Positions 1 through 64,000 of a stretch of 64,000 nt of DNA are shown piece after piece. The translations under genes were made by a program, and so were the position numbers. This stretch comes from Lacibacter cauensis (GTDB lineage: Bacteria > Bacteroidota > Bacteroidia > Chitinophagales > Chitinophagaceae), in NCBI RefSeq assembly GCF_007830055.1, contig NZ_VLLE01000003.1, positions 744,001 through 808,000 of the forward strand, read 5' to 3'. The notes below the pieces were generated by a model. That model had not been told where the DNA came from. It saw only the letters and a program-made list of their open reading frames with translations, and ran no database searches. How positions within the stretch are numbered: position 1 is the first letter of the stretch; each line of letters opens with the position of its first letter.

Positions 1-22
1 GTTCGTTAAAAACAGAAATACT

Positions 23-895
23 TTGCAAACAGAATCATACCAGATAAAACTCCCGCAGTTCGAAGGTCCGTTCGATCTGTTGCTCTTCTTTATTGAACGT
101 GATGAGCTGGACATTTACAATATCCCTATTACACGTATCATCAAAGACTTTATGGATTATATCCATCAGAGTGAGCAGCTGAACATTGAACTGTCGAGCG
201 AATTTATTTTGTTCATTTCTACGCTTATGCGCATCAAAGCAAAAATGCTGTTGCCACGTAAGGAAATAGATGAGCAGGGAAATGAAATTGATCCACGCCA
301 GGAACTGGTTGATAAAATTCTTGAATACAAGAAGTTTAAAGAAGCCAGTGTGCAAATGGCCGAACTGGAAGCCATGCGTATGATGATGGTGAAGCGGGGA
401 AACATTGCCAAAGAATTGTCGAGCATTGGCGAAGAATCAGGCGAAGGCACCGAGATACAAACCATTACCATGTTTAAACTGATGAAGACGTTTGAACGGG
501 TAATGAAGAAACATCACGAACGGTTTAATAAGCCGGTACATACGGTAGTGCAGTACAACTATACCATGGAAGGTAGCCGTGAGTATGTGCTGGATTTGGT
601 GAAGAAAGATAAAACAATACCTTTTGAGAAGCTGTTCGATATTGTGGAGAATCGCATACATGCACTCTTTCTGTTTCTTTCCCTGCTTGAGCTCTCGCAA
701 CAACGTTACATGACACTGTTGGTAGGCGAAGGAAGAAATAATTTTATTGTAGAGTGGAACGAAAACCGTCCTGCAGATCTCGATATTGATATTTTTGAAC
801 AGAACGAAGCAACAACAGATGCAGCAGAGGAACAGGAGCAACACGAAGAAGAGCCACCGCAAACAGATACTACAAACGAAACTGAAGAGCAATAG
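23..895 (+). CDS. scpA: Segregation and condensation protein A
   Basis: ScpA is the kleisin-like subunit that joins the Smc heads and ScpB in the SMC-ScpAB condensin, which compacts and separates the chromosome in the cytoplasm. The N-terminus shows the family hallmark FEGPFDLLLFFIERDELDIYNI (first part LPQFEGPFDLLLFF at residues 10-23) followed by the helical SMC-binding region and a C-terminal ScpA winged helix near residues 200-250. The last 30 residues are a very acidic Glu/Gln/Thr tail that goes beyond the conserved domain. The start is a TTG at 23; no better ATG lies upstream inside the window, so the true start could be further left. The gene converges with dxs across a bidirectional terminator. 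The family call is confident; the start is less so. Confidence 0.93.
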   Translation: MQTESYQIKLPQFEGPFDLLLFFIERDELDIYNIPITRIIKDFMDYIHQSEQLNIELSSEFILFISTLMRIKAKMLLPRKEIDEQGNEIDPRQELVDKILEYKKFKEASVQMAELEAMRMMMVKRGNIAKELSSIGEESGEGTEIQTITMFKLMKTFERVMKKHHERFNKPVHTVVQYNYTMEGSREYVLDLVKKDKTIPFEKLFDIVENRIHALFLFLSLLELSQQRYMTLLVGEGRNNFIVEWNENRPADLDIDIFEQNEATTDAAEEQEQHEEEPPQTDTTNETEEQ

Positions 896-896
896 T

Positions 897-930
897 AAAA
901 AAGCCGCATCAATTGATGCGGCTTTTTATT
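897..930. terminator. Bidirectional intrinsic terminator between scpA and dxs
   Basis: A 10-bp perfect inverted repeat, GCCGCATCAA/TTGATGCGGC at 903-922, has an A run before it and a T run (923-927) after it. It can therefore end transcripts from both converging genes. Confidence 0.85.
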
Positions 931-947
931 TACAGGCAGTTAAATAT

Positions 948-2870
948 TTACGCTTTCACAGCTACCCGTACATTCATCATCTCCCTTACCGTTTTTGCAA
1001 TACCATTGGCATCAATGCCAATTTCTTCATACAGTTGTTTTGGTGTACCATGTTCCACCAAACGATCGGGAATACCCATGATCTTTACTTCAGCACTATA
1101 ATTGTGTTGTGCCATAAATTCCAGTACGGCACTGCCAAAACCACCTACAACTGTTCCATCTTCAATCGTTACTACTTTCTCAAATTTTTGGAACACTTCG
1201 TGTAACAATTCTTCATCGATTGGTTTTGCAAAACGCATATCGTAATGTGCAGGATTAATGCCATCGTTCTTTAACTCACGAATAGCACTTGCCGCAAAAT
1301 TACCAGGGTGACCAAATGAAAGAATGGCAATGCCATCACCATCTTTCAACTTACGTCCTTTACCAATTTCTATTTCTTTCATCTCTGTTCTCCACTCCGG
1401 CATAACACCTTCTCCACGTGGGTAACGGATAGAGAAAGGCAGCTTTTGCGTTTCGAGTTGTGCGGTGTACATCATGTTCCGCAACTCGGCTTCATTCATC
1501 GGAGCTGCAACAATCATGTTGGGTATACAACGCATGTATGCAACATCATAGCAACCGTGGTGTGTAGGTCCATCTTCACCCACTAAACCTGCACGGTCTA
1601 AACAAAATACAACCGGCAGTTTTTGAATAGCCACATCGTGCAGCACCATGTCGTATGCACGCTGCATAAACGACGAATAAATATTACAGAACACACGCAT
1701 GCCCTGTGTTGCCATACCGGCGCTGAGCGTAACAGCATGTTGCTCACAAATACCTACGTCAAAAGCACGGTGCGGCATTTGGTCCATCATAAACTTGAGT
1801 GAAGAACCACTGGGCATTGCCGGTGTAACACCCACAATCTTTTCGTTCTTCTCCGCCAGTTCAATAATGGTATGGCCAAATACATCCTGGTATTTGGGCG
1901 GTTGTGGTGTATCGAATTTTTTCTTGTGAATTTCGCCGGTTACTTTATCAAACAAACCCGGCGCATGCCATTTGGTTTGATCTTTTTCTGCCAGCTCATA
2001 TCCTTTTCCTTTAACTGTTACAATGTGCAAGAGTTTTGGACCGGGAATATTCTTCAGATCTTTTAAGGTATCAACCAGCTTGGTAATATTATGCCCATCA
2101 ATTGGACCGAAGTAACGCAGCTTCAATGCTTCAAACAGGTTACTGTTCTTGTTGACAAAGCCTTTAATGCTATGCTCCAGTTTGCTGGCCATTTCACGAC
2201 TGAAGGTTTTGCCAACAGGCAGCTTGCCCAAGGCATTCCACACTTCATCCTTGATCTTGTTGTACGTAGGCGAAGTAGTGATATCGGTTAAGTATTCTTT
2301 TAATGCACCAACGTTGGGGTCGATGCTCATGCAGTTATCGTTGAGGATAATCAATACATCGCTGTCGGCTACACCTGCATGGTTCATGGCTTCAAACGCC
2401 AGGCCGGCCGTCATAGCACCATCGCCAATTACGGCAATAGACTTACGGTTTTCGCCTTTTAGTTTGGCAGCCATAGCCATACCCAACGCTGCCGAAATAG
2501 AAGTGGAGGAGTGGCCTACACCAAAGGTATCGTACTCACTTTCGCTGCGTTTGGGAAAACCGCTGATGCCGTTGTATTTGCGGTTGGTGTGAAAATTATC
2601 TCTGCGGCCGGTAAGAATCTTGTGGCCGTAAGCCTGGTGGCCCACATCCCATACCAACTGATCGTAAGGTGTATCGTACACGTAATGCAGAGCAGTGGAG
2701 AGTTCAACCACACCCAGGCTGGCTCCAAAATGTCCGCCATGCACACTCACCACATCAATAATGTATTGCCTCAACTCATCGCAAACCTGCGGTAATTGAT
2801 CCATGGGCAACTTCTTTAAATCGGCCGGAGAATCAATTTTGCTCAGCAGTGTACCGGGTTTTATTTCCAT
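948..2870 (-). CDS. dxs: 1-deoxy-D-xylulose-5-phosphate synthase
   Basis: This thiamine diphosphate enzyme condenses pyruvate and glyceraldehyde 3-phosphate, the first step of the MEP isoprenoid pathway. The 640-residue length is normal. Visible landmarks are VGHQAYGHKILTGR in the N-terminal part, the ThDP/Mg motif GDGAMTAGLAFEAMNHAG with NDNCMSI downstream, the pyrimidine-domain stretch DVGICEQHAVTLSAGMA and the transketolase C-terminal domain. The ATG at 2870 gives the usual N-terminus (a short leader, then LLSKIDSPADLKKL). It is a single gene with its own putative promoter. It supplies the precursors for the prenyl chains used by the GGGP synthase-like gene at 6.3 kb and for the undecaprenyl carrier recycled by uppP at 37 kb (inference). 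Confidence 0.97.
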   Translation of the reverse strand: MEIKPGTLLSKIDSPADLKKLPMDQLPQVCDELRQYIIDVVSVHGGHFGASLGVVELSTALHYVYDTPYDQLVWDVGHQAYGHKILTGRRDNFHTNRKYNGISGFPKRSESEYDTFGVGHSSTSISAALGMAMAAKLKGENRKSIAVIGDGAMTAGLAFEAMNHAGVADSDVLIILNDNCMSIDPNVGALKEYLTDITTSPTYNKIKDEVWNALGKLPVGKTFSREMASKLEHSIKGFVNKNSNLFEALKLRYFGPIDGHNITKLVDTLKDLKNIPGPKLLHIVTVKGKGYELAEKDQTKWHAPGLFDKVTGEIHKKKFDTPQPPKYQDVFGHTIIELAEKNEKIVGVTPAMPSGSSLKFMMDQMPHRAFDVGICEQHAVTLSAGMATQGMRVFCNIYSSFMQRAYDMVLHDVAIQKLPVVFCLDRAGLVGEDGPTHHGCYDVAYMRCIPNMIVAAPMNEAELRNMMYTAQLETQKLPFSIRYPRGEGVMPEWRTEMKEIEIGKGRKLKDGDGIAILSFGHPGNFAASAIRELKNDGINPAHYDMRFAKPIDEELLHEVFQKFEKVVTIEDGTVVGGFGSAVLEFMAQHNYSAEVKIMGIPDRLVEHGTPKQLYEEIGIDANGIAKTVREMMNVRVAVKA

Positions 2871-2940
2871 ATATTCCAGAATAATTAGGTAAAGGTAAAA
2901 AACTTACGGGCAATAGCAGCGCCCGGTTTTGTTTAACAGA

Positions 2941-2972
2941 CAAAGTAAAAAATGGTTGAACAGAGTTACAAA
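2941..2972 (-). promoter_or_regulatory. Putative Bacteroidota-type promoter of dxs
   Basis: Read on the minus strand, TTTG (2969-2972) is followed after 20 bases by TTACTTTG (2941-2948), a 7/8 match to the -7 consensus TAnnTTTG. Transcription would start about 65 bases before the dxs ATG. Such motifs are common by chance in this composition, so support is moderate. Confidence 0.35.
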
Positions 2973-3067
2973 AGATGAGCAGAAAACCAACCATTTACCC
3001 AAATAATTAGCCCTTTGTACCTTTCGGCGGTTTAATCCCTTATCTTAAAGGTTAGATTTGTAAGTAC

Positions 3068-4123
3068 ATGCGTGTTTCTTTAAGTAAAATAGGAGCTTAT
3101 TGGTGGTGCCAGGCAGCAGGCTGGGGCGGTAACATGCTCATGAATTTCTTTTTTGCCTGGACCTACAACAGAGATATCAATGCTCCGTTCATTCTGCGTT
3201 CGTTTATCATAGCCGTGCTGGGGGTACTGGTAACCCATTTTATGCGCTGGGTAATTATGAAGCTGAATATGCTGCAAAAGCCTTTCGAACAACAGGTGGT
3301 TTACTTCCTGTTGCTGACGGTGGTTTTTTCTATGATTCTTCCATTCCTTTCCTTATCGCTTTTCAACCTGTTTAATTTATTTACGCCTGAACAGCGTGTG
3401 TATAGTTTTACCCGGTTGTTGGTGGGTTCGGCTGCTAACTCGTTTGTAACGTTGTTGGTTTGGAATCTTATTTATTTTATCTATCATTATGTGGAGCGTT
3501 ACCGCATGCAGCAGCTTGATGCGCTGCAGATGCAGAGTGTGGTAAAAGAACTGGAGCTGAAGACCATTAAAGCACACATTAACCCGCATTTCATTTTCAA
3601 TTCGCTCAACGGTATTCGTGCATTGGTTGATGAAGACCCGGCACGTGCCCGCACCGCCATTACCGAACTGAGTAATATTTTGCGCAACAGTATGCAGGCC
3701 GATAAACAGGAAACAGTTCCTTTTGAAAAAGAGCTGGCCATCGTAAAAGATTATCTTGCACTGGAGCAGATGCGTTTTGAAGAGCGCTTGGTGGTTAAAT
3801 TTGATATTGATGAAGACACACTCGATCAGCCGGTACCGCCCATGATGTTGCAAACGCTGGTGGAAAATGCGATCAAGCACGGCATCAGTAAAAATATTTC
3901 GGGAGGAGAAATAAAAATCATTTCCCGTTTTGTAAACGATCAGCACGAGTTGGTTATCCGTAATACAGGACGTTTGAATGGACAGATCAATGCTGATGGC
4001 TTTGGTATATCGAGTACTCAAAGCAGGTTAAAGCTGATGTTTGGCGATAACGCAGGTTTTTCGATAAGTGATGTAAACGGAAACGAAGTGGAAGCAAAAG
4101 TAACAATGCCTGCAGCGGTATAA
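3068..4123 (+). CDS. LytS/YehU-family sensor histidine kinase
   Basis: This is a membrane sensor kinase of the His_kinase (PF06580) family. About four hydrophobic segments fill residues 10-150, with no recognisable extracellular domain. A short coiled stretch leads into the phosphoacceptor box INPHFIFNSLN, with the predicted His at residue 174. The HATPase N box LVENAIKHGIS follows near residue 265, and a GFGISSTQSRLKLMFG G-box region closes the domain. The 351 residues are typical of Bacteroidota members paired with LytTR regulators, and such a regulator follows 37 bases downstream. The signal sensed cannot be told from sequence. The ATG at 3068 sits only 7 bases after a TAnnTTTG match, so the mRNA may be almost leaderless. 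Confidence 0.9.
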   Translation: MRVSLSKIGAYWWCQAAGWGGNMLMNFFFAWTYNRDINAPFILRSFIIAVLGVLVTHFMRWVIMKLNMLQKPFEQQVVYFLLLTVVFSMILPFLSLSLFNLFNLFTPEQRVYSFTRLLVGSAANSFVTLLVWNLIYFIYHYVERYRMQQLDALQMQSVVKELELKTIKAHINPHFIFNSLNGIRALVDEDPARARTAITELSNILRNSMQADKQETVPFEKELAIVKDYLALEQMRFEERLVVKFDIDEDTLDQPVPPMMLQTLVENAIKHGISKNISGGEIKIISRFVNDQHELVIRNTGRLNGQINADGFGISSTQSRLKLMFGDNAGFSISDVNGNEVEAKVTMPAAV

Positions 4124-4160
4124 TATTTTAAAACCACCCTTATCATATAAACAGACAGAT

Positions 4161-4901
4161 ATGAACAAAAAAGCAATTATTATTGATGACGAACGCTTAG
4201 CCCGTAATGAGCTGAAGAAACTGTTATCAGAATTTCCGGATATTGAAGTGATCGATGAAGCATCGAATGTTGATGAAGGTTTGCAGAAGATAGAGGCACT
4301 GAATCCTGATCTTATTTTCCTTGATATACAGATGCCCGGCAAAACCGGTTTCGATCTGTTGAGCGAACTGGAACGCACACCCGAAGTCATTTTTACTACT
4401 GCTTACGACGAATATGCATTGCGTGCATTTGAAGTAAATGCACTCGACTATTTGCTGAAGCCAATTGAGCCGAAGCGTTTGGCCGATGCTTTGCATAAAC
4501 TCGATGAAGAAGAGAAAGAACATACTGGTGGTGATGGCGAACCGGTGCATGTGAATAAAAGCATGTTGAGTGAGAACGACCAGGTATTTGTAAAAGATGG
4601 CGAACGTTGCTGGTTTGTAAAACTGAGTGATATCCGTTTGTTTGAAAGCGTAGGCAACTATGCGAAAGTGTATTTCGGTCCAAATAAGCCACTGATCTTA
4701 AAATCGCTGAATGCGTTGGAAGAACGGCTGGATGAAAAAATGTTTTTCCGTGCAAACCGTAAACATATTGTAAACCTGCGCATGATTGAGAAAGTAGAAC
4801 CTTATTTTAACGGAGGGTTGTTGCTTGAAATTCATGGTGGTGATAAAATTGAAGTAAGCCGAAGACAGGCGGTGAAGTTTAAAGAAATGATGAGCTTATA
4901 A
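4161..4901 (+). CDS. LytTR-family response regulator
   Basis: This DNA-binding response regulator is the expected partner of the kinase just upstream. The receiver domain (residues 1-115) has the acidic pair IIDDE at 8-12, the phosphoacceptor Asp55 in IFLDIQMPGK, TTAYDEYALRAF with the conserved Thr, and the switch Lys in LLKPI. A linker of charged residues leads to a C-terminal LytTR domain (about 145-245), recognisable by FVKDGERCWFVKLSDI, the FRANRKHIVNL stretch and EVSRRQAVKFKEM. LytTR domains bind direct repeats upstream of target genes; none is identified here. It is co-directional with the M28 peptidase 28 bases downstream, probably in one transcript. Confidence 0.93.
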   Translation: MNKKAIIIDDERLARNELKKLLSEFPDIEVIDEASNVDEGLQKIEALNPDLIFLDIQMPGKTGFDLLSELERTPEVIFTTAYDEYALRAFEVNALDYLLKPIEPKRLADALHKLDEEEKEHTGGDGEPVHVNKSMLSENDQVFVKDGERCWFVKLSDIRLFESVGNYAKVYFGPNKPLILKSLNALEERLDEKMFFRANRKHIVNLRMIEKVEPYFNGGLLLEIHGGDKIEVSRRQAVKFKEMMSL

Positions 4902-4929
4902 TTAAACAAGAGCGATACAACAAACACAA

Positions 4930-6216
4930 ATGAAGAAATTAAACCTGACGTGGTTACTGCTTTTTGTAACCACGTTTTTATTAGCCCAAACAAAAGCCGA
5001 TCAAACAATCAATGCAAAAGAAGTAGAACGTATTGAACGTGTACTGGCATCGGATGAAATGAAAGGCCGAAGAGTTTTTTCGCCTGAGTTAGACAAAGCA
5101 GCCGATTTTATTGCAGCCGAATTTAAAGCTGCTGGATTAGAAACCTGGAACAACAGCGGCACTTACCGCCAGGAGTTCGCAATTATTACTCCACGATTTA
5201 AAGGATTGACTTGCACATTTGATCAACAACCCGTGGATGGAAAGAATGTAGTGGTGATAACCACCACCGCCAGTTTAACCGTTAACGAACAATCGGGGTA
5301 CGAAAAAGTAAAGCTGGGTGCAGGGTTAAACTTTTTTACAGAAGCGCAGAAATATATCCGTTCAAACAAGAACTATCTTGTACTGGTTGATACATCGTAC
5401 AGCAAAAACTTTGGAAGGTTAACCGGTTTTAAACGGGGAATGTTTCCAATGAAGAACAATGTGCTGTTTGTATTAACAACAGCCGATCCTGCAACGTACA
5501 GCATCGAAGCACAACACGAAATTGTTGAACAGAAACTGGCCAATGTAGTTGGCGTATTACCGGGCAAAAGCAAAAAGAATGAGTATGTGATCTTCTCCGG
5601 TCACTACGATCATATTGGCATAGGTAAACCGGTTGATGGTGATTCTATTTTCAACGGCGCCAATGATGATGCTGCAGGTACTACTGCTGTAATCCTGCTT
5701 GCAAAATATTACAAAGCATTAAACAATAATGAACGCACCATCATCTTCGCAGCTTTTACTGCAGAAGAATCGGGTGGGTATGGTGCACAATATTTTTCAC
5801 GCCAGTTCGATCCTGCACAGGTGGCTGCAATGTTTAATATTGAAATGATTGGTACTGAAAGTAAGTGGGGTAAAAATTCTGCCTACATTACCGGTTACGA
5901 AAAAACAGATATGGGCGCCATTATGCAGAAGAACCTTGAAGGAACAGGGTTCACCTTTTATCCCGACCCATACACCGATCAAAATTTATTCTACCGTTCC
6001 GATAACGCAACGCTTGCACGTTTAGGTGTTCCTGCGCATACGATTTCTACTTCTAAAATGGATAGCGAACCAAACTATCATAAAGTAAGTGACGAAGTGG
6101 AAACACTTGACCTTGATAACATGACAATGATCATCAAATCCATTGCATTGAGTGCACGAAGTATTGTTGCAGGAAAAGATTCGCCAACGAGAGTAAAGGT
6201 GGATGAGTTACGATAA
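4930..6216 (+). CDS. Secreted M28-family zinc metallopeptidase
   Basis: This is an exported zinc-dependent amino- or carboxypeptidase-like enzyme. Residues 1-20 form a signal peptide ending LLAQ. The M28 core shows GHYDHIG (His225 as first zinc ligand), NGANDDAAGT (bridging Asp near 243), TAEESGGYGAQYF (Glu general base and ligand near 277) and a late HKVSDE (His384). About 130 residues lie between the signal peptide and the core; in related proteins this segment holds an insert or a PA-like region, but here it is not clearly recognisable. It follows the LytTR regulator by 28 bases and ends at a strong terminator, so the kinase-regulator-peptidase set is probably one operon. The substrate is unknown. 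Confidence 0.9.
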   Translation: MKKLNLTWLLLFVTTFLLAQTKADQTINAKEVERIERVLASDEMKGRRVFSPELDKAADFIAAEFKAAGLETWNNSGTYRQEFAIITPRFKGLTCTFDQQPVDGKNVVVITTTASLTVNEQSGYEKVKLGAGLNFFTEAQKYIRSNKNYLVLVDTSYSKNFGRLTGFKRGMFPMKNNVLFVLTTADPATYSIEAQHEIVEQKLANVVGVLPGKSKKNEYVIFSGHYDHIGIGKPVDGDSIFNGANDDAAGTTAVILLAKYYKALNNNERTIIFAAFTAEESGGYGAQYFSRQFDPAQVAAMFNIEMIGTESKWGKNSAYITGYEKTDMGAIMQKNLEGTGFTFYPDPYTDQNLFYRSDNATLARLGVPAHTISTSKMDSEPNYHKVSDEVETLDLDNMTMIIKSIALSARSIVAGKDSPTRVKVDELR

Positions 6217-6234
6217 GATAAAGAGCATTGCTTA

Positions 6235-6270
6235 AATGAAAACGCTCCTGTATGCAGGAGCGTTTTCATT
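6235..6270. terminator. Bidirectional intrinsic terminator
   Basis: A perfect 16-bp stem (6235-6250 with 6255-6270) has loop TATG. A and T runs at the stem base let it serve both the M28 peptidase operon and the converging GGGP synthase-like gene. Confidence 0.85.
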
Positions 6271-6287
6271 AATACGTTAAAACAAGT

Positions 6288-7043
6288 TTATGCTTTTACC
6301 GGCACACTGTGTATAGCTGCTGCCATCTCTTTAATCAGATTGGGATCTTTTTCAATCGCATTGCCTATAACAATTACATCGGCACCTGCTTTACAATTGC
6401 GATACGCTTTTTCAGGATCGGTGATACCACCACCAATAATCAATGGCGCTTCAATTTGCTGGGCCACTGCCTGGATCATGTTTTCGCTGATGGGGCGTTT
6501 GGCACCGCTGCCTGCATCCATGTAAATTACTTTCATGCCCAGCATTTCACCGGCCATAGCCGTACACATGGCAATTTCATTTTTATCGGAAGGAAGGGGG
6601 GTTGCATTGCTGATGTACGATACTGTTGTTGGTGCACCACCATCAACCACCATATAACCGGTTGAAATAATTTCCAAACCACTTTGTTTTACAAACGGTG
6701 CTGAAATAACATGCTGACCAATTAACAGCTCCGGGTTGCGGCCCGATATGAGCGACAGATATAAAAGACCATCGGCATACTTGCTTATTTGCGAAGGGCT
6801 GCCGGGGAATAAAATAACAGGAATATCACAGCTGGCTTTCAGCTGTTGTACCACTTCATCCAAACGGTTGGAAATAACGAGGCTTCCGCCTACAAGAAAA
6901 TAATCTACACCTGCTTCCACAGAAAGTTTCACCAGTTGTTCAACGGCCAACGGATTTACTTTATCAGGATCAATTAAAACAGCAAACGATTTTTGTCCTT
7001 TCTGCTTTTTTTCCAGTAACTGTGTATAGAGGTATTGATTCAT
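6288..7043 (-). CDS. Geranylgeranylglyceryl phosphate synthase-like (PcrB/GGGPS family)
   Basis: This TIM-barrel prenyltransferase family joins sn-glycerol 1-phosphate to a polyprenyl diphosphate to make an ether lipid precursor. Landmarks are FAVLIDPDK near residue 20, DYFLVGGSLVISNRLD, VILFPGSPSQIS, YLSLISGRNPELLIG, STGYMVVDGG, KVIYMDAGSGA and the phosphate-binding IIGGGITDPEKA and GADVIVIGNAIEKD. The 251-residue length and these motifs fit the group II GGGPS enzymes known from Bacteroidota as well as archaea. The product chain length and physiological role here are not visible. No glycerol-1-phosphate dehydrogenase gene lies nearby. The minus-strand start at 7043 is the only good ATG. Confidence 0.88.
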   Translation of the reverse strand: MNQYLYTQLLEKKQKGQKSFAVLIDPDKVNPLAVEQLVKLSVEAGVDYFLVGGSLVISNRLDEVVQQLKASCDIPVILFPGSPSQISKYADGLLYLSLISGRNPELLIGQHVISAPFVKQSGLEIISTGYMVVDGGAPTTVSYISNATPLPSDKNEIAMCTAMAGEMLGMKVIYMDAGSGAKRPISENMIQAVAQQIEAPLIIGGGITDPEKAYRNCKAGADVIVIGNAIEKDPNLIKEMAAAIHSVPVKA

Positions 7044-7460
7044 TAATGCTCAGCTATGGGTGCAAAAATGCAAAAAAATGTTCAGCTTTTCCAGAAACCG
7101 TTCTATTTATCTGTAAGCAGTTAATCCTGCCTGTTAAGACAGTTGCAGGCTTTGCCGGAAATCTGCGTTTACAGGAAAACGTTAGTTTAATTTTCGGTTA
7201 AGTTTGACCTGTAATGCAGCAAAAGCAAGGCCAAGGGATTTATTTGCTAACCGCAAAGACTTTTTTTTGCTCATTTATAAACTGGGGCGTTAATAACTCA
7301 ATATCCACACCAAAAAGCAGGCCTATACTGCATTTGAGCCGATTTCCACAAACTGTGCATATTTCACACTTTGTCTGTATTATCTGAAAAAATATTTTCG
7401 TAATCTGTCGTTTAGCGATTTTCATAACCCAACTACTAACCCCAAAACTTACAGTTCATT
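7044..7460. other. 417-base intergenic region upstream of nrdJ
   Basis: This region separates the divergent GGGPS-like gene and nrdJ. It holds a putative nrdJ promoter at 7370-7400 and a weak interrupted hairpin near 7124-7150 (CCTGC/GCAGG arms). I looked for a cobalamin riboswitch and paired NrdR boxes because a B12-dependent reductase follows, and saw neither. A 61-codon open frame on the minus strand (7240-7425) does not look like a real gene. Confidence 0.6.
7370..7400 (+). promoter_or_regulatory. Putative promoter of nrdJ
   Basis: TTTG (7370-7373) and TATTTTCG (7393-7400, 7/8 match to TAnnTTTG) are 19 bases apart, the usual Bacteroidota spacing. The start would give a leader of about 50 bases to the ATG at 7461. 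Confidence 0.45.
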
Positions 7461-10400
7461 ATGGCCAGCAAAAAGAAAACGAACCAGGGGCTGCAATTCA
7501 GCCGCAGGTTTACTAAAGAAGGCGTTTCTCCCTTCGATCTGTTTGAATACGACTACCGTACATCCGTGATTCGTAATCCGTCGGGTGAGGTTGTATTTGA
7601 AATGAACAATGTTGAGGTTCCCAAACACTGGAGTCAGATAGCAACCGATATCCTGGCACAGAAATATTTCCGTAAGGCAGGCGTGCCGCAACCGGATGGA
7701 ACGTTGGGTAGAGAAACGTCGTCGAAACAGGTAGCGCATCGTATGGCTAATTGCTGGCGTGTGTGGGGCGAACGCTACGGTTACTTCGCAAGCGAACAGG
7801 ATGCACAGGTGTTTTACGAAGAGTTGGTGTACAGCATTTTAAACCAGGTGTGTGTGCCTAACAGTCCGCAGTGGTTTAATAGTGGTTTGTACGAAAGCTA
7901 TGGCATTAAAGGAAAACCGCAGGGCCATTATTATGTAGATGCAAACGATGGACAATTAAAAAAATCAACTTCTGCATACGAACGTCCTCAGCCACATGCA
8001 TGCTTCATTTTGAGTGTAAGCGATGACCTGGTGAACGACGGTGGTATTATGGATCTGTGGGTACGTGAAGCACGTATCTTCAAATATGGTTCGGGTGTAG
8101 GTACAAATTTCTCAACCATTCGTGGCGAAGGTGAAAAGTTAAGTGGTGGTGGTACATCGAGCGGTTTGATGAGCTTCCTTAAAATCGGCGACCGTGCAGC
8201 AGGAGCAATTAAAAGCGGTGGTACAACACGCCGTGCTGCAAAAATGGTTTGTCTCGATTTAGATCACCCCGAAATCATGGACTTCATCAACTGGAAAGTG
8301 GAAGAAGAAAAGAAAGTAGGTGCGTTGATCGGTGCAGGCTACTCACACGATTATGAAGGTGAAGCTTACCGTACCGTAAGTGGACAAAACAGCAACAACT
8401 CTGTACGTATCCCCAACGAATTTTTCGAAAAGTTAGAGAAGGGCGAAGACTGGGAACTGAAAGCACGTACCGATGGTCGTGTAATGAAAAAAATTCCTTC
8501 GCAGGAAGTGTGGAACCAGATCGCTTACGCTGCATGGCGTTGTGCTGATCCCGGTACACAATACGATACAACAATCAACGAATGGCATACTTCACCAAAA
8601 GGTGGACGTATCAACGCAAGTAACCCTTGCAGCGAGTACATGTTCTTAGATAATACAGCATGTAATCTTGCTTCTGTTAACCTTCGTCGTTTGTTCGATG
8701 AAGCAACACAGACATTTGATGTAGAAGGTTTCGAATACATCTGCCGTTTGTGGACAGTGGTATTGGAAATTTCTGTGTTGATGGCGCAGTTCCCATCAAA
8801 AGAAGTAGCGCAACTTTCTTACGATTACCGCACACTCGGTTTGGGTTATGCCAACCTCGGCTCTATGCTGATGGTAATGGGTATTCCTTACGATAGCGAA
8901 GAAGCCCGTGGAATTTCCGGTGCATTAACCGCTATCATGACGGGTATTGCTTACAAAACATCGGCTGAAATGGCTGCCTTTCTTGGTGCGTTTCCACGTT
9001 ACGAAGAGAATGCAGAAGACATGTTGCGTGTAATGCGTAACCACCGTGCAGCTGCCTACGATGCAGAAGATGCATACGTTGGTTTGAGTATTAAGCCGCA
9101 GGGTATTAAAGCGCAATACTGCCCTGATTATTTATTAAAGAGTGCCTGCAAAAGCTGGGATGATGCAGTGGAACAAGGCGAAAAATATGGTTACCGTAAT
9201 GCACAAACAACGGTGATTGCTCCAACAGGAACAATTGGTTTGGTAATGGATTGTGACACAACCGGTGTTGAACCCGACTTTGCATTGGTGAAGTTTAAAA
9301 AACTCAGCGGTGGCGGTTACTTCAAAATCATCAACCAGTCTGTACCAACTGCATTGGCGAAACTGGGATACAGCGAAAAAGAAATTGATGCAATTGTAAA
9401 ATATGCTGTAGGTGCTGCTTCATTAAACGGTGCACCGCATATCAATCCACAATCGTTAAGCGAAAAAGGATTTATTGCCGAAGAAATCAAGAAGCTGGAT
9501 GGCGCAATGCTTTCTGCTTTTGAAATTGGATTTGTATTCAACAAATTTACATTGGGTGAAGAATGTTTGCAACGCCTCGGATTTACCCCTGAGCAATACA
9601 ACGATTTTGAATGGAGTTTACTCGAAGCACTCGGCTTTACTGATGAGCAGATCGAAGAAGCAAACGACTACATCTGTGGTACGATGACGGTAGAAGGTGC
9701 GCCTTTCTTAAAACTGGAACACTATCCTGTATTTGATTGTGCCAACAAGTGTGGTAAGAAAGGTGAGCGTTATATTCACCACAGTGGCCACATTCGTATG
9801 ATGGCTGCAGCACAACCATTCTTAAGTGGTGCCATTTCAAAAACCATCAACCTGCCCAACGAAGCGAAGGTGGAAGAAATTGCCGAAGCTTATTACGAAA
9901 GCTGGAAGCTTGGTTTAAAAGCTTGTGCCTTGTATCGTGATGGCTCGAAACTGAGCCAGCCGTTAAGTACAAAAAGCGATAAGAAGAAAAAAGATACAAC
10001 TGATGCTGCTGCAGAAGAAACAGCTGCTGCGGTAAACGACGGTCCTGTTATTGTTGATATGGCGAAGCTCACAGTTGAAGAGCTGCTCGAAGAGTTGAGC
10101 AAACGTGTACAGGCATCGCCCGATACAAAACTGAAACGCCAGCTGGCACGCATCGTAGAACGCAGAACATTACCTGCAAAACGTCGTGGCTTTACACAAA
10201 AAGCAAAGATCAACGGCCAGGCTATTTTCTTACGCACCGGCGAATATAACGATGGAACATTAGGTGAAATCTTTGTTGATCTTGCAAAAGAAGGAAGTAC
10301 CTTACGTAGTTTAATGAACAGTTTTGCCATCGCTATTTCTGTAGGCTTACAATACGGTGTACCGCTAGAAGAGTTTGTAGAGAAATTTGTATTCACCAAG

Positions 10401-10835
10401 TTTGAGCCAAGCGGTATGGTAGATCATCCGAATATTAAATCAACAACTTCTATTGTTGACTTTGTATTCCGTTGCCTGGCGTACGAATACTTAGGACGTA
10501 CAGACTTGGTACACGTGTTAGACAAACCGGATATTGATAATACAGGTACTGATGACTGGGACGATATCCCGACCGGTTTGGAGTACGAAAAAAAAACACC
10601 TGAACTGAGTGATGTACGTGTAGTTGCATCAAGCTCAAGTGCACCACAGGCGCAAAAAACACAACGTGTAGCTGCACAAACAGCGAAAGTTGAAACAGGA
10701 TTGGATGCAATGAACATGGCAGCAAAGAGCATGCAAAGCGATGCTCCAGCATGTAACACCTGCGGACACATCACCATCAGAAGTGGTACCTGTTACAAGT
10801 GCTTAAACTGTGGTAACAGTATGGGTTGCAGTTAA
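7461..10835 (+). CDS. nrdJ: Adenosylcobalamin-dependent (class II) ribonucleotide reductase
   Basis: This enzyme reduces ribonucleotides to deoxyribonucleotides using a thiyl radical generated by vitamin B12 coenzyme, without oxygen or a separate radical subunit. The 1124 residues contain an N-terminal region with FSRRFTKEGVSPFD, the barrel motif GTNFSTIRGEGEKLSGGG, the catalytic loop NPCSE with the thiyl Cys390 and Glu392, and ATTVIAPTGTIGLVMDCDTTG-like phosphate-binding sequence near residue 590 (TVIAPTGTIGLVMDCD). The C-terminus carries a zinc ribbon, CNTCG...CYKCLNCG, typical of the long bacterial NrdJ, preceded by a low-complexity linker. A second linker rich in Lys, Thr and Ala lies near residues 835-865. 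The gene is monocistronic, ending at a strong terminator. Cobalamin or precursor supply must come from elsewhere in the genome or the environment. Confidence 0.95.
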   Translation: MASKKKTNQGLQFSRRFTKEGVSPFDLFEYDYRTSVIRNPSGEVVFEMNNVEVPKHWSQIATDILAQKYFRKAGVPQPDGTLGRETSSKQVAHRMANCWRVWGERYGYFASEQDAQVFYEELVYSILNQVCVPNSPQWFNSGLYESYGIKGKPQGHYYVDANDGQLKKSTSAYERPQPHACFILSVSDDLVNDGGIMDLWVREARIFKYGSGVGTNFSTIRGEGEKLSGGGTSSGLMSFLKIGDRAAGAIKSGGTTRRAAKMVCLDLDHPEIMDFINWKVEEEKKVGALIGAGYSHDYEGEAYRTVSGQNSNNSVRIPNEFFEKLEKGEDWELKARTDGRVMKKIPSQEVWNQIAYAAWRCADPGTQYDTTINEWHTSPKGGRINASNPCSEYMFLDNTACNLASVNLRRLFDEATQTFDVEGFEYICRLWTVVLEISVLMAQFPSKEVAQLSYDYRTLGLGYANLGSMLMVMGIPYDSEEARGISGALTAIMTGIAYKTSAEMAAFLGAFPRYEENAEDMLRVMRNHRAAAYDAEDAYVGLSIKPQGIKAQYCPDYLLKSACKSWDDAVEQGEKYGYRNAQTTVIAPTGTIGLVMDCDTTGVEPDFALVKFKKLSGGGYFKIINQSVPTALAKLGYSEKEIDAIVKYAVGAASLNGAPHINPQSLSEKGFIAEEIKKLDGAMLSAFEIGFVFNKFTLGEECLQRLGFTPEQYNDFEWSLLEALGFTDEQIEEANDYICGTMTVEGAPFLKLEHYPVFDCANKCGKKGERYIHHSGHIRMMAAAQPFLSGAISKTINLPNEAKVEEIAEAYYESWKLGLKACALYRDGSKLSQPLSTKSDKKKKDTTDAAAEETAAAVNDGPVIVDMAKLTVEELLEELSKRVQASPDTKLKRQLARIVERRTLPAKRRGFTQKAKINGQAIFLRTGEYNDGTLGEIFVDLAKEGSTLRSLMNSFAIAISVGLQYGVPLEEFVEKFVFTKFEPSGMVDHPNIKSTTSIVDFVFRCLAYEYLGRTDLVHVLDKPDIDNTGTDDWDDIPTGLEYEKKTPELSDVRVVASSSSAPQAQKTQRVAAQTAKVETGLDAMNMAAKSMQSDAPACNTCGHITIRSGTCYKCLNCGNSMGCS

Positions 10836-10877
10836 TGCACTCTTCCAAATTTTAATCTCAACAGAGGTTCCTATAAT

Positions 10878-10910
10878 AAACGCTCCGGTTCCCCGGAGCG
10901 TTTTTATTTT
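10878..10910 (+). terminator. Intrinsic terminator of nrdJ
   Basis: An 11-bp GC-rich stem (10878-10888 with 10893-10903, loop TTCC) is followed by a T-rich tract to 10910. Confidence 0.85.
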
Positions 10911-11073
10911 CGGCAGTAGATACTGAAAAGTAAATCAGTATTTCCACAACGTATAATTTCTATCAGCCCCTTTTTTATGCGTGAATACCCTTATTTATTA
11001 AAAGATCAGGTTTGTTGCGGTTGCAGATTGTGAAGCAAACAACTATTTTTAATGCCTAAACAAATCCGTATCA

Positions 11074-11199
11074 ATGAAAAAAGCAATTGTTTATGCAGTA
11101 TTGTTGGTGAGTATTATTTATTTGAGCAGCTGCAGCCGAACCCTTACTCCTTATGAAGCAGCAAATGGAAAGTATCGCAAATGTATGCGTGTAAGATAA
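11074..11199 (+). CDS. 41-residue predicted lipoprotein
   Basis: A short frame starts at ATG 11074 and ends at TAA 11197-11199. It begins MKKAIVYAVLLVSIIYLSSC, a compact type II signal peptide with lipobox LSSC (Cys20 as the lipidated residue). The mature peptide is only about 22 residues, with the sequence TPYEAANGKYRKCMRVR near its end and one further Cys (37). Very small lipoproteins with a TPYEAA-like stretch and a basic C-terminus are, to my recollection, recurrent in Bacteroidota and functionally uncharacterised. A -7-like TATTTTTA lies at 11044-11051 and a strong terminator directly follows, so it looks like an independent transcription unit. No function is proposed. Confidence 0.65.
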   Translation: MKKAIVYAVLLVSIIYLSSCSRTLTPYEAANGKYRKCMRVR

Positions 11200-11202
11200 A
11201 AA

Positions 11203-11234
11203 AAGAAACCCCGCAATGGCGGGGTTTCTTTTTT
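11203..11234. terminator. Intrinsic terminator, bidirectional
   Basis: The stem GAAACCCCGC/GCGGGGTTTC (11205-11214 with 11219-11228, loop AATG) is flanked by A and T runs. It serves the small lipoprotein gene and probably the converging lipoprotein gene that ends at 11245. Confidence 0.85.
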
Positions 11235-11244
11235 GCAGTATTTT

Positions 11245-13674
11245 TTATTTCGATACATAATCTTTTAAATACACACAGGAGTTAAAAACCTCCTTGTAGG
11301 TTTTGGTTTGTTTGTAATCCCGGATCAGCTCCGGAAAGTATTTATTCTGCCGAATGTTTTTTGCATACTGTTCATTCGCCTTTTCGTATTGGTCATAATC
11401 AGGATATGCATCGTAGCTTGGTACAACAATTTGTTTTTGCGAACATTTTGCAGCCATAAACAAACATCTTACCTGGAAGTTTCTATCAGCTGTTAATGCT
11501 TTTGCTTTTAAATAATATTGTTCGGCTGCATACACACCGTAATACTCTTTCTTCCAGGGTTCTTTTTGCGTTAAGCCGGTAAGTCCGTCGTTACCACTCC
11601 AGCCATACTCCTGCAACAGCCAGCTGTTACCCCAGTAACTCGATTGGTATAATCCATTGGCTAATTGATAAAATGCTTTTGCTTTTTGCTCGTTGGTGCC
11701 GTTATTGCTTTGTTGTAACAATGCGTTCATTTTACGAACGTATTGCAGCTTATTGTACACAACTGTATCCTGTTTGGTAGGTGCATGGGTATCGTACAAC
11801 AGATCGGCAAAAGGGTTTGCTGCCAGATAAGTTTTATACGGATCTTTTTTATAGTAACTGCTGCTTACCTGTTTTAACCAGCGTTCGGCATTGGTCCAGT
11901 TTTGCTCACGTAGGTAAGCAGTGCCTGCCACATCTGCCACTTCATCTTTTGTATAGCTGTTGTTGTCAACCATAAATTTTTCCCATGCTGTTTTGGACGA
12001 AGAAGTAATGAGCTGATGCAATGTTTCAATTTCTTTTCCTTGCAACTTTGTACGCAGGTAGGATAAGGAATTCTGACGCCAGTAATAGTAATCTTCATAA
12101 TCATCATACTTCACATACATAATCTTATCTGCACAACCTAAGGCTAATGCAGCCTTATGAGTATCGTTTTGTCTTTCGTATTGCAATGCAATAATTTCTG
12201 AAAACAGGTTGCGATAGAATTTCTTCCACTCTTCATCTTTCTTCGCTTTGGCTTCCAGCCATTGTACCGATGGAAGTATATCGGCTTCAGATGCAGCATC
12301 CAGTTTTCCTTTCTCGTTGATCTGTACCAGCAGATTGGTGAGCATCCACTGGTCTTTTACTTTTTCTGTGAGCGGTAATTGTTTAGCTGCCTGCAGATAC
12401 TTATTTGCCTGTTGTAAATCTTTACTGATGTATGCGATGTAAGCTGCAGCTACTTCAAACAATCCTTTGTTTGCAACAGCTGCGTTGCCAGCAACGGCGT
12501 GGCAGAACTTCATCATCTGTTTTACTTCCTGTTCGCTGGCTGCATACAGGCTATCGTGGTTCGGGTTCTCAACATCCCATCCAAACAAACTCCACGAGTA
12601 CATTACTTTTTCACCTTTCAGTTTTTGTATGGATGGATGCAGGTATTTTTCTTCCAGCTTATTTACTTCACGTGTGGTAAGCAATTCCAGCATGGGCGAT
12701 GAAGGATCGAGCTGATAAATGCTTTGCAGGTGCAGCAGATCATCGGCTGTACTGTTCAAGGCAAACGCAGCTATTACATTTGCTTTCTCCTTATTGGTCT
12801 TGCAATATTTCAATACATCTTCTTTTGAAACAGCAGTCTCATCTTCATTGCCTGATGTGCTGAATATAAAACTGATATAGTTGCTTCTGCGTTTAAGCGC
12901 ATTATCGGCACAGAGTTGAGCAAAACGGTAAGCTGCTTCTTCTTTTTTACCGCTGTGGTATAATGCACCTGCATACAGCGCCTGCGACAAACTGTGCAAC
13001 TCGCTTTTGGTTGTATTGGAGGCCACATAGTTGTTGTAATAGCTGATGCAGTTGTTGTACTGTTCGGTATAATGTGCAAGCCTTGTTACCTGGTAACCGT
13101 AACGTAGTTTTATGAATTCGTTTTTCGAAGCGCTCCAAAGTTGAATACCACTTTTAATGAGGCGCTGCATTTTAATACTGTCTCTATTGATTTCTTCCCA
13201 GTAATCTTCATCACCCGTAACAAACGGCTCTACCTGCTTGGCATAGAGCAAATAGCCCAAAGCTTCAAGATCTTTCGATTGTATGAACCATTTGGTAAAG
13301 CCATTTCGTTTTACCGAATCGGCAACTGTAAGCGGTTGCTTTTTTTCAATATGATTGTAGATGGTTGAAAGTTGTTTGTAACTGTACTTCAACACAAAAT
13401 CCTGCACTTCTTTTTTCGATGCAGTGTTACCTGTGTAAGGTATCCATTCGCTGCTGGTTATTTCTTTAGTTGAAAGCGGTTCTGCTTCATCGTACAAAAA
13501 ACGATAACCGGTGTAATAAAACGGACGATAGGTTTCATCTGTTTGCAGCTTTTGCGAAAAAAAGCTGGTGTAGTAATCGTACGGGTCTTCACTTGGTCCG
13601 CAGCCAATTAAATTTTGCGGAAAGCAAAGAATGCTACTGCTGATGAAAACGGCTATACAAAGCTTCCAGTTCAT
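11245..13674 (-). CDS. Large repeat-rich lipoprotein of unknown function
   Basis: I do not recognise a named family. The start is placed at ATG 13674 because the protein then begins with a lipoprotein signal, MNWKLCIAVFISSSILCF, followed by lipobox LIGC and the mature N-terminus CGPSEDPYDYYTSFF. The longer frame upstream runs against the next gene and looks spurious. The remaining 780 residues are helix-rich, with many Ala, Tyr, Lys and Leu; segments such as QALYAGALYHSGKKEEAAYRFAQLC and AKAFYQLANGLYQSS resemble TPR-type helical repeats. It overlaps the 3' end of the upstream lipoprotein gene by 41 bases, so the two are probably translated together. It is likely anchored to the outer or inner membrane and exposed to the periplasm (inference). 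Confidence 0.7.
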   Translation of the reverse strand: MNWKLCIAVFISSSILCFPQNLIGCGPSEDPYDYYTSFFSQKLQTDETYRPFYYTGYRFLYDEAEPLSTKEITSSEWIPYTGNTASKKEVQDFVLKYSYKQLSTIYNHIEKKQPLTVADSVKRNGFTKWFIQSKDLEALGYLLYAKQVEPFVTGDEDYWEEINRDSIKMQRLIKSGIQLWSASKNEFIKLRYGYQVTRLAHYTEQYNNCISYYNNYVASNTTKSELHSLSQALYAGALYHSGKKEEAAYRFAQLCADNALKRRSNYISFIFSTSGNEDETAVSKEDVLKYCKTNKEKANVIAAFALNSTADDLLHLQSIYQLDPSSPMLELLTTREVNKLEEKYLHPSIQKLKGEKVMYSWSLFGWDVENPNHDSLYAASEQEVKQMMKFCHAVAGNAAVANKGLFEVAAAYIAYISKDLQQANKYLQAAKQLPLTEKVKDQWMLTNLLVQINEKGKLDAASEADILPSVQWLEAKAKKDEEWKKFYRNLFSEIIALQYERQNDTHKAALALGCADKIMYVKYDDYEDYYYWRQNSLSYLRTKLQGKEIETLHQLITSSSKTAWEKFMVDNNSYTKDEVADVAGTAYLREQNWTNAERWLKQVSSSYYKKDPYKTYLAANPFADLLYDTHAPTKQDTVVYNKLQYVRKMNALLQQSNNGTNEQKAKAFYQLANGLYQSSYWGNSWLLQEYGWSGNDGLTGLTQKEPWKKEYYGVYAAEQYYLKAKALTADRNFQVRCLFMAAKCSQKQIVVPSYDAYPDYDQYEKANEQYAKNIRQNKYFPELIRDYKQTKTYKEVFNSCVYLKDYVSK

Positions 13675-14743
13675 GTGTGGGGTGTTTAGATAAAAGTAAT
13701 GGATCGAGATGATAGAATAAGATGCGTGTTTGTTGATTGACAGGTGATAGTTCTGCTGCAATGTAAGCTGCAGCTTGTTGCAGTACCGCAGCCGTACTTT
13801 CTTCATACCGCAGCACATCGCCTTTGTAAAACTGAATATTGCTGATTGAAGTATCAACTAAAAAATGATAGCGGTTGTGCTGTTTACTGTAAATACTGCC
13901 GGGTAGTGTTGAAGGATTCACTGTTTGCACAATACCTTTGAATTGATTCTTTCGGAACAATACCGACCATTCGAACAACGGCAAAGCCACATCGAGTTGT
14001 AAAGGATAGCTGTTTAAACCACCAAGATATTTTTTCAATTCATCAACTTCAATAATGGAGTTATTGGTTGCAGGGTTTTTCAAATTCCCCATGTTGTAAC
14101 ACATCAACAAACCTTTATCAACTGGTGGTATACCTGTTTTGCCGCTGTACTTTACCTGGTGCAGGCGAATGGTGGCGGAGAGTAAACTGTTTTTAAAAAG
14201 CGCCGATTGCTGCATTTGCTTTCTTACTTCATGCAACAAAAAGAAGTAGCCTGTTTTTGTTTGTTGTGTCCAGTCGCAATCGATCTGTAGTTCGCTGTAC
14301 TGTTCCTGTTGCAGCTGCTTGCTGATACTGCTGAGAAGTGTAGCAATGTTTTGTGCCAGTTGTTGCAGGGCTGTCGAATCGTTATCAAGCAGCGATTCGT
14401 TGGTAATGAATACAACAGGAACAATTTCGATGGTTTGCTTGCGCAGCTGTGCTAAACTTAAACTGTCTGCTGTTAACCGGGCAACAGGTACAGGTCCGAT
14501 GCCATCGTTTGCAAGCGTAACATCAAAAAACTTTACATAAAGATGTTTCGCCTGCAGCTGTTGTAAGCTGTTGATTTCGGAATTGCCAAGCTGAAGTTTA
14601 CTTTTCCAGTAATAGAATCCCCGTTCAACAGAACGTGACGGTTGGTGCCTGCAACTGCTTGTAAAAATTAATACGTACATAACAGGAATGCCGTATCGGC
14701 AAATCCATTTCAACCAAACATTTGTTACATTGCAGCGTTTCAA
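13634..14743 (-). CDS. Lipoprotein with a glycosidase-like barrel (resembles DUF3142)
   Basis: Residues 1-31 are a plausible lipoprotein signal peptide, with hydrophobic GIPVMYVLIFT and lipobox-like TSSC. The rest contains alternating strand and helix segments typical of a TIM barrel: HLYVKFFDVT, TIEIVPVVFITNESL, ELQIDCDWTQQTKTGYFFLL, LSATIRLHQV, GLLMCYNMGN and LQLDVALPLFEWSVL. The acidic strand end LQIDCDW followed by a residue-rich helix, and the later barrel strands, resemble the DUF3142 glycoside hydrolase-like family as I remember it; this is not proven. It overlaps the downstream repeat-rich lipoprotein gene, which suggests a two-protein surface unit. It diverges from the PhoD gene with only 26 bases between the start codons. 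Confidence 0.6.
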   Translation of the reverse strand: MKRCNVTNVWLKWICRYGIPVMYVLIFTSSCRHQPSRSVERGFYYWKSKLQLGNSEINSLQQLQAKHLYVKFFDVTLANDGIGPVPVARLTADSLSLAQLRKQTIEIVPVVFITNESLLDNDSTALQQLAQNIATLLSSISKQLQQEQYSELQIDCDWTQQTKTGYFFLLHEVRKQMQQSALFKNSLLSATIRLHQVKYSGKTGIPPVDKGLLMCYNMGNLKNPATNNSIIEVDELKKYLGGLNSYPLQLDVALPLFEWSVLFRKNQFKGIVQTVNPSTLPGSIYSKQHNRYHFLVDTSISNIQFYKGDVLRYEESTAAVLQQAAAYIAAELSPVNQQTRILFYHLDPLLLSKHPTHELEALYSRFHQQ

Positions 14744-14769
14744 CAGTCGTTCACTTTATACACGAAATT

Positions 14770-16128
14770 ATGAGAAGCGTACTTCGTTTGGTATACCTGC
14801 CTGTACTGATTTTTATTTCTTTTACTGTACAGGCGCAATTAGTCAGCGGTCCCATGCTTGGTCCGGTTGAACTGCGTACAGCAAAATTGTGGATTGAAGT
14901 AAAACCCGGCAGTACGGCAGAGCTTTGGTATTGGAAAAAAGGACAACTCTCAGCTGCTAAACGCATCAGCAAAAAAACAAATGCCGATCAGTGGTTCGCT
15001 CCCTTGCAGTTTGATGTGGTGGATCTCGAATTAAACACAACCTACGAATATCGTTTCCTCATCAACAATACGAATAACAGCAAGCCCACAAAGGCAGATG
15101 GATCGTTTACCACCAAAGAACTGTGGCAGTGGCGTAAACCTGCTCCCGATTTTTCGTTCCTTGCCGGTTCCTGCGCTTACATCAACGAACCGCCTGTTGA
15201 CAGGCCGGGTAAACCCTATGGTGGCGACTCTTCTATTTTTGAAACGATGGCCAAAGAAAAAGCAGCGTTTATGTTTTGGATGGGAGATAACTGGTACACC
15301 CGTGAAGTAGATTACTACGATGCATGGGGCTTGTGGAATCGTGCAAGTGACAATCGTGCAGCACCTGTTATGCAGAATTTCTGGAAATCAACTTCGCATT
15401 ATGCGATGTGGGATGATCATGATTATGGTCCCAACGATATTGGTGTGAACTATATCCTGAAAAATGTTTCCCGCCAGGTATTTATGAATTACTGGTTGAA
15501 CCCCAGCTATGGTATGCATGAACAAGGCATTTACTCCATGATCAGTTATGGTGATGTAGATATTTTTATGATGGACGACCGTTGGTGGAGAAGTGCAGAT
15601 AACATGCAGGATTCGGTAAATGGTCAACCAAACCCTGACAAGGAAATGTGGGGTAAACAACAGATTGCCTGGCTGAAGAATGCTTTGCTCTACAGCAAAG
15701 CAACATTTAAGATTATTGCAAACGGAAGCCAGGTCTTGAACCCTGCTTCACCCTTCGATAAATTATTGAACTGCCCTGCAGAGTATTACGATGTGATGAA
15801 CTTTTTAAACGACAATAAAATAAACGGTGTACTGTTTATGAGTGGCGATCGTCATCACAGCGAAGTAATAAAAGTAAACAGAACAGGTGCCTATCCGTTG
15901 TACGATGTTACCATATCACCCCTAACCGCCGGAACACATACGTTCAACGGACCGGAGAAAAACAATCCTTACCGGGTACTTGGTATTGATGAAAAGCAGA
16001 ATTATGGTAAGCTTAGTTTTACCGGCGAAAGAGGTAAACGCAAACTCACGGTAGCGTTTTTTGGTGTTAAAGGGGAGAACCTGGGCGAATGGAGCATTAC
16101 CGAAAACGATCTGAAGTATAACCGGTAA
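14770..16128 (+). CDS. PhoD-family (alkaline phosphatase D) metallophosphatase
   Basis: This is an exported phosphatase or phosphodiesterase of the metallophosphoesterase superfamily. ATG 14770 is chosen because it opens a signal peptide (MRSVLRLVYLPVLIFISF, cleavage after VQAQ); the 16 residues upstream do not fit one. The N-terminal PhoD beta domain begins GPMLGPVELRTAKLWIEV. The catalytic domain shows FLAGSCAYIN, MGDNWYTREVDYYDAW, the metal-site motif MWDDHDYGPNDIG and MSGDRHHSEVI near the end. The 452-residue length is usual. Family members release phosphate from phosphodiesters or phospholipids; the actual substrate is not known. A YcxB-like gene follows 27 bases downstream. Confidence 0.9.
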   Translation: MRSVLRLVYLPVLIFISFTVQAQLVSGPMLGPVELRTAKLWIEVKPGSTAELWYWKKGQLSAAKRISKKTNADQWFAPLQFDVVDLELNTTYEYRFLINNTNNSKPTKADGSFTTKELWQWRKPAPDFSFLAGSCAYINEPPVDRPGKPYGGDSSIFETMAKEKAAFMFWMGDNWYTREVDYYDAWGLWNRASDNRAAPVMQNFWKSTSHYAMWDDHDYGPNDIGVNYILKNVSRQVFMNYWLNPSYGMHEQGIYSMISYGDVDIFMMDDRWWRSADNMQDSVNGQPNPDKEMWGKQQIAWLKNALLYSKATFKIIANGSQVLNPASPFDKLLNCPAEYYDVMNFLNDNKINGVLFMSGDRHHSEVIKVNRTGAYPLYDVTISPLTAGTHTFNGPEKNNPYRVLGIDEKQNYGKLSFTGERGKRKLTVAFFGVKGENLGEWSITENDLKYNR

Positions 16129-16155
16129 ATTTGCAGGCTTACAAAACAGAACCAC

Positions 16156-16635
16156 ATGAACATTTCTTTTACATATAACCGCAGCAAAGTAATACAGGCA
16201 TTGCGTTATCATTTTATTTCAAAGAAGGAAATCCGCTTACTCATCATCTTTGTAAATGTGTTTGCCTTGTTTGCAGCAGCCATGTTCTTCTGGAAAAAAA
16301 TTACACCCGTAGCTTTTTTGCTCAGCTCGTTTTTGTGGTTTGCGTTAATGATCTCGTTCTGGTTTATTCTGCCGTTAACGGTGTACAACAGGGCAAAGAC
16401 GTTTAAAGATGCGTTTAACCTTACGTTTCTGGATAGTTACATGCACATCGAAAACCCCAACGGAAGTAAGAACTGGAACTATAATTCGTTCAAATACTTT
16501 ATTGAAACGCCTAATTTTTTTCACCTCTATATCGATGATCGGTCGTTTTTCCTCATCCCCAAGGATGCGTTTGCCAACGACGATGATACCCACAATGCTC
16601 GTGTTTTGCTGCGGGAAAAAATAGGACAGAAATAA
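16156..16635 (+). CDS. YcxB-like membrane protein
   Basis: This 159-residue protein has two hydrophobic segments (about 27-45 and 50-75) and a soluble C-terminal half. The pattern SFTYNRSKVIQALRYH at the N-terminus, the membrane pair, then LTFLDSYMHIENPNGSKNWNYNSFKYFIETPNFFHLYID and FFLIPKDAF match the YcxB-like domain (PF14317), where a small beta-rich module follows the membrane hairpin. The function of the family is unknown. It sits 27 bases after the PhoD gene and could be cotranscribed with it. Confidence 0.7.
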   Translation: MNISFTYNRSKVIQALRYHFISKKEIRLLIIFVNVFALFAAAMFFWKKITPVAFLLSSFLWFALMISFWFILPLTVYNRAKTFKDAFNLTFLDSYMHIENPNGSKNWNYNSFKYFIETPNFFHLYIDDRSFFLIPKDAFANDDDTHNARVLLREKIGQK

Positions 16636-16733
16636 ATCACCCCAGTCAGTTCAGTAAAAAACCTTAAAAATTCTTTCCCGTAAATTTGGTTTATAAAATA
16701 AACCAGTTTATTTTTGAGTCTTATTTATCGGAA

Positions 16734-18983
16734 ATGAAAACCTTAACCTTATTCATCAGCCTTATCATCACCCTGCAGGGTTGGAGCCAAACCAACATCA
16801 GCGGTATAGTTGTAGACAATAAAAAGAAACCGGTGCCGGGCGCATCGGTCACCATTAAAGATTCGTACGATGGTGCCACCGCCGACTCGCTGGGACGTTT
16901 TAAGTTCAAAGCTTTCGACAAAGGCAACCAGCTGCTTGTGATAACAGCCATTGGGTTCAAAACCGTTGAAATTCCGGTTGAATTAAAAGGAGGCGATCTG
17001 GAACTTCCTGTACAACTAAAAGAAGAAGTAACCGAAATGAGTGCGGTGGTAATTACTGCCGGTTCGTTTGAAGCAAGCGATCGCAAGCGGGCTGCAGCTG
17101 TGCTTACCTCTATTGATATTGTAACAACTGCCAGCGCCAATGGCGACGTTACCGGTGCATTAAAAACACTGCCCGGCGCACAGCAGGTAGGCGAGAGTGA
17201 AGGGTTGTTTGTGCGTGGTGGTACAGCGGCCGAAACAAAAACGTTTATTGATGGTACATTAGTGAACAATTTCTTTTTCAGCAGTGTGCCGGGTATTGCA
17301 CAACGTGGCCGTTTTTCGCCGTTCATTTTCAAAGGCACTGTGTTTAGTACAGGTGGTTACAGTGCATTGTACGGACAGGCATTATCGTCTGCATTAATAC
17401 TGGAGTCAATTGATTTGCCCGAACAATCTTCGGCCAGTTTAAATGTATCTGTAATTGGTGTTGGTGCAGGGTTTCAACAACTCAATAAACAAAAATCTGC
17501 ATCGTGGGGTATCAACTATGGCTACACAAACCTTACCGCAGCTTTTGCAGTAATCAAGCAGCAGCAGGAGTACAGCAAAGCGCCTACTGCTCATAACATT
17601 GATGCCAACTTCCGTATTAAAACATCGAAAAATGGTATGTTGAAGTATTATGGCTTCTATCTCACTAACAGTTTGGGTTTCCGTCAAAACAGTTTGGATT
17701 CGTTGGGTTATAAAGATCGTTTTGCATTAACCAACGGCAACATGTATCATAATCTCAGCTGGAAAGAAAATTTAAAGAACAAATGGAAGTTAAACGCCGG
17801 TGTATCTGTTTCTACCAACAAAGATGATATTGCTTTTGGTATGCAGGATGCAGCTAAAAATGATGTATTGCTGAACGGTCTTGAATACAAACAATTTGAT
17901 GTAAACAACAAAGGTTTTTATGCCAATGCAAGACTGGTATTGGAGAAGAGATTTAAAGGATTGAACACACTGCGTGTTGGTACAGAGTATAACCACAGCG
18001 ACGATAAAAATAATTTCACAGCTTATAATGGAATGCTGTTTAAAAGCAGGTTGATTGAAAATATTTATTCCTTGTTTGCAGAACAGGATGTGTACCTCAC
18101 CAACAAATTGGCAGCAAAGCTTGGAGCAAGAGCTGAGCATTCTGCTTACTTAAACAAAACGAATCTTGCACCACGTGCATCGCTGGCGTACAAGTTGGGC
18201 AAAGAAAGCCAGGCTTCATTGGCGTATGGCATCTTCTATCAGAACCCTGAGTTGCGTTACCAACCTGCTGTAAACCCGTTAACGTTTATGAAGGCCACGC
18301 ATTATATTGCGCAGTACCAAAAAACAACCAGCGCCACTACGTTTCGTGTAGAAGCATTTTACAAGCAATATGATAACCTTATCAAAACACAAAATATTAA
18401 TGGTCGTGAAATCGGCAGCAGCAACAATGGTTTCGGCGAAGCAAGTGGTTTCGAATTGTTCTGGAGAGATAAGAAAAATGTAAAGAATCTTGATTACTGG
18501 ATTTCGTATTCCTTCCTCGATACCAAACGTGATTTCTTAAATTTCCCCACAGCCATTACGCCCAATTTTGCAGCAAAGCACACCGCATCATTGGTAATGA
18601 AAAAGTTTGTAACAAAGTTGAAGACCAATTTCAACCTGTCGTACAACTATGCAAGTGGAAGACCTTATTACAATATCCAGTACGATGCAAATACCAATAA
18701 AACATTCTTTGCCGATCAGGGCCGTATACCCGATTATCACAACGTAAGTTTTGCGTTGAACTATCTGCCATCTATTGGTAAAACCAACAGCAAAACATTT
18801 GCGGTGTATGTGTTGAGTGTAAGCAATGTGTTTAATTTAAAACAGGTGTACGGTTATAACTATTCCGGTAACGGTATGCGTAAAACCGAACTGGTACCGC
18901 CCTCACGCATGTTTATTTTCATTGGCGCATTCATCAGCTTTGGTGTAGACAGAAGCGAAGATGCCATTAACAACAATTTATAA
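16734..18983 (+). CDS. TonB-dependent outer membrane receptor
   Basis: This is an outer membrane beta-barrel importer energised by TonB. ATG 16734 is preferred over an upstream TTG because it opens a signal peptide (MKTLTLFISLIITLQGWSQ). A carboxypeptidase-regulatory-like domain follows (ISGIVVDNKKKPVPGASVTIKD, residues 22-95), then a plug domain with VGESEGLFVRGGTAAETKTFIDGTLV and SALYGQALSSALILESIDL. The barrel fills residues 230-749 and ends in an aromatic-rich strand before SEDAINNNL. Substrate is not evident. It heads a cluster with a 2TM protein and a secreted 212-residue protein, ending at a terminator near 20.0 kb. No SusD partner is next to it, which argues against a classical polysaccharide utilisation locus. 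Confidence 0.9.
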   Translation: MKTLTLFISLIITLQGWSQTNISGIVVDNKKKPVPGASVTIKDSYDGATADSLGRFKFKAFDKGNQLLVITAIGFKTVEIPVELKGGDLELPVQLKEEVTEMSAVVITAGSFEASDRKRAAAVLTSIDIVTTASANGDVTGALKTLPGAQQVGESEGLFVRGGTAAETKTFIDGTLVNNFFFSSVPGIAQRGRFSPFIFKGTVFSTGGYSALYGQALSSALILESIDLPEQSSASLNVSVIGVGAGFQQLNKQKSASWGINYGYTNLTAAFAVIKQQQEYSKAPTAHNIDANFRIKTSKNGMLKYYGFYLTNSLGFRQNSLDSLGYKDRFALTNGNMYHNLSWKENLKNKWKLNAGVSVSTNKDDIAFGMQDAAKNDVLLNGLEYKQFDVNNKGFYANARLVLEKRFKGLNTLRVGTEYNHSDDKNNFTAYNGMLFKSRLIENIYSLFAEQDVYLTNKLAAKLGARAEHSAYLNKTNLAPRASLAYKLGKESQASLAYGIFYQNPELRYQPAVNPLTFMKATHYIAQYQKTTSATTFRVEAFYKQYDNLIKTQNINGREIGSSNNGFGEASGFELFWRDKKNVKNLDYWISYSFLDTKRDFLNFPTAITPNFAAKHTASLVMKKFVTKLKTNFNLSYNYASGRPYYNIQYDANTNKTFFADQGRIPDYHNVSFALNYLPSIGKTNSKTFAVYVLSVSNVFNLKQVYGYNYSGNGMRKTELVPPSRMFIFIGAFISFGVDRSEDAINNNL

Positions 18984-19013
18984 ATCATCATTTACCATTC
19001 AACTTTATCAACC

Positions 19014-19313
19014 ATGAGCAACTTTCAACGCATCCCCGATGCAAACGATGAAAAAGACAAACAACTGTGGGAAATTGCACAAAAGCGTGCATCGTTCAAA
19101 CAGCATCTCATCACGTATCTGCTGGTCAATTCATTCTTATGGATTTTGTGGGCCATTAACGGATCGCCTTATTATGGCGGTGGTGTTCCCTGGCCGGTTT
19201 GGCCAACATTGGGCTGGGGTATCGGTATCGTATCGCATTTCATGGGTGCATATGTTTACCCGAAAAGTAACAGCGTAGAACGTGAATATGAAAAACTGAA
19301 AAACAAACAATAA
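19014..19313 (+). CDS. 2TM domain protein
   Basis: This small membrane protein of 99 residues has two transmembrane segments (about 32-48 and 60-83) flanked by charged ends, and starts with ELAQKR-like helix DKQLWEIAQKRASFKQHLITYLLVNSFLWILW. This layout is the 2TM domain (PF13239), found alone or attached to histidine kinases in Bacteroidota. It lies 30 bases after the TonB receptor gene and 28 before a secreted protein gene, so it is probably in their transcript. The role is unknown. Confidence 0.8.
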   Translation: MSNFQRIPDANDEKDKQLWEIAQKRASFKQHLITYLLVNSFLWILWAINGSPYYGGGVPWPVWPTLGWGIGIVSHFMGAYVYPKSNSVEREYEKLKNKQ

Positions 19314-19341
19314 CTACTTATCATCTTAAAAAATAACAACA

Positions 19342-19980
19342 ATGAAACAAGTACTTCTTGCACTCTTCTTTGTAAACATATGTGTTACTTCTTTTGCACA
19401 AAGCGAACGCTACACCGGAGCCATGGCCAAAAATCTGCAGGCTATGGCCGAAGCAAAAACAGCCGATGCTATGCTGGATGTGGTCAATGCATTTGAACGT
19501 ATTGGCAATGCAGAAAAAACGCAATGGTTGCCGTATTACTATGCAGCGGTAGCACAGGTATGGCATGCATTTATGGTAAACGATCCCAAACAAAATGATG
19601 TGCTGGGCGATAAAGCAACCGCTTTTCTTGCAAAAGCTGAAGCCATTGAAAAAAACAATTCGGAAATAGCGTTGGTAAAAGCAATGATTGCAACTGTAAA
19701 AATGATGGTTGATCCGATGAGCCGTTACATGCAATACGGTACCATCAGTGCAGAAAATATTGCATTGTCCAAAAAACTTGATCCCAACAATCCCCGTCCT
19801 TACATGTGGGAAGCTCAGGGGCTCAGTCGTACACCGGAGCAATTTGGTGGTGGCTGTGCTAATGCTAAACCCATTTTTGAAGAAGCGGTAAAGCGTTTCG
19901 AAACATTTAAGCCGGCAACAGCACTGCATCCCAATTGGGGCAGGCAGCAGAACGAACAGGCGCTTGCAGCGTGTAAATAA
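19342..19980 (+). CDS. Secreted helical protein, unknown function
   Basis: This is a 212-residue protein with a clear signal peptide (MKQVLLALFFVNICVTSFAQ, 20 residues). The mature part looks all-helical, with TPR-like Ala/Gly spacing in WLPYYYAAVAQVWHAFM and AKAEAIEKNNSEIALVKAMIATVK, then DPNNPRPYMWEAQGLSRTPEQFGGGC and an EEAVKRFETF helix. I recall similar TPR-like periplasmic proteins in Chitinophagaceae but cannot name a family. It is the third gene of the TonB receptor cluster and ends at the terminator at 19989-20025. It may act in the periplasm with the receptor (inference). Confidence 0.7.
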   Translation: MKQVLLALFFVNICVTSFAQSERYTGAMAKNLQAMAEAKTADAMLDVVNAFERIGNAEKTQWLPYYYAAVAQVWHAFMVNDPKQNDVLGDKATAFLAKAEAIEKNNSEIALVKAMIATVKMMVDPMSRYMQYGTISAENIALSKKLDPNNPRPYMWEAQGLSRTPEQFGGGCANAKPIFEEAVKRFETFKPATALHPNWGRQQNEQALAACK

Positions 19981-19988
19981 TGTGTATT

Positions 19989-20026
19989 AGTCCCGGAGTA
20001 AGCACTTCGGGACTATCTTATTTTTG
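19989..20026 (+). terminator. Intrinsic terminator after the TonB receptor cluster
   Basis: A 10-bp stem with one G-T pair (19989-19998 with 20005-20014) is followed by a T-rich stretch (ATCTTATTTTT). It separates the receptor cluster from the next operon. Confidence 0.65.
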
Positions 20027-20044
20027 GCGTTTAAATAATCGTAC

Positions 20045-20632
20045 ATGGAGCAACAGGATTTTTCAGCAAAAGACAGTTTGCAATTGATCGAATCAATGAT
20101 CAGCAAAGCACAGAACCGTTTTAACGAAAACGGTCATTTGTATTTACTGTGGGGCTGGGTTGTTTTGGTTTGCAGCATTACAAGCTTTGTATCCGTTTAT
20201 TTTTTTCAGAGTTTTAAAAACCTCATGTACATCTGGATGCTTACCATTCCTACGGTTATTTACCAGATGATTTACCTGGCACGTAAAAAGAAAAGCGAAA
20301 CGGTACGTACGTACACTGATGAGATTACCAATTTTGTGTGGGTGGTATTTGTGGTGATGGGTTTTCTTGTTGGTATTATCATTGGCAGAAGCGGACATCC
20401 GGAGTTATTCAATCCGCTCATCTTAATGCTGTATGGTATGCCTACATTTTTATCGGGTGTAATTTTAAAATTCGTACCATTACGCATCGGAGCTATCAGT
20501 TGTTGGGTGCTGGCCTTGGTTTCTGTTTTTATCCCGTACCAATTTTCATTTTTATTGTTGGGATTGGCGGTTATTACCACATGGATTGTACCCGGTTATT
20601 TACTTCGGTTACGTTTTAAAACGCAGTTTTAA
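20045..20632 (+). CDS. Multi-spanning membrane protein (paralogue A)
   Basis: This 195-residue integral membrane protein has about five to six hydrophobic segments and a short N-terminal helix, DSLQLIESMISKAQNRF. The next gene encodes a related protein with the same plan: SLQLIxxMIS, a conserved (L/I)WG(W/A) at the first membrane segment, a basic cytosolic loop in the middle, and a late GAISCWVLALVSVF-like segment ending in a W-(I/L)-(V/I)-PG motif. The family has no name that I can give. Seven bases separate the two genes, and a winged-helix regulator follows, so the three are likely one operon. A sensing or regulator-partner role is possible (inference). Confidence 0.7.
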   Translation: MEQQDFSAKDSLQLIESMISKAQNRFNENGHLYLLWGWVVLVCSITSFVSVYFFQSFKNLMYIWMLTIPTVIYQMIYLARKKKSETVRTYTDEITNFVWVVFVVMGFLVGIIIGRSGHPELFNPLILMLYGMPTFLSGVILKFVPLRIGAISCWVLALVSVFIPYQFSFLLLGLAVITTWIVPGYLLRLRFKTQF

Positions 20633-20638
20633 TTTTTT

Positions 20639-21298
20639 ATGGAAGATAAACAACTCACCGAGCAGGAAAGTCTGCAGCTGATTCAACAAATGATCAGCCG
20701 TGCAAAAAACAATTTTGTTGATACAGGTATTGGTCCCATTTTATGGGGGGCAGTCATCAGCTTCTGCAGTATTGTGCAATTCCTCATCATTCACTTTCAA
20801 TGGCACTTACCATTTGATGTGTGGATACTGGCACTGGTTGCCATCATTCCGCAGATTTTTATTTCTGTGCAGGAGCGTAAGGAACGCAGAGCAAAAGGCT
20901 GGGATGATGATATTATGAATTACGTGTGGCTTTGTTTTGGTGTTGGTGTGTTTATCGTTAATTTTTTGAATAATGTTGCAGCCGATGCGTTCAATCCGTT
21001 GCTGAACGATTACCGGGAAATAACAGGCAAAGAAAATATTCCCAACTTCTGGAGCTATGGCTCTTCGTACTTACTGTTCGTGTACGGCTACCCAACCATT
21101 ATTACCGGTGCTGCACGTAAGTTCCGTTTAATGACAATCGGCGGTATCGTTTGTTGGGTAAGTGCCCTCGTAAGCGCTTTTACCATTACCAAGTTCGACT
21201 TTCTGCTGATGGCTGTTTCGGCTGCTCTGGCCTGGTTAATACCCGGCATTGTGTTACGTAAAAACTATCTGAAGGGGAAGAACACACAGCATGTTTAA
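20639..21298 (+). CDS. Multi-spanning membrane protein (paralogue B)
   Basis: This 219-residue membrane protein is a paralogue of the preceding one. Shared features are the opening ESLQLIQQMISRAKNNF, the segment ILWGAVISFCSI, a charged cytosolic loop (SVQERKERRAKGWDDDIMNYVWL) and a late GGIVCWVSALVSAF helix followed by LAWLIPGIVLR. Paralogue B has an extra loop of about 20 residues (NPLLNDYREITGKENIPNF). Its 3' end overlaps the start of the winged-helix regulator gene by 8 bases, a strong sign of translational coupling. The duplicated genes could encode subunits of one complex (inference). Confidence 0.7.
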   Translation: MEDKQLTEQESLQLIQQMISRAKNNFVDTGIGPILWGAVISFCSIVQFLIIHFQWHLPFDVWILALVAIIPQIFISVQERKERRAKGWDDDIMNYVWLCFGVGVFIVNFLNNVAADAFNPLLNDYREITGKENIPNFWSYGSSYLLFVYGYPTIITGAARKFRLMTIGGIVCWVSALVSAFTITKFDFLLMAVSAALAWLIPGIVLRKNYLKGKNTQHV

Positions 21299-21575
21299 AG
21301 ATCTTGATCCCATATTACATTCGCAGCTGCGGCTGGCCGTTATGAGTTTGCTTATTGGCGTAAAGGAGGCAGAGTTTACGTTCATTAAAGAAAAAACAGG
21401 CTCCACTGCAGGCAACCTCAGTGTGCAGATAAGCAAGCTGAAGGAGGCCGGTTATGTGGATGTAGTAAAACAGTTTAAAGACAACTATCCGCAAACGATC
21501 TGCAAAATTACTCCGCAGGGTGTAACAGCTTTCGAAGCTTATGTGAAAGCCTTGCAAACATATCTTCCCAAATAA
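21291..21575 (+). CDS. Small winged-helix transcriptional regulator
   Basis: This 94-residue single-domain DNA-binding protein has the sequence HSQLRLAVMSLLIGVKEAEFTFIKEKTGSTAGNLSVQISKLKEAGYV, which is a winged helix with recognition helix GNLSVQISKLKEAGY, and a wing KQFKDNYPQTICKITPQG. It fits the ArsR-like/HTH_34 group that is common as a short regulator next to membrane protein genes in Bacteroidota. It has no sensor domain. Overlap with the upstream membrane gene suggests it acts in the same pathway, perhaps controlling its own operon or the ABC transporter genes 57 bases downstream. Confidence 0.85.
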   Translation: MFKDLDPILHSQLRLAVMSLLIGVKEAEFTFIKEKTGSTAGNLSVQISKLKEAGYVDVVKQFKDNYPQTICKITPQGVTAFEAYVKALQTYLPK

Positions 21576-21631
21576 GTTTTCCTTTTTGCCAAACCTTATC
21601 TTTACTTGCTTGTTGTTACAGCACAGTAATT

Positions 21632-22567
21632 ATGGAAGCAGTTATTAAGGTTAGCCATCTTACAAAAAAGTTCAGCGAATTAACAGCCGTCAACGATTTG
21701 TCGTTTACCGTGCAAAAAGGTGATGTGTATGGTTTCCTCGGGCAGAACGGTGCAGGAAAATCCACCAGCATCCGTATGCTGTTAACTTTAATACAACCTA
21801 CCAGCGGCACCATTGAAGTGTTTGGTTACGATCTCCAACATCACCGCAAAGAAATACTCCGCAACACCGGTGCAGTTATTGAACGCCCCGATTTGTACAA
21901 ATACTTATCAGCTTACGAAACGCTGCAGTTGTTTGCAGCCATGAGTGGTGTTAAGCTTACCAAACAACAGTACATGGATCAACTCGAACTCGTTGGTTTG
22001 GCACAAAGAGCCAACAGTAAAGTGCGTACGTTTTCGCAGGGCATGAAACAGCGTTTAGGTATTGCTGTTGCATTGGTGCATAATCCGGAATTGATTGTAC
22101 TGGATGAACCAACGAATGGTCTCGATCCGCAGGGGATTGCCGATATGCGTAATTTAATTTTGATGCTGCGGGAGAAGATGAAGAAGACGGTATTAGTTTC
22201 CTCGCATCTGTTGAGCGAAGTGGAACAGATTGCCAACCGCATGCTTATTATTGATAAAGGAAAGAAGCTGGTGGAAGGTACGGTGAGCGAATTGTTTCAT
22301 CCTGATGATACAGTTGTGCTGATTGAAACAGCCAATCAAAAAGCCTGCGAACAGCTGATCCGTAACAGTAGCTATGCAACACAGTTAATAGGTATTGATG
22401 CAGCCGGTATAGAGTTGAAATTGCGGAAAGAAGAGGTGCCGGTATTAACGAAGATGCTTGTTGAAAACAACATCAGCATTTTGGGTATTCACGCACGCCA
22501 TACACTGGAAGATTATTTTTTAAAGATTACAACAGCCAATCAACATGTGGAGCCTTTTAAAAATTGA
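21632..22567 (+). CDS. ABC transporter ATP-binding protein
   Basis: This is the ATPase of an ABC-2 type exporter. The domain shows Walker A GQNGAGKST (about 36-44), a Q-loop region, signature TFSQGMKQRLGIA, Walker B LIVLDEPTNGLDP and the switch His in SSHLLSEVEQ. A C-terminal extension (about 220-311) is typical of CcmA/NatA-like and gliding-related exporters. The gene overlaps the permease gene by 23 bases, so they are co-translated. The substrate is unknown; such pairs in Bacteroidota move lipids, peptides or ions. Confidence 0.92.
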   Translation: MEAVIKVSHLTKKFSELTAVNDLSFTVQKGDVYGFLGQNGAGKSTSIRMLLTLIQPTSGTIEVFGYDLQHHRKEILRNTGAVIERPDLYKYLSAYETLQLFAAMSGVKLTKQQYMDQLELVGLAQRANSKVRTFSQGMKQRLGIAVALVHNPELIVLDEPTNGLDPQGIADMRNLILMLREKMKKTVLVSSHLLSEVEQIANRMLIIDKGKKLVEGTVSELFHPDDTVVLIETANQKACEQLIRNSSYATQLIGIDAAGIELKLRKEEVPVLTKMLVENNISILGIHARHTLEDYFLKITTANQHVEPFKN

Positions 22568-23420
22568 GTTGTTTAAAGTATTTAAACGTCCACGCACTTA
22601 CATTGCGTTTATTGCGGTATGGGCTATTGTGTCGTTGATTCAGCTGGCGATTTATGTTGATGGACCGAAGTACATGGATTTTGTGCTGCGTGATGTAAAG
22701 GACAGTTTTGATGTAATCGGTAATCCGCTCAACGGTTATTTTGTTTGCTTTGTTATTCTGCAAACATTGTTGATTCATGTGCCATTGCTGGTGGCATTGG
22801 TAAGTGCAGATATGATTGCAGGCGAAGCCAACATGGGCACTTTGCGTTTGCTCATCAGTAAACCGGTAAGCCGAACAAAATTGTTGATGAGTAAGTTTTT
22901 AGCATCAGCTATTTATGCCATCATTCTGCTGATCTGGATTGCTATACTCGGTTTATTTTTATCGATGGCTATTTTTGGTACCGACGGCTTGATGAATGCC
23001 AAGAGTTATGAAATCATCATCCTCAATGGTAATGATATTTTCTGGCGTTACCTGTGTGCATTTGGCTTTGCTGCACTGGCGCTCATCACCGTATCATCAC
23101 TTGGTTTTTTCTTTTCCATTTTTGCAGAAAATTCGTTGGGACCCATTGTGGCAACCATGAGTGTGATTATCGTGTTCACAATCTTAACCACACTGGATAT
23201 CCCGCTTTTTCAAAACGTAAAAGATTTTTTCTTTACCTCGCACATGATTGGCTGGAAAGGTTTTTTTGAAATGAAAGTTGATGCCGACGGTTATGCTATA
23301 CCGGGTACCATCCGCAATTTGCCGGCTGTGTTGCGCAGTGCGGGCATCCTTTTGCTGCACATCATCGTCTTTACTGGGTCAGCAATTTATATTTTCAACC
23401 GTAAAGATGTGTTGAGTTAA
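22545..23420 (+). CDS. ABC-2 family permease
   Basis: This is the membrane subunit for the ATPase encoded just upstream. Its 291 residues hold six hydrophobic segments: one near 20-40, then about 70-90, 118-142, 160-190, 198-218 and 265-285. A cytosolic loop DMIAGEANMGTLRLLISKPVSRTKLLMSKF is the typical ABC-2 coupling segment (here residues about 88-117). Start ATG 22545 lies inside the ATPase gene. A LolA-like gene follows 19 bases downstream and is probably part of the same operon. Confidence 0.88.
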   Translation: MWSLLKIELFKVFKRPRTYIAFIAVWAIVSLIQLAIYVDGPKYMDFVLRDVKDSFDVIGNPLNGYFVCFVILQTLLIHVPLLVALVSADMIAGEANMGTLRLLISKPVSRTKLLMSKFLASAIYAIILLIWIAILGLFLSMAIFGTDGLMNAKSYEIIILNGNDIFWRYLCAFGFAALALITVSSLGFFFSIFAENSLGPIVATMSVIIVFTILTTLDIPLFQNVKDFFFTSHMIGWKGFFEMKVDADGYAIPGTIRNLPAVLRSAGILLLHIIVFTGSAIYIFNRKDVLS

Positions 23421-23439
23421 TTTTTAAGTACGATTTGTT

Positions 23440-24165
23440 ATGACACTATTGCATAAAAAAAGAAACCAGTTGAAGATCGTATCGGTTATGCTGGTTCTTA
23501 CATCCTTCTTCTTACTTCTTACCTCATTCCGTAAAGAACTTACGGCAGACGAACTGTTGAAAAAAGTGAAAGCCAAGATGGATAAGGTGAACGATTATGT
23601 GGCAACGGGCAAAATGAAAACAGATGTGGTGTTTATTAAAGCACCCATTGCTAATATAAAATCGTATTATAAAAAGCCTAACCGTTTTGCCATTAAACGG
23701 GATGGCGGCGTATCGTTATTGCCAAAAGGTGGTGTGAGTGTAAACGTAAGTTCGTTGTTGTTAACGGAAGATTATACCGCTATCGATGCCGGTAAAACAA
23801 CATTGGGAACAACAGCTGTCCGTATCATTAAGTTACTTCCGCTTAGCGAAAAGAGTGATGTGGTATTAACCACGATGTATGTTGATGAAGCAAATCTGCT
23901 CATTCGTAAAGCAAGCACAACTACCAAAGAAAACGGCACTTTTGATATGGAAATGCAGTTTGGTAAATATGCAGAGTGGGGCTTGCCCGATAAAGTGTTG
24001 TTTTCGTTCAACACCAAAGATTATAAACTGCCAAAGGGAATTACTCTGGAGTACGACGATGGCAGCAAAAAGCCCGAACTGCCCAAGAATAAAAAAGGAA
24101 AAGTGGAAATAACCTACAGTTCTTATGTCATCAACAAGGGTGTTTCAGATGCCATGTTGAAATAG
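23440..24165 (+). CDS. LolA-like outer membrane lipoprotein carrier protein
   Basis: This 241-residue exported protein has an N-terminal hydrophobic anchor or signal (IVSVMLVLTSFFLLLTSF). The mature region has the LolA-like opening LTADELLKKVKAKMDKVNDYVATGKMKTD, then beta strands with SYYKKPNRFAIKRDGG and VVLTTMYVDEANLLIRKASTTT, as in the half-barrel fold that carries lipoproteins or lipids across the periplasm. Its place directly after an ABC exporter gene suggests it takes the exported substrate (inference). It is not the housekeeping lolA by any visible criterion; the family is broad. Confidence 0.75.
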   Translation: MTLLHKKRNQLKIVSVMLVLTSFFLLLTSFRKELTADELLKKVKAKMDKVNDYVATGKMKTDVVFIKAPIANIKSYYKKPNRFAIKRDGGVSLLPKGGVSVNVSSLLLTEDYTAIDAGKTTLGTTAVRIIKLLPLSEKSDVVLTTMYVDEANLLIRKASTTTKENGTFDMEMQFGKYAEWGLPDKVLFSFNTKDYKLPKGITLEYDDGSKKPELPKNKKGKVEITYSSYVINKGVSDAMLK

Positions 24166-24237
24166 CTGAGAACAGTTTGTAGCTCGCAAGTGTTTTTACC
24201 TTGTGCCATGTTTACTGTTCTTTGTATTTTCTCAGGT

Positions 24238-25332
24238 CTATTCGTCTTCAGTTAATTTTTCATCTACTGCTCTTGCCAACATGGCTGCACTCATTTTACG
24301 CATCGGGTTTTTGCGTGCATCGGCATAGCCCTTACGGCTGCGGTAAATATCAATCGCAGCAAACAAAGCAGCTCTTGTGCTCGATTCATCGGCTTTGCCT
24401 TTCCCGGCAATATCAAACGCTGTTCCATGGTCGGGACTTGTACGGATGCCGCTTAAACCTGCAGTGTAGTTTACACCCTCGCCAATGGCGAGTGATTTAA
24501 ACGGAATCAATCCCTGGTCATGGTACATCGCTAACACGGCATCAAACTTTTCGTATTGTCCTCTTGCAAAAAATGCATCGGAACTGTAAGGGCCAAAGCA
24601 AAATACATCCTGTTGCTTTGCTTCTTTGATGGCGGGTTGAATAATTTCTGCTTCTTCTTTACCAATCAATCCATCGTCACCTGCATGCGGGTTTAAACCC
24701 AGCACCGCAATTTTTGGTTTTGTAATGCCGAAATCTTTTTTCAGTGATTGGTTCATAATCTTCAGCTTACTTACAATACCCTGTTTGGTAATATGTGCGG
24801 CTACTTCTGCTACGGGAATATGCTCTGTAACCAATGCCACTTTAATATTTTCAGCCACCATAAACATCACCACATCATTTGCTTCAAATGCAGCTTTTAA
24901 ATACGGTGTATGACCTGTGTATGGAAAGCTTTCGCTCTGCACATTTTTTTTATGAATCGGAGCGGTAACCAACGCATCAAGATGGCCGTCTTTCAACGCC
25001 TGTACAGCATCATTCAACGATTTAACGGCATAGGCACCGGCTTCGGCGGTTAACTGACCGGGCTGAATATTTACTTCATCTTCCCAGCTGCTGAACACAT
25101 TCACCGTTTTTTGGCTGAGGCGTTCGAAATCTTTAATGGCCTGGTAGCTGAAGTTGGCTTCGGTAGCGAGTTTTTTATAAAAATTGACGCTCTTGTTGGA
25201 GGCAAAAATTACCGGAATGCAGAGTTCCGTAATGCGGCTGTCGCTTAAAGCCTTAATGGTTACTTCAAGGCCAATTCCGTTTAAATCGCCGGCGGTAAAG
25301 CCAATAACCGGTTTCTGTTCAGCTTGATTCAT
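24238..25332 (-). CDS. pdxA: 4-hydroxythreonine-4-phosphate dehydrogenase
   Basis: PdxA oxidises 4-phosphohydroxy-L-threonine, a step in DXP-dependent pyridoxal phosphate synthesis; dxs, which makes the other DXP-derived input, is in this window at 0.9-2.9 kb. Landmarks are GFTAGDLNGIGLEV at the N-terminus, a TAPIHKKNVQ segment, FPYTGHTPYL, the metal-binding HDQGLIPFK and the GTAFDIAGKGKAD stretch. The 364-residue length is a little above the usual 330, mostly at the C-terminus (DIYRSRKGYADARKNPMRK...). The gene is single, transcribed towards the LolA-like gene. Confidence 0.95.
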   Translation of the reverse strand: MNQAEQKPVIGFTAGDLNGIGLEVTIKALSDSRITELCIPVIFASNKSVNFYKKLATEANFSYQAIKDFERLSQKTVNVFSSWEDEVNIQPGQLTAEAGAYAVKSLNDAVQALKDGHLDALVTAPIHKKNVQSESFPYTGHTPYLKAAFEANDVVMFMVAENIKVALVTEHIPVAEVAAHITKQGIVSKLKIMNQSLKKDFGITKPKIAVLGLNPHAGDDGLIGKEEAEIIQPAIKEAKQQDVFCFGPYSSDAFFARGQYEKFDAVLAMYHDQGLIPFKSLAIGEGVNYTAGLSGIRTSPDHGTAFDIAGKGKADESSTRAALFAAIDIYRSRKGYADARKNPMRKMSAAMLARAVDEKLTEDE

Positions 25333-25558
25333 GGTTTAAAGATTACGGGCAAATGTACTGTTTGTTCCTTTATTGCTGTTATATAACGGCTTGAAAACCA
25401 TTACACCCTTTTTAACCGTATAGAGAACTACTTATGCTTAGTGCGGAAAATACGGCAATTTCATAGGGAAAAAAGGTGGTCCTTTAAGTGGAAATTCATG
25501 GCGGAAAATTATGACTTGACTCAGCAGGGCTGTATTTTGCAGTCAAATCTTAATCCCC

Positions 25559-25960
25559 ATGAAAGCAATAATTATCGGCACAGCACTAATGTTGTCAGCA
25601 GCACTTTCTACAGAAGCCTCAAACGGCGTTTCGTCAACTAAATATGTAACAGTTAAGCCTGCAGCAGCACAGCAGGAAATTGGCTATTTCCGTATTCACC
25701 GTCAAAAAGATGACGTTTCTCTCAATTGGTCAATTACAAGCCCGGCGGATGTTGCATGCTTCATTATTGAACGCTCATTCGACGGCATTAATTTCTATGA
25801 AATTGATGAGGTGGGATGTGATGGTTCACCAACACAGAAATACCGTGATGCAACAGCCTATCCTGGCTATTTGTATTATCGCATTAAAGTAAAAAATTCC
25901 GATGGCACATCGGTAACCTCTGCTACAGAAATGATTCGCATCGTTAGTCGCAAAGGTTAA
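25559..25960 (+). CDS. Small secreted beta-sandwich (FN3-like) protein
   Basis: This 133-residue protein has a signal peptide (MKAIIIGTALMLSAALSTEA). The mature domain has the strand pattern DVSLNWSITSPADVACFIIERSFDGINF...YRDATAYPGYLYYRIKVKNSDGT, which is the Ig/FN3-like module that in Bacteroidota usually precedes a T9SS sorting domain. Here it stands alone with no sorting tail. The next gene contains a similar module (WVSWNTSSEEGVAYYELQRSDNG...VFYRVKYVASSGG) inside a larger protein. The fold call is fair; the function is unknown. Confidence 0.7.
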   Translation: MKAIIIGTALMLSAALSTEASNGVSSTKYVTVKPAAAQQEIGYFRIHRQKDDVSLNWSITSPADVACFIIERSFDGINFYEIDEVGCDGSPTQKYRDATAYPGYLYYRIKVKNSDGTSVTSATEMIRIVSRKG

Positions 25961-25967
25961 CAACACA

Positions 25968-26008
25968 AAGCTGTACAGCCTTATAGCTGTACAGCTTATC
26001 TTTCAATT
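25968..26008 (+). terminator. Probable terminator built from two copies of GCTGTACAGC
   Basis: The palindrome GCTGTACAGC occurs at 25970-25979 and 25986-25995. Together they form a 12-bp stem (25968-25979 with 25986-25997) followed by the T-rich TATCTTTCAATTTT. The doubled palindrome could also be a protein-binding site. Confidence 0.5.
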
Positions 26009-26021
26009 TTAATCCAAGTCT

Positions 26022-27992
26022 ATGAAACAACTTCTACTCAGTTTGTTTCTGTTGATTTTTATCGGGCATGAAAACCTAACTGCACAAATCACTACACCGC
26101 AAATCAAAGCGAGGTTTGGTATTGATGCAGACTTGCGAAGCAACTTTTTTAATGGCTTTGCGCAGGTTGGTAATGATGATTGGTTTAGCTCTACCAACGT
26201 GGTTGGACCAGGAGTAGGCGATTTCATTATCGATACTACCGGCGCTGCTTACATCGTTTCCCGTTACGCTTCCACACCTTCTACACGCAACCTTCCGTTA
26301 TTTCGAAATATGCGTTTTCCGCAGTTCAGCGTTTTGAACGGTATGTTGCTGATTGATGCTATTTTCATCAGGGACCATCATGGCGATGATTCAACCATGT
26401 TTGCATCAGGCAGTAATAAAAACGGGATGAACCCGAATACCTGGACAACACCGGTAGCACAGAGTGTACCCGATAAAAACGAAATTCTTGATATGTTCAT
26501 GCATGTTCGAAGAGATGGTGACGGCTCTGAAACAAACGATTCGCTTTGGTTGTTTGGTGGTGTTTCAATTGAAAATACTACCGGCGACCGGTATTTCGAC
26601 TACGAAATGTATCAAACAGATATTTATTACGATAAACCTAATTTGAACTTCAAAGGTTACGGGCCAGACGCTGGTCATACCACGTGGAAGTTCGATGCTG
26701 CAGGAAATATCCTTACTCCCGGCGATATTATTTTAACAGCAGAATATCAAAGCTCCAGTCTTACAGCACTCGAAGCAAGAATATGGATACATAAAAGTTC
26801 TTTACTGATAACGCCAACAGCATTTAACTGGACTGGTTCGTTCGATGGAGCTGATGCAGGTGCTGTTTATGGTTACGCTGGGATTAGTCCGAAAACAGCC
26901 GGCGCATTTTATACAGGCATGACGAGTTCAAATAACACATGGGCCGGGCCGTTTAAATTGGTGCTTGGCAATCAATCCGTTGTTGATAACTATTCCTCGA
27001 AGCAGTTTATGGAGTTTTCTGTTAACCTGAGTAAGCTGGGGTTGGATCCCTTGGTTCGTACCGGCGATGCATGTGGTTTACCTTTCAGAAGAATATTGGT
27101 AAAATCAAGATCATCTACATCATTTACTTCTGCTTTGAAAGATTTTGTAGGACCGTTTAGCTTTTTTCGAGCTCCTGCAGCAGATGTGGCAACTGATTTT
27201 CCCTCACTCTGTCCAGGTGGTGCGGCAGATATCTGGGTAACAAATGCTTTATCCACCTCGCTTTATACATGGAGTACCATCAATGGTAATATTGTTGGTT
27301 CAAATATAGGCGACCGCATCAATGTTGATCAGCCGGGAACCTATGTGGTATCGCAGGTATTAATGGATAGTTGTGGCAGTACCTATGCAACAGATACCAT
27401 CCAGCTTACGATGCAGAATTTCTGCGAAGTATTAAGCAACAAACCATTTAACCTCAATGCCCGTTTGCAAAATAAAACTGCCTGGGTTAGCTGGAATACT
27501 TCCAGTGAAGAAGGTGTGGCATATTACGAATTGCAGCGAAGTGATAACGGAAGAGAATATTACACCGTTGGCAACCGTATTGCACCACGATCGGGCGGTG
27601 CTTATCTTGAACTGGATAATCTGGATGACTATGATCCATCGCAGGTTTTCTATCGTGTGAAATATGTAGCATCATCGGGAGGGAAAATTTATTATACCAA
27701 TGCTGTTCGTTTGTACTTACGACGCAACAATAGTTATACGCTTACGGTTGCACCAAATCCTGTACACGAACAGTTCAGAATCAGCTTTACTGCCGACCGC
27801 ATGGCAAATGCTGAAATAACCATTACCAACAGCAGCGGAGCTTTGGTATACCGAGCAATGGAACAAATAAAGCCGGGCACCAACGAATGGCAAATAAGCA
27901 ATACTGCCAACTGGAGCAACGGGCAATACATTGTTCAGCTACAACTCGGAAACGAGGTTTTCAGAAAACGGTTAATTGTTACCCATCAATAA
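26022..27992 (+). CDS. T9SS-exported cell-surface protein
   Basis: This 656-residue secreted protein has a signal peptide (MKQLLLSLFLLIFIGHENLTAQ). Residues 30-400 form a large extracellular region with a conserved-looking HHGDDSTMFASGSNKNGMNPNTW stretch. Next come an Ig/PKD-like segment (LCPGGAADIWVTNALSTSLYTW), an FN3-like module (about 480-560) and a C-terminal T9SS type A sorting domain (about 575-656), seen as LTVAPNPVHEQFRISF...GALVYRAMEQI...WSNGQYIVQLQLGN. The sorting domain marks it for export by the type IX system and surface attachment or release. The function of the large N-terminal part is not recognised. Confidence 0.85.
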   Translation: MKQLLLSLFLLIFIGHENLTAQITTPQIKARFGIDADLRSNFFNGFAQVGNDDWFSSTNVVGPGVGDFIIDTTGAAYIVSRYASTPSTRNLPLFRNMRFPQFSVLNGMLLIDAIFIRDHHGDDSTMFASGSNKNGMNPNTWTTPVAQSVPDKNEILDMFMHVRRDGDGSETNDSLWLFGGVSIENTTGDRYFDYEMYQTDIYYDKPNLNFKGYGPDAGHTTWKFDAAGNILTPGDIILTAEYQSSSLTALEARIWIHKSSLLITPTAFNWTGSFDGADAGAVYGYAGISPKTAGAFYTGMTSSNNTWAGPFKLVLGNQSVVDNYSSKQFMEFSVNLSKLGLDPLVRTGDACGLPFRRILVKSRSSTSFTSALKDFVGPFSFFRAPAADVATDFPSLCPGGAADIWVTNALSTSLYTWSTINGNIVGSNIGDRINVDQPGTYVVSQVLMDSCGSTYATDTIQLTMQNFCEVLSNKPFNLNARLQNKTAWVSWNTSSEEGVAYYELQRSDNGREYYTVGNRIAPRSGGAYLELDNLDDYDPSQVFYRVKYVASSGGKIYYTNAVRLYLRRNNSYTLTVAPNPVHEQFRISFTADRMANAEITITNSSGALVYRAMEQIKPGTNEWQISNTANWSNGQYIVQLQLGNEVFRKRLIVTHQ

Positions 27993-28001
27993 ATCAAAAA
28001 A

Positions 28002-28030
28002 GCCCTCCTTTACGGGGGGCATTTTTTTTC
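28002..28030 (+). terminator. Intrinsic terminator after the T9SS cargo gene
   Basis: A 7-bp GC stem (28002-28008 with 28014-28020, one G-T pair) is followed by eight T residues at 28022-28029. It lies immediately before the GTG of rsmA. Confidence 0.8.
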
Positions 28031-28045
28031 TGCTACTTTTGTGCT

Positions 28046-28801
28046 GTGCAGTATACATTAAAGAAATCGCTCGGTCAGCATTTTTTAAAAGATGAAAACA
28101 TTTGCCAGCGCATTGTTGATGCTGTTTTAGAAGAACATCCACAGCGTTTGGTTGAAGTGGGTCCGGGTGCCGGTGCCATTACCAAATACTTCCTCAAAGA
28201 AACTTCGTTTGAGTTTAAAGCAGTGGAATTGGATGATGAAAAGATTGCCTACCTGCAACATACATTTCCGGCAATAGCTGGCAAGCTCATTCATAAAAGT
28301 TTTCTCGATGCCGATGTGCCGTTCGAAGACCACTTTATGGTAGTGGGTAATTTCCCATACAACATTTCTTCACAGATATTATTTAAAATCCTCGACTGGA
28401 AAGAACAGGTAGATTGTGTGGTGGGAATGTTTCAGAAAGAAGTAGCGCAACGGGTCGCATCCAAACCCGGCAATAAAGCGTATGGTATATTGAGTGTGCT
28501 GGTGCAGGCGTATTATGACGTGGAGTATTTGTTTGATGTGGATGAAAATGCATTTAATCCGCCGCCGAAAGTAAAAAGCGGTGTGATTAAACTGAAACCT
28601 TCAAAAACTACCCCTGTAATGGCAAGCGAGGAAAAGTTTAAACTGCTTGTTAAAACAGCATTCAATCAACGGAGAAAAATGTTACGCAACGGAGTTCGTG
28701 GTATGTTTGATGCAGACTTTTTGCAAGATGAAATTTTCAATAAACGTGCGGAGCAATTATCGGTAGAAGATTTTGCGGCGTTAACGTTCCGGATGAAATA
28801 A
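28046..28801 (+). CDS. rsmA: 16S rRNA (adenine1518/1519-N6) dimethyltransferase
   Basis: RsmA (KsgA) dimethylates two adjacent adenines near the 3' end of 16S rRNA in late small-subunit assembly. The start is placed at GTG 28046 because the protein then opens VQYTLKKSLGQHFLKDENI, the standard N-terminus; a longer frame upstream runs through the terminator and the preceding gene's end. SAM motif I is EVGPGAGAITKYFL, and the catalytic motif is NFPYNISSQIL. The C-terminal small domain contains FNPPPKVKSGVIKL and FNQRRKMLRNG. The length of 251 residues is normal. A hydroxyacid dehydrogenase gene follows 27 bases downstream. Confidence 0.93.
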   Translation: MQYTLKKSLGQHFLKDENICQRIVDAVLEEHPQRLVEVGPGAGAITKYFLKETSFEFKAVELDDEKIAYLQHTFPAIAGKLIHKSFLDADVPFEDHFMVVGNFPYNISSQILFKILDWKEQVDCVVGMFQKEVAQRVASKPGNKAYGILSVLVQAYYDVEYLFDVDENAFNPPPKVKSGVIKLKPSKTTPVMASEEKFKLLVKTAFNQRRKMLRNGVRGMFDADFLQDEIFNKRAEQLSVEDFAALTFRMK

Positions 28802-28828
28802 GATCAATCAACATCAATTTATCAATCG

Positions 28829-29752
28829 GTGAAAGTTATTATTACAGCTAAATGCCATCCCTATCTGCAACAGAAACTGGAAGAAGGCGGTTACGAAGTG
28901 CACTATGCACCGGCTATTACTTACGAAGAATTAACGGAGCAAATAGTTGATGCCGCAGGTTTGGTTGTTTCAACTCGGGTGCGTATTGATGCAGCGTTGC
29001 TTACACAGGCAACAAAGCTGTTGTGGATTGGTCGTTTAGGCAGTGGACTGGAATTGATTGATTTGCCTTTTGCAGAAAGCAAAGGCATTAAAGTGTACAG
29101 CAGTCCCGAAGGGAATTGCGATGCAGTTGGTGAGCATGCACTGGCCATGCTGCTGAATTTAATGAACAACATTAACAGCAGTTTTGAAGAAATAAAACAA
29201 CACATTTGGCTGCGAGATGAAAATCGTGGTATTGAACTCAATGGCCGTACAGTAGGTATTATTGGTTTTGGCCATACAGGAAGAGCATTTGCAAAAAAGC
29301 TCCGTGGGTTTGATGTAAACATTCTTGCACATGATAAATACCAATACGAGTTTGGCGGCGAAATGGTAAAAGAAGCTTCGCTGGAGCAGGTGTTGCGTTA
29401 CAGCGATGTCATCAGTCTGCATTTGCCTTTAACTGCCGAAACACATCATTATGCCAATGCAGATTTTTTTGCTGCCGCTAAAAACAAACCTTTCTTTTTA
29501 AATACATCCCGTGGCCGTGTACACGATACTGCCGCTGTTATTGATGCGTTGAAAAACGGGTTCATTGCAGGGGCAGGATTGGATGTGCAGGAAAATGAAA
29601 AGCTGCATACTTATACCGAAGAAGAAGTACAGCAACTCGACTGGCTGGCAACACAACCCAATGTGGTGTTAACTCCACATATCGCTGGTTACACACACGA
29701 AGCTTTTTATAAAATGAGCAAAGTGCTGGCCGATAAATTAGGATTGCAATAA
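28829..29752 (+). CDS. D-isomer-specific 2-hydroxyacid dehydrogenase
   Basis: This NAD-dependent dehydrogenase is in the phosphoglycerate dehydrogenase superfamily. The GTG start at 28829 opens [17 protein letters not shown]. The NAD-binding motif is [17 protein letters not shown] (about 142-158), and active-site landmarks are [27 protein letters not shown] (conserved Arg) and [12 protein letters not shown] (conserved His with its partner Glu region). There is no ACT domain, so it is not a classical SerA; the substrate is open. It likely shares a transcript with rsmA. Its stop codon abuts the stop of the converging DUF2911 gene with no bases between. Confidence 0.85.
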
Positions 29753-30292
29753 TCAGCGTGTGATTTTTACAGGGACTTCGAGACGGATTTTTTCCCAGGC
29801 AATAACAAGTTTATCTGCTTCAATAAAATATTGCAGGCGTTCTGTTACCTGTTCTGTAACAACCGGTTTAATCTTCAGCCGCACAAGATCATCTTTTGCA
29901 TCGTACTCATCGGTTAAATGCTGCTGATAATTTTTGTTGAGGATAAACGTCCATTCGCCATTTGATGGAATGGTAAAAATGGCATACGTTCCGGCAGCAA
30001 AATTTTTGCCCCCAATCACAAGCGGTTTATCTATTTCGATATTGGTGGCTGCATGTGCACCGGTAACCCAAACTTCATCCATGGGCACTACGCCACCCCA
30101 AATGATGCGGCCACGTACACCCGGCGAATAATAGTTGATGCGGATATTGGCACCGCCTATTTTACCTACAGCAGCGCATTTAATACTTTTCTTGCTGGTA
30201 TCTTTTTTTGCGTTGGGGTTGTAGTTAACATCTTGTGCCTGTGTGCCAAGGAAAAGGAACAACTGCAAAAGCAAAAGGCCGATAGCTTTCAT
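29753..30292 (-). CDS. DUF2911 secreted protein
   Basis: This 179-residue exported protein starts at ATG 30292, which opens a signal peptide (MKAIGLLLLQLFLFLGTQAQ). The frame continues 84 codons further upstream without a credible start. The mature region shows the DUF2911 pattern: IRINYYSPGVRGRIIWGGVVPMDEVWVTGAHAATNIEIDKPL, KNFAAGTYAIFTIPSNGEWTFILNKN, and a late strand KLVIAWEKIRLEVPV. The family is widespread in Bacteroidota, is predicted beta-rich and has no assigned function. It is divergent from greA. Confidence 0.88.
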   Translation of the reverse strand: MKAIGLLLLQLFLFLGTQAQDVNYNPNAKKDTSKKSIKCAAVGKIGGANIRINYYSPGVRGRIIWGGVVPMDEVWVTGAHAATNIEIDKPLVIGGKNFAAGTYAIFTIPSNGEWTFILNKNYQQHLTDEYDAKDDLVRLKIKPVVTEQVTERLQYFIEADKLVIAWEKIRLEVPVKITR

Positions 30293-30393
30293 TTTCTTTT
30301 TTTCAAAAGTAGGCAATGAAAGATTGATAATTGGTGAATAAAAAGCAGGACATAATCTTAACAAACAACTGTTTTCTGTTTCAAAAAAAGGGC

Positions 30394-30456
30394 TATTTTT
30401 GTCGTTCAAATAAACATGCAACGCTTCAAACCCAATTGAGGCGTTGTTATTTTTTT
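30394..30456 (+). promoter_or_regulatory. greA leader: promoter followed by an intrinsic terminator (putative attenuator)
   Basis: A perfect -7 box TATTTTTG lies at 30394-30401, with only a weak TTTT at 30372-30375 as -33. About 18 bases later, an 11-bp hairpin (30419-30429 with 30436-30446, one G-T pair, loop ACCCAA) is followed by TTATTTTTTT at 30447-30456. It lies between promoter and gene, with no other plus-strand gene upstream for 640 bases, so it can stop greA transcription early. Regulation is inferred. Confidence 0.55.
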
Positions 30457-30471
30457 GTATAACCGTAAAGC

Positions 30472-30478
30472 AAGGAGG
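30472..30478 (+). promoter_or_regulatory. Strong Shine-Dalgarno for greA
   Basis: AAGGAGG lies four bases before ATG 30483. A consensus Shine-Dalgarno is rare in Bacteroidota; it fixes the greA start over the longer frame that begins at 30444. Confidence 0.75.
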
Positions 30479-30482
30479 ACTT

Positions 30483-30953
30483 ATGAGCGTACAATATGTT
30501 ACGAAAGAAACATTGGAAAAACTGCAAGCCGAATTACAACACATGCGTGGAGTAGAGCGCCCTGCAGCATCGAGAGCGATTGCCGAAGCACGTGAAAAAG
30601 GCGATTTGAAAGAGAATGCAGAATATGATGCAGCAAAAGAAGCACAAGGTTTGCTCGAAGCAAAAATCAGTCAATTGGAAGGCGTTATTGCCAATGCCCG
30701 TATTGTAGATGAAAGTACCATCGATACCAGTCGTGTGGCTATCTTAACCAAAGTGACCATTACCAATATTGCAACCAATAAAAAAATCACTTACCAGATT
30801 GTAAGCGAAAAAGAAGCCGATCTGAAGGCAGGGAAAATTTCTGTTTCATCACCCATCGGTAAAGGATTGCTGGGTAAAGAAGTTGGCGATGTAGCAGAAG
30901 TACAGGTACCAGCCGGTATGGTGAAGTTCAGAATTGAAGATATTACGGTGTAA
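30483..30953 (+). CDS. greA: Transcription elongation factor GreA
   Basis: GreA enters the secondary channel of RNA polymerase and stimulates cleavage of backtracked RNA. The 156-residue protein starts at ATG 30483 after a strong Shine-Dalgarno. The N-terminal coiled coil runs through VTKETLEKLQAELQHMRGVERPAASRAIAEAREKGDLKENAEYDAAKEAQ, whose tip holds the acidic DLKENAEYDAAK motif needed for cleavage. The C-terminal FKBP-like domain ends IGKGLLGKEVGDVAEVQVPAGMVKF. The leader contains a terminator-like hairpin. A HIT protein gene follows 49 bases downstream. Confidence 0.96.
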   Translation: MSVQYVTKETLEKLQAELQHMRGVERPAASRAIAEAREKGDLKENAEYDAAKEAQGLLEAKISQLEGVIANARIVDESTIDTSRVAILTKVTITNIATNKKITYQIVSEKEADLKAGKISVSSPIGKGLLGKEVGDVAEVQVPAGMVKFRIEDITV

Positions 30954-31002
30954 GGAAGAGGGCAAAGGATTTAAGGTAGAAGGCGGTAAATTGTAAACGA
31001 TT

Positions 31003-31410
31003 ATGAGTAGCATATTTTCAAAAATCATTGCAGGCGAAATTCCTTCGTATAAAATTGCAGAAGACGATCGGTTTTATGCATTCCTTGACATTTTTCCTTT
31101 GGTGGAAGGGCATACATTAGTTGTACCTAAAAAAGAAACCGATAAATTGTTTGATGTAAGCGATGAAGAATTAGCTGCATTACTTGTGTTTGCCAAACCT
31201 ATTGCCAAAGCAATGGAAGCTGTTTTTCCATGCGACAGAGTAGGCATCTCAGTAGTAGGCCTGGAAGTGCCACACGCACATGTACACCTGGTACCTATTA
31301 ACAGTGCAGACGATTTAAACTTTACCCGACCTAAATTGAAATTGAGCACAGAACAGATGAAAGCTGCACAACAAAAAATACTCGATCAACTAAATAAACA
31401 GTCAGCATGA
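31003..31410 (+). CDS. HIT family nucleotide hydrolase
   Basis: This 135-residue histidine-triad protein belongs to the Hint/PKCI branch. It opens IFSKIIAGEIPSYKIAEDDRFYAFLDIFPLVEGHTLVVPK, and the catalytic triad is in VPHAHVHLVPIN near residues 90-101. Family members hydrolyse nucleoside phosphoramidates or related compounds in the cytoplasm. It follows greA and overlaps the next gene by four bases, so the three are probably in one transcript. Confidence 0.93.
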   Translation: MSSIFSKIIAGEIPSYKIAEDDRFYAFLDIFPLVEGHTLVVPKKETDKLFDVSDEELAALLVFAKPIAKAMEAVFPCDRVGISVVGLEVPHAHVHLVPINSADDLNFTRPKLKLSTEQMKAAQQKILDQLNKQSA

Positions 31411-31799
31411 GCGAAGTAAAGTACGATCAATACGGCTATAAAAAGAAGGGAGGCAAACGCAATCCACGCCCGCAACTGATAACCATACTTTGTGTACTGT
31501 TGTTTGCATGGGGCTTATGGGAAATTGCTTTTTCGTATACTGGTAATACGGCACTAAGTAAAAGTGGTGTGGATACATTATATCCCGCTATTAATGCCTT
31601 AATGATGGTTTTTTCGTTTGTAGGTTTAAGCGGTGTGTGGAGTATGGAAAAATGGGGACCTATCAGCTTTGCTGTTGTTGTGGCGTTAAAGATTGTTGTT
31701 GATTTGCTGTTTGGTCATTTTAATCCTGTTTATTTTATTGGCTTTATACCCGCAGCGGTGTTTTTATTGAACATAAAAAAGATGCGACGGACGGATTAA
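31407..31799 (+). CDS. Small membrane protein, unknown function
   Basis: This 130-residue protein has a basic N-terminus (YGYKKKGGKRNPRP) and four hydrophobic segments (about 23-40, 55-75, 80-95 and 105-120). No family is recognised. The ATG overlaps the stop of the HIT gene by four bases (ATGA), showing translational coupling. It ends at a long perfect hairpin terminator. Confidence 0.7.
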   Translation: MSEVKYDQYGYKKKGGKRNPRPQLITILCVLLFAWGLWEIAFSYTGNTALSKSGVDTLYPAINALMMVFSFVGLSGVWSMEKWGPISFAVVVALKIVVDLLFGHFNPVYFIGFIPAAVFLLNIKKMRRTD

Positions 31800-31825
31800 G
31801 GCTGATGCAGGAAGTAAGAAATAAA

Positions 31826-31864
31826 TACAAAAGAGGCTGAACAATTTGTTCAGCCTCTTTTGTA
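31826..31864. terminator. Bidirectional intrinsic terminator
   Basis: A perfect 18-bp inverted repeat (31826-31843 with 31847-31864) lies between the converging HIT/membrane-protein unit and ruvC. The outer stem is A/T-rich on each side, giving a U-tract in both directions. Confidence 0.8.
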
Positions 31865-31869
31865 TGCGG

Positions 31870-32442
31870 CTATTTGGTTGGCTTTTGTATACGTGATGGG
31901 TTTTGCTTTACGAAGTCTTCCCAGTTTTTTACTTTGCCAAATCCTTTCAATAAAGGTTTGCTTGTTTGAAAGTGATGACAAAGAGCAACAGACAAAGCAT
32001 CCGTTGCATCAAAATATTTCGGCTTGGCTTTGAAGTGTAAATGTTGTTGCAGCATTTGCCAAACCTGTTCTTTATCGGCATTACCATTACCGGTTACCGA
32101 TTGCTTTACTTTCTTTGGCGAATATTCTGTAACCGATAAACCTGCACTCATGGCCGTAGCAATGGCAACGCCTTGTGCTCTTCCCAGTTTCAACATACTC
32201 TGTACGTTTTTTCCAAAAAAGGGCGCTTCAATAGCAAAGTCGGTGGGGTGATGTTGCTCAATGATCTCTTTTACTCTTTCGTGTATTAATTGTAACCGCA
32301 GGTAAATGTCTTTGTGCTTTGCCAATTTCAGCACATCCATTTCAATTAAATGTAATTTTTGCTGCTGTACACCAATAAGCCCGTAACCCATTACCACTGT
32401 ACCGGGGTCAATACCAAGAATGATTTTCGAAAAACTTTGCAA
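31870..32442 (-). CDS. ruvC: Crossover junction endodeoxyribonuclease RuvC
   Basis: RuvC cuts Holliday junctions after branch migration by RuvAB; ruvB is at 48.7 kb. Catalytic acids are visible in IILGIDPGTVVMGYG (first Asp), FAIEAPFFGKN (Glu) and KYFDATDALSVALCHH (two Asp). I place the start at TTG 32442 (190 residues), since RuvC begins just before the first catalytic strand. The longer frame to 32505 adds a hydrophobic tail unlike the family and runs over the divergent flippase gene. The TTG has no clear Shine-Dalgarno, so the exact start is uncertain. Confidence 0.9.
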   Translation of the reverse strand: MQSFSKIILGIDPGTVVMGYGLIGVQQQKLHLIEMDVLKLAKHKDIYLRLQLIHERVKEIIEQHHPTDFAIEAPFFGKNVQSMLKLGRAQGVAIATAMSAGLSVTEYSPKKVKQSVTGNGNADKEQVWQMLQQHLHFKAKPKYFDATDALSVALCHHFQTSKPLLKGFGKVKNWEDFVKQNPSRIQKPTK

Positions 32443-33466
32443 GGAGCAGATTATTTTTGACCAAAATAAACAGAAACTGAACAGGAACTTCAAAATCTTC
32501 ATCAATTACTTTCTTGGTCCCGTACTTTTTGTGTGGATTAGTGTTTCGCTGTATAACCAGGTAAAGCAACAACCCGATCTTCCCAATGCATGGCTGCAGG
32601 TAAAGCAGGCGTTTTACGGTCCTCAAAGCTGGAAATTATGGTTGGGTATTTTGCTGATGCCTGTTAACTGGGGCCTCGAGGCTTACAAATGGTATGTACT
32701 GGTAAATAAACTGCAGCCGCTTTCGTTCAACAAAGCATACGAATCGGTATTAAGCGGGTTATCACTTGCAATGAATACCCCCAATCGTATTGGCGAATAT
32801 GGAGGACGTATTGTGTACCTGCAACCGCACAATCGTTTAAAGGGTGTTGCACTTACATTGGTAAGCAGTGTGGGGCAGTTGCTCATTACTCTGGTTTGTG
32901 GTCTGGTGGCATTGTTACTGCTGCGTAAGCAAATACAATTGGTGCAGCTTGACGGGAATCATTTGTCGGGTATTTTGCTGCAGGTATTTTTATGGTCGGT
33001 CTTGTTTTTTATTGGTCTTACTGCACTCTTTTTCTTCCGCATGCAGTTGCTGGCAAAAATGCTGCAATGGGTACCGTGGTTAAAGGAAAAGTTAGCTTTT
33101 GCTACGGTGCTCGACTATTTAAATAAGGCAGCGTATACCAGTATATTATTTTACTCATTTTTGCGTTTTGTTGTTTTTGCCTTGCAATATGTTCTTATAT
33201 GGCAGGCATTACAGGTAAATTTGCCCTGGTGGGAGGGTTTTTGGAGTATTGCATTAATTTTTCTGGTTATGGCGATTGTTCCGAGTTTTGCAATTGCCGA
33301 TGTGGGTATCAGGGGTAAAGTAGCAATAGCAGTTATCGGCGTTTTCAGTTCTAATACGCTGGCTATTCTTGCTGGCAGTGTATTGGTGTGGTTATTAAAT
33401 CTGGTGCTGCCGGCGCTGCTTGGAAGCCTGTTGCTGTTATCGATAAAAATATTTAAGGAGCGATGA
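32420..33466 (+). CDS. Flippase-like membrane protein (LPG synthase transmembrane family)
   Basis: This 348-residue protein has about eight to nine hydrophobic segments. The pattern WGLEAYKWYVLVNKLQPLSFNKAYESVLSGLSLAMNTPNRIGEYGGRIVYLQ is typical of the lysylphosphatidylglycerol synthase transmembrane (UPF0104/flippase-like) family, which is often linked to lipid or polyprenol-linked transport. A late segment holds PSFAIADVGIRGKVAIAVIG. The soluble aminoacyl transferase domain of MprF is absent. The ATG at 32420 overlaps the divergent ruvC start by 23 bases. The first membrane segment (IFINYFLGPVLFVWISVSLY) begins 26 residues in, so a later non-ATG start is possible. Confidence 0.8.
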   Translation: MIFEKLCKEQIIFDQNKQKLNRNFKIFINYFLGPVLFVWISVSLYNQVKQQPDLPNAWLQVKQAFYGPQSWKLWLGILLMPVNWGLEAYKWYVLVNKLQPLSFNKAYESVLSGLSLAMNTPNRIGEYGGRIVYLQPHNRLKGVALTLVSSVGQLLITLVCGLVALLLLRKQIQLVQLDGNHLSGILLQVFLWSVLFFIGLTALFFFRMQLLAKMLQWVPWLKEKLAFATVLDYLNKAAYTSILFYSFLRFVVFALQYVLIWQALQVNLPWWEGFWSIALIFLVMAIVPSFAIADVGIRGKVAIAVIGVFSSNTLAILAGSVLVWLLNLVLPALLGSLLLLSIKIFKER

Positions 33467-33559
33467 AACCATCTGTACAAAAGGATTGTCTATATACAAA
33501 ATCTGCCGATTGGTTTCGGCGTATGCAAAGAAGAATCGAAAAGAATTAAAACCTGTGGC

Positions 33560-34363
33560 ATGAAGAGCATTGTAGTTTTGTTAACTTTTTTATTGCTGTC
33601 GTTTACAACACAACCAACCGTTACCGCCGACGAGTTCTGTGGCAATATCCGTAATACGGCGTGGCATGGTGGAGAGTCCATCAACTATCATGTGTACTAT
33701 ACGTTAGCCGGTATTTATGTGTATGGTGGAGAAGCAAATTTTAACGTGTACAACGAACGTTATAATGGCAAACCAGTTTATCACGTAGTTGGCGATGGCA
33801 AAACAACTTCTTTCTTTGATGGCTTTTTTAAAGTGCGGGATAAGTACGAAAGTTATATTGATACAGCTACATTGCAACCCTACAAATTCGTTCGTAATAT
33901 CCTGGAAGGCGATTTTAAAAAGTTTGAAACAGTAACGTTTAACCAGCAGGCCAACACGGCTACATCGCAGGGCGGAACATTTAAAACACCCGAATGTGTG
34001 CAGGATGTACTCAGCGCTATTTATTATTCACGCAACATCGATTTCAATAAATACAAACCCGGTGATCGTATTCCGTTTAATATGTTTATTGATGATAAGA
34101 CCTATGGTTTATATGTTCGCTATCTCGGCAAAGAAAAAATTAAGACCAAGTACGGAAAGTTTAACGCCATAAAGTTTAAGCCATTGCTGATTGAAGGAAC
34201 CATTTTTAAAGGTGGTGAAAAAATGACGGTTTGGGTAAGCGATGATGCCAACCGTATTCCGGTGCGTATTGAAAGTCCTATTTCGGTGGGAAGTGTAAAG
34301 GTTGATATGATGGGCTATAAAAACACCCGTCACCGTTTAAGCGGATTGATCGAAACGAAATAG
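33560..34363 (+). CDS. DUF3108 secreted protein
   Basis: This 267-residue protein has a signal peptide (MKSIVVLLTFLLLSFTTQ). The DUF3108 pattern is visible as GGESINYHVYYTLAGIYVYGGEANFNVYNE, YHVVGDGKTTSFFDGFFKVRDKYESYIDTATLQPYKFVRNILEGDFKK, and VQDVLSAIYYSRNIDFNKYKPGDRIPFNMFIDDKTYGLYVRYLG. The family is periplasmic and beta-rich, of unknown function. It lies 93 bases after the flippase gene on the same strand; the gap has no terminator I can see, so they may be cotranscribed. Confidence 0.88.
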   Translation: MKSIVVLLTFLLLSFTTQPTVTADEFCGNIRNTAWHGGESINYHVYYTLAGIYVYGGEANFNVYNERYNGKPVYHVVGDGKTTSFFDGFFKVRDKYESYIDTATLQPYKFVRNILEGDFKKFETVTFNQQANTATSQGGTFKTPECVQDVLSAIYYSRNIDFNKYKPGDRIPFNMFIDDKTYGLYVRYLGKEKIKTKYGKFNAIKFKPLLIEGTIFKGGEKMTVWVSDDANRIPVRIESPISVGSVKVDMMGYKNTRHRLSGLIETK

Positions 34364-34374
34364 TGTGCTTGGGA

Positions 34375-34423
34375 CCCTGAGCGAAGTCGAAGGGTATGCA
34401 GTCAATCGAGCGCAGTCGAGAGT
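34375..34423. repeat. Two diverged copies of a GAGCG(A/C)AGTCGA repeat
   Basis: CCCTGAGCGAAGTCGAAGGG (34375-34394) and ATCGAGCGCAGTCGAGAGT (34405-34423) share the core GAGCGnAGTCGA. The first has CCCT/AGGG ends that can pair. The unit lies between converging genes and resembles a short palindromic repeat I have seen many times in Bacteroidota intergenic DNA (memory, not tested). Confidence 0.55.
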
Positions 34424-34437
34424 AACGCAGGAAACGA

Positions 34438-35298
34438 CTACACTTCATCCAATCTGAAACTCTCTTTCATTCTTATTCCCTTCTCCGTTTGCTGCAGGTT
34501 GCAGCATTCAATGTGCGGATCGTGTTCAAAGAATAAAATATAATCGTTCTCTACAGCTTCAGTAAGAAACGATTTTTTTTCGTTCAACGTAGTCAGCGGA
34601 AACATATCATACGCCATTACATACGGAATAGGAATATGTGCAACTGCAGGTAACAAATCGGCCATGTACACAATGGTTTTGCCGTTGTAGTTGATTTGCG
34701 GCAGCATCATACTTTCTGTATGTCCGTTTACAAATCGCATGGAAATAGTTTCGGTAAAAGCAGAAGATGATAGTTGATGAAACTGGCTTTCACCTGGTAC
34801 AATAAATTTCAGCTGACCGCTTTCTTCAATCGGCAAAATATTTTCTTTTAAGAACGATGCTTTTTCCCGATCGTTGGGTTTGGTGGCCCATGCCCAATGC
34901 TGCTCATTACTCCAGAAAGTTGCATTCTTAAATGCAGGAACCAACTTGTCTCCCTCACGTTTAATGGAGCCTCCGCAATGATCGAAGTGCAGGTGTGTAA
35001 GTACAACATCCGTAATATCATCTTTACTGAAACCGTGCTTCGCCAGTGATTTATCCAGTGTATCATCGCCATGCAAATGATAATGGCCAAGAAATTTTGC
35101 ATCCTGCTTATCGCCGATACCATTATCAATTAAGATCAAACGATCTCCGTCTTCAATTAACAAACAACGCATGGCCCAGCTGCACAAATTATTTTCATCG
35201 GCAGGGTTTAACTTGTTCCACATTACTTTGGGTACTACGCCAAACATGGCGCCACCATCCAACTTAAAATAACCGGTGTTAACAGAATAGAGGTTCAT
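34438..35298 (-). CDS. MBL-fold metallohydrolase
   Basis: This is a 286-residue metallo-beta-lactamase fold enzyme. The metal motif is VVLTHLHFDHCGG (HxHxDH) near residue 104, followed by a His in VNGHTESMMLP and a late FFEHDPHIE. There is no signal peptide, so it is cytosolic. The opening FKLDGGAMFGVVPKVMWNKLNPADENN resembles lactonase-like and quorum-quenching hydrolases, which is suggestive but not proof of substrate. It lies 72 bases downstream of the MFS transporter gene on the same strand. Confidence 0.88.
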   Translation of the reverse strand: MNLYSVNTGYFKLDGGAMFGVVPKVMWNKLNPADENNLCSWAMRCLLIEDGDRLILIDNGIGDKQDAKFLGHYHLHGDDTLDKSLAKHGFSKDDITDVVLTHLHFDHCGGSIKREGDKLVPAFKNATFWSNEQHWAWATKPNDREKASFLKENILPIEESGQLKFIVPGESQFHQLSSSAFTETISMRFVNGHTESMMLPQINYNGKTIVYMADLLPAVAHIPIPYVMAYDMFPLTTLNEKKSFLTEAVENDYILFFEHDPHIECCNLQQTEKGIRMKESFRLDEV

Positions 35299-35370
35299 GT
35301 GAAGATTTGTTATTACAAGTTATTGCCAACGATCAAAAGAGTAATCTGCTTAATGATTTGCAGCAATCAA

Positions 35371-36663
35371 TTATGCTGCAGCTTTTTGTTCTCTTTGTTG
35401 TGTACGCAAGGTATGCCAAAGAAATACAAGACCCAGCACAAAGAAAATGATTAACACAAGAATAGAGTTGCGCATGTTCTTCGTTATACCTTCAATAAAA
35501 CCAAACGAGAAGAGACCAATAACGATAGCAAGCTTTTCGGTTACATCATAAAAACTAAAGAACGATGCGGTGTCTTTTGTTTCGGGCATCAGCTTGGCAT
35601 AGGTTGCACGGCTTAACGCCTGTATGCCGCCCATTACCAATCCTACAAACGATGCTACAATGTAAAAGTGCATTTCGGTTTGAATGTTATAACCACCAAT
35701 GCAGGCACCAATCCACAACAGCACCGTAAATATGAGTACCCGGATATTGCCAAACTTTGCTGACAGTCTCGACATCAGTAACGCACCAACAATTGCAACC
35801 AATTGTAACAGGACAGCTGTAATAATGAGTTTTGTGTTTTCAAGATTGAGAATTTTTAATCCAAAATCAATGGCCACGAGCAATACGGTTTGCACGCCCA
35901 TGCTGTAAAAAAAGAAGGCCGTTAAAAAGCGTTTCAGCTGCGGCATATGGCTCAGTTGTTTCCACACCTGTTGTAATTCGTGGAAGCCATTTACCAATAC
36001 ATGCTTCTTTAATTTACGTTCTGTTTTGTTGCTTTGGTTGGGTAAACGGCTAAAGGGGATTTGTGCAAAACCGATCCACCAAACACCTACCAATAAAAAG
36101 GTTAACTGCAAGGGTAATGCTTTACCGGGCATTGCAACCACTAAACCAAAACCAATCATCTGCAACAACACACTGCCGATATAACCCATGGTAAAACCTT
36201 TGGCGCTGATGCGGTCCATATCTTTTTCTGAAGCTATTTCGGGCAGGTACGAATTATAAAACACCTGCGATCCATAAAAGCCAATACCTGCAAACATGAA
36301 ACAGAGCAAACCAAAAATTACATTGCTCTTATCAAAAAAGTACAGCATCGAACAACTTAGTGCGCCCATGTAACAGAAAAAGCGCATAAAGTTTTTCTTG
36401 TTGCCTTTGTAATCGGAAATAGAAGAAAGAATGGGCGACAGTAAGGCGATAAGCAAAAAGCCAAACGCCAACACATAATCCTTCAACTCGGTGTTTACAT
36501 AAGTTCGTCCGAGAAATTTTACGCCATCGGGAAAGTTGGTCGTACTTGTTACGGCCGCATAATACGCAGGGAAAAAAGTAGTGGTAATAACAAGATTGTA
36601 AACACTGTTGGCCCAATCGTACATGGCCCAACCGTTGACTATTTTTTTTGAAGCAGTCTGCAT
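35371..36663 (-). CDS. MFS transporter, UMF1 (Atg22-like) family
   Basis: This 430-residue permease has about twelve hydrophobic segments. The start VNGWAMYDWANSVYNLVITTTFFPAYY is the characteristic opening of the UMF1/Atg22-like family (PF11700), with later GFYGSQVFYNSYLPEIASEKDMDRISAKGFTMGYIGSV and LVMGGIQALSRATYAKLMPETKDTASFFSFYDVTEKLAIVIG. The last is the family signature region. Yeast Atg22 moves amino acids from the vacuole; bacterial substrates are unknown. It may share a transcript with the MBL hydrolase gene downstream. Confidence 0.92.
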   Translation of the reverse strand: MQTASKKIVNGWAMYDWANSVYNLVITTTFFPAYYAAVTSTTNFPDGVKFLGRTYVNTELKDYVLAFGFLLIALLSPILSSISDYKGNKKNFMRFFCYMGALSCSMLYFFDKSNVIFGLLCFMFAGIGFYGSQVFYNSYLPEIASEKDMDRISAKGFTMGYIGSVLLQMIGFGLVVAMPGKALPLQLTFLLVGVWWIGFAQIPFSRLPNQSNKTERKLKKHVLVNGFHELQQVWKQLSHMPQLKRFLTAFFFYSMGVQTVLLVAIDFGLKILNLENTKLIITAVLLQLVAIVGALLMSRLSAKFGNIRVLIFTVLLWIGACIGGYNIQTEMHFYIVASFVGLVMGGIQALSRATYAKLMPETKDTASFFSFYDVTEKLAIVIGLFSFGFIEGITKNMRNSILVLIIFFVLGLVFLWHTLRTQQREQKAAA

Positions 36664-36726
36664 AAGTTGGTTTTAGTGGAGCAGGGGTTTGCCTGCTCTA
36701 TGAAAATAGTACAATAAAACGAAATG

Positions 36727-37548
36727 CTATTTAAGGTAACCTGTCATAAACAGGAGCAGCAGAATAACGCCTGCAATAATGCGGTACCAGCCAAACAAAC
36801 GGAAACCGTGCTTTTGCAAAAAGCCGATAAAGAATTTAATGGCCAGCATCGCAACCACAAAGGCCACCACATTACCAATGATGAATGCCTGTGTATTTTG
36901 GGTAGAAGATAGAATGAGTTCATAGCCTTTTTGTTCTATACCGTTTTCGTTCCAGTTTTTCAGAAACAACGAATAACCGGTTGCTGCCGCCATGGTTGGC
37001 ACCGCTAAGAAGAAGGAGAATTCTGCTGCTAATGGCCGTGTAAGTTTTTGCTGCATACCACCGATGATACTGGCCGCACTGCGGCTTACGCCGGGTATCA
37101 TGGCCACACATTGCCACAAACCAATCACAAACGCTTTGCCGAATGAAATCTCTTTTTCTTCGTTGATGGTATGTTGTTTGAAAACAGTATCAATAAACAA
37201 CAGGACGATACCACCAACCAATAATGTAATCGAAACAGTCAACGGACTTTCGAGCAGTTCATCAATCTGGTCGCTGAAGAGTTTACCCAGCACCAATGCA
37301 GGTATAACTGCCACAAGAAGCTTTGCATAAAACTGCCAGCGCTGGAAGTCGATAAACTTTTTCCAATACAAAACAACCACACTCAGGATAGCGCCCAGCT
37401 GTATAGCCACCGTAAACAGTTTGGTGAAATTGTCGGAGGGTACATTCATCAATCGCTCGGCAAGGATCATATGGCCGGTAGACGATACGGGTAGATATTC
37501 GGTTAGGCCTTCTACAATAGCAATGATGATGGATTCAATAGTATTCAC
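36727..37548 (-). CDS. uppP: Undecaprenyl-diphosphate phosphatase
   Basis: UppP (BacA) dephosphorylates undecaprenyl diphosphate so the lipid carrier can be reused for peptidoglycan and other surface polymers. Motifs are [16 protein letters not shown] with the catalytic Glu pair, and [18 protein letters not shown] with the catalytic Arg. Start GTG 37548 gives the standard N-terminus [14 protein letters not shown] and 273 residues; the ATG at 37602 would add residues encoded by an AATTTGA-type repeat and is rejected. It follows the DUF3098 gene after a terminator hairpin and is in the usual Bacteroidota order ftsX-DUF3098-uppP. Confidence 0.94.
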
Positions 37549-37556
37549 GAAGAGAA

Positions 37557-37589
37557 ATTTGAGAATTTGAAAATTTGAGAATTTGGAAA
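37557..37589. repeat. Short tandem AATTTGAR repeat
   Basis: Three perfect and one degenerate 8-base units (AATTTGAG, AATTTGAA, AATTTGAG, AATTTGGA) lie just before the GTG of uppP. The neighbouring terminator hairpin is made of the same kind of sequence. Confidence 0.6.
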
Positions 37590-37591
37590 TG

Positions 37592-37642
37592 AAAAAAGCC
37601 AATTTGAAAATTCGAAATCAATATTCAAATTTTCAAATTGGC
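37592..37642 (-). terminator. Terminator hairpin of the DUF3098 gene
   Basis: An 18/19-match inverted repeat (37598-37616 with 37624-37642, loop of 7) is followed on the minus strand by six T residues (37592-37597). It would end transcription after the DUF3098 gene before uppP. Confidence 0.65.
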
Positions 37643-37662
37643 TCATCTTCAAATTATGTTGC

Positions 37663-37899
37663 TTACTCTTTTGGTTTTTTCATAATGGCGTAGATCTCAA
37701 TAATCAAACCGCCGATGATGAGCAGCGGAGCCAGTGTAATACGACGGAAGCTGTACACTTCATCTTTATTAAACACGTTGGGGTCTGCACTTTTACCACC
37801 AATCATTAACAGGAAACCGGCCAGCATTACCAAGCCGCCAATCAACATCCACTTGTAATTTTCTTTTGTAAAAATGCTTGCTGTTTTTTTCTGACTCAT
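37663..37899 (-). CDS. DUF3098 small membrane protein
   Basis: This 78-residue protein has two hydrophobic segments (about 18-33 and 56-70). The sequence ENYKWMLIGGLVMLAGFLLMIGGKSADPNVFNKDEVYSFRRITLAPLLIIGGLIIEIYAIM matches DUF3098, which is nearly always encoded beside ftsX in Bacteroidota. Function is unknown; its location suggests a link to cell division or envelope assembly. Between its start and the ftsX stop lies a GTCGGAAA-type repeat region. Confidence 0.9.
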   Translation of the reverse strand: MSQKKTASIFTKENYKWMLIGGLVMLAGFLLMIGGKSADPNVFNKDEVYSFRRITLAPLLIIGGLIIEIYAIMKKPKE

Positions 37900-37930
37900 A
37901 GTCTTGTTTTGAGGGGTGCAATATAAGGTA

Positions 37931-38030
37931 AAGTCGGGAAGTCGGAAAGTCCGGAAAGACAGAAAGTGCTTCGCAGTTTAATGTTTCTGGCACATTCTTT
38001 CGGTCTTTCCGACTAATCTCTTTCTGACTT
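37931..38030. repeat. GTCGGAAA-type short repeats in inverted arrangement
   Basis: Units like GTCGGAAA, GTCCGGAAA and GACAGAAA follow each other at 37931-37966, and the inverse complement occurs at 37997-38030. The best pairing arms are 37952-37966 and 37997-38011 (14/15), with a 30-base loop. The tract is between ftsX and DUF3098, has no clear U-tract and is unlikely to be a plain terminator. Confidence 0.55.
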
Positions 38031-38907
38031 AATACAGTTCATCCAGCTTCATCCGTAAATATTTCATTACGCTGCGGTGGGTGCTGTACAGCGAAATGCC
38101 CACGCCAATGACAATGATCGAACCAAAGAGAATCAGGTAAATCTTGGGGTCACGCAAAGCCTTCATATCGGGGATATAGCTTTCGGCCCAGGTAATAACC
38201 GCCCAAATAGCTGCAATGGCAATACCTGCGCTGATGAGGCCGTTCACAATGGCTCTGATGTTCATCGGCCGGACAATAAAGCCACGGGTAGCACCTACCA
38301 TTTGCATAGTTTTAATAAGGAAACGGTTGCTGAACATGGCCAGCCTGATGGTGGTATCGATGGACACAATTACAATTGCACTCAGCAAAATAGCCACTAC
38401 CAGCAAGGCCAGACCAATTTTCCGGGCCCGGTCGTTGAGCGATGTTACCAGGTCTTTCGGGTATTGTATTTCGCTAATGACACCGGGGAATCGGGCGTTG
38501 AGGTCAGCAGTAATTTTATCCAGGCTGTCTTTCTGCACATAATCGGCCTTGGCAAAAAAGTCGATGCTTTCAGGCAAAGGGTTTTCGTCAAGAATCTTAT
38601 CCCAGCTTTCGTTACCGTCTTTATTATAAATTTCTTTGGCCATTTCTTTGTTTACATAGGCCGACGATTTTACGTAAGGCTGCGCTGCTACATAGGTCGT
38701 TAAACTATCGATCGATTTTTTATTGGTGGTGCTCAGCCATGCATGAAACTGGATGTTTTCACGCAGGGTATTGCCCACTTTTTGAAAGTTTAAGAAGATC
38801 CACCCTAAAATACCGAGAATAAAGAGCACCAGGGCCACGCCAATAATACTGTAGAGGTACGATGGTTTGGAACGTTTCATCGATGCTTTGTTCGGTTGTT
38901 GCGCCAT
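38029..38907 (-). CDS. ftsX: Cell division ABC transporter permease FtsX
   Basis: FtsX with FtsE links the divisome to peptidoglycan hydrolysis. Start ATG 38907 gives MAQQPNKASMKRSKPSYLYSIIGVALVLFILGILGWIF (first half shown), the normal cytosolic tail and first membrane segment; the longer upstream frame is not credible. A periplasmic domain (about 60-165) is followed by three more membrane segments: about 172-195, 218-245 and 263-283. The FtsX-like motif ATRGFIVRPMNIRAIVNGLISAGIAIAAIWAV lies between the second and third. No ftsE is adjacent here. It heads the minus-strand group ftsX-DUF3098-uppP. Confidence 0.9.
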   Translation of the reverse strand: MAQQPNKASMKRSKPSYLYSIIGVALVLFILGILGWIFLNFQKVGNTLRENIQFHAWLSTTNKKSIDSLTTYVAAQPYVKSSAYVNKEMAKEIYNKDGNESWDKILDENPLPESIDFFAKADYVQKDSLDKITADLNARFPGVISEIQYPKDLVTSLNDRARKIGLALLVVAILLSAIVIVSIDTTIRLAMFSNRFLIKTMQMVGATRGFIVRPMNIRAIVNGLISAGIAIAAIWAVITWAESYIPDMKALRDPKIYLILFGSIIVIGVGISLYSTHRSVMKYLRMKLDELY

Positions 38908-39302
38908 GCCGTAAAATTTTGTAAGTTCTTGAAAATGAAAAAAATCCCGCCCTACACAGGATATGGGCAAATTTAGCAGAAATCTCCTGCACAAGCCCTG
39001 TAATCCTTAATTTTGTTGCCCTTAAACGAGGGGATTCTGCACTTATTTTACAACTGGTGCAGAAATGCTGCACGAAGAAGTTTTTTTAAGTCTTCTTTCA
39101 CAGCTTGAATCATCGTTCCTTGCATTCGAATCATCCGGTGAATAATTCGCACACTTCGGGTGTAATGCAATGTTCAGCAAATTGGTTACACAACGTTCAC
39201 GGAGATCAGCACAGCGTACAGCAATCTTTGTGTACTTAGTGAGCTACTTTGTGTTCTTGTTGAAACAAATAATTGATTAGTATAAATTAACCGCAACGGT
39301 AC
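38908..39302. other. 395-base intergenic region between ftsX and leuS
   Basis: The region is divergent. It holds three mutually pairable segments, CTGCAC (39037-39042), GTGCAG (39057-39062) and CTGCAC (39068-39073), followed by a T run at 39081-39087 and a further weak hairpin. From about 39187 to 39262 there is a degenerate CTTTGTGT/ACACAA-type tract. No small gene or RNA family is recognised. Confidence 0.55.
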
Positions 39303-42164
39303 ATGGAATATAAGTTCAGAGATATTGAGAAGAAATGGCAACAGCAATGGATCACTACAAATGCCTACAGGGTTTCAAATGTAAGTGAGAGGCCAAAATT
39401 TTATGTGTTGGATATGTTTCCCTATCCCAGTGGTGCAGGCTTGCACGTAGGTCATCCGCTGGGCTATATCGCCAGCGATATTTACAGCCGCTTTAAACGC
39501 CTCAAAGGGTTCAACGTATTACACCCGATGGGGTACGATGCGTTTGGTTTACCGGCTGAGCAATATGCGATTGAACATGGTGTACATCCTGCAGTAAGTA
39601 CCGATGCAAACATTGCCAACTTCCGCCGGCAGTTGGATAATATCGGTTTCTGTTACGATTGGGAGCGTGAAGTACGTACCTGCGATCCCGGTTATTACAA
39701 ATGGACACAGTGGATCTTTTTACAACTCTTCAATAGTTTTTACAACCGCATTACCAACAAAGCTGAAAAAATTGATGTGTTGATCGCATCGTTTGAAGCT
39801 GAGGGTTCTGCAACTCACGGCTACCGGCTCACGACTGCCGGCTTTACCGCCGACGAATGGAAAGGCTATGATGATGCAACCAAACAAAGCATACTCATGG
39901 ACTATCGCCTTGCTTATTGCGGTTATGGCGAAGTGAACTGGTGCGAAGCATTGGGTACCGTATTGGCAAATGATGAAGTGGTGAATGGTGTAAGTGAGCG
40001 TGGCGGACATCCGGTGGTGAAAAAGAAATTACGTCAGTGGTATTTGCGTATTACCGAATATGCCGATCGTTTATTGGAAGGATTGGAGCGCATTGAATTC
40101 AGCGAAAGCATGAAGGAAATGCAAACCAACTGGATTGGTAAAAGCAGTGGTGCTGAGATCGATTTTGCAATCAAAGGTCACAGTCAAAAACTCACGGTAT
40201 ACACAACGAGACCTGATACCATTTTCGGTGTTGATTTTATGGTAATTGCGCCTGAGTTGGATTTGGTTGACCAGATAAAATCGGCCGAACAAACAACTGC
40301 AGTGGATGAATACATTGCTTATGTAAAAAGCCGCAGTGAGCGTGAACGCCAGGCAGAGAAAAAAATCAGCGGTGTGTTTACCGGTGCTTATGCCGTAAAT
40401 CCATTCGATGGCAGAGAAATTCCGATCTGGATTTCTGAATATGTATTGGCGGGTTATGGTACCGGTGCTATTATGGCGGTGCCTTGTGGCGATGAACGTG
40501 ATTTCAAATTTGCAAAGCATTTTACTATTCCTATCACTAACATTATCGGCAATCATTTCAATGGCGAAGAAGCCAATGCTACAAAAGATGCACAGTTGCA
40601 GAATAGTGGCTTCTTAAACGGAACTCCGATGCGTGAAGCGGCTGAGATCGTTATTAATAAGCTGGAAGAAATGGGCATCGGCAAACGCAAAGTGAATTAC
40701 AAAATGCGTGATGCAGCGTTTAGCCGTCAACGTTACTGGGGCGAACCATTCCCGATTCAATGGAAAGCCGGCACTGCTTATCCATTAAGCGAAACGGAAT
40801 TGCCGTTGTTGTTACCGGAAGTGGATAGTTACAGTCCCGGTCCTGAAGGTGAAGGTCCGTTGGCCAATATACCGGAGTGGGTGGCGAAAGAATTAGAGAC
40901 AAACACAATGCCCGGTTATGCGGGCAGCAGCTGGTATTTCTTACGCTACATGGATCCGAAAAATGAAAACGCATTCTGCGACCGTGCAGTAAGCGATTAC
41001 TGGAACCAGGTTGATTTATACATTGGTGGTACTGAACATGCGGTTGGTCATTTGTTGTACAGCCGTATGTGGACGAAAGCCTTGTACGATCTCGGATACA
41101 TTGGTTTTGATGAACCATTTAAGAAGTTGGTGAATCAGGGGATGATACAAGGGAGTTCAAGGTTTGTTTATAGAGTAAATCTTAGAACAACAATGACTTC
41201 AAAATCAGAAACGATTTTCCTTTCAAAAAAATACTTTGACTTACTTGAATTAAATACAAGTGAAGCGAGGCTTATAGTAAAGAAGGCAATTGAAGAAGTC
41301 ATTGGTCAAGAAGTTGAAGATCCTCTACATTTTCATGAAAGTGTTTGGCATGTTGATGTCAACTTTGTCGATGGTTATGAACTAGATATCGAAGCGTTTA
41401 AAAAGTGGCGTAATGGAGAATATGCAAATGCTCAATTTATTTTGGAAAACGGCAAATACATCTGCGGCGCTGAAGTAGAAAAGATGAGTAAGAGCAAGTT
41501 CAACACCGTCAACCCCGATGATCTGGTGAATAAATACGGTGCCGATACATTCCGTATGTACGAGATGTTCCTTGGTCCGGTAGAGATCAGCAAGCCGTGG
41601 GATACAAAAGGGATCGAAGGTGTACATCGCTTCCTTAAAAAACTCTGGCGTTTGTTCTACGATGATCTGAAAGGTCAGGTATGGAATAACGACAAAGCAA
41701 CAGATGCAGAGTTGAAAGTGTTGCACAAAACCATTAAGAAAATTGAAGACGACACCGAGCGCTTCAGCTTCAACACCGGTGTAAGTACATTCATGATTGC
41801 TGTAAATGAACTCAGCGATTTAAAATGTCACAAGAAAGAAATACTCGAACAGTTGCTCATTCTCTTAACGCCGTATGCACCGCATGTGAGCGAAGAGTTG
41901 TGGAGCCTGCTGGGCAATAGTGGTTCTATTCTCGATGCATCCTTCCCCAAATTTGAAGCGAAGTATGTCACCGAATCAACCAAAGATTACCCGGTTGCCA
42001 TTAACGGTAAAACAAGAACCGAGCTTACACTCGATCTGAGTATTACGCAACAGGAAGTAGAGGCCATTGTACTGGCGAATGAAGTGGTGCAGAAATGGCT
42101 GGAAGGTAAACAACCGAAGAAGATCATTTATGTGAAAAACAAAATGATCAATATTGTAATTTAA
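39303..42164 (+). CDS. leuS: Leucyl-tRNA synthetase
   Basis: LeuRS charges tRNA-Leu. The 953 residues show the class I HIGH-like motif in PYPSGAGLHVGHPLGYIASD (about residues 38-57), a CP1 editing domain with TTRPDTIFGVDFMVIAPE and GTGAIMAVPCGDERDF (editing Asp), and the KMSKS loop in EVEKMSKSKFN near residue 723. The C-terminal anticodon-binding domain ends normally. Residues about 621-688, between NQGMIQGSSRFVYRV and HVDVNFV, are longer than I remember for Bacteroidota LeuRS by roughly 35 residues and use different codons (many AGA, AGG, CTT and ATA). The reading frame is intact. A terminator follows the stop. Confidence 0.96.
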   Translation: MEYKFRDIEKKWQQQWITTNAYRVSNVSERPKFYVLDMFPYPSGAGLHVGHPLGYIASDIYSRFKRLKGFNVLHPMGYDAFGLPAEQYAIEHGVHPAVSTDANIANFRRQLDNIGFCYDWEREVRTCDPGYYKWTQWIFLQLFNSFYNRITNKAEKIDVLIASFEAEGSATHGYRLTTAGFTADEWKGYDDATKQSILMDYRLAYCGYGEVNWCEALGTVLANDEVVNGVSERGGHPVVKKKLRQWYLRITEYADRLLEGLERIEFSESMKEMQTNWIGKSSGAEIDFAIKGHSQKLTVYTTRPDTIFGVDFMVIAPELDLVDQIKSAEQTTAVDEYIAYVKSRSERERQAEKKISGVFTGAYAVNPFDGREIPIWISEYVLAGYGTGAIMAVPCGDERDFKFAKHFTIPITNIIGNHFNGEEANATKDAQLQNSGFLNGTPMREAAEIVINKLEEMGIGKRKVNYKMRDAAFSRQRYWGEPFPIQWKAGTAYPLSETELPLLLPEVDSYSPGPEGEGPLANIPEWVAKELETNTMPGYAGSSWYFLRYMDPKNENAFCDRAVSDYWNQVDLYIGGTEHAVGHLLYSRMWTKALYDLGYIGFDEPFKKLVNQGMIQGSSRFVYRVNLRTTMTSKSETIFLSKKYFDLLELNTSEARLIVKKAIEEVIGQEVEDPLHFHESVWHVDVNFVDGYELDIEAFKKWRNGEYANAQFILENGKYICGAEVEKMSKSKFNTVNPDDLVNKYGADTFRMYEMFLGPVEISKPWDTKGIEGVHRFLKKLWRLFYDDLKGQVWNNDKATDAELKVLHKTIKKIEDDTERFSFNTGVSTFMIAVNELSDLKCHKKEILEQLLILLTPYAPHVSEELWSLLGNSGSILDASFPKFEAKYVTESTKDYPVAINGKTRTELTLDLSITQQEVEAIVLANEVVQKWLEGKQPKKIIYVKNKMINIVI

Positions 42165-42171
42165 AATAGTT

Positions 42172-42203
42172 AGCTCAGCTTCACTGCTGAGCTTTTCTTT
42201 TAC
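42172..42203 (+). terminator. Intrinsic terminator of leuS
   Basis: The stem AGCTCAGC/GCTGAGCT (42172-42179 with 42186-42193) is followed by TTTCTTTT. Confidence 0.75.
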
Positions 42204-42221
42204 CCCTTTAATTTTTATGTA

Positions 42222-42641
42222 ATGAAAAAACTAGTAGTCTTAGCCGCAATTGCATTAGCCGCATGTAACACAAAACAGGAAACCAATCAACCTTACACCG
42301 AAGAGCGTGCTACTGTAAGTACAGAGCCGGTTAAAACCTATGCGTTCACCGGAGCCGACAGTGCACAGTTTAAAGTGCAGTTGTTTGAGCAAAAGAAATC
42401 ACTGAACTACGAAGTGAAGTTTTCCTACAAAGATGCCAGCAGCGAAAAAATCATCACCCTGCCAAACATGGGCATGATGCCAAAGCCTGAATTGAAAAAG
42501 GGTGCAAATGATCTTTCCTGCATTATTGGTTTTTACGATGCAGACAGTGTGTTTATGGAATACCGTCTTGTGAATGTAGAAAACGGTTTATTGGGTTACA
42601 AACACCTGAAAGAATACCAGGTAGAAGCTCCCAAGAAATAA
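42222..42641 (+). CDS. Small predicted lipoprotein
   Basis: This 139-residue protein has a short lipoprotein signal, MKKLVVLAAIALAAC, with Cys15 after lipobox LAAC. The mature part is predicted beta-rich: KTYAFTGADSAQFKVQLFEQKKSLNYEVKFSYKD, then IITLPNMGMMPKPELKKGANDLSCIIGFYDADSVFMEYRLV. No named family is recognised. It is monocistronic between two terminators, near leuS only by position. Confidence 0.72.
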   Translation: MKKLVVLAAIALAACNTKQETNQPYTEERATVSTEPVKTYAFTGADSAQFKVQLFEQKKSLNYEVKFSYKDASSEKIITLPNMGMMPKPELKKGANDLSCIIGFYDADSVFMEYRLVNVENGLLGYKHLKEYQVEAPKK

Positions 42642-42661
42642 TACAATTGATACATAGACTT

Positions 42662-42712
42662 GAAAGGTTGATGAATGGATTTTCACCATTCATCAACCTT
42701 TCTTCATTTAGA
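42662..42712 (+). terminator. Long hairpin, probable terminator
   Basis: A perfect 17-bp stem (42662-42678 with 42686-42702) has a 7-base loop and a modest T-rich tail. It shares GGTTGATGAATGG-type sequence with other tracts in the window. Confidence 0.6.
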
Positions 42713-42753
42713 CATAAAGAGTTTTGTATTTTCCAAGGATAAAATCATCACAC

Positions 42754-45700
42754 ATGAAGCATCTGTTATCAACAGGAATCATTTGCCTTATCAGTTTTTT
42801 TTCAACAGCACAAAACAGTTCGTATTTTTTGTCGAACCCAACACTTACACCCGATGGACAAACCGTTGTGTTTGCATTTGAAGGCGATTTGTGGAAAGCG
42901 AATGTGAACGACTTGCAGGCCACACGCATTACTGCTATGCAGGGCTACGAAACATCGCCACGTATTTCGCCCGATGGTAAATGGATTGCATTTACCGGTC
43001 GCCAGTATGGGAATGCAGATGTGTTTGTAATGCCATTGGCAGGAGGCGAGGTAAAACAAATTACGTTTCATAGCGGAAATGATGAAGTAACAAGCTGGAG
43101 CTGGGATAGTAAAAGTATTTACTTTAACAGCAGCCGTGCAGGACAGATAGCCGGTTTTAAAGTGGCTGCTGCGGGTGGTACACCACAACGTGTTTTTGGC
43201 AATTACTTTTTTCAATACGATCATAACCTGGTAGAGCACCCCGCAACCGGTGAAATCTTTTTTAACGATACCTGGGAAAGTGCCAGCCAGGTACAGCGCA
43301 AACGTTACAAAGGGCCTTTCAATCCCGATATTCAATCGTATAATTTCAAGACTAAGCAGCACAAAAAATACACAAGTTGGGAAGGGAAAGATTTTGCTGC
43401 AACCATTGATAAAAACGGTAATGTATTCTTTATTTCCGATGAGAACAATGGTGAATACAATTTGTACACACTCGATGCTGGTAAGAAAAAAGCATTGACC
43501 CGTTTTGCTTCTTCCATCAAAACACCGCAGGTAAATGCAAACGGTGGTAAAGTGGTTTTTGAAAAGGATTACCAGTTGTGGTTGTATGATGTAAAGACAG
43601 ATAAAGAACGCAAGCTGGATATTGGCATTGTACGCAATCATGTATTGCCAAAAGAAAAAGATTACGAAGTGCGTGGAAATATTTCTGCATTTGATGTGTC
43701 GCCCGATGCAAAGAAATTTGCTTTTGTGGTAAGAGGAGAGTTGTTTGTGAGTGATATAGACGGAAAGTTTGTACAGCAGATAAACAGAGGTTCGGCAGAG
43801 CGTGTACGTGAAGTACGCTGGATGAACGACAACAAAACGATCTTGTTTACACAAACTGTTGATGGTTATGCCAACCTGTTTACTGTTCGTGCCGACAGCA
43901 GTGCTGCACCCAAACAACTCACCAGCGATCAGCAAAACAACCGCAGTGTAATCGTTAATAAAAAACGTACACTTGCGGTTTATCTCAGCGGACGAAACGA
44001 AGTGCGTCTGCTCGATTTAAAAACACTGCAAAGTAAAACCCTTGTAAAAGATGAGCTGTGGGCTTTTCAAAACAGCGATCCCGGTTTTTCTCCCAACGAT
44101 GAATATGTGCTGTTTACTGCACGTTGCAATTTTGAAGAAGATATTTTAGTACATCACATCAAGAATAACAAAACCATCAATCTCACCAATAGTGGTGTAA
44201 CAGAAAACAGTCCTGTATGGTCGCCCGATGGTAAGTATATCTATTTTGTTTCGCAACGTTTGAAACCGGCTTATCCGTTTGGTATGGCGAATGCGAAAGT
44301 GTATCGTGTAGCATTGGAAAAAATGGATGAGCCTTATCGCATCGATAAGTTCAATGATTTGTTTAAAGAAGAAAAGAAAGAAGCAAAAGGCGCCAATGGC
44401 GATTCGGGTAAAGTCATCAACATTGATACAGACCTGATCATGGAACGACTGGAACAGATCGGGCCGTCTTTTGGCACACAGTATCTCATCAATGTGTATC
44501 AAAAAGGAGAGAAGACATCTGTATTGTATGCAAGCAATCATGGCGAAGGCCGGTTTGCAATTTGGAAAACAGTACTCGAATCATTTGAATCAACAAAAAC
44601 CGATAAGATTGCAGGCACAGATAATGCAGGCGGTTTGGATATTGTTGAAGCAGGTGATAAATATTTTGCATTGGGCAATGGAACCATCAATAAATTGAAT
44701 CTCGATGCTAACCGTATCGATCCGGTAAATATCAGCTATACCTTCCGTCGCAATCTGCAGGAAGAGTTTACACAAATGTTTTACGAAGCATGGGCAGGAA
44801 TGGAAGAAGGGTATTACGATGAAAATTTTCACGGACTTAACTGGAAGAAAACAAAAACCTATTACCAGCAGTTTCTTCCTTACCTGAACAACCGTGCAGA
44901 TTTGCGTACACTGCTCAACGATATGCTGGGCGAACTCAACTCGTCGCACCAGGGCTTTGCTACATTTGGTGATGATGAAACGATTGCATTAACAAGTGCT
45001 ACCATGGAAACAGGCATCATCTTCGAGAACGATGATCCGTACAAAGTAAAATACATCGTAAAACGTTCAGCCGCCGATCGTAAGAATATTGATATTAAGC
45101 CGGGTGATGTATTGGTGAAAGTGAATGATGAAACAGTGGATGCAAACAAAGACCGCAATGCTTATTTCACATTACCATCTCGTGACCGTGAACTGAAGCT
45201 AACGTTTAAGCGTGGTGCAGAAATGGTGCAGGTAAAGATTCATCCGCAGGCAACGTTGTTTAATAACTTGTACGATGAATGGGTTGACAACAACCAGAAG
45301 CGTGTAGATGAAAAAAGTAAAGGACGTATTGCGTATGGTTATATGAAGAATATGGGTACAGGTGAGCTGGAACAGTTTATTAATGATATGACGCAGGAGT
45401 TAACGAGCAAGGATGCACTCATCTTCGATCTGCGTTATAACACCGGCGGTAATGTGCACGATGAAGTGTTGAAGTTTTTAAGTCAGCGTTCTTACCTGCA
45501 ATGGAAATACCGTGAAGGAAAACTGGCACCACAATCCAATTTTGCACCTTCTGATAAGCCGATCATTTTACTTATCAATGAACAATCGTTGAGCGATGCA
45601 GAAATGACAGCACAAGGCTTTAAAGGATTGAAACTGGGTAAGATCATTGGCAACGGAACCTATCGCTGGATCATCTTCACCAGCGGTATTGGTTTGGTGG

Positions 45701-45879
45701 ATGGTTCGAGTGTGCGTATGCCGGCTTGGGGTTGTTATTCTTTGGAAGGGAAAGACCTCGAGATAAACGGTGTTGAACCGGATATCCGCATCATCAACAG
45801 TTTTGAAGATAAACTCAACGGCAACGATCCGCAACTGGATAAAGCCATTGAAGAAATATTGAAGCAGATTAAGTCGTGA
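42754..45879 (+). CDS. Tricorn-like secreted S41 peptidase
   Basis: This giant exported protease has 1041 residues. Start ATG 42754 opens a signal peptide (MKHLLSTGIICLISFFSTAQ). Residues 20-330 form a TolB/tricorn-like beta propeller with repeated LTPDGQTVVF, SPDGKWIAFTGRQYG, DVSPDAKKFAFVV and SPDGKYIYFVSQ blades; a second propeller extends to about 660. A tricorn C1-like helical region (EEFTQMFYEAWAGMEEGYYDENFHG) and a PDZ domain (KNIDIKPGDVLVKVNDETVD) follow. The S41 catalytic domain has IFDLRYNTGGNVHDEVL and the nucleophile region NEQSLSDAEM (Ser near 945-947). Such proteins degrade peptides outside the cytosol in Bacteroidota. It is monocistronic. Confidence 0.92.
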   Translation: MKHLLSTGIICLISFFSTAQNSSYFLSNPTLTPDGQTVVFAFEGDLWKANVNDLQATRITAMQGYETSPRISPDGKWIAFTGRQYGNADVFVMPLAGGEVKQITFHSGNDEVTSWSWDSKSIYFNSSRAGQIAGFKVAAAGGTPQRVFGNYFFQYDHNLVEHPATGEIFFNDTWESASQVQRKRYKGPFNPDIQSYNFKTKQHKKYTSWEGKDFAATIDKNGNVFFISDENNGEYNLYTLDAGKKKALTRFASSIKTPQVNANGGKVVFEKDYQLWLYDVKTDKERKLDIGIVRNHVLPKEKDYEVRGNISAFDVSPDAKKFAFVVRGELFVSDIDGKFVQQINRGSAERVREVRWMNDNKTILFTQTVDGYANLFTVRADSSAAPKQLTSDQQNNRSVIVNKKRTLAVYLSGRNEVRLLDLKTLQSKTLVKDELWAFQNSDPGFSPNDEYVLFTARCNFEEDILVHHIKNNKTINLTNSGVTENSPVWSPDGKYIYFVSQRLKPAYPFGMANAKVYRVALEKMDEPYRIDKFNDLFKEEKKEAKGANGDSGKVINIDTDLIMERLEQIGPSFGTQYLINVYQKGEKTSVLYASNHGEGRFAIWKTVLESFESTKTDKIAGTDNAGGLDIVEAGDKYFALGNGTINKLNLDANRIDPVNISYTFRRNLQEEFTQMFYEAWAGMEEGYYDENFHGLNWKKTKTYYQQFLPYLNNRADLRTLLNDMLGELNSSHQGFATFGDDETIALTSATMETGIIFENDDPYKVKYIVKRSAADRKNIDIKPGDVLVKVNDETVDANKDRNAYFTLPSRDRELKLTFKRGAEMVQVKIHPQATLFNNLYDEWVDNNQKRVDEKSKGRIAYGYMKNMGTGELEQFINDMTQELTSKDALIFDLRYNTGGNVHDEVLKFLSQRSYLQWKYREGKLAPQSNFAPSDKPIILLINEQSLSDAEMTAQGFKGLKLGKIIGNGTYRWIIFTSGIGLVDGSSVRMPAWGCYSLEGKDLEINGVEPDIRIINSFEDKLNGNDPQLDKAIEEILKQIKS

Positions 45880-45882
45880 GTT

Positions 45883-45910
45883 GTGAATGGTCAATAGTGA
45901 ATGGTGAATG
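45883..45910 (+). repeat. GTGAATGGT-type dispersed repeat, copy 1
   Basis: A 28-base tract of GTGAATGG-like units immediately follows the S41 gene's stop. It is matched 26/28 by the inverse complement of 48603-48630. Confidence 0.7.
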
Positions 45911-45943
45911 ATCAGCAGTGGTAATTTATTTTAACAATAAAAC

Positions 45944-45975
45944 AAAGGGTGTACAACTGTACACCCTTTTATTTT
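45944..45975 (+). terminator. Intrinsic terminator after the S41 peptidase gene
   Basis: An 11-bp stem (45944-45954 with 45959-45969, loop AACT) has flanking A and T runs. The T-rich tail TTTTATTTTG follows. Confidence 0.8.
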
Positions 45976-46083
45976 GCTAAATCAATATTTCTGTGTTCTC
46001 TGTTTCTCCTTTTCTCTGTGTTGAAAATTGCAAGCATAGCGAACAATCCTCATTTCTTCTTTCTCTCTTTCTAAACTTTTAGT

Positions 46084-47175
46084 TCACTCTTTCTTCACAA
46101 ACTTAATCATGGCACTGCTGTTTTCTGTACTTTCTAAGTTAGCGGAATAACGAACCCCATTTACATAAGCAATCATATACGATGTATTCGGTGGAATAGC
46201 ACCCAGGTTTTCGGCTACCATCACCAGTTCATTCGTTTCACTTAATTCCTTTACAGCAAATTTCACCACATGTGGTTTATCGCTCAGTTTCACGTGTTCA
46301 AATACCAATCTGTTGTTCATGAACAAGGAAATAGAATCGCCATCTATTTCTGCGTTATCGTAAAAATGTATTTCGATGGTATCGCCAAGCAACGGCAATT
46401 CTGTTGTTAATACTTTCTTCCGTTCAATAAATTTTTCGGTTATGGTTGGCGGCTTGGTTGTAACAACGGCCGGTTCTTTTACAGGTGGTTTGTTTGCTGT
46501 TTTTACAACCGGTTTTGTTTCTTTTGGAATCGTTGGTTGCTGTTGCACCACTACCGGTTCGGGTTTTGGCTCTTCACGTTTCGGTTGTTCGGTTACAACA
46601 GACGGGGGTGGAGTTGCTGCAATTACTTCGGGTTGTTTGGTTACTTTATGAATGGCTGCCACACTATCAATAAAATAAGGATCGTTGGCACCGACTGTGT
46701 AATTGTCGATCACAAAGTTCCATTCATCATTGAATTGCGGTTGCTCTACTTTGTCTAAATGCAAATCGCCTTTATTCTTTTGTTCTTCCTTTGTTACTGC
46801 TTTTCCATCCAACATCATGATACCGGCACCGGGACAATTAAAATCAGCTTCCATCAGAAGCGGAACAGTTCCTGGTGATGTAATATTAATACGTCCTGTT
46901 TTCGCTTCAATCAATTCATCATCCCACCACACAACTTCATTTGTTTGATTGTTGAAATAACCTTTCACTGCATAACGTCGGTAATTGTTAGCTGATTCGT
47001 AATAATAGGAAGTACCGAATAAACTGTCGCCCCGTTGAATGAGCTTTAATTCCAGGCGGCCGGGCCGTAATCCGTTACCCACTTTGCCTTTCCATACACC
47101 GGTAATCATTTGCGCCTGTGTAGTGGTGCCCAATAAAAACAAAACCGCCAGTAAGTAGACAAAACGAAGTTTCAT
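46084..47175 (-). CDS. Secreted protein with proline-rich linker
   Basis: This is a 363-residue exported protein with a signal peptide (MKLRFVYLLAVLFLLGTTTQAQ). The N-terminal domain (about 23-150) begins MITGVWKGKVGNGLRPGRLELKLIQRGDSLFGTSYYY, a beta-barrel-like fold seen in small secreted domains. A low-complexity linker rich in Pro, Lys, Glu, Val and Thr spans about residues 180-245 and could span the periplasm or cell wall. The C-terminal domain (about 260-363) reads LPLLGDTIEIHFYDNAEIDGDSISLFMNNRLVFEHVKL, a predicted beta-sandwich. No function is recognised. Confidence 0.7.
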   Translation of the reverse strand: MKLRFVYLLAVLFLLGTTTQAQMITGVWKGKVGNGLRPGRLELKLIQRGDSLFGTSYYYESANNYRRYAVKGYFNNQTNEVVWWDDELIEAKTGRINITSPGTVPLLMEADFNCPGAGIMMLDGKAVTKEEQKNKGDLHLDKVEQPQFNDEWNFVIDNYTVGANDPYFIDSVAAIHKVTKQPEVIAATPPPSVVTEQPKREEPKPEPVVVQQQPTIPKETKPVVKTANKPPVKEPAVVTTKPPTITEKFIERKKVLTTELPLLGDTIEIHFYDNAEIDGDSISLFMNNRLVFEHVKLSDKPHVVKFAVKELSETNELVMVAENLGAIPPNTSYMIAYVNGVRYSANLESTENSSAMIKFVKKE

Positions 47176-47274
47176 GTGTACAGCTAAAACGAAATGTTGA
47201 TGTAAATATTTTTTGTAATTGTTAATAATTCAACAAAAGCAAACTGCTAAAAAGTTTCTACAGAACTTTAAAAT

Positions 47275-47751
47275 ATGGCACAAGCAAACATCCCTTTAAT
47301 AGAAGCACTGCGTGAAACAGCGGCTCGTCTCCGTAATGGCGCCCATTATGCATGGGGCAATCATGGTGCATGTAATTGCGGTAATCTTACACAGGTAGTA
47401 ACCAAGTTGAGTAAGGAAGAGATTTTAGCCTATGCACATACTGGCATTGGTGAGTGGACCGAGCTTGCAGAAGATTATTGCGGTATTACCAACGCACCTG
47501 CGGGGTTACTGATTACGAAACTGCAGGAGATTGGTTTAACGCCCAGTGATATTCATAACCTCGAATACCTGGAAGATAAAGCGGTGCTGCAACGTTTGCC
47601 CGGTGGCTTCCGTTGGCTGCAGCGGAACGTGCGTGAAGATGTAATTGTGTATTTTGAAACCTTTGCCGATTTGCTGGAAGAGCAACTGGCCGATAAAATT
47701 ACGTTTACCATGCAGGATCTGTTGCCACAACAGCAACCCGAACTTGTTTAG
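47275..47751 (+). CDS. Conserved cytosolic protein, unknown function
   Basis: This is a 158-residue soluble protein with no signal peptide. It starts IPLIEALRETAARLRNGAHYAWGNHGACNCGNLTQVVTKLSKEEILAYAHTG, with CNC in a potential metal or thiol site, and has a later EDYCGITNAP Cys. The rest is mostly helical (DLLEEQLADKITFTMQDL). I recall similar Bacteroidota hypotheticals but cannot name a family. It is followed by a terminator and then an M23-type gene. Confidence 0.65.
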   Translation: MAQANIPLIEALRETAARLRNGAHYAWGNHGACNCGNLTQVVTKLSKEEILAYAHTGIGEWTELAEDYCGITNAPAGLLITKLQEIGLTPSDIHNLEYLEDKAVLQRLPGGFRWLQRNVREDVIVYFETFADLLEEQLADKITFTMQDLLPQQQPELV

Positions 47752-47773
47752 CAAACAACTACAGCATAACATT

Positions 47774-47805
47774 GCCCTGCAACATTGTAGGGCTTTTTTG
47801 TTTGG
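47774..47805 (+). terminator. Intrinsic terminator
   Basis: The GCCCT/AGGGC stem (47774-47778 with 47789-47793) extends inward by three pairs including a G-T. A T run lies at 47794-47799. Confidence 0.7.
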
Positions 47806-47845
47806 TTGAAAGCGATACTTCGTTTAACCATCGTAACTTGCTTCC

Positions 47846-48538
47846 ATGTCTTCTCTCATTTCAATACTTGAAAAAAATAAACACAGTTTTCATCCGGTAG
47901 TGTTGTTTAATACTGCAACGGATCGGTTGCTGCAAATGGATTTTACCGATGCGAACAAAGCACTGACGAAAGAAGTAATTGAAGATGTAACAAAATTTGA
48001 TGGTTATGTAAATGAACAGTTGGGTGCAGCAAATGCTTTGTATGGTATTGGTGGTTATGCCGAGCATCGAACAGTGTACAGCCGAAGCAGTGTATTTGAT
48101 GCACCCGATGGCGGTGAACCACGGCGATTGCATTTAGGTACAGACATTTGGAGCAAAGCGGACACACCTGTGTTTGCTCCGTTAGGAGGCATGGTGCACA
48201 GTTTTAAATTTAATGATGCGTATGGCGATTATGGAGCAACCATTATTCTGCTGCATCAACTGGAGGGCACTGCTTTTTATACATTGTATGGTCATGTAAG
48301 TTTAAAAGACCTGGCCTTGGTAGAAGGACAATACATTAACCGTGGACAGGAGTTTGCACATTTTGGTGAACCGCATGAAAACGGTCATTGGCCGCCACAC
48401 CTGCATTTCCAGATCATCAGCGATCTCGAACTGAAAGAAGGCGATTATCCCGGTGTATGCCGGTTGAGTGATAAAGATTTTTATTTGAAGAATTGCCCCG
48501 ATGCTGATTTGATTTTGCAGATGAATCAATACATCTAA
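47846..48538 (+). CDS. M23-family peptidase homologue lacking an obvious signal peptide
   Basis: This 230-residue protein has an M23/LytM zinc peptidase domain in its second half: RRLHLGTDIWSKADTPVFAPLGGMVHSF (His and Asp ligands), the AFYTLYGHVS His and the HxH motif PPHLHFQII. All expected metal ligands are visible. The N-terminus (SSLISILEKNKHSFHPVVLFNTATDRLLQMDFTDANKAL) is not a signal peptide, so it may act in the cytosol or be exported atypically. Some M23 relatives in bacteria sit in or near aminotransferase proteins rather than in the cell wall. The role here is unclear. Confidence 0.8.
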   Translation: MSSLISILEKNKHSFHPVVLFNTATDRLLQMDFTDANKALTKEVIEDVTKFDGYVNEQLGAANALYGIGGYAEHRTVYSRSSVFDAPDGGEPRRLHLGTDIWSKADTPVFAPLGGMVHSFKFNDAYGDYGATIILLHQLEGTAFYTLYGHVSLKDLALVEGQYINRGQEFAHFGEPHENGHWPPHLHFQIISDLELKEGDYPGVCRLSDKDFYLKNCPDADLILQMNQYI

Positions 48539-48602
48539 ACCGGCGAGAGTTTTTCGTCCGGCTGTTTGTTTTTGATCGGATGCGTTACGATTTACAGCTG
48601 AG

Positions 48603-48630
48603 CATTCACTATTCACCATTGACCATTCAC
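48603..48630 (-). repeat. GTGAATGGT-type dispersed repeat, copy 2 (inverted)
   Basis: The inverse complement matches copy 1 at 45883-45910 in 26 of 28 positions. It lies between the M23-like gene and ruvB. Confidence 0.7.
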
Positions 48631-48661
48631 CACTTCCCCTTTTTCCTTAGTTTTACACCCA

Positions 48662-49693
48662 ATGGCCAATCCCAATTTAAATAGCGATAAAGAAGGACTG
48701 AGTGCAGCCGAAAAAGAATTTGAAAACAATATTCGTCCGTCGAATATTGAAGAGTTCAGTGGTCAGCAGCAGATTATCGATAACCTCAAAATCTTCATTA
48801 AAGCAGCGAAGATGCGTGGTGAAGCATTAGATCATGTATTGTTTCATGGTCCTCCCGGTTTGGGTAAGACAACCCTGAGCCGCATTGTTGCTAATGAGTT
48901 GGGAGTAAGCATTAAAGAAACCAGTGGACCGGTAATTGAAAAGCCGGGAGATCTTGCCGGGTTACTGACAGGGCTTGAAGCAAACGACGTCTTGTTTATT
49001 GATGAGATCCATCGGTTAAGTACAGTTGTTGAAGAATATCTCTACGCAGCCATGGAAGATTACCGCATTGATATTATGATCGACAGCGGACCCAATGCAA
49101 GAAGCATCCAGATCAACCTTAATCCTTTTACACTGATTGGTGCAACTACCAGAAGTGGTTTGTTAACAGCACCGTTGTTATCTCGCTTTGCCATTAAATC
49201 CCGGTTGGAATATTACAATGCCGAAACGTTACAGAAAATTATTCAACGTGCTGCAGGTATTTTAAATGTTAAGATTACCAGCGATGCGGCAAAAGAAATT
49301 GCAGGCCGCAGCAGGGCTACACCACGTATTGCCAATGGATTGTTGCGTCGTATGCGTGATTTTGCCATGGTGTTGGGCAATGGCGTTATTGATCTTGGTG
49401 TTACACAACATGGTCTTAAAGCATTGAATGTTGATGAGTATGGTTTGGATGATATGGATAATAAAATCCTTACCGCCATCATCGATAAATTCAAAGGTGG
49501 TCCGGTTGGTATTACCACCATTGCAACAGCAGTAGGTGAAGAGCCGGGCACATTGGAAGAAGTGTACGAACCGTTTTTAATACAGGAAGGTTTTTTGCAA
49601 CGCACACCAAGAGGAAGAGAGGTAACGGCAAAAGCCTATGAACATTTAGGAAAGAAACCTTACGGTGGCAGTACGCCTACGTTGTTTTCATAA
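48662..49693 (+). CDS. ruvB: Holliday junction branch migration helicase RuvB
   Basis: RuvB is the hexameric ATPase motor of RuvAB. The 343 residues show the start motif [14 protein letters not shown] (as [14 protein letters not shown]), Walker [14 protein letters not shown], Walker [11 protein letters not shown], sensor 1 [14 protein letters not shown] with the arginine finger region LLSRF, and the C-terminal winged helix [20 protein letters not shown]. The gene is monocistronic with a strong terminator. ruvC is 16 kb away and ruvA is not in the window. Confidence 0.97.
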
Positions 49694-49701
49694 TTGAAGT
49701 A

Positions 49702-49741
49702 CATAAAAAAAGTCACTGTAAACACAGTGACTTTTTTTATA
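49702..49741. terminator. Bidirectional intrinsic terminator
   Basis: The stem AGTCACTGT/ACAGTGACT (49711-49719 with 49724-49732, loop AAAC) lies between A and T runs, shared by the converging ruvB and TerC genes. Confidence 0.85.
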
Positions 49742-49754
49742 CGTTGCGATATTG

Positions 49755-50561
49755 TTAATGTGCTACATCATCTTTTTGTTCATATACTTCTTCCAGCTTA
49801 GGTTCATTTAACTCAACTACACGTTTCGCTTTCATTTTATTGCGCATCACCATGTTGAGCATTTCCACTACAAAGGAGAATGCCATGCCAAAGTAGATGT
49901 AGTTTTTCAGGTGCAGTTGATGTGCTGCTTCTGCATTCCAACCTTCAATGACTAAACTTAAACCGATCATTACAAGGAAGGAGAGTGCCAGCATTTTTAA
50001 TGTTGGGTGCTTATGAATAAAGCCTGCAATTTTCGGACTGAAAAGAAACATGATCGTCATGGCAATAACTACTGCTGCAATCATAATTTCAACATGCTTG
50101 GCTGTACCACCTGCTGTGATGATACTGTCGAAAGAGAACACAGCATCGATCAATACAATCTGCCCAATTGCTTGTGCAAACGAAATACCTTTTGCATTTT
50201 TCGGATCCTGGTTCGGGTCTTCACCTTCCAGCTTCTGGTGTATTTCGTGTACCGATTTGTAAATCAAAAACAAACCTCCGGCCAGCATAACCAAACTCGC
50301 CAAATCGAAGCCTTTTCCTGCAATAGAAAATACAGCTTTGCCTTTTTGTGAGAGTAACCATCCAAGTCCCATCAGCAGTAAACTGCGGGAGAGAATACCG
50401 ATGATCATCCATAAACGGCGTGCCCGTTTCTGATCTTTCAGTTCTTTTAAACGGTTAAGAATAATGCTTACAAAAATTACATTGTCGATGCCGAGCACTA
50501 CTTCCAGTATCACCAATACAATAAAACTGATAATGCTTTCGGTCGTAAAAAGATGTTCCAT
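49755..50561 (-). CDS. TerC-family integral membrane protein
   Basis: This 268-residue membrane protein has about seven segments. The TerC signature VILEVVLGIDNVIFVSIILNRL is at the N-terminus (about 18-40). A second conserved membrane acid lies in IGQIVLIDAVFSFDSIITAGG. Family members (TerC, YkoY, Alx) export metal ions such as manganese or give tellurite resistance, and YkoY-type genes are manganese-controlled in other bacteria. No riboswitch is recognisable in the short upstream region here. The acidic C-terminal tail (NEPKLEEVYEQKDDVAH) is cytosolic. Confidence 0.92.
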   Translation of the reverse strand: MEHLFTTESIISFIVLVILEVVLGIDNVIFVSIILNRLKELKDQKRARRLWMIIGILSRSLLLMGLGWLLSQKGKAVFSIAGKGFDLASLVMLAGGLFLIYKSVHEIHQKLEGEDPNQDPKNAKGISFAQAIGQIVLIDAVFSFDSIITAGGTAKHVEIMIAAVVIAMTIMFLFSPKIAGFIHKHPTLKMLALSFLVMIGLSLVIEGWNAEAAHQLHLKNYIYFGMAFSFVVEMLNMVMRNKMKAKRVVELNEPKLEEVYEQKDDVAH

Positions 50562-50615
50562 ACTTTACTTTATTGTTCCTGTTTTTGGGAATGCAAAATT
50601 AATCTACTGCTACCG

Positions 50616-51722
50616 TTATTGAACAGCTATTCCATTGCAGATTTTTTTAGCAATAGCAGGGCCTTCGTAAATAAAACCGGTCCACACCTGTACCAGCACG
50701 GCTCCGGCCTGTAATTTTTCATTGGCATCGGCTGCTGAAAAAATGCCGCCGCTGGCAATAACCGGTATTTCACCGTTTGTTTTTTGAGTAATGTACTGCA
50801 CAATTTCGGTGCTGCGCTGTTTCACCGGTAAACCACTTAATCCGCCTGCACCAATGGCGGTTACAATTGCAGCATCGGTTATTAATCCTTCTCTGCTGAT
50901 GGTGGTGTTACTCGCTACCAATCCGTCCAGCTGAATTTCTTTTGCAAGGTCAATCACATCATCCAGCTGCGACTGTGTTAAGTCGGGTGCTATTTTTAGT
51001 AAGATCGGTTTTTCAACAACCGAATCTATTTTCAGTTTCAAACGTTCGGTACGCAGTGTTTGCAAATGCGAAAGAATTTTACGTAACGAATCTTTCTCCT
51101 GCAGTTCACGCAGACCGGGTGTATTGGGGCTGCTTACATTCACTACGAAATAATCTACATAATCAAACAACTCATTAAAGCAGATCTCGTAATCTTTCCA
51201 TGCATCTTCATTCGGAGTTACTTTGTTCTTACCGATGTTTCCGCCTATGATGAGCCGTGAATGGTGCGTGGTGAGTGGTGAGTTTTCGTACTTCGTACTT
51301 TGTACTTCGTGCTTTTCTTTCCATTTCTTCAATCGTTCTGCAACAACCTTTACACCATCGTTATTAAAACCCATACGGTTGATGATGGCCTTGTCTTTTG
51401 GTAAACGGAAGAGGCGTGGTTGATCATTCCCATCCTGTGGTTTTGGTGTTACAGTACCAATCTCAACAAAACCAAAACCAAGCACTTCCAGTTCACGCAG
51501 GTACTTTGCATTTTTATCGAAACCTGCTGCAAGTCCAACACGGTTCTTAAATTCTAACCCCCAACTTTCGAAAGCCAGTTTTTTATTCTTTGCCTGAAAA
51601 TTTGCAGCGAGTATTTTTTTAATGAAGCCGATGGAGCAGAAAAACCGCAGTGCATTCATTGCGAAGTAGTGTACTTTCTCTGCATCAAACCAAAAGAAAA
51701 TGGAGCGTATAAGCTGGTACAT
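50616..51722 (-). CDS. pyrD: Dihydroorotate dehydrogenase (quinone)
   Basis: This class 2 enzyme oxidises dihydroorotate to orotate in pyrimidine synthesis and passes electrons to quinone at the inner membrane. Start ATG 51722 opens MYQLIRSIFFWFDAEKVHYFAMN, the usual membrane-associated helices. FMN and substrate landmarks are KNRVGLAAGFDKNAKYL, NRMGFNNDG, IIGGNIGKNKVTPNEDA, the catalytic-Ser region VNVSSPNTPGLRELQ and a late GGIFSAADA. Residues about 135-158 (the KHEVQSTKYENSPLTTHHSR stretch), between the RLKKW helix and LIIGGNIGKNK, are an in-frame extra segment whose DNA is repeat-like. Total length of 368 is above the usual 340-345. Confidence 0.94.
   Translation of the reverse strand: MYQLIRSIFFWFDAEKVHYFAMNALRFFCSIGFIKKILAANFQAKNKKLAFESWGLEFKNRVGLAAGFDKNAKYLRELEVLGFGFVEIGTVTPKPQDGNDQPRLFRLPKDKAIINRMGFNNDGVKVVAERLKKWKEKHEVQSTKYENSPLTTHHSRLIIGGNIGKNKVTPNEDAWKDYEICFNELFDYVDYFVVNVSSPNTPGLRELQEKDSLRKILSHLQTLRTERLKLKIDSVVEKPILLKIAPDLTQSQLDDVIDLAKEIQLDGLVASNTTISREGLITDAAIVTAIGAGGLSGLPVKQRSTEIVQYITQKTNGEIPVIASGGIFSAADANEKLQAGAVLVQVWTGFIYEGPAIAKKICNGIAVQ
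51257..51316. repeat. Short-period repeat inside pyrD
   Basis: GTGAATGGTGCGTGGTGAG-like units (51257-51282) are joined to CGTACTTCGTACTTTGTACTT-like units (51287-51310). The first half resembles the intergenic repeats at 45.9 and 48.6 kb. The tract is translated within PyrD without breaking the frame. Confidence 0.6.
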
Positions 51723-51856
51723 GCGTGCGAAGATAAACTTCAATTGCCGTTCGTAGATTAACAACAATGATTTGGATTGAATTCTTTTGAAGCCTTAACT
51801 TTGAATTAGAAAGTTGCATAAACAACTATTTAACGATTGAACCTAAAAAAATTTCT

Positions 51857-53035
51857 ATGCAGGAAGCATATATCGTAGCCGGTTACCGTACGGCAGTGGG
51901 CAAATCAAAAAGAGGTGGGTTTCGTTTTACACGACCTGATGATTTGGCAATTGATGTCATCAAAGGCTTATTGGCAAGTGTACCGCAGCTCGACCCGAAG
52001 CAAGTGGATGATGTGATTGTGGGGAATGCTGTACCCGAAGCTGAACAAGGCTTGCAGGTTGGCCGCATCATTGCTGCCCGTGCAGTTGGTTTTCATGCTC
52101 CGGGTATGACGGTGAACCGTTATTGTGCAAGCGGCTTGGAAACAATCGCTATTGCCACAGCAAAGATCCGCATGGGTATGGCCGAATGTGTTATTGCAGG
52201 GGGTACCGAAAGTATGAGCCTGGTACCAACAGCAGGTTGGAAAACCGTTCCTGCTTATTCCATTGCCAAAGATGAACCCGACTATTATTTAAGCATGGGT
52301 TTAACAGCCGAGGCTGTTGCCAAAGAATATAAGGTGAGCCGAGAAGACCAGGATCAGTTTGCCTTCAACAGCCATATGAAAGCAAAAGCTGCTATTGAAA
52401 ACGGTTATTTCAAAAGCGGTATACTGCCTATTACGGTTGAAGAAGTTTACCTGAATGAAAAAGGCAAAAAGCAAACAAGAAGTTATGTGGTAGATACGGA
52501 TGAAGGTGTGCGTGCCGATACCAATGTAGAATCACTGGCAAAGCTGAAACCTGCTTTTGCAGTGAACGGTTCTGTTACTGCTGGCAACTCATCACAAACA
52601 AGTGATGGTGCAGCCTTTGTGTTGGTGATGAGTGAGCGATTGGTCAACCAGCTGGGCTTAAAACCCATTGCCCGTTTGGTGAACTGTGCATCGGCCGGAG
52701 TCCATCCACGCATAATGGGTATTGGCCCTGTAGAAGCGGTGCCCAAAGTATTAAAGCAAGCCGGAATGAACCAAAACGATATTGATTTGTTTGAATTAAA
52801 TGAAGCGTTTGCTTCGCAATCATTGGCGGTTATCCGTGAGCTGAATCTCAATCCTGAGATTGTGAACATTAACGGTGGTGCAATTGCGTTGGGACATCCG
52901 TTGGGTTGTACAGGTGCGAAACTGACGATTCAAATCACCAACGATATGAAGCGCCTTAACAAAAAATACGGTATTGTAACGGCCTGTGTGGGTGGTGGCC
53001 AAGGCATTGCAGGCATTATTGAAAACATTGTTTAA
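51857..53035 (+). CDS. Acetyl-CoA C-acyltransferase (thiolase)
   Basis: This is a thiolase of the fatty-acid beta-oxidation or acetoacetyl-CoA type. The 392 residues carry the acyl-enzyme Cys90 in NRYCASGLET, His347 in GGAIALGHPLGCTGAK and Cys377 in TACVGGGQGIAGI, all normal. The opening AYIVAGYRTAVGKSKRGGFRFTRPDDLAIDVI is nearer to FadA/FadI-type 3-ketoacyl-CoA thiolases than to short biosynthetic ones, but the exact chain preference is not decidable. No acyl-CoA dehydrogenase or hydratase gene is adjacent. The gene is monocistronic. Confidence 0.92.
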   Translation: MQEAYIVAGYRTAVGKSKRGGFRFTRPDDLAIDVIKGLLASVPQLDPKQVDDVIVGNAVPEAEQGLQVGRIIAARAVGFHAPGMTVNRYCASGLETIAIATAKIRMGMAECVIAGGTESMSLVPTAGWKTVPAYSIAKDEPDYYLSMGLTAEAVAKEYKVSREDQDQFAFNSHMKAKAAIENGYFKSGILPITVEEVYLNEKGKKQTRSYVVDTDEGVRADTNVESLAKLKPAFAVNGSVTAGNSSQTSDGAAFVLVMSERLVNQLGLKPIARLVNCASAGVHPRIMGIGPVEAVPKVLKQAGMNQNDIDLFELNEAFASQSLAVIRELNLNPEIVNINGGAIALGHPLGCTGAKLTIQITNDMKRLNKKYGIVTACVGGGQGIAGIIENIV

Positions 53036-53060
53036 TCTCCCGTCGTAATAAAGCAGAGTA

Positions 53061-53090
53061 ATCCCGTCCTTCGTGACGGGATTTTTTTAT
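53061..53090 (+). terminator. Intrinsic terminator of the thiolase gene
   Basis: The stem ATCCCGTC/GACGGGAT (53061-53068 with 53075-53082) is followed by seven T residues. Confidence 0.85.
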
Positions 53091-53187
53091 GCCTTTCCTA
53101 CAGGTTTAGTCGTTTTTTTCCTGCCCGTTAAACTTTTGTATCTTAATCAGCTCAAACAATCGATTTCCTGCTTAAACCAACTGCCTT

Positions 53188-54870
53188 ATGGATCGTAGAG
53201 CATTTCTTACTGCCAAAAAATCGAAGCAACCGGCTTCGGTAAAACCTCTGCCTTTGGAAGGGCGTACTTCTACCGGTTTGGCCGTGTACACAGGTGCATG
53301 GACCAAATCAGAAATAACCCATTTGCTGAAACGCACCATGTTTGGTGCCCGCATCGACGACATTAATTATTTCGCTGCAAAAACAATGGGTGAGGCAGTA
53401 GATGAATTGTTGAATCCTGTTGCAGCTTTGCCCAATCCGCCTTTGAAAGATTATGATGGGGTAACCGGTGCCGCTACTCCCGATAATGATGTCGCAAACG
53501 GCGCAACCTGGATCAACAGCGTAAACAACGATGGTACAATTCAAAGCCGCCGCAGGGCATCGTTTAAAAAATGGTGGATGGGTTGTTTGTTGCAGCAAGA
53601 CAGAAGCATCAGGGAAAAGATGACCTTGTTCTGGCACAATCATTTTGCAACCGAAACGGTTGATGTAAGCAATGCGAATTTATTATACAAACACGCCAAT
53701 CTGTTGCGCACAAAGGCATTGGGAAATTTTAAACAGCTGGTACGAGATATTACACTCGATCCGGCTATGTTGGTTTATTTAAACGGACGTTCCAATACAG
53801 CAACTGCTCCCGATGAAAACTATGCACGTGAATTGCAGGAGTTGTTTACACTGGGAAAAGAAAATAATCCGAATTACACTGAAGCCGATGTAAAAGCTGC
53901 AGCAAAAATATTAACCGGCTGGCGGGTTGATACAACGGTGAACACATTTCCATCTTACTTCACATCATCAAGGCATGATGCAACAACGAAAACCTTCTCT
54001 TCTTTTTACAACAATACAACAGTAACCGGTCGTACCGGTACAACAGCAGGTGATCTGGAATTGGATGATTTGCTCAATATGATTTTTGCAAAGAATGTAG
54101 AAGTAAGTCGATTTATGGCAAAGAAGCTCTACCGCTTTTTTGTGCATTACGATATTGATGCAGCAGCAGATGCAAATGTGATTGAACCATTGGCACTCAT
54201 TCTTCGTACAAATAATTGGGACATAAAACCGGCACTAACCACACTGTTTAAAAGCGAACATTTCTTTGATGTATTGAACAGGGGTGCAATGATTAAATCG
54301 CCGATTGATCATGCAGTGGCATTGTGCAGAGAATGGGAAGTCGTTTTTCCAACAGCTGCTGCTGAGTATGCAGATACCTATGGTATGTGGAATTATATTA
54401 TGAGTGTTGCTGCAAACAACCAGCAAAGCATTGGAGATCCACCGAATGTTGCGGGCTGGCCTGCTTACTACCAGGTACCACAGTATTACGAATTATGGGT
54501 AAATACCGATACGTTGCCCAAACGTAATCAGTTCAGCGATCTGATGATTGGCAATGGTTACACACGCAACGGAAAAAAGATTGTGATAGATGCTGTAGCA
54601 TTTACAAAAAAGCTCAGCAATCCCGGCGACCCCAATGAATTGATTAATGAGTTGTTTGAAATCCTGTTCCAGATTCCACTTTCGCAACAGGTAAAAGATC
54701 AATTGAAAAAAGATTTTCTGTTAACCGGTCAGGACTCCGATTATTACTGGACTAATGCCTGGAATATTTATATCGCATCGCCAGTTACAGCCAACTACAA
54801 TGTGGTGAATACACGTTTACGTGGACTGTTTAAGTATTGTATGAACCTCGCCGAATACCAGTTGGCTTAA
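53188..54870 (+). CDS. DUF1800 protein
   Basis: This 560-residue protein is of the DUF1800 family. Visible landmarks are LKRTMFGARIDDINYFAAKTMGEAVDELL, the helix KKWWMGCLLQQDRSIREKMTLFWHNHFATE, YLNGRSNTATAPDENYARELQELFTLG and ILTGWRVDTTVNTFPSYF, then a C-terminal PNVAGWPAYYQ segment. The start has no conventional signal peptide, but the family is considered periplasmic or exported in many bacteria. It is 18 bases before a DUF1501 gene, and the pair is conserved widely. The biochemical function of the family is unknown; a role with secreted hydrolases is only inference. Confidence 0.9.
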   Translation: MDRRAFLTAKKSKQPASVKPLPLEGRTSTGLAVYTGAWTKSEITHLLKRTMFGARIDDINYFAAKTMGEAVDELLNPVAALPNPPLKDYDGVTGAATPDNDVANGATWINSVNNDGTIQSRRRASFKKWWMGCLLQQDRSIREKMTLFWHNHFATETVDVSNANLLYKHANLLRTKALGNFKQLVRDITLDPAMLVYLNGRSNTATAPDENYARELQELFTLGKENNPNYTEADVKAAAKILTGWRVDTTVNTFPSYFTSSRHDATTKTFSSFYNNTTVTGRTGTTAGDLELDDLLNMIFAKNVEVSRFMAKKLYRFFVHYDIDAAADANVIEPLALILRTNNWDIKPALTTLFKSEHFFDVLNRGAMIKSPIDHAVALCREWEVVFPTAAAEYADTYGMWNYIMSVAANNQQSIGDPPNVAGWPAYYQVPQYYELWVNTDTLPKRNQFSDLMIGNGYTRNGKKIVIDAVAFTKKLSNPGDPNELINELFEILFQIPLSQQVKDQLKKDFLLTGQDSDYYWTNAWNIYIASPVTANYNVVNTRLRGLFKYCMNLAEYQLA

Positions 54871-54888
54871 CAATTAAAATCTGATTCA

Positions 54889-56466
54889 ATGAAACGCAGA
54901 GATTTTTTACAGAACACAATACCGGCAGCCATACTGCCATCCATCATCGACAAGTTTTCGTTTCGGGTGTTAGGCGATAACCCCGTGATGAATGCATTAC
55001 TGAACACGTATGTAGATACAGACCGTGTATTGGTTATTATTCAACTCAACGGTGGGAACGATGGATTGAACATGGTTATTCCGCTCGATCAATACAGTAA
55101 ATATTATAATGCACGTACCAACATTGCTATTGCACAAAATAAAGTACTTACGTTGAGTGGTACCAATGCAGTTGGTTTACATCCTTCCATGACAGGTTTG
55201 CAAACAATGTATAACGAAGGTAAACTTCGGTTGGTGCAGGCCGTTGGTTATCCTAATCCCAACTTTTCGCATTTTCGTGCAACCGATATCTGGATGAGTG
55301 CAAGTGACAGTGATCAACAGTTATACAGTGGCTGGACAGGTCGTTACCTCAACGATCAGTTTGCGAATTATCCTTCGGGTTATCCCAACACAACCATGCC
55401 CGATCCATTGGGGATACAGATCGGTTCTTCTGCTTCATTAACGTTTCAGGGGCCGAGTGTAAACATGGGCATCAGCATTTCAAGCGCAACTAATTTTTAT
55501 AATCTCATCAACGGTATTGAAGATCCTGCACCAGCAACAAAAGCAGGCAATGCCTTGCAGTATGTACGCTTGGTTGCCAAACAATCCAATCAATATGCAA
55601 CTCGTATTTCTGCAGCTGCAGCAGCTGTTCCAACGCAAGGCACTTATCCAACTGGTAATACATTGGCCGATCAGTTAAAAATTGTTGCACGCCTCATTAA
55701 AGGCGGCTTAAAAACAAGAGTGTACATGGTAAGCATGGGTGGGTTTGATACACATTCGGCACAAACAAATACCGATACTGCAACAGGTACACACGCAACG
55801 CTGATGCAACGTTTGAGTGATGCCGTAAAGGCATTCCAGGACGATCTGAAAGGGTTAGGTATTGAAGATCGTGTAATTGGTATGACGTTTAGTGAGTTTG
55901 GCCGACGCATCAAATCGAATGCAAGCACAGGAACCGATCACGGAGCAGCAGCACCGATGTTTGTATTCGGCAGCAAAGTCAATCCCGGTATTACCGGTGT
56001 AAATCCAATCATACCAGCAACGGCAACGGTTAACGATAACATACCCATGCAATACGATTTTCGCAGTGTGTATGCCACCATTTTGCAGAACTGGTTTTGT
56101 GTTGATAACATCACACTGCAAACCATCATGCTGCAGAACTTTCAGCAGCTTGGTTTATGTGCAAACGGAAACTGTACAACTACCAATATTGACGATATCC
56201 GCAATGCAGGCATTACACTTATCTCCAATTATCCCAATCCGTTTACCTCAACTACTACCATCAGCTTTACAACAAAAGGCGGGCATACATTAGTGCAGAT
56301 CATGGATGCACTGGGCCGTGTACTTACAACACCGGTTGACAGAACTTACAGTGCAGGGAAATACCAGGTAAGTTTTGATTCCTATACTTTACCACCGGGT
56401 GTTTACTACATGCGTTTCCAGAATGGAAGTACACAGCAGGTAAAACCAATGTTGAAGGTTCGGTAA
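54889..56466 (+). CDS. DUF1501 protein with T9SS type A sorting domain
   Basis: This 525-residue protein begins KRRDFLQNTIPAAILPSIIDKFSF, a twin-arginine-like start (RRDFL) typical of DUF1501 proteins. The DUF1501 region shows DRVLVIIQLNGGNDGLNMVIPLDQYSKYY, MVSMGGFDTHSAQ and MTFSEFGRRIKSNASTGTDHGAAAPMFVFG, which resemble sulfatase/alkaline-phosphatase-fold metal sites. The last 80 residues, beginning LISNYPNPFTSTTTISFTTKGG and ending GVYYMRFQNGSTQQVKPMLKV, are a T9SS type A sorting domain. The product is thus likely delivered to the cell surface. It is in an operon with the DUF1800 gene. Confidence 0.9.
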   Translation: MKRRDFLQNTIPAAILPSIIDKFSFRVLGDNPVMNALLNTYVDTDRVLVIIQLNGGNDGLNMVIPLDQYSKYYNARTNIAIAQNKVLTLSGTNAVGLHPSMTGLQTMYNEGKLRLVQAVGYPNPNFSHFRATDIWMSASDSDQQLYSGWTGRYLNDQFANYPSGYPNTTMPDPLGIQIGSSASLTFQGPSVNMGISISSATNFYNLINGIEDPAPATKAGNALQYVRLVAKQSNQYATRISAAAAAVPTQGTYPTGNTLADQLKIVARLIKGGLKTRVYMVSMGGFDTHSAQTNTDTATGTHATLMQRLSDAVKAFQDDLKGLGIEDRVIGMTFSEFGRRIKSNASTGTDHGAAAPMFVFGSKVNPGITGVNPIIPATATVNDNIPMQYDFRSVYATILQNWFCVDNITLQTIMLQNFQQLGLCANGNCTTTNIDDIRNAGITLISNYPNPFTSTTTISFTTKGGHTLVQIMDALGRVLTTPVDRTYSAGKYQVSFDSYTLPPGVYYMRFQNGSTQQVKPMLKVR

Positions 56467-56548
56467 ACACACTAATGCATAAAGGAATTGTGAAAATTCC
56501 AGCAATATTCAGCCACTTAAAAAATAAAGTTTTGAAATTTGAAACTTT

Positions 56549-56564
56549 GTTGCAAATTTGCAAC
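56549..56564. promoter_or_regulatory. 16-bp perfect palindrome before the TonB receptor gene
   Basis: GTTGCAAATTTGCAAC is a complete dyad ending two bases before the ATG at 56566. Its position at the translation start suits a repressor operator. The GTTGCAA half-site recalls Fur/Zur-type sites that I associate with Bacteroidota zinc regulons, but I cannot confirm the regulator. Confidence 0.5.
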
Positions 56565-56565
56565 C

Positions 56566-58926
56566 ATGTTTCAAATGATACGAGCGATCGTTTTTATTGC
56601 TTTCGGCCTGATCTTTCAAACGGCTGCAGCACAGTGTACCCTTACTTTATCAGGGCATGTAAACGATATTGAAACAAAAGAACATTTGTCCGACGCTGTT
56701 ATCCGTATCAAGGAATTAAAGATTACAGCAATCACTGATAAAGACGGCTTTTACAGTTTTAAGGGATTATGCCCGGGTGTGTACACGTTAGAAGTAAGTC
56801 ATGCTGGTTGTGTTACCGCAGAGAAACATATTCATCTTAAAACCGATCTTGAAACAGATATCGATTTATCGCATGCAGTAACCGAACTGCAGGAAGTGGT
56901 TATACAGGGCAAGGCCTCGGGTGCAGCAACTCCATCGGCCGAAGTAAAAGGAAAAGCACTGGAAGCAACACGTGGGTTAAGTTTAGCAGAGTCAATTAAA
57001 AAAGTGAGTGGTGTAAGCATGTTGCAAACCGGATCGAATATTTACAAGCCCGTGATTCACGGTTTGCACAGTAACAGGGTGCTCATTTTAAACAATGGTG
57101 TACGGCAGGAAGGACAGCAATGGGGTAATGAACATGCGCCGGAGATTGATCCGTTTATTGCCAACCGCATTTCAGTGATTAAAGGTGCATCAGCCATTCG
57201 TTATGGTGCCGATGCCATTGGTGGTGTAATATTGGTTGAACCGAAATTATTACGGCATGATCCTGGTATAGACGGGGAAGTGAATACTGCTTTGTTCAGC
57301 AATAACCGCATGGGCGTATTATCGGCTATGCTGGAAGGAAACAGCGAACGGAAACCTGCATTCAGTTGGCGTGTACAGGGAACAGTTAAGCGTGGTGGTT
57401 ACGCACATACACCTAATTATTGGTTAGCTAATTCGGCAAATGAGGAATACAATTTTTCTGCAGCAGCGGGCTGGAAAAAGCAGGAATGGGGAACCGAACT
57501 TTTTTATTCGCAATTCAATACAAGACTGGGCATTTTTGCAGGTTCACATATAGGCAACGTAACTGATTTGTGGAATGCAATACTTTCGAAAGATCCTCCC
57601 GATTATATTAAAAACGTTGGGTTTTCTTACAACATTGATCGTCCGTACCAGGATATTCAGCACCAGTTACTCAAGGCAAAAACATGGAAGAATACCGGAA
57701 CAATCGGCCGGTTGAATCTTGTTGTATCCGGCCAGTACAATAACCGGCAGGAGTACGATCAGAAACGATTTGCCAGCAGCAGCAATGCTCCGCAGCTCGA
57801 TCTTTCCATTGCTACTGGTATGGCCGAATTGGTGTGGGATCATTTCAATACCGGCGACTTTCGTGGTACAATCGGCGGCTCGTTCATGTATCAAAACAAT
57901 CAGTACGAACGCAGGCTGTTTATTCCGAATTACGAATCAACCAATACCGGATTGTTTGTAATTGAGAAGTGGACAAAAAACAAACTTGATATTGAAGCAG
58001 GTGTAAGATTCGATCGGAAATCGATTTACAATACAACTGATAACGGCGCTGTACGTTTCTATGCCGACCGTTTATTTAATAATCTTTCGGGTAATATTGG
58101 TTTTAATTACCGGTTTACGCCAGCGTTTCGTGCAACAGTACATGCTTCAACAGCATGGCGTGCACCACAGGTAAATGAATTGTATGCTGATGGGTTGCAC
58201 CATGGTGCGGCACGTATTGAAAAAGGCAACGCAACTTTAACACCTGAGCGAGCCAATAATATTGCTGCCAATTTTATTTTCAGTAACAGTAAATGGGATA
58301 TTGATGCAGGCATATATCACAAAGAAATTGATGGATTTATTTTTCTTGAACCAACCTTTCCTCCCGAGTTAACCATTCGTGGCGCTTTCCCTGCATTTCG
58401 CTATACACAAACCAATGCACGGTTAAGCGGATTGGATTTTTCTGCTGCCTACAGTTTTGATGCGCACTTCAGCTCTTCGCTTAAAGCATCGTTGTTACGG
58501 GCATGGGATAAAACCAACAAGCAATGGTTAATACAAATGCCTGCCGACAGATATGAAGCAGCGGTAGAATATAATTTCGGCAATGCCCGTAAACTGAACG
58601 ATACCTATATTGGAATCAACAGTACATGGGTATTGCAGCAAACACGTGTACCTGCAACGGGTAATATTGAAGTGCCCGGCACCACAGTTAAACAATCGGA
58701 TTATCTTAATCCTCCGCCGGCTTATTTCTTACTTGGTTTTGAAGCGGGTACAAAACTGAAATGGAAACATAACAATGTCAGTTTCATTTTAGCTGTAACC
58801 AATCTGCTTAACAAAGCTTACAGAGATTACATGAATTCGTTCCGCTATTTCAGCGATGAAATGGGTCGAAATATTTCACTGCGTATACGTATACCTTTTG
58901 ATATTAAACACAAACACAAATCGTAA
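56566..58926 (+). CDS. TonB-dependent receptor, possibly for a metal or metal complex
   Basis: This is a 786-residue outer membrane receptor. ATG 56566 gives a signal peptide (MIRAIVFIAFGLIFQTAAAQ inside it); ATG 56575 is an alternative. A carboxypeptidase-like domain (LSGHVNDIETKEHLSDAVIRIKELKITAITDKDG) precedes a plug with KKVSGVSMLQTGSNIYKPVIHGLHSNRVLILNNGVRQEGQQWGNEHAPEIDPFIA and ISVIKGASAIRYGADAIGGVILV. That plug with HAPEID is typical, to my memory, of a Bacteroidota receptor family related to ZnuD-type zinc receptors. The palindrome at its start and the lipoprotein gene 23 bases downstream fit a small regulated uptake unit. The substrate is inference. Confidence 0.88.
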   Translation: MFQMIRAIVFIAFGLIFQTAAAQCTLTLSGHVNDIETKEHLSDAVIRIKELKITAITDKDGFYSFKGLCPGVYTLEVSHAGCVTAEKHIHLKTDLETDIDLSHAVTELQEVVIQGKASGAATPSAEVKGKALEATRGLSLAESIKKVSGVSMLQTGSNIYKPVIHGLHSNRVLILNNGVRQEGQQWGNEHAPEIDPFIANRISVIKGASAIRYGADAIGGVILVEPKLLRHDPGIDGEVNTALFSNNRMGVLSAMLEGNSERKPAFSWRVQGTVKRGGYAHTPNYWLANSANEEYNFSAAAGWKKQEWGTELFYSQFNTRLGIFAGSHIGNVTDLWNAILSKDPPDYIKNVGFSYNIDRPYQDIQHQLLKAKTWKNTGTIGRLNLVVSGQYNNRQEYDQKRFASSSNAPQLDLSIATGMAELVWDHFNTGDFRGTIGGSFMYQNNQYERRLFIPNYESTNTGLFVIEKWTKNKLDIEAGVRFDRKSIYNTTDNGAVRFYADRLFNNLSGNIGFNYRFTPAFRATVHASTAWRAPQVNELYADGLHHGAARIEKGNATLTPERANNIAANFIFSNSKWDIDAGIYHKEIDGFIFLEPTFPPELTIRGAFPAFRYTQTNARLSGLDFSAAYSFDAHFSSSLKASLLRAWDKTNKQWLIQMPADRYEAAVEYNFGNARKLNDTYIGINSTWVLQQTRVPATGNIEVPGTTVKQSDYLNPPPAYFLLGFEAGTKLKWKHNNVSFILAVTNLLNKAYRDYMNSFRYFSDEMGRNISLRIRIPFDIKHKHKS

Positions 58927-58949
58927 AAACAATCATTAAATCAATTGTT

Positions 58950-59501
58950 ATGAAAATGAAACACATCAAACTCTTTGCAGTAGTGATGCTGAGCGGATTA
59001 ATTCTGGCCGGATGTAAAAAGAAAAATAACGAAGAAGAAAATGAAGAAGAACTGATTACAACAGTAAAGCTTACGTTAACACCGGTTGGGGGTGGCAGTG
59101 CGTTGGTTTATTCGTGGAAAGATGTTGATGGAGTAGGAGGGAATGCTCCGGTTATTCAGGCGGTAACATTAGCGCCATCAAAAGTGTACAATTGTTCTGT
59201 ACAGTTTTTAAATGAAAGCGTAACTCCAGCCGAAGATATTACAACCGAAGTGGTAACTGAAGGAGTAGATCACCAGGTGTATTACGCCGTAAGCGGAGGT
59301 GCTGCCTTAACCATTAACGGACTGAATACAGATGGTAATGGTTTGCCGCTGGGTACAACATCATCGTTTACCACTGCAGCTGCAAGTACCGGTTCGTTAA
59401 AAATAACCTTAAAGCATAAGCCTGGTGTTAAGGCAGCAAACGATGCTGTAACAAAGGGTGAAACAGATGTAGAAGTGGATTTTCCGGTTACCATTCAATA
59501 G
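58950..59501 (+). CDS. Lipoprotein encoded with the TonB receptor
   Basis: This 183-residue lipoprotein has signal MKMKHIKLFAVVMLSGLILAGC with lipobox LAGC and an acidic, Lys-rich segment just after the Cys (KKKNNEEENEEE), typical of lipoproteins kept near or exported to the surface in Bacteroidota. The rest is beta-rich: TTVKLTLTPVGGGSALVYSWKDVDGVGGNAPVIQAVTLAPSKVYNCSVQFLNES, then a second strand set with HQVYYAVSG and SLKITLKHKPGVKA. It is 23 bases downstream of the receptor and presumably works with it as a surface-exposed binding partner (inference). A terminator follows. Confidence 0.78.
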   Translation: MKMKHIKLFAVVMLSGLILAGCKKKNNEEENEEELITTVKLTLTPVGGGSALVYSWKDVDGVGGNAPVIQAVTLAPSKVYNCSVQFLNESVTPAEDITTEVVTEGVDHQVYYAVSGGAALTINGLNTDGNGLPLGTTSSFTTAAASTGSLKITLKHKPGVKAANDAVTKGETDVEVDFPVTIQ

Positions 59502-59528
59502 TTCCGTGGTTTAAGATAAAAGTGAAGA

Positions 59529-59562
59529 AAGCTGCAGTTTACTGCAGCTTTTCTTTTGTTTG
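59529..59562 (+). terminator. Intrinsic terminator after the receptor-lipoprotein pair
   Basis: The stem AAGCTGCAG/CTGCAGCTT (59529-59537 with 59542-59550, loop TTTA) is followed by TTCTTTTGTTT. Confidence 0.8.
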
Positions 59563-59576
59563 ATTATTTTTAAGCC

Positions 59577-60011
59577 ATGAACGACTTATCCATCAATACG
59601 CCCGCATTGTTATTTCCTGCCATTACCTTGCTGATGCTGGCATATACCAACCGCTTTCTGGCAATTGCAGCATTGGTACGTAAGCTGCACGATGAGTATG
59701 TAAAAGAAACCGAGCAAAAGCTGTTACACAAACAAATCAGCAATTTACGTGTGCGCATCAGCTATATCCGCAACATGCAGGCCTTAGGTGTTCTTAGTTT
59801 CTTGCTCTGTGTAGCTTGTATGTTTCTTATTTTTCGTAATTACGATGTGGCAGCAAAATGGGTATTTGCATTAAGTCTGCTGAGTTTGCTTGCATCATTA
59901 CTGTTTTCACTGGTTGAAATTATCCTCAGTACAAAAGCCATTGATGTGGAATTAAGCGATATGGAACTAAAACGCCCCAGCCTTTTGAAGCATTTGCTGG
60001 ATGATGAATAA
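59577..60011 (+). CDS. DUF2721 membrane protein
   Basis: This 144-residue protein shows the DUF2721 opening SINTPALLFPAITLLMLAYTNRFLAIAALVRKLHDEYVKE, an amphipathic cytosolic helix (EQKLLHKQISNLRVRISYIRNMQALGV) and two further membrane segments (about 60-80 and 95-120). The family function is unknown. It converges with the DUF983 gene; a hairpin with no U-tract lies between. Confidence 0.88.
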   Translation: MNDLSINTPALLFPAITLLMLAYTNRFLAIAALVRKLHDEYVKETEQKLLHKQISNLRVRISYIRNMQALGVLSFLLCVACMFLIFRNYDVAAKWVFALSLLSLLASLLFSLVEIILSTKAIDVELSDMELKRPSLLKHLLDDE

Positions 60012-60030
60012 GGAGGAAGAATAATTGTTG

Positions 60031-60058
60031 AGGTTAAGGTTGCAATGAACCTTAACCT
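60031..60058. terminator. Hairpin between converging DUF2721 and DUF983 genes
   Basis: An 11-bp stem (60031-60041 with 60048-60058, loop GCAATG) lies in the 66-base gap. It lacks a clear U-tract, so its efficiency as a terminator is uncertain. Confidence 0.5.
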
Positions 60059-60077
60059 TACTCATCAACCTTCATTC

Positions 60078-60509
60078 TCAGTAATCAAATTTTTGCGGTT
60101 CGGAAGTTTCGTAATCTTCGTCGTAGCGTACAAAAAAGTAGAGATAAATAGTGCGGCTCAAGCGCATTAACCAGGGTTGCAGTATTAATAACAACACAGC
60201 ATTGAGTCCCAACCACCAGAACACACGGTTATCATCGAACGATACACCAATCAGTACCCACCAGGCTACAAATGTTGCAACAGAAATTGCTACCGTTAAT
60301 GCATAGCTCACATAACCGGTACCATACCAGAAGCCGGGTTCCATATCAAATTTTTGCTTGCAAACACTGCACTCTTCGTGCATATCAAACGTGTGTTTAA
60401 AGTTGTAAGCGCTGAATGGTTTAAACAGCTTTCCTCTTCTGCACCGTGGACAATTCATGGAAAGCATACTCCATAAATAATTTGGCTTTGGCTTGTTACT
60501 GGAACCCAT
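60078..60509 (-). CDS. DUF983 zinc-ribbon membrane protein
   Basis: This 143-residue protein starts at ATG 60509 (MGSSNKPKPNYLWSMLSMNCPRCRRGKLF); an upstream TTG is less likely. The N-terminal zinc ribbon has CPRCRRG and a second pair CSVCKQKF, followed by EPGFWYGTGYVSYALTVAISVATFVAWWV, the DUF983 signature. Two membrane segments (about 75-100 and 100-122) follow. The function is unknown. A GTGA-N6-TCAC palindrome lies 50 bases upstream of the start. Confidence 0.85.
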   Translation of the reverse strand: MGSSNKPKPNYLWSMLSMNCPRCRRGKLFKPFSAYNFKHTFDMHEECSVCKQKFDMEPGFWYGTGYVSYALTVAISVATFVAWWVLIGVSFDDNRVFWWLGLNAVLLLILQPWLMRLSRTIYLYFFVRYDEDYETSEPQKFDY

Positions 60510-60547
60510 GAGCAAAAATTTTTGCAAAGGTAACCTATCTGCAATAG

Positions 60548-60573
60548 CTTAAAGTGATTTACATCACTTTAAG
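60548..60573. promoter_or_regulatory. Perfect 11-bp dyad with Crp-like GTGA-N6-TCAC
   Basis: CTTAAAGTGAT (60548-60558) and ATCACTTTAAG (60563-60573) form a dyad centred on TTAC. The core GTGATTTACATCAC fits a Crp/Fnr-family half-site arrangement. There is no U-tract, so it is not a typical terminator. It lies between the ABC exporter stop and the DUF983 start. Confidence 0.45.
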
Positions 60574-60628
60574 TAAATAAACTGCATGGTTTCTGTCTGC
60601 TGTAAAAAAAAATTTCTGCCAAACTGCT

Positions 60629-62437
60629 TTAGTTAGCACCGGGTTCTGCAGTGATTAATTTTTTACGTTCACCAATTTGCTGACGCCACATGGCATAGTA
60701 TAAACCTTTGTCTTCAAGTAATTGCTGGTGACTACCTGTTTCAACCACATCGCCGCCTTCCAGTACATAAATACGATCGGCATGCATAATGGTGCTGAGC
60801 CTGTGTGCAATTAAAATGGTTACCTGGTTTCGCTGAGATGAGATATCACGGATGGTGCTGGTAATTTCTTCTTCTGTTATTGAATCGAGTGCAGATGTTG
60901 CTTCGTCGAAAATCAATAACCTTGGTTTACGTAACAACGCACGTGCAATGGATAAACGTTGTTTCTCACCACCGCTGAGTTTTAATCCGCCTTCACCAAT
61001 CATTGTATCCAAACCTTTTTCTGCACGGGCTAATAAACGCTGGCAGCTTGCTTTGTTTAACGCATCGGTTAACTCTTCGTCTGTAGCCGATGGATTCACA
61101 AACATCAGGTTTTCTTTAATGGTGCCGCTAAAGAGTTGCGTATCCTGTGTTACAAAACCAATCTGATTGCGCAGGTCTTCAAAATTGATGGAGTTTTCAT
61201 CCATACCATTGTATAAAATTTTTCCGTTTTGCGGTCGATACAAACCAACCAACAACTTCATCAATGTTGTTTTGCCCGACCCCGAAGGTCCTACAAACGC
61301 AACTGTTTCGCCTGTTTTTACATTAAAGTTGATATCGGTAATAGCGTTTTGCGATGCGGTTTGGTGTTTGAACGAAACATTATTAAACGAAAGTGTTTCA
61401 ATAGCACCCAGGTGCAAAGGTTTTACAGGTGTTGGTTCGGGTTGTTTTTCCATTAACTTATGAAAGTTGGTAATGCTTGCTTCTGCTTCACGATAGGAGA
61501 GCAGAATATTGCCGATTTCCTGTAAAGGTCCAAATACAAAGAAAGAGAAGATTTGCATGGTTACCAGCTGTCCTGCATCCATTTGTCCTTTATAGATCAC
61601 CCACATCAACATAAATAAAATTACCTGGCGCAAGGTGTTTACAAACGTACCTTGTACAAAGCTGATGCTGCGGATGCGTTTTACTTTTGTTAGTTCGAGC
61701 CCGAGAATTTTAAATGTGTTTTTATTTAAGCGTGTTACTTCCTGCTCAGTTAAACCTAAACTTTTTACCAGTTCAATATTACGGAGCGATTCGGTAGTAG
61801 CACCGGCCAGTTGTGTGGTTTGTGCAACAATGGTTTTTTGTACCGCTTTTACTTTTTTACTGAGTGCATTACTGATGATGACGAGTAAAATAATTCCACC
61901 AAAATAAATAAACGGCAACGACCAGTGAATCGATGATGCATAAATAGCCACGATGATGATGCCAATAATAACCGGAAAAAGCAGGTTAATAAAAGCTGAA
62001 ACAAATTTTTCTGTATCTGTTCTCACCTTGGTTAAAATAGAAAGTGTTTCACCGCTGCGTTGATCTTCAAAATCCTGGTAGGGTAGCTTCATAGCATGTT
62101 TTAACCCATCGGTAAAAACTTTGGTGCCAAATTTTTGTGTGGTAAGGTTTTGAAAATAATCCTGGAAAGCTTTGGCAATACGGCTGATCATGGCAACTGT
62201 AATAGAGGTCGTAAGTACATATAACACTCCCGGTTTATCCCAGGTAAAGGAAAAAAAGAAATCTTCCTTTGTTAGTGTGGGGGTATTGTTTTGACCGAGA
62301 TGTCTTGTTGCAAGGTTGATCAGCTTACCAAATAAAATAGGATCGATGAGTGAAAAACCAATGTTAACACCGGCTAAAGCCATGGTTAGCATAATGAGGC
62401 CTTTGTAAGGAGCCAGATATTTTAAAAGCAGTTTCAT
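60629..62437 (-). CDS. ABC transporter with fused membrane and ATPase domains
   Basis: This is a 602-residue half-transporter of the MsbA/MDR exporter type. The membrane domain (about 1-330) has six segments. The ATPase domain shows Walker A FVGPSGSGKTTLMKLL (about 390-405), the Q-loop QIGFVTQDTQLFSGT, signature LSGGEKQRLSIARALL, Walker B LLIFDEATSALD and H-loop LIAHRLSTI. It likely works as a homodimer and may export lipid or drug-like molecules; MsbA identity is possible but not shown. It is divergent from the glycosyltransferase genes. Confidence 0.93.
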   Translation of the reverse strand: MKLLLKYLAPYKGLIMLTMALAGVNIGFSLIDPILFGKLINLATRHLGQNNTPTLTKEDFFFSFTWDKPGVLYVLTTSITVAMISRIAKAFQDYFQNLTTQKFGTKVFTDGLKHAMKLPYQDFEDQRSGETLSILTKVRTDTEKFVSAFINLLFPVIIGIIIVAIYASSIHWSLPFIYFGGIILLVIISNALSKKVKAVQKTIVAQTTQLAGATTESLRNIELVKSLGLTEQEVTRLNKNTFKILGLELTKVKRIRSISFVQGTFVNTLRQVILFMLMWVIYKGQMDAGQLVTMQIFSFFVFGPLQEIGNILLSYREAEASITNFHKLMEKQPEPTPVKPLHLGAIETLSFNNVSFKHQTASQNAITDINFNVKTGETVAFVGPSGSGKTTLMKLLVGLYRPQNGKILYNGMDENSINFEDLRNQIGFVTQDTQLFSGTIKENLMFVNPSATDEELTDALNKASCQRLLARAEKGLDTMIGEGGLKLSGGEKQRLSIARALLRKPRLLIFDEATSALDSITEEEITSTIRDISSQRNQVTILIAHRLSTIMHADRIYVLEGGDVVETGSHQQLLEDKGLYYAMWRQQIGERKKLITAEPGAN

Positions 62438-62650
62438 AAAATGATTGATGTAAAAGGTTATGACGGTTCAAAGCACGATCCAGTTTTAAAAGTAAGACAA
62501 GTTTACAGTACCCGGAGGGTTAAACAGGGTAAAAAGAAGGTAAGTTCCGTTTAGTGTCATTCATGTTCAGCGGCTTTGGAAAAGTTCAACAGGATTTCTG
62601 CCAAAATGAACGTATCTAAAAATTTGTTTACTTTGGCGATATTATACATC

Positions 62651-63529
62651 ATGAAGATTACCGGAGTCACCATTGTTCGTAATGCTGTTTTAAACGATTT
62701 TCCTGTGGTAGAGGCTATTACATCGGTGTTGCCTGTGGTAGACGAAATGATTGTTAGTATTGATAAAGGGGATGATGATACCGACGGCTTGATACGCAGT
62801 ATCCAATCGCCCAAGTTGAAGATCGTGTATTCAACCTGGGATATGACGCTTCGCAAAGGCGGAAGGGTGTATGCGTTGGAAACGGATAAAGCGATCGATC
62901 ATGTATCGGCCGATACCGATTGGATCTTTTACATCCAGGCAGATGAAGTGATTCATGAAAAATACCATGCTGTCATCAGGCAAACAGCCGAAAAGTATGT
63001 CAACAATAAACGGGTAGATGGTTTTTTATTCAACTACCTCCATTTTTATGGTACATACGATTATGTGGGCGATAGCCGCAAATGGTATAAAGATGAGATT
63101 CGCATTATCCGTAACGACAGGAGTATTCATTCATATAAAGATGCGCAGAGTTTCAGACGGGGAGAGGAGAAACTGGATGTTGCAAAAATAGATGCAGAAG
63201 TGTACCATTATGGTTGGGTAAAAAGCCCCGAACAAATGAAACGTAAGCTTAAGAATGTGCAGCGTTTCTACCACGCCGATGATCAACAGCTGGAAGCTCA
63301 CCTGAATAGCCTAGACTTTTTTGATTTTAACGAGTTTGATGCGTTGCGAAAATTTACCGGTACACATCCGCAGGTGATGCAGCAACGCATTGCTGCCCGC
63401 AACTGGCAGGTTGAACTTGATATCAGTAAAAAGCATTTGTCGTTAAAAGACCGATTGCTTTACAGCTACGAAAAACTTACCGGCAAGCGATTGTTTGCAT
63501 TTAAAAACTATCGAAAGATTATAAAGTAA
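62651..63529 (+). CDS. Family 2 glycosyltransferase
   Basis: This is a 292-residue cytosolic enzyme. Start ATG 62651 gives the family opening MKITGVTIVRNAVLNDFPVVEAI; the upstream extension is not credible. The GT2-like core is DEMIVSIDKGDDDTDGL, WIFYIQADEVIHEKYH (the acidic segment that replaces a classical DxD), and a C-terminal LNSLDFFDFNEFDALRKFTGTHP tail. It probably adds a sugar to a cell-surface polymer or lipid. It is 26 bases before a second, unrelated glycosyltransferase, so this may be the start of a surface-polysaccharide cluster running beyond the window. Confidence 0.85.
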   Translation: MKITGVTIVRNAVLNDFPVVEAITSVLPVVDEMIVSIDKGDDDTDGLIRSIQSPKLKIVYSTWDMTLRKGGRVYALETDKAIDHVSADTDWIFYIQADEVIHEKYHAVIRQTAEKYVNNKRVDGFLFNYLHFYGTYDYVGDSRKWYKDEIRIIRNDRSIHSYKDAQSFRRGEEKLDVAKIDAEVYHYGWVKSPEQMKRKLKNVQRFYHADDQQLEAHLNSLDFFDFNEFDALRKFTGTHPQVMQQRIAARNWQVELDISKKHLSLKDRLLYSYEKLTGKRLFAFKNYRKIIK

Positions 63530-63555
63530 CCAATTTAAACCAACCACAAGTATTT

Positions 63556-64000
63556 ATGGAGTGTACTCTTGTTATATCTACCTATAACTGGCCACAGGCA
63601 CTCGATCTTGTGTTGAAAAGTGTATCAAAGCAAAACGTATTGCCCGGTGAAGTCATTATTGCAGATGATGGATCGAATGAAGAAACAAAACAGCTGATTG
63701 CTGCATACCAGGCTTCATTTCCGGTGCCGTTAATTCATATGTGGCACGAAGATGATGGTTTTCGTAAAACCATTATTCTCAACAAAGCGTTCAAGGCTGC
63801 AAAGGGGGACTACATTATACAGATTGACGGTGACATTATTATTCATCCTGATTTTATAAAGGACCATCTTAAGTTCAGAGAAAAAGGCTACTACATCAAA
63901 GGCAGCAGGGGTTTGTTAACGAAAGAGTTTACCGAAAAAGTACTCAAGAGTAAACAGATTAATTTTTCGTTACTGCAGTCGGGCATCAAATCCAGGTTTA
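63556..64000 (+). CDS. Family 2 glycosyltransferase, truncated by the window end
   Basis: The frame opens at ATG 63556 and remains open to base 64000. It starts MECTLVISTYNWPQALDLVL, the classical GT2 nucleotide-sugar opening, with the donor motif IIADDGSNEETKQLI and the metal-binding DGDIII (DxD) following HMWHEDDGFRKTIILNKAF. That order, including WHEDDGFR, fits bacterial GT2 enzymes with a galactosyltransferase-like C-terminal half. The C-terminal part lies outside the window. It is close behind the preceding glycosyltransferase and probably in the same operon. Confidence 0.85.
   Translation, partial: MECTLVISTYNWPQALDLVLKSVSKQNVLPGEVIIADDGSNEETKQLIAAYQASFPVPLIHMWHEDDGFRKTIILNKAFKAAKGDYIIQIDGDIIIHPDFIKDHLKFREKGYYIKGSRGLLTKEFTEKVLKSKQINFSLLQSGIKSRF

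Follow-up and report, generated by a model that had tools for sequence, protein, structure and literature searches.

Our analysis supports the original prediction that a loop of the class 2 dihydroorotate dehydrogenase (PyrD) of Lacibacter cauensis contains the in-frame translation of a dispersed short-period repeat. The reading that we favour, with a probability of about 0.7 for its two parts taken jointly, is that the insert is a copy of a dispersed class of heptamer arrays settled in a tolerated loop, and that these arrays are arms or leftovers of cassettes carrying a four-helix-bundle gene of the TIGR02436 family. The interest of the case is that a dispersed DNA repeat has repeatedly been made into protein at the same enzyme loops, its period being kept while sequence and peptide change.

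Two heptameric arrays in a lengthened loop of PyrD

The window, i.e. the whole stretch of 64,000 nucleotides that was analysed, comprises the following features at the pyrD locus:

50616..51767, minus strand: pyrD, quinone-dependent dihydroorotate dehydrogenase (class 2); uninterrupted ORF of 383 residues matching NF003652 with E=7e-140
51255..51320, minus strand: lengthened PyrD loop, codons K150-R171, located between helix 136-159 and strand 173-178 of the AlphaFold2 model
51257..51283, plus strand: period-7 array 1, GTGAATG/GTGAGTG type; the pyrD strand reads CTCACCA and codes approximately for SPLTTHHSR
51285..51314, plus strand: period-7 array 2, TTCGTAC type; the pyrD strand reads GAAGTAC and codes approximately for HEVQSTKYE

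Tandem Repeats Finder resolved the translated repeat into these two adjoining period-7 arrays within the pyrD ORF, both read through in frame and located where the prediction had placed them. From the tryptophan to the strand, the loop (RLKKW-KEKHEVQSTKYENSPLTTHHSR-LIIGGN) comprises 22 residues. The shortest loops of the family have 4 to 6 residues, with 4 in L188 and 6 in L037 (RLQQW-KARKSN-LIIGGN, the L. cauensis loop being 16 longer), and many have 8 to 14. The extra residues that had been announced are real, but the proposed size of about 24 was too high, the excess amounting to about 8 to 18 residues. In three displayed alignments to solved DHODHs, the gap opens exactly at the insert. The ORF is open throughout and encodes an intact class 2 PyrD with unharmed conserved motifs, again as anticipated.

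In an AlphaFold2 model of moderate quality only (33 family sequences, mean pLDDT of 77), residues 156-169 form the longest stretch with a pLDDT below 50, shorter ones being found at residues 1-3, 121-127, 214-218 and 305-308. Helix-to-strand loops of such barrels point away from the active site. The pyrD copy lengthens a helix-strand loop without touching the conserved motifs and, since these are intact, the enzyme should remain functional and the insert should be near neutral. There is no complementarity between the two arrays, and the insert contains no ORF of its own; it is not an S23/TIGR02436 ORF flanked by inverted repeats, as the cassettes of 23S rRNA intervening sequences (IVS) are.

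Dispersal of the arrays in the L. cauensis genome

Searching the genome for the 18-nt sequence GTGAATGGTGAATGGTGA with at most 2 mismatches gave 95 matches (33+62) versus 7 (5+2) for the reversed pattern, an excess over chance; overlapping copies within one array were counted separately in these figures, and clustering by hand led to about 55 arrays. The GTACTTC unit has 6 genome matches with at most one mismatch, one of them being pyrD. A unit-blind scan covered 1.26 Mb of the genome, sampled as 61 stretches with the window among them. It detected 62 period-7 arrays scoring at least 13, and just 0 to 5 arrays at each of nine other periods between 4 and 13. The 62 arrays correspond to heptanucleotide tandem repeats in the sense of a 7-nt unit in tandem, dispersed over a genome. 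The repertoire is not limited to one or a few fixed units, as 85 distinct canonical units were counted in a set of 142 arrays (L. cauensis, the same-genus genome G083 and family DNA, with several units per genome). The score cut-off of 13 was also applied in the inverted-partner test, the 20-kb stretches and the unit-motif analysis; it was set to 12 for the synteny comparison with G083, 14 for 80 family loci and 10 for the comparison of gene flanks.

Within the window, the first kind of repeat was found at the two further positions expected from the prediction, and two other short-period repeats were listed:

45872..45910, plus strand: period-7 array, GTGAATG type, overlapping the stop of ORF 42724-45879; an ATGAGTG-type array occupies the orthologous site of G083
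48604..48632, minus strand: period-7 array, GTGAATG type, upstream of ORF 48662-49693; an array with a similar unit is found at the G083 site
39814..39843, plus strand: degenerate repeat CTCACGACTACCGG in leuS (39303-42164); the reported period of 14 corresponds to two unlike heptamers, in frame
37930..38030, no strand assigned: intergenic pair of inverted short-period arms, with an 8-nt unit (AAAGTCGG-like) in L. cauensis

The leuS repeat is below the threshold for a period-7 array in L. cauensis, and the same site of G083 carries a period-7 array of AATTCCC type. At the site of the intergenic pair, both arms have a 7-nt unit in G083 (AGTTCAT and ATGAACT). Period 8 is a minority, with 10 arrays versus 75 of period 7 in the 80 family loci.

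An inverted partner was found within 150 nt for 29 of 96 arrays. The corresponding control counts were 8 for reversed, 16 for complemented and 13 for direct partners, and 5 in random flanks. Seven hand-picked pairs of GTGAATG arrays less than 100 bp apart, an observation made by eye and not computed, are all oriented plus then minus.

We looked for a larger conserved element around the GTGAATG arrays by comparing the flanks of 21 L. cauensis loci with BLAST, and this candidate was dropped: the long flank matches that were inspected come from overlap between the retrieved sequences or from inverted arms, and 4 aligned loci have unconserved spacers. A common motif of the units was also rejected as a recognition site, being degenerate and too weak for such a role (EM log-likelihood of 34.3 versus 18.3 +/- 1.9 for shuffled units). 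The few sites that were aligned show neither a target-site duplication nor a conserved terminus.

In-frame arrays in other genes

Fourteen of the 62 arrays lie within long ORFs of ten L. cauensis genes, namely pyrD, hutU, mutL, hemC, a heavy-metal P-type ATPase gene, lipB, an rsmF-like gene, fmt, prmC and a waaA-like gene, the suffix "-like" indicating that the best NCBIfam model matched below its cut-off. The expectation that the DNA units are repetitive genome-wide and that the same kind enters other genes was borne out. The two-array composite of pyrD (EVQSTKYENSPLTTHHSRL) recurs twice in the 1.26 Mb, in prmC (EVRGKKYEVRRTAAALATHHSPL, E=2e-6) and in a trmN-like gene (EVRSMKYEVRSVGTPLTTHHSPL, E=8e-6), with identical array order and in frame in all three genes. 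In prmC and the trmN-like gene, it directly precedes the conserved motif LLDIGTG or ILDIGAG. Both arms of an inverted pair are in frame in hemC, the P-type ATPase gene and the rsmF-like gene.

The positions of such inserts were also compared between relatives. In hutU, the L. cauensis insert at residues 163-182 is absent from 10 of the 13 relatives shown, and in one other genus the site is occupied by an array of a different unit. Among 30 leuS genes, arrays were found at three further positions, each of them in 1 to 4 genes. Separately, the leuS matches of six genomes are split by large extra segments, at about residue 290 in G013, G026, G028, G044 and G057 and at about residue 530 in G007, the open frames of these genes measuring 1100-1315 codons.

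Recurrence of the arrays at loops of PyrD in the Chitinophagaceae

The nearest PyrD from a named genome is that of Lacibacter luteus (91%). We collected 170 family loci from the nearest relatives (the best 90 of 143 matching genomes by score, plus the best 80 of 316), of which 152 are distinct and 148 were used; L106 (which has strong arrays), L053, L116 and L127 were left out, their ORF not being extractable. A window was counted as period-7 when 16 or more of its 21 positions matched at offset 7. Among nine periods tested on the 148 aligned genes, period 7 alone recurs. Its windows are found, in L. cauensis numbering, at residues 61-72 (10 genes), 145-180 (up to 36 genes per 12-residue bin), 229-252 (up to 5 per bin) and 289-312 (up to 17 per bin), plus the N-terminus in 2 genes; the eight other offsets give 0 to 2 genes per bin.

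Arrays are present in 51 of the 148 family pyrD genes versus none in 40 genomes of other Bacteroidota families, sampled from 117 with any match. By sub-sample, the array-bearing genes number 33 of 61, 10 of 27 and, in the more distant one, 8 of 60. Because the nearest relatives were sampled, the overall fraction is not a family-wide rate. Array richness is uneven between genomes: no array was found in one 20-kb stretch each of G039, G102, G114, G066, G119 and G141, two stretches of G085 contained 0 and 1, and one of G055 contained 4.

The units in pyrD vary (ATCACTC, GACTCAA, AATTACG, ACTTTCA, CGTCATC, ACTACAA, CGACTCC, GAAAATC and others). At the main site, 41 tips bear an array, for which at least 32 parsimony changes are required on a FastTree tree built without the array columns, a raw count to which the detection threshold adds noise. 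A conserved domain common to all close relatives would have contradicted the original prediction. The nearest relatives (L061 and L032) have similar residues, yet the insert is not a conserved domain, since farther out its unit changes or disappears.

These data bear on two functional explanations. The loop might be a selected protein feature, such as a partner-binding or regulatory insertion of PyrD, and this would agree with its repeated occurrence at a single loop (41 of 148 genes). However, the peptide varies between genera because the DNA unit differs, the other 107 genes have no array at the main loop, the same kind of array is found in other PyrD loops and in unrelated enzymes, and the loop is predicted at a pLDDT below 50 in the moderate-quality model. 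We regard selection of the peptide as extremely unlikely. The arrays might alternatively act at the DNA or RNA level, as a regulatory hairpin, as a transcription or translation pause, or through phase variation, with slippage in steps of 7 nt. Several sites do have inverted arms, including pairs in the pyrD of some other genera and elsewhere in the L. cauensis genome, and heptanucleotide tracts are known phase-variation elements in other organisms. Against this, the same arrays occur in many unrelated genes and in intergenic DNA, and array-bearing and array-free pyrD loops have similar hairpin energies overall (7 of 41 versus about 6% of 106 below a z of -2; Mann-Whitney p=0.55), on which ground hairpin selection at these loops was dropped. 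Frame-shifted pyrD genes were not seen among the 148 genes, a weak argument in a set selected for open frames of at least 320 codons. A function at this level appears very improbable.

Unit repertoires and orthologous sites

Six units were counted over 30 genomes, overlapping tandem copies being counted separately and the pyrD arrays included. All six are also found outside pyrD in the genomes whose pyrD bears them. CCGTCAT has 12 matches in G004, 3 of which come from its pyrD, a single match in G073 and none in the remaining 28 genomes, and AAAATCG has 22 in G016 (3 in its pyrD) and at most 2 in any other. AAACTAC is most frequent in a pyrD owner, G100 (35, with 2 in pyrD), followed by G071 (24). 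For CAATCGT, G003 (216) and G071 (46) precede the pyrD owners G013 (16, with 3 in pyrD) and G138 (7, with 2 in pyrD). GTGAATG is found in 21 of the 30 genomes. The converse does not hold: G055 has 256 matches of GTACTTC, yet its pyrD (L146) has no such array.

About 140 kb of L. cauensis were compared with their collinear counterpart in G083 (72-88% identity). In the collinear stretch, 17 arrays of L. cauensis and 9 of G083 score at least 12. Eight of the 17 have a G083 array at most 120 nt from the mapped place (corresponding to 6 of the 9), several with another unit; in these counts, 3 L. cauensis arrays could not be mapped and the pyrD arrays of G083 are under the threshold though visible. 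Two other loci show unusual arrangements. About 220 bp at L225:2516-2734 (G003:C3) are covered head to tail by four heptamer arrays that differ in their units, as if the unit switched and the period stayed. At L221:4900-5750 (G055:C1), about 7 tandem copies of a unit of about 79 bp contain GTACGAA heptamers and a GGTTCGAA motif, which we take to resemble a tRNA T-loop.

The main rival to a dispersed origin is local replication slippage, in which the polymerase would have duplicated loop codons in 7-nt steps and nothing would have come from elsewhere. The 7-nt period with graded units speaks for it, as does the retention of arrays at orthologous sites of G083, some with a changed unit, given that local slippage followed by drift can also produce an altered unit at a conserved site. 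A heptamer slippage idea has been put forward by Mrazek, as cited in the available text of PMC4679880 and PMC4692102. On the other side, the units of pyrD are also scattered over the rest of that genome, and prmC and the trmN-like gene contain the two-array composite as well. CCGTCAT and AAAATCG each occur in pyrD and elsewhere in one genome while being almost absent from the other 29 genomes tested. We consider slippage alone rather unlikely.

Four-helix-bundle genes between inverted heptameric repeats

At L345:6642-7124 (G000:C2:714642-715124), a stretch of 484 bp in L. cauensis faces 13 bp in G083 and is surrounded by inverted GTGAATG-type arrays. It encodes a protein of the PF05635/TIGR02436 family, i.e. 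the S23 or 23S-rRNA intervening-sequence family. All five TIGR02436 genes found in the sampled L. cauensis DNA are flanked by inverted heptameric repeats, with five different units and inverted-repeat scores of 23, 18.5, 23.5, 15.5 and 22; arrays over the threshold lie on both sides of three of them and on one side of two. The five loci thus share the S23 arrangement of an ORF between inverted repeats. Two genes were noticed through their flanks (L345:6671-7033 by a synteny gap and L381:3442-3822 by the ORF-flank scan) and three through protein searches. An iterated HMM search retrieved no further TIGR02436 gene, flanked or unflanked, in the sampled L. cauensis DNA, and no S23 relative was confirmed in viral contigs.

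Away from these genes, one arm unit was found within one mismatch in 24 of 60 arrays and the others in 1 to 6; exact recurrence is limited, for four of the five families, to 1 to 3 of the 60 arrays. Just 2 of the 62 arrays scoring at least 13 are within 500 nt of a four-helix gene, and most arrays are therefore distant from any cassette.

A tblastn search of plasmids with one four-helix protein retrieved 23 records, mostly from Nostoc, Calothrix and relatives, a group known for heptamer repeats in the part of the literature available to us. We used 21 of these records, H2 and H4 being omitted as likely duplicates of H1 and H5; L410 and L411 have no gene tables and their ORF bounds were set roughly. 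Arrays are present within 200 nt on both sides of 10 of the 21 loci and on one side of 8, and an inverted repeat of at least 15 was found in 13. The control of 144 other ORFs from five of the same plasmids gave 0, 18 and 2, respectively. Of 952 L. cauensis ORFs, 9 have an inverted repeat of at least 15 and 6 are flanked by arrays on either side. The 9 comprise 2 four-helix genes, 3 RAYT-like ORFs, 1 GxxExxY gene and 3 others. All control ORFs are mechanical ORFs and not annotated genes. Six units of the cyanobacterial cassettes recur in 0 to 1 L. cauensis arrays.

Several loci met along the way are recorded here. The GxxExxY gene (TIGR04256) at L391:17203-17589 lies between inverted repeats of the ACCACAGAGACACAGAG kind and is possibly another cargo of a similar element. 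A 262-residue ORF between inverted arrays (L386:13754-14542) has no NCBIfam match at E 0.001. In three cyanobacterial plasmid loci (L374, L375 and L378), the four-helix gene is inside a CRISPR-cas operon, twice in the gap between cas6 and cas4 and once between cas10/cmr2 and a cmr3-like gene. The three RAYT-like ORFs, recognised by eye (L348:12932-13396, L353:3916-4461 and L393:1044-1565), have near-perfect, non-heptameric inverted repeats, and the first coincides with a Y1_Tnp match.

The RAYT-like ORFs with their inverted flanks raise the question of whether the arrays are gene-less copies of REP or REPIN kind moved by a Y1 (RAYT) transposase, all the more as 15 of the 16 genomes examined contain genes for a Y1 transposase. 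But the repeats beside these ORFs are of a different sequence from the heptamers, and the numbers diverge: a single weak Y1 match was found in G003 despite its 310 GTGAATG matches, versus five in G066, where GTGAATG has no match. The Y1 transposase was dropped as driver, its counts being uncorrelated with the arrays over the 16 genomes, and we hold this origin to be highly unlikely.

Proposed origin of the PyrD insert

We propose that the insert belongs to a class of elements made of tandem heptanucleotide arrays, some of them paired, either back to back or as inverted arms that face one another. Such a class would be recognised by its 7-nt period instead of its sequence, the repertoire of units being specific to each genome. 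New copies would arrive in intergenic DNA as well as in genes, presumably by a copying movement, and genic copies would persist only with an open frame and added residues that form a tolerated loop. Units may then drift, be homogenised or be replaced, so that a site could persist while its sequence turns over. The association with four-helix genes suggests that the arrays travel as arms, and gene-less remains, of TIGR02436 (S23/IVP) cassettes, in which the four-helix protein may have a role; the PyrD insert is possibly descended from the arms of such S23/IVS-like cassettes. The 7-nt step itself may be set by a polymerase or another enzyme.

A broader view, which we put forward only tentatively and hold to be possible although not probable, is that the heptamer repeats found in Bacteroidota and in cyanobacteria belong to a single mobile system consisting of S23/TIGR02436 cassettes and their gene-less arms. 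Its period would be kept, for example, by a polymerase or reverse transcriptase copying or slipping in 7-nt steps on a hairpin handled by an Avd-like protein, and conserved enzymes would keep gaining in-frame loops from it. In that case, two things so far unexplained, the heptamer repeats and the S23 proteins of intervening sequences, would account for each other.

If upheld in a full census, the link between arrays and S23/IVP genes would provide a handle on the nature of heptanucleotide repeats and on the function of S23 proteins. Loops of the pyrD type offer a natural test bed for the origin of new protein segments, and annotators should be aware that variable loops in Chitinophagaceae enzymes can derive from repeats. 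Among the papers listed by full-text searches, in a collection with few subscription journals, we recognised none as linking heptamer repeats with S23 or four-helix genes or as describing in-frame heptamer loops in conserved enzymes, a coverage that leaves novelty unproven.

Comparison with known systems

The STRRs of cyanobacteria are heptanucleotide tandem repeats. Tandem 7-nt units scattered in genomes also include the LSSRs, GGGNATC in Xanthomonas and Nostoc, and TAACTGA in Beggiatoaceae; in the available text, such repeats are reported from Cyanobacteria, some Bacteroidetes and others, with a minority of sets in or overlapping ORFs (PMC4679880, PMC4692102). As far as these texts go, the reported repeats have one or few fixed units and are mostly intergenic, being under-represented in ORFs or located at ORF ends. 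The heptamers of L. cauensis and its family differ by their many units, their in-frame position in conserved enzymes, their presence at the same loops across genera and their inverted pairs.

The intervening sequences of 23S rRNA contain an S23p ORF bounded by inverted repeats, according to the available part of PMC4990558. The four-helix cassettes described here likewise encode PF05635/TIGR02436 proteins between inverted repeats; however, these repeats are heptameric, and the cassettes appear to be placed among protein genes, as the first of the five L. cauensis loci is, instead of within 23S rRNA. With the REPIN/RAYT system and MITEs, the arrays have in common that they are short, non-autonomous and sometimes paired as inverted repeats. 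They appear to differ in that no conserved core, conserved terminus or target-site duplication was found in the sites aligned and, as regards REPIN/RAYT, in that array number does not follow the copy number of Y1 transposases in the 16 genomes.

Rickettsia palindromic elements, as described in the accessible portion of PMC10969869, are short, dispersed and found in frame inside unrelated metabolic genes. The likeness drawn by the original prediction holds for the way the repeat works, in-frame insertion being observed in pyrD, hutU, mutL, hemC, lipB, fmt, prmC and the rsmF-, waaA- and trmN-like genes, but does not extend to membership. The Rickettsia elements measure about 150 bp and have a conserved peptide per element, whereas here the 7-nt period alone is conserved and the units are genome-specific. 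Nor do the arrays form a palindromic or conserved family, as the pyrD copy is non-palindromic, with arrays that do not complement each other, and spacers and units are unconserved. The Rickettsia palindromic element is thus the nearest analogy to the PyrD insert, which is set apart from it by the lack of a conserved sequence.
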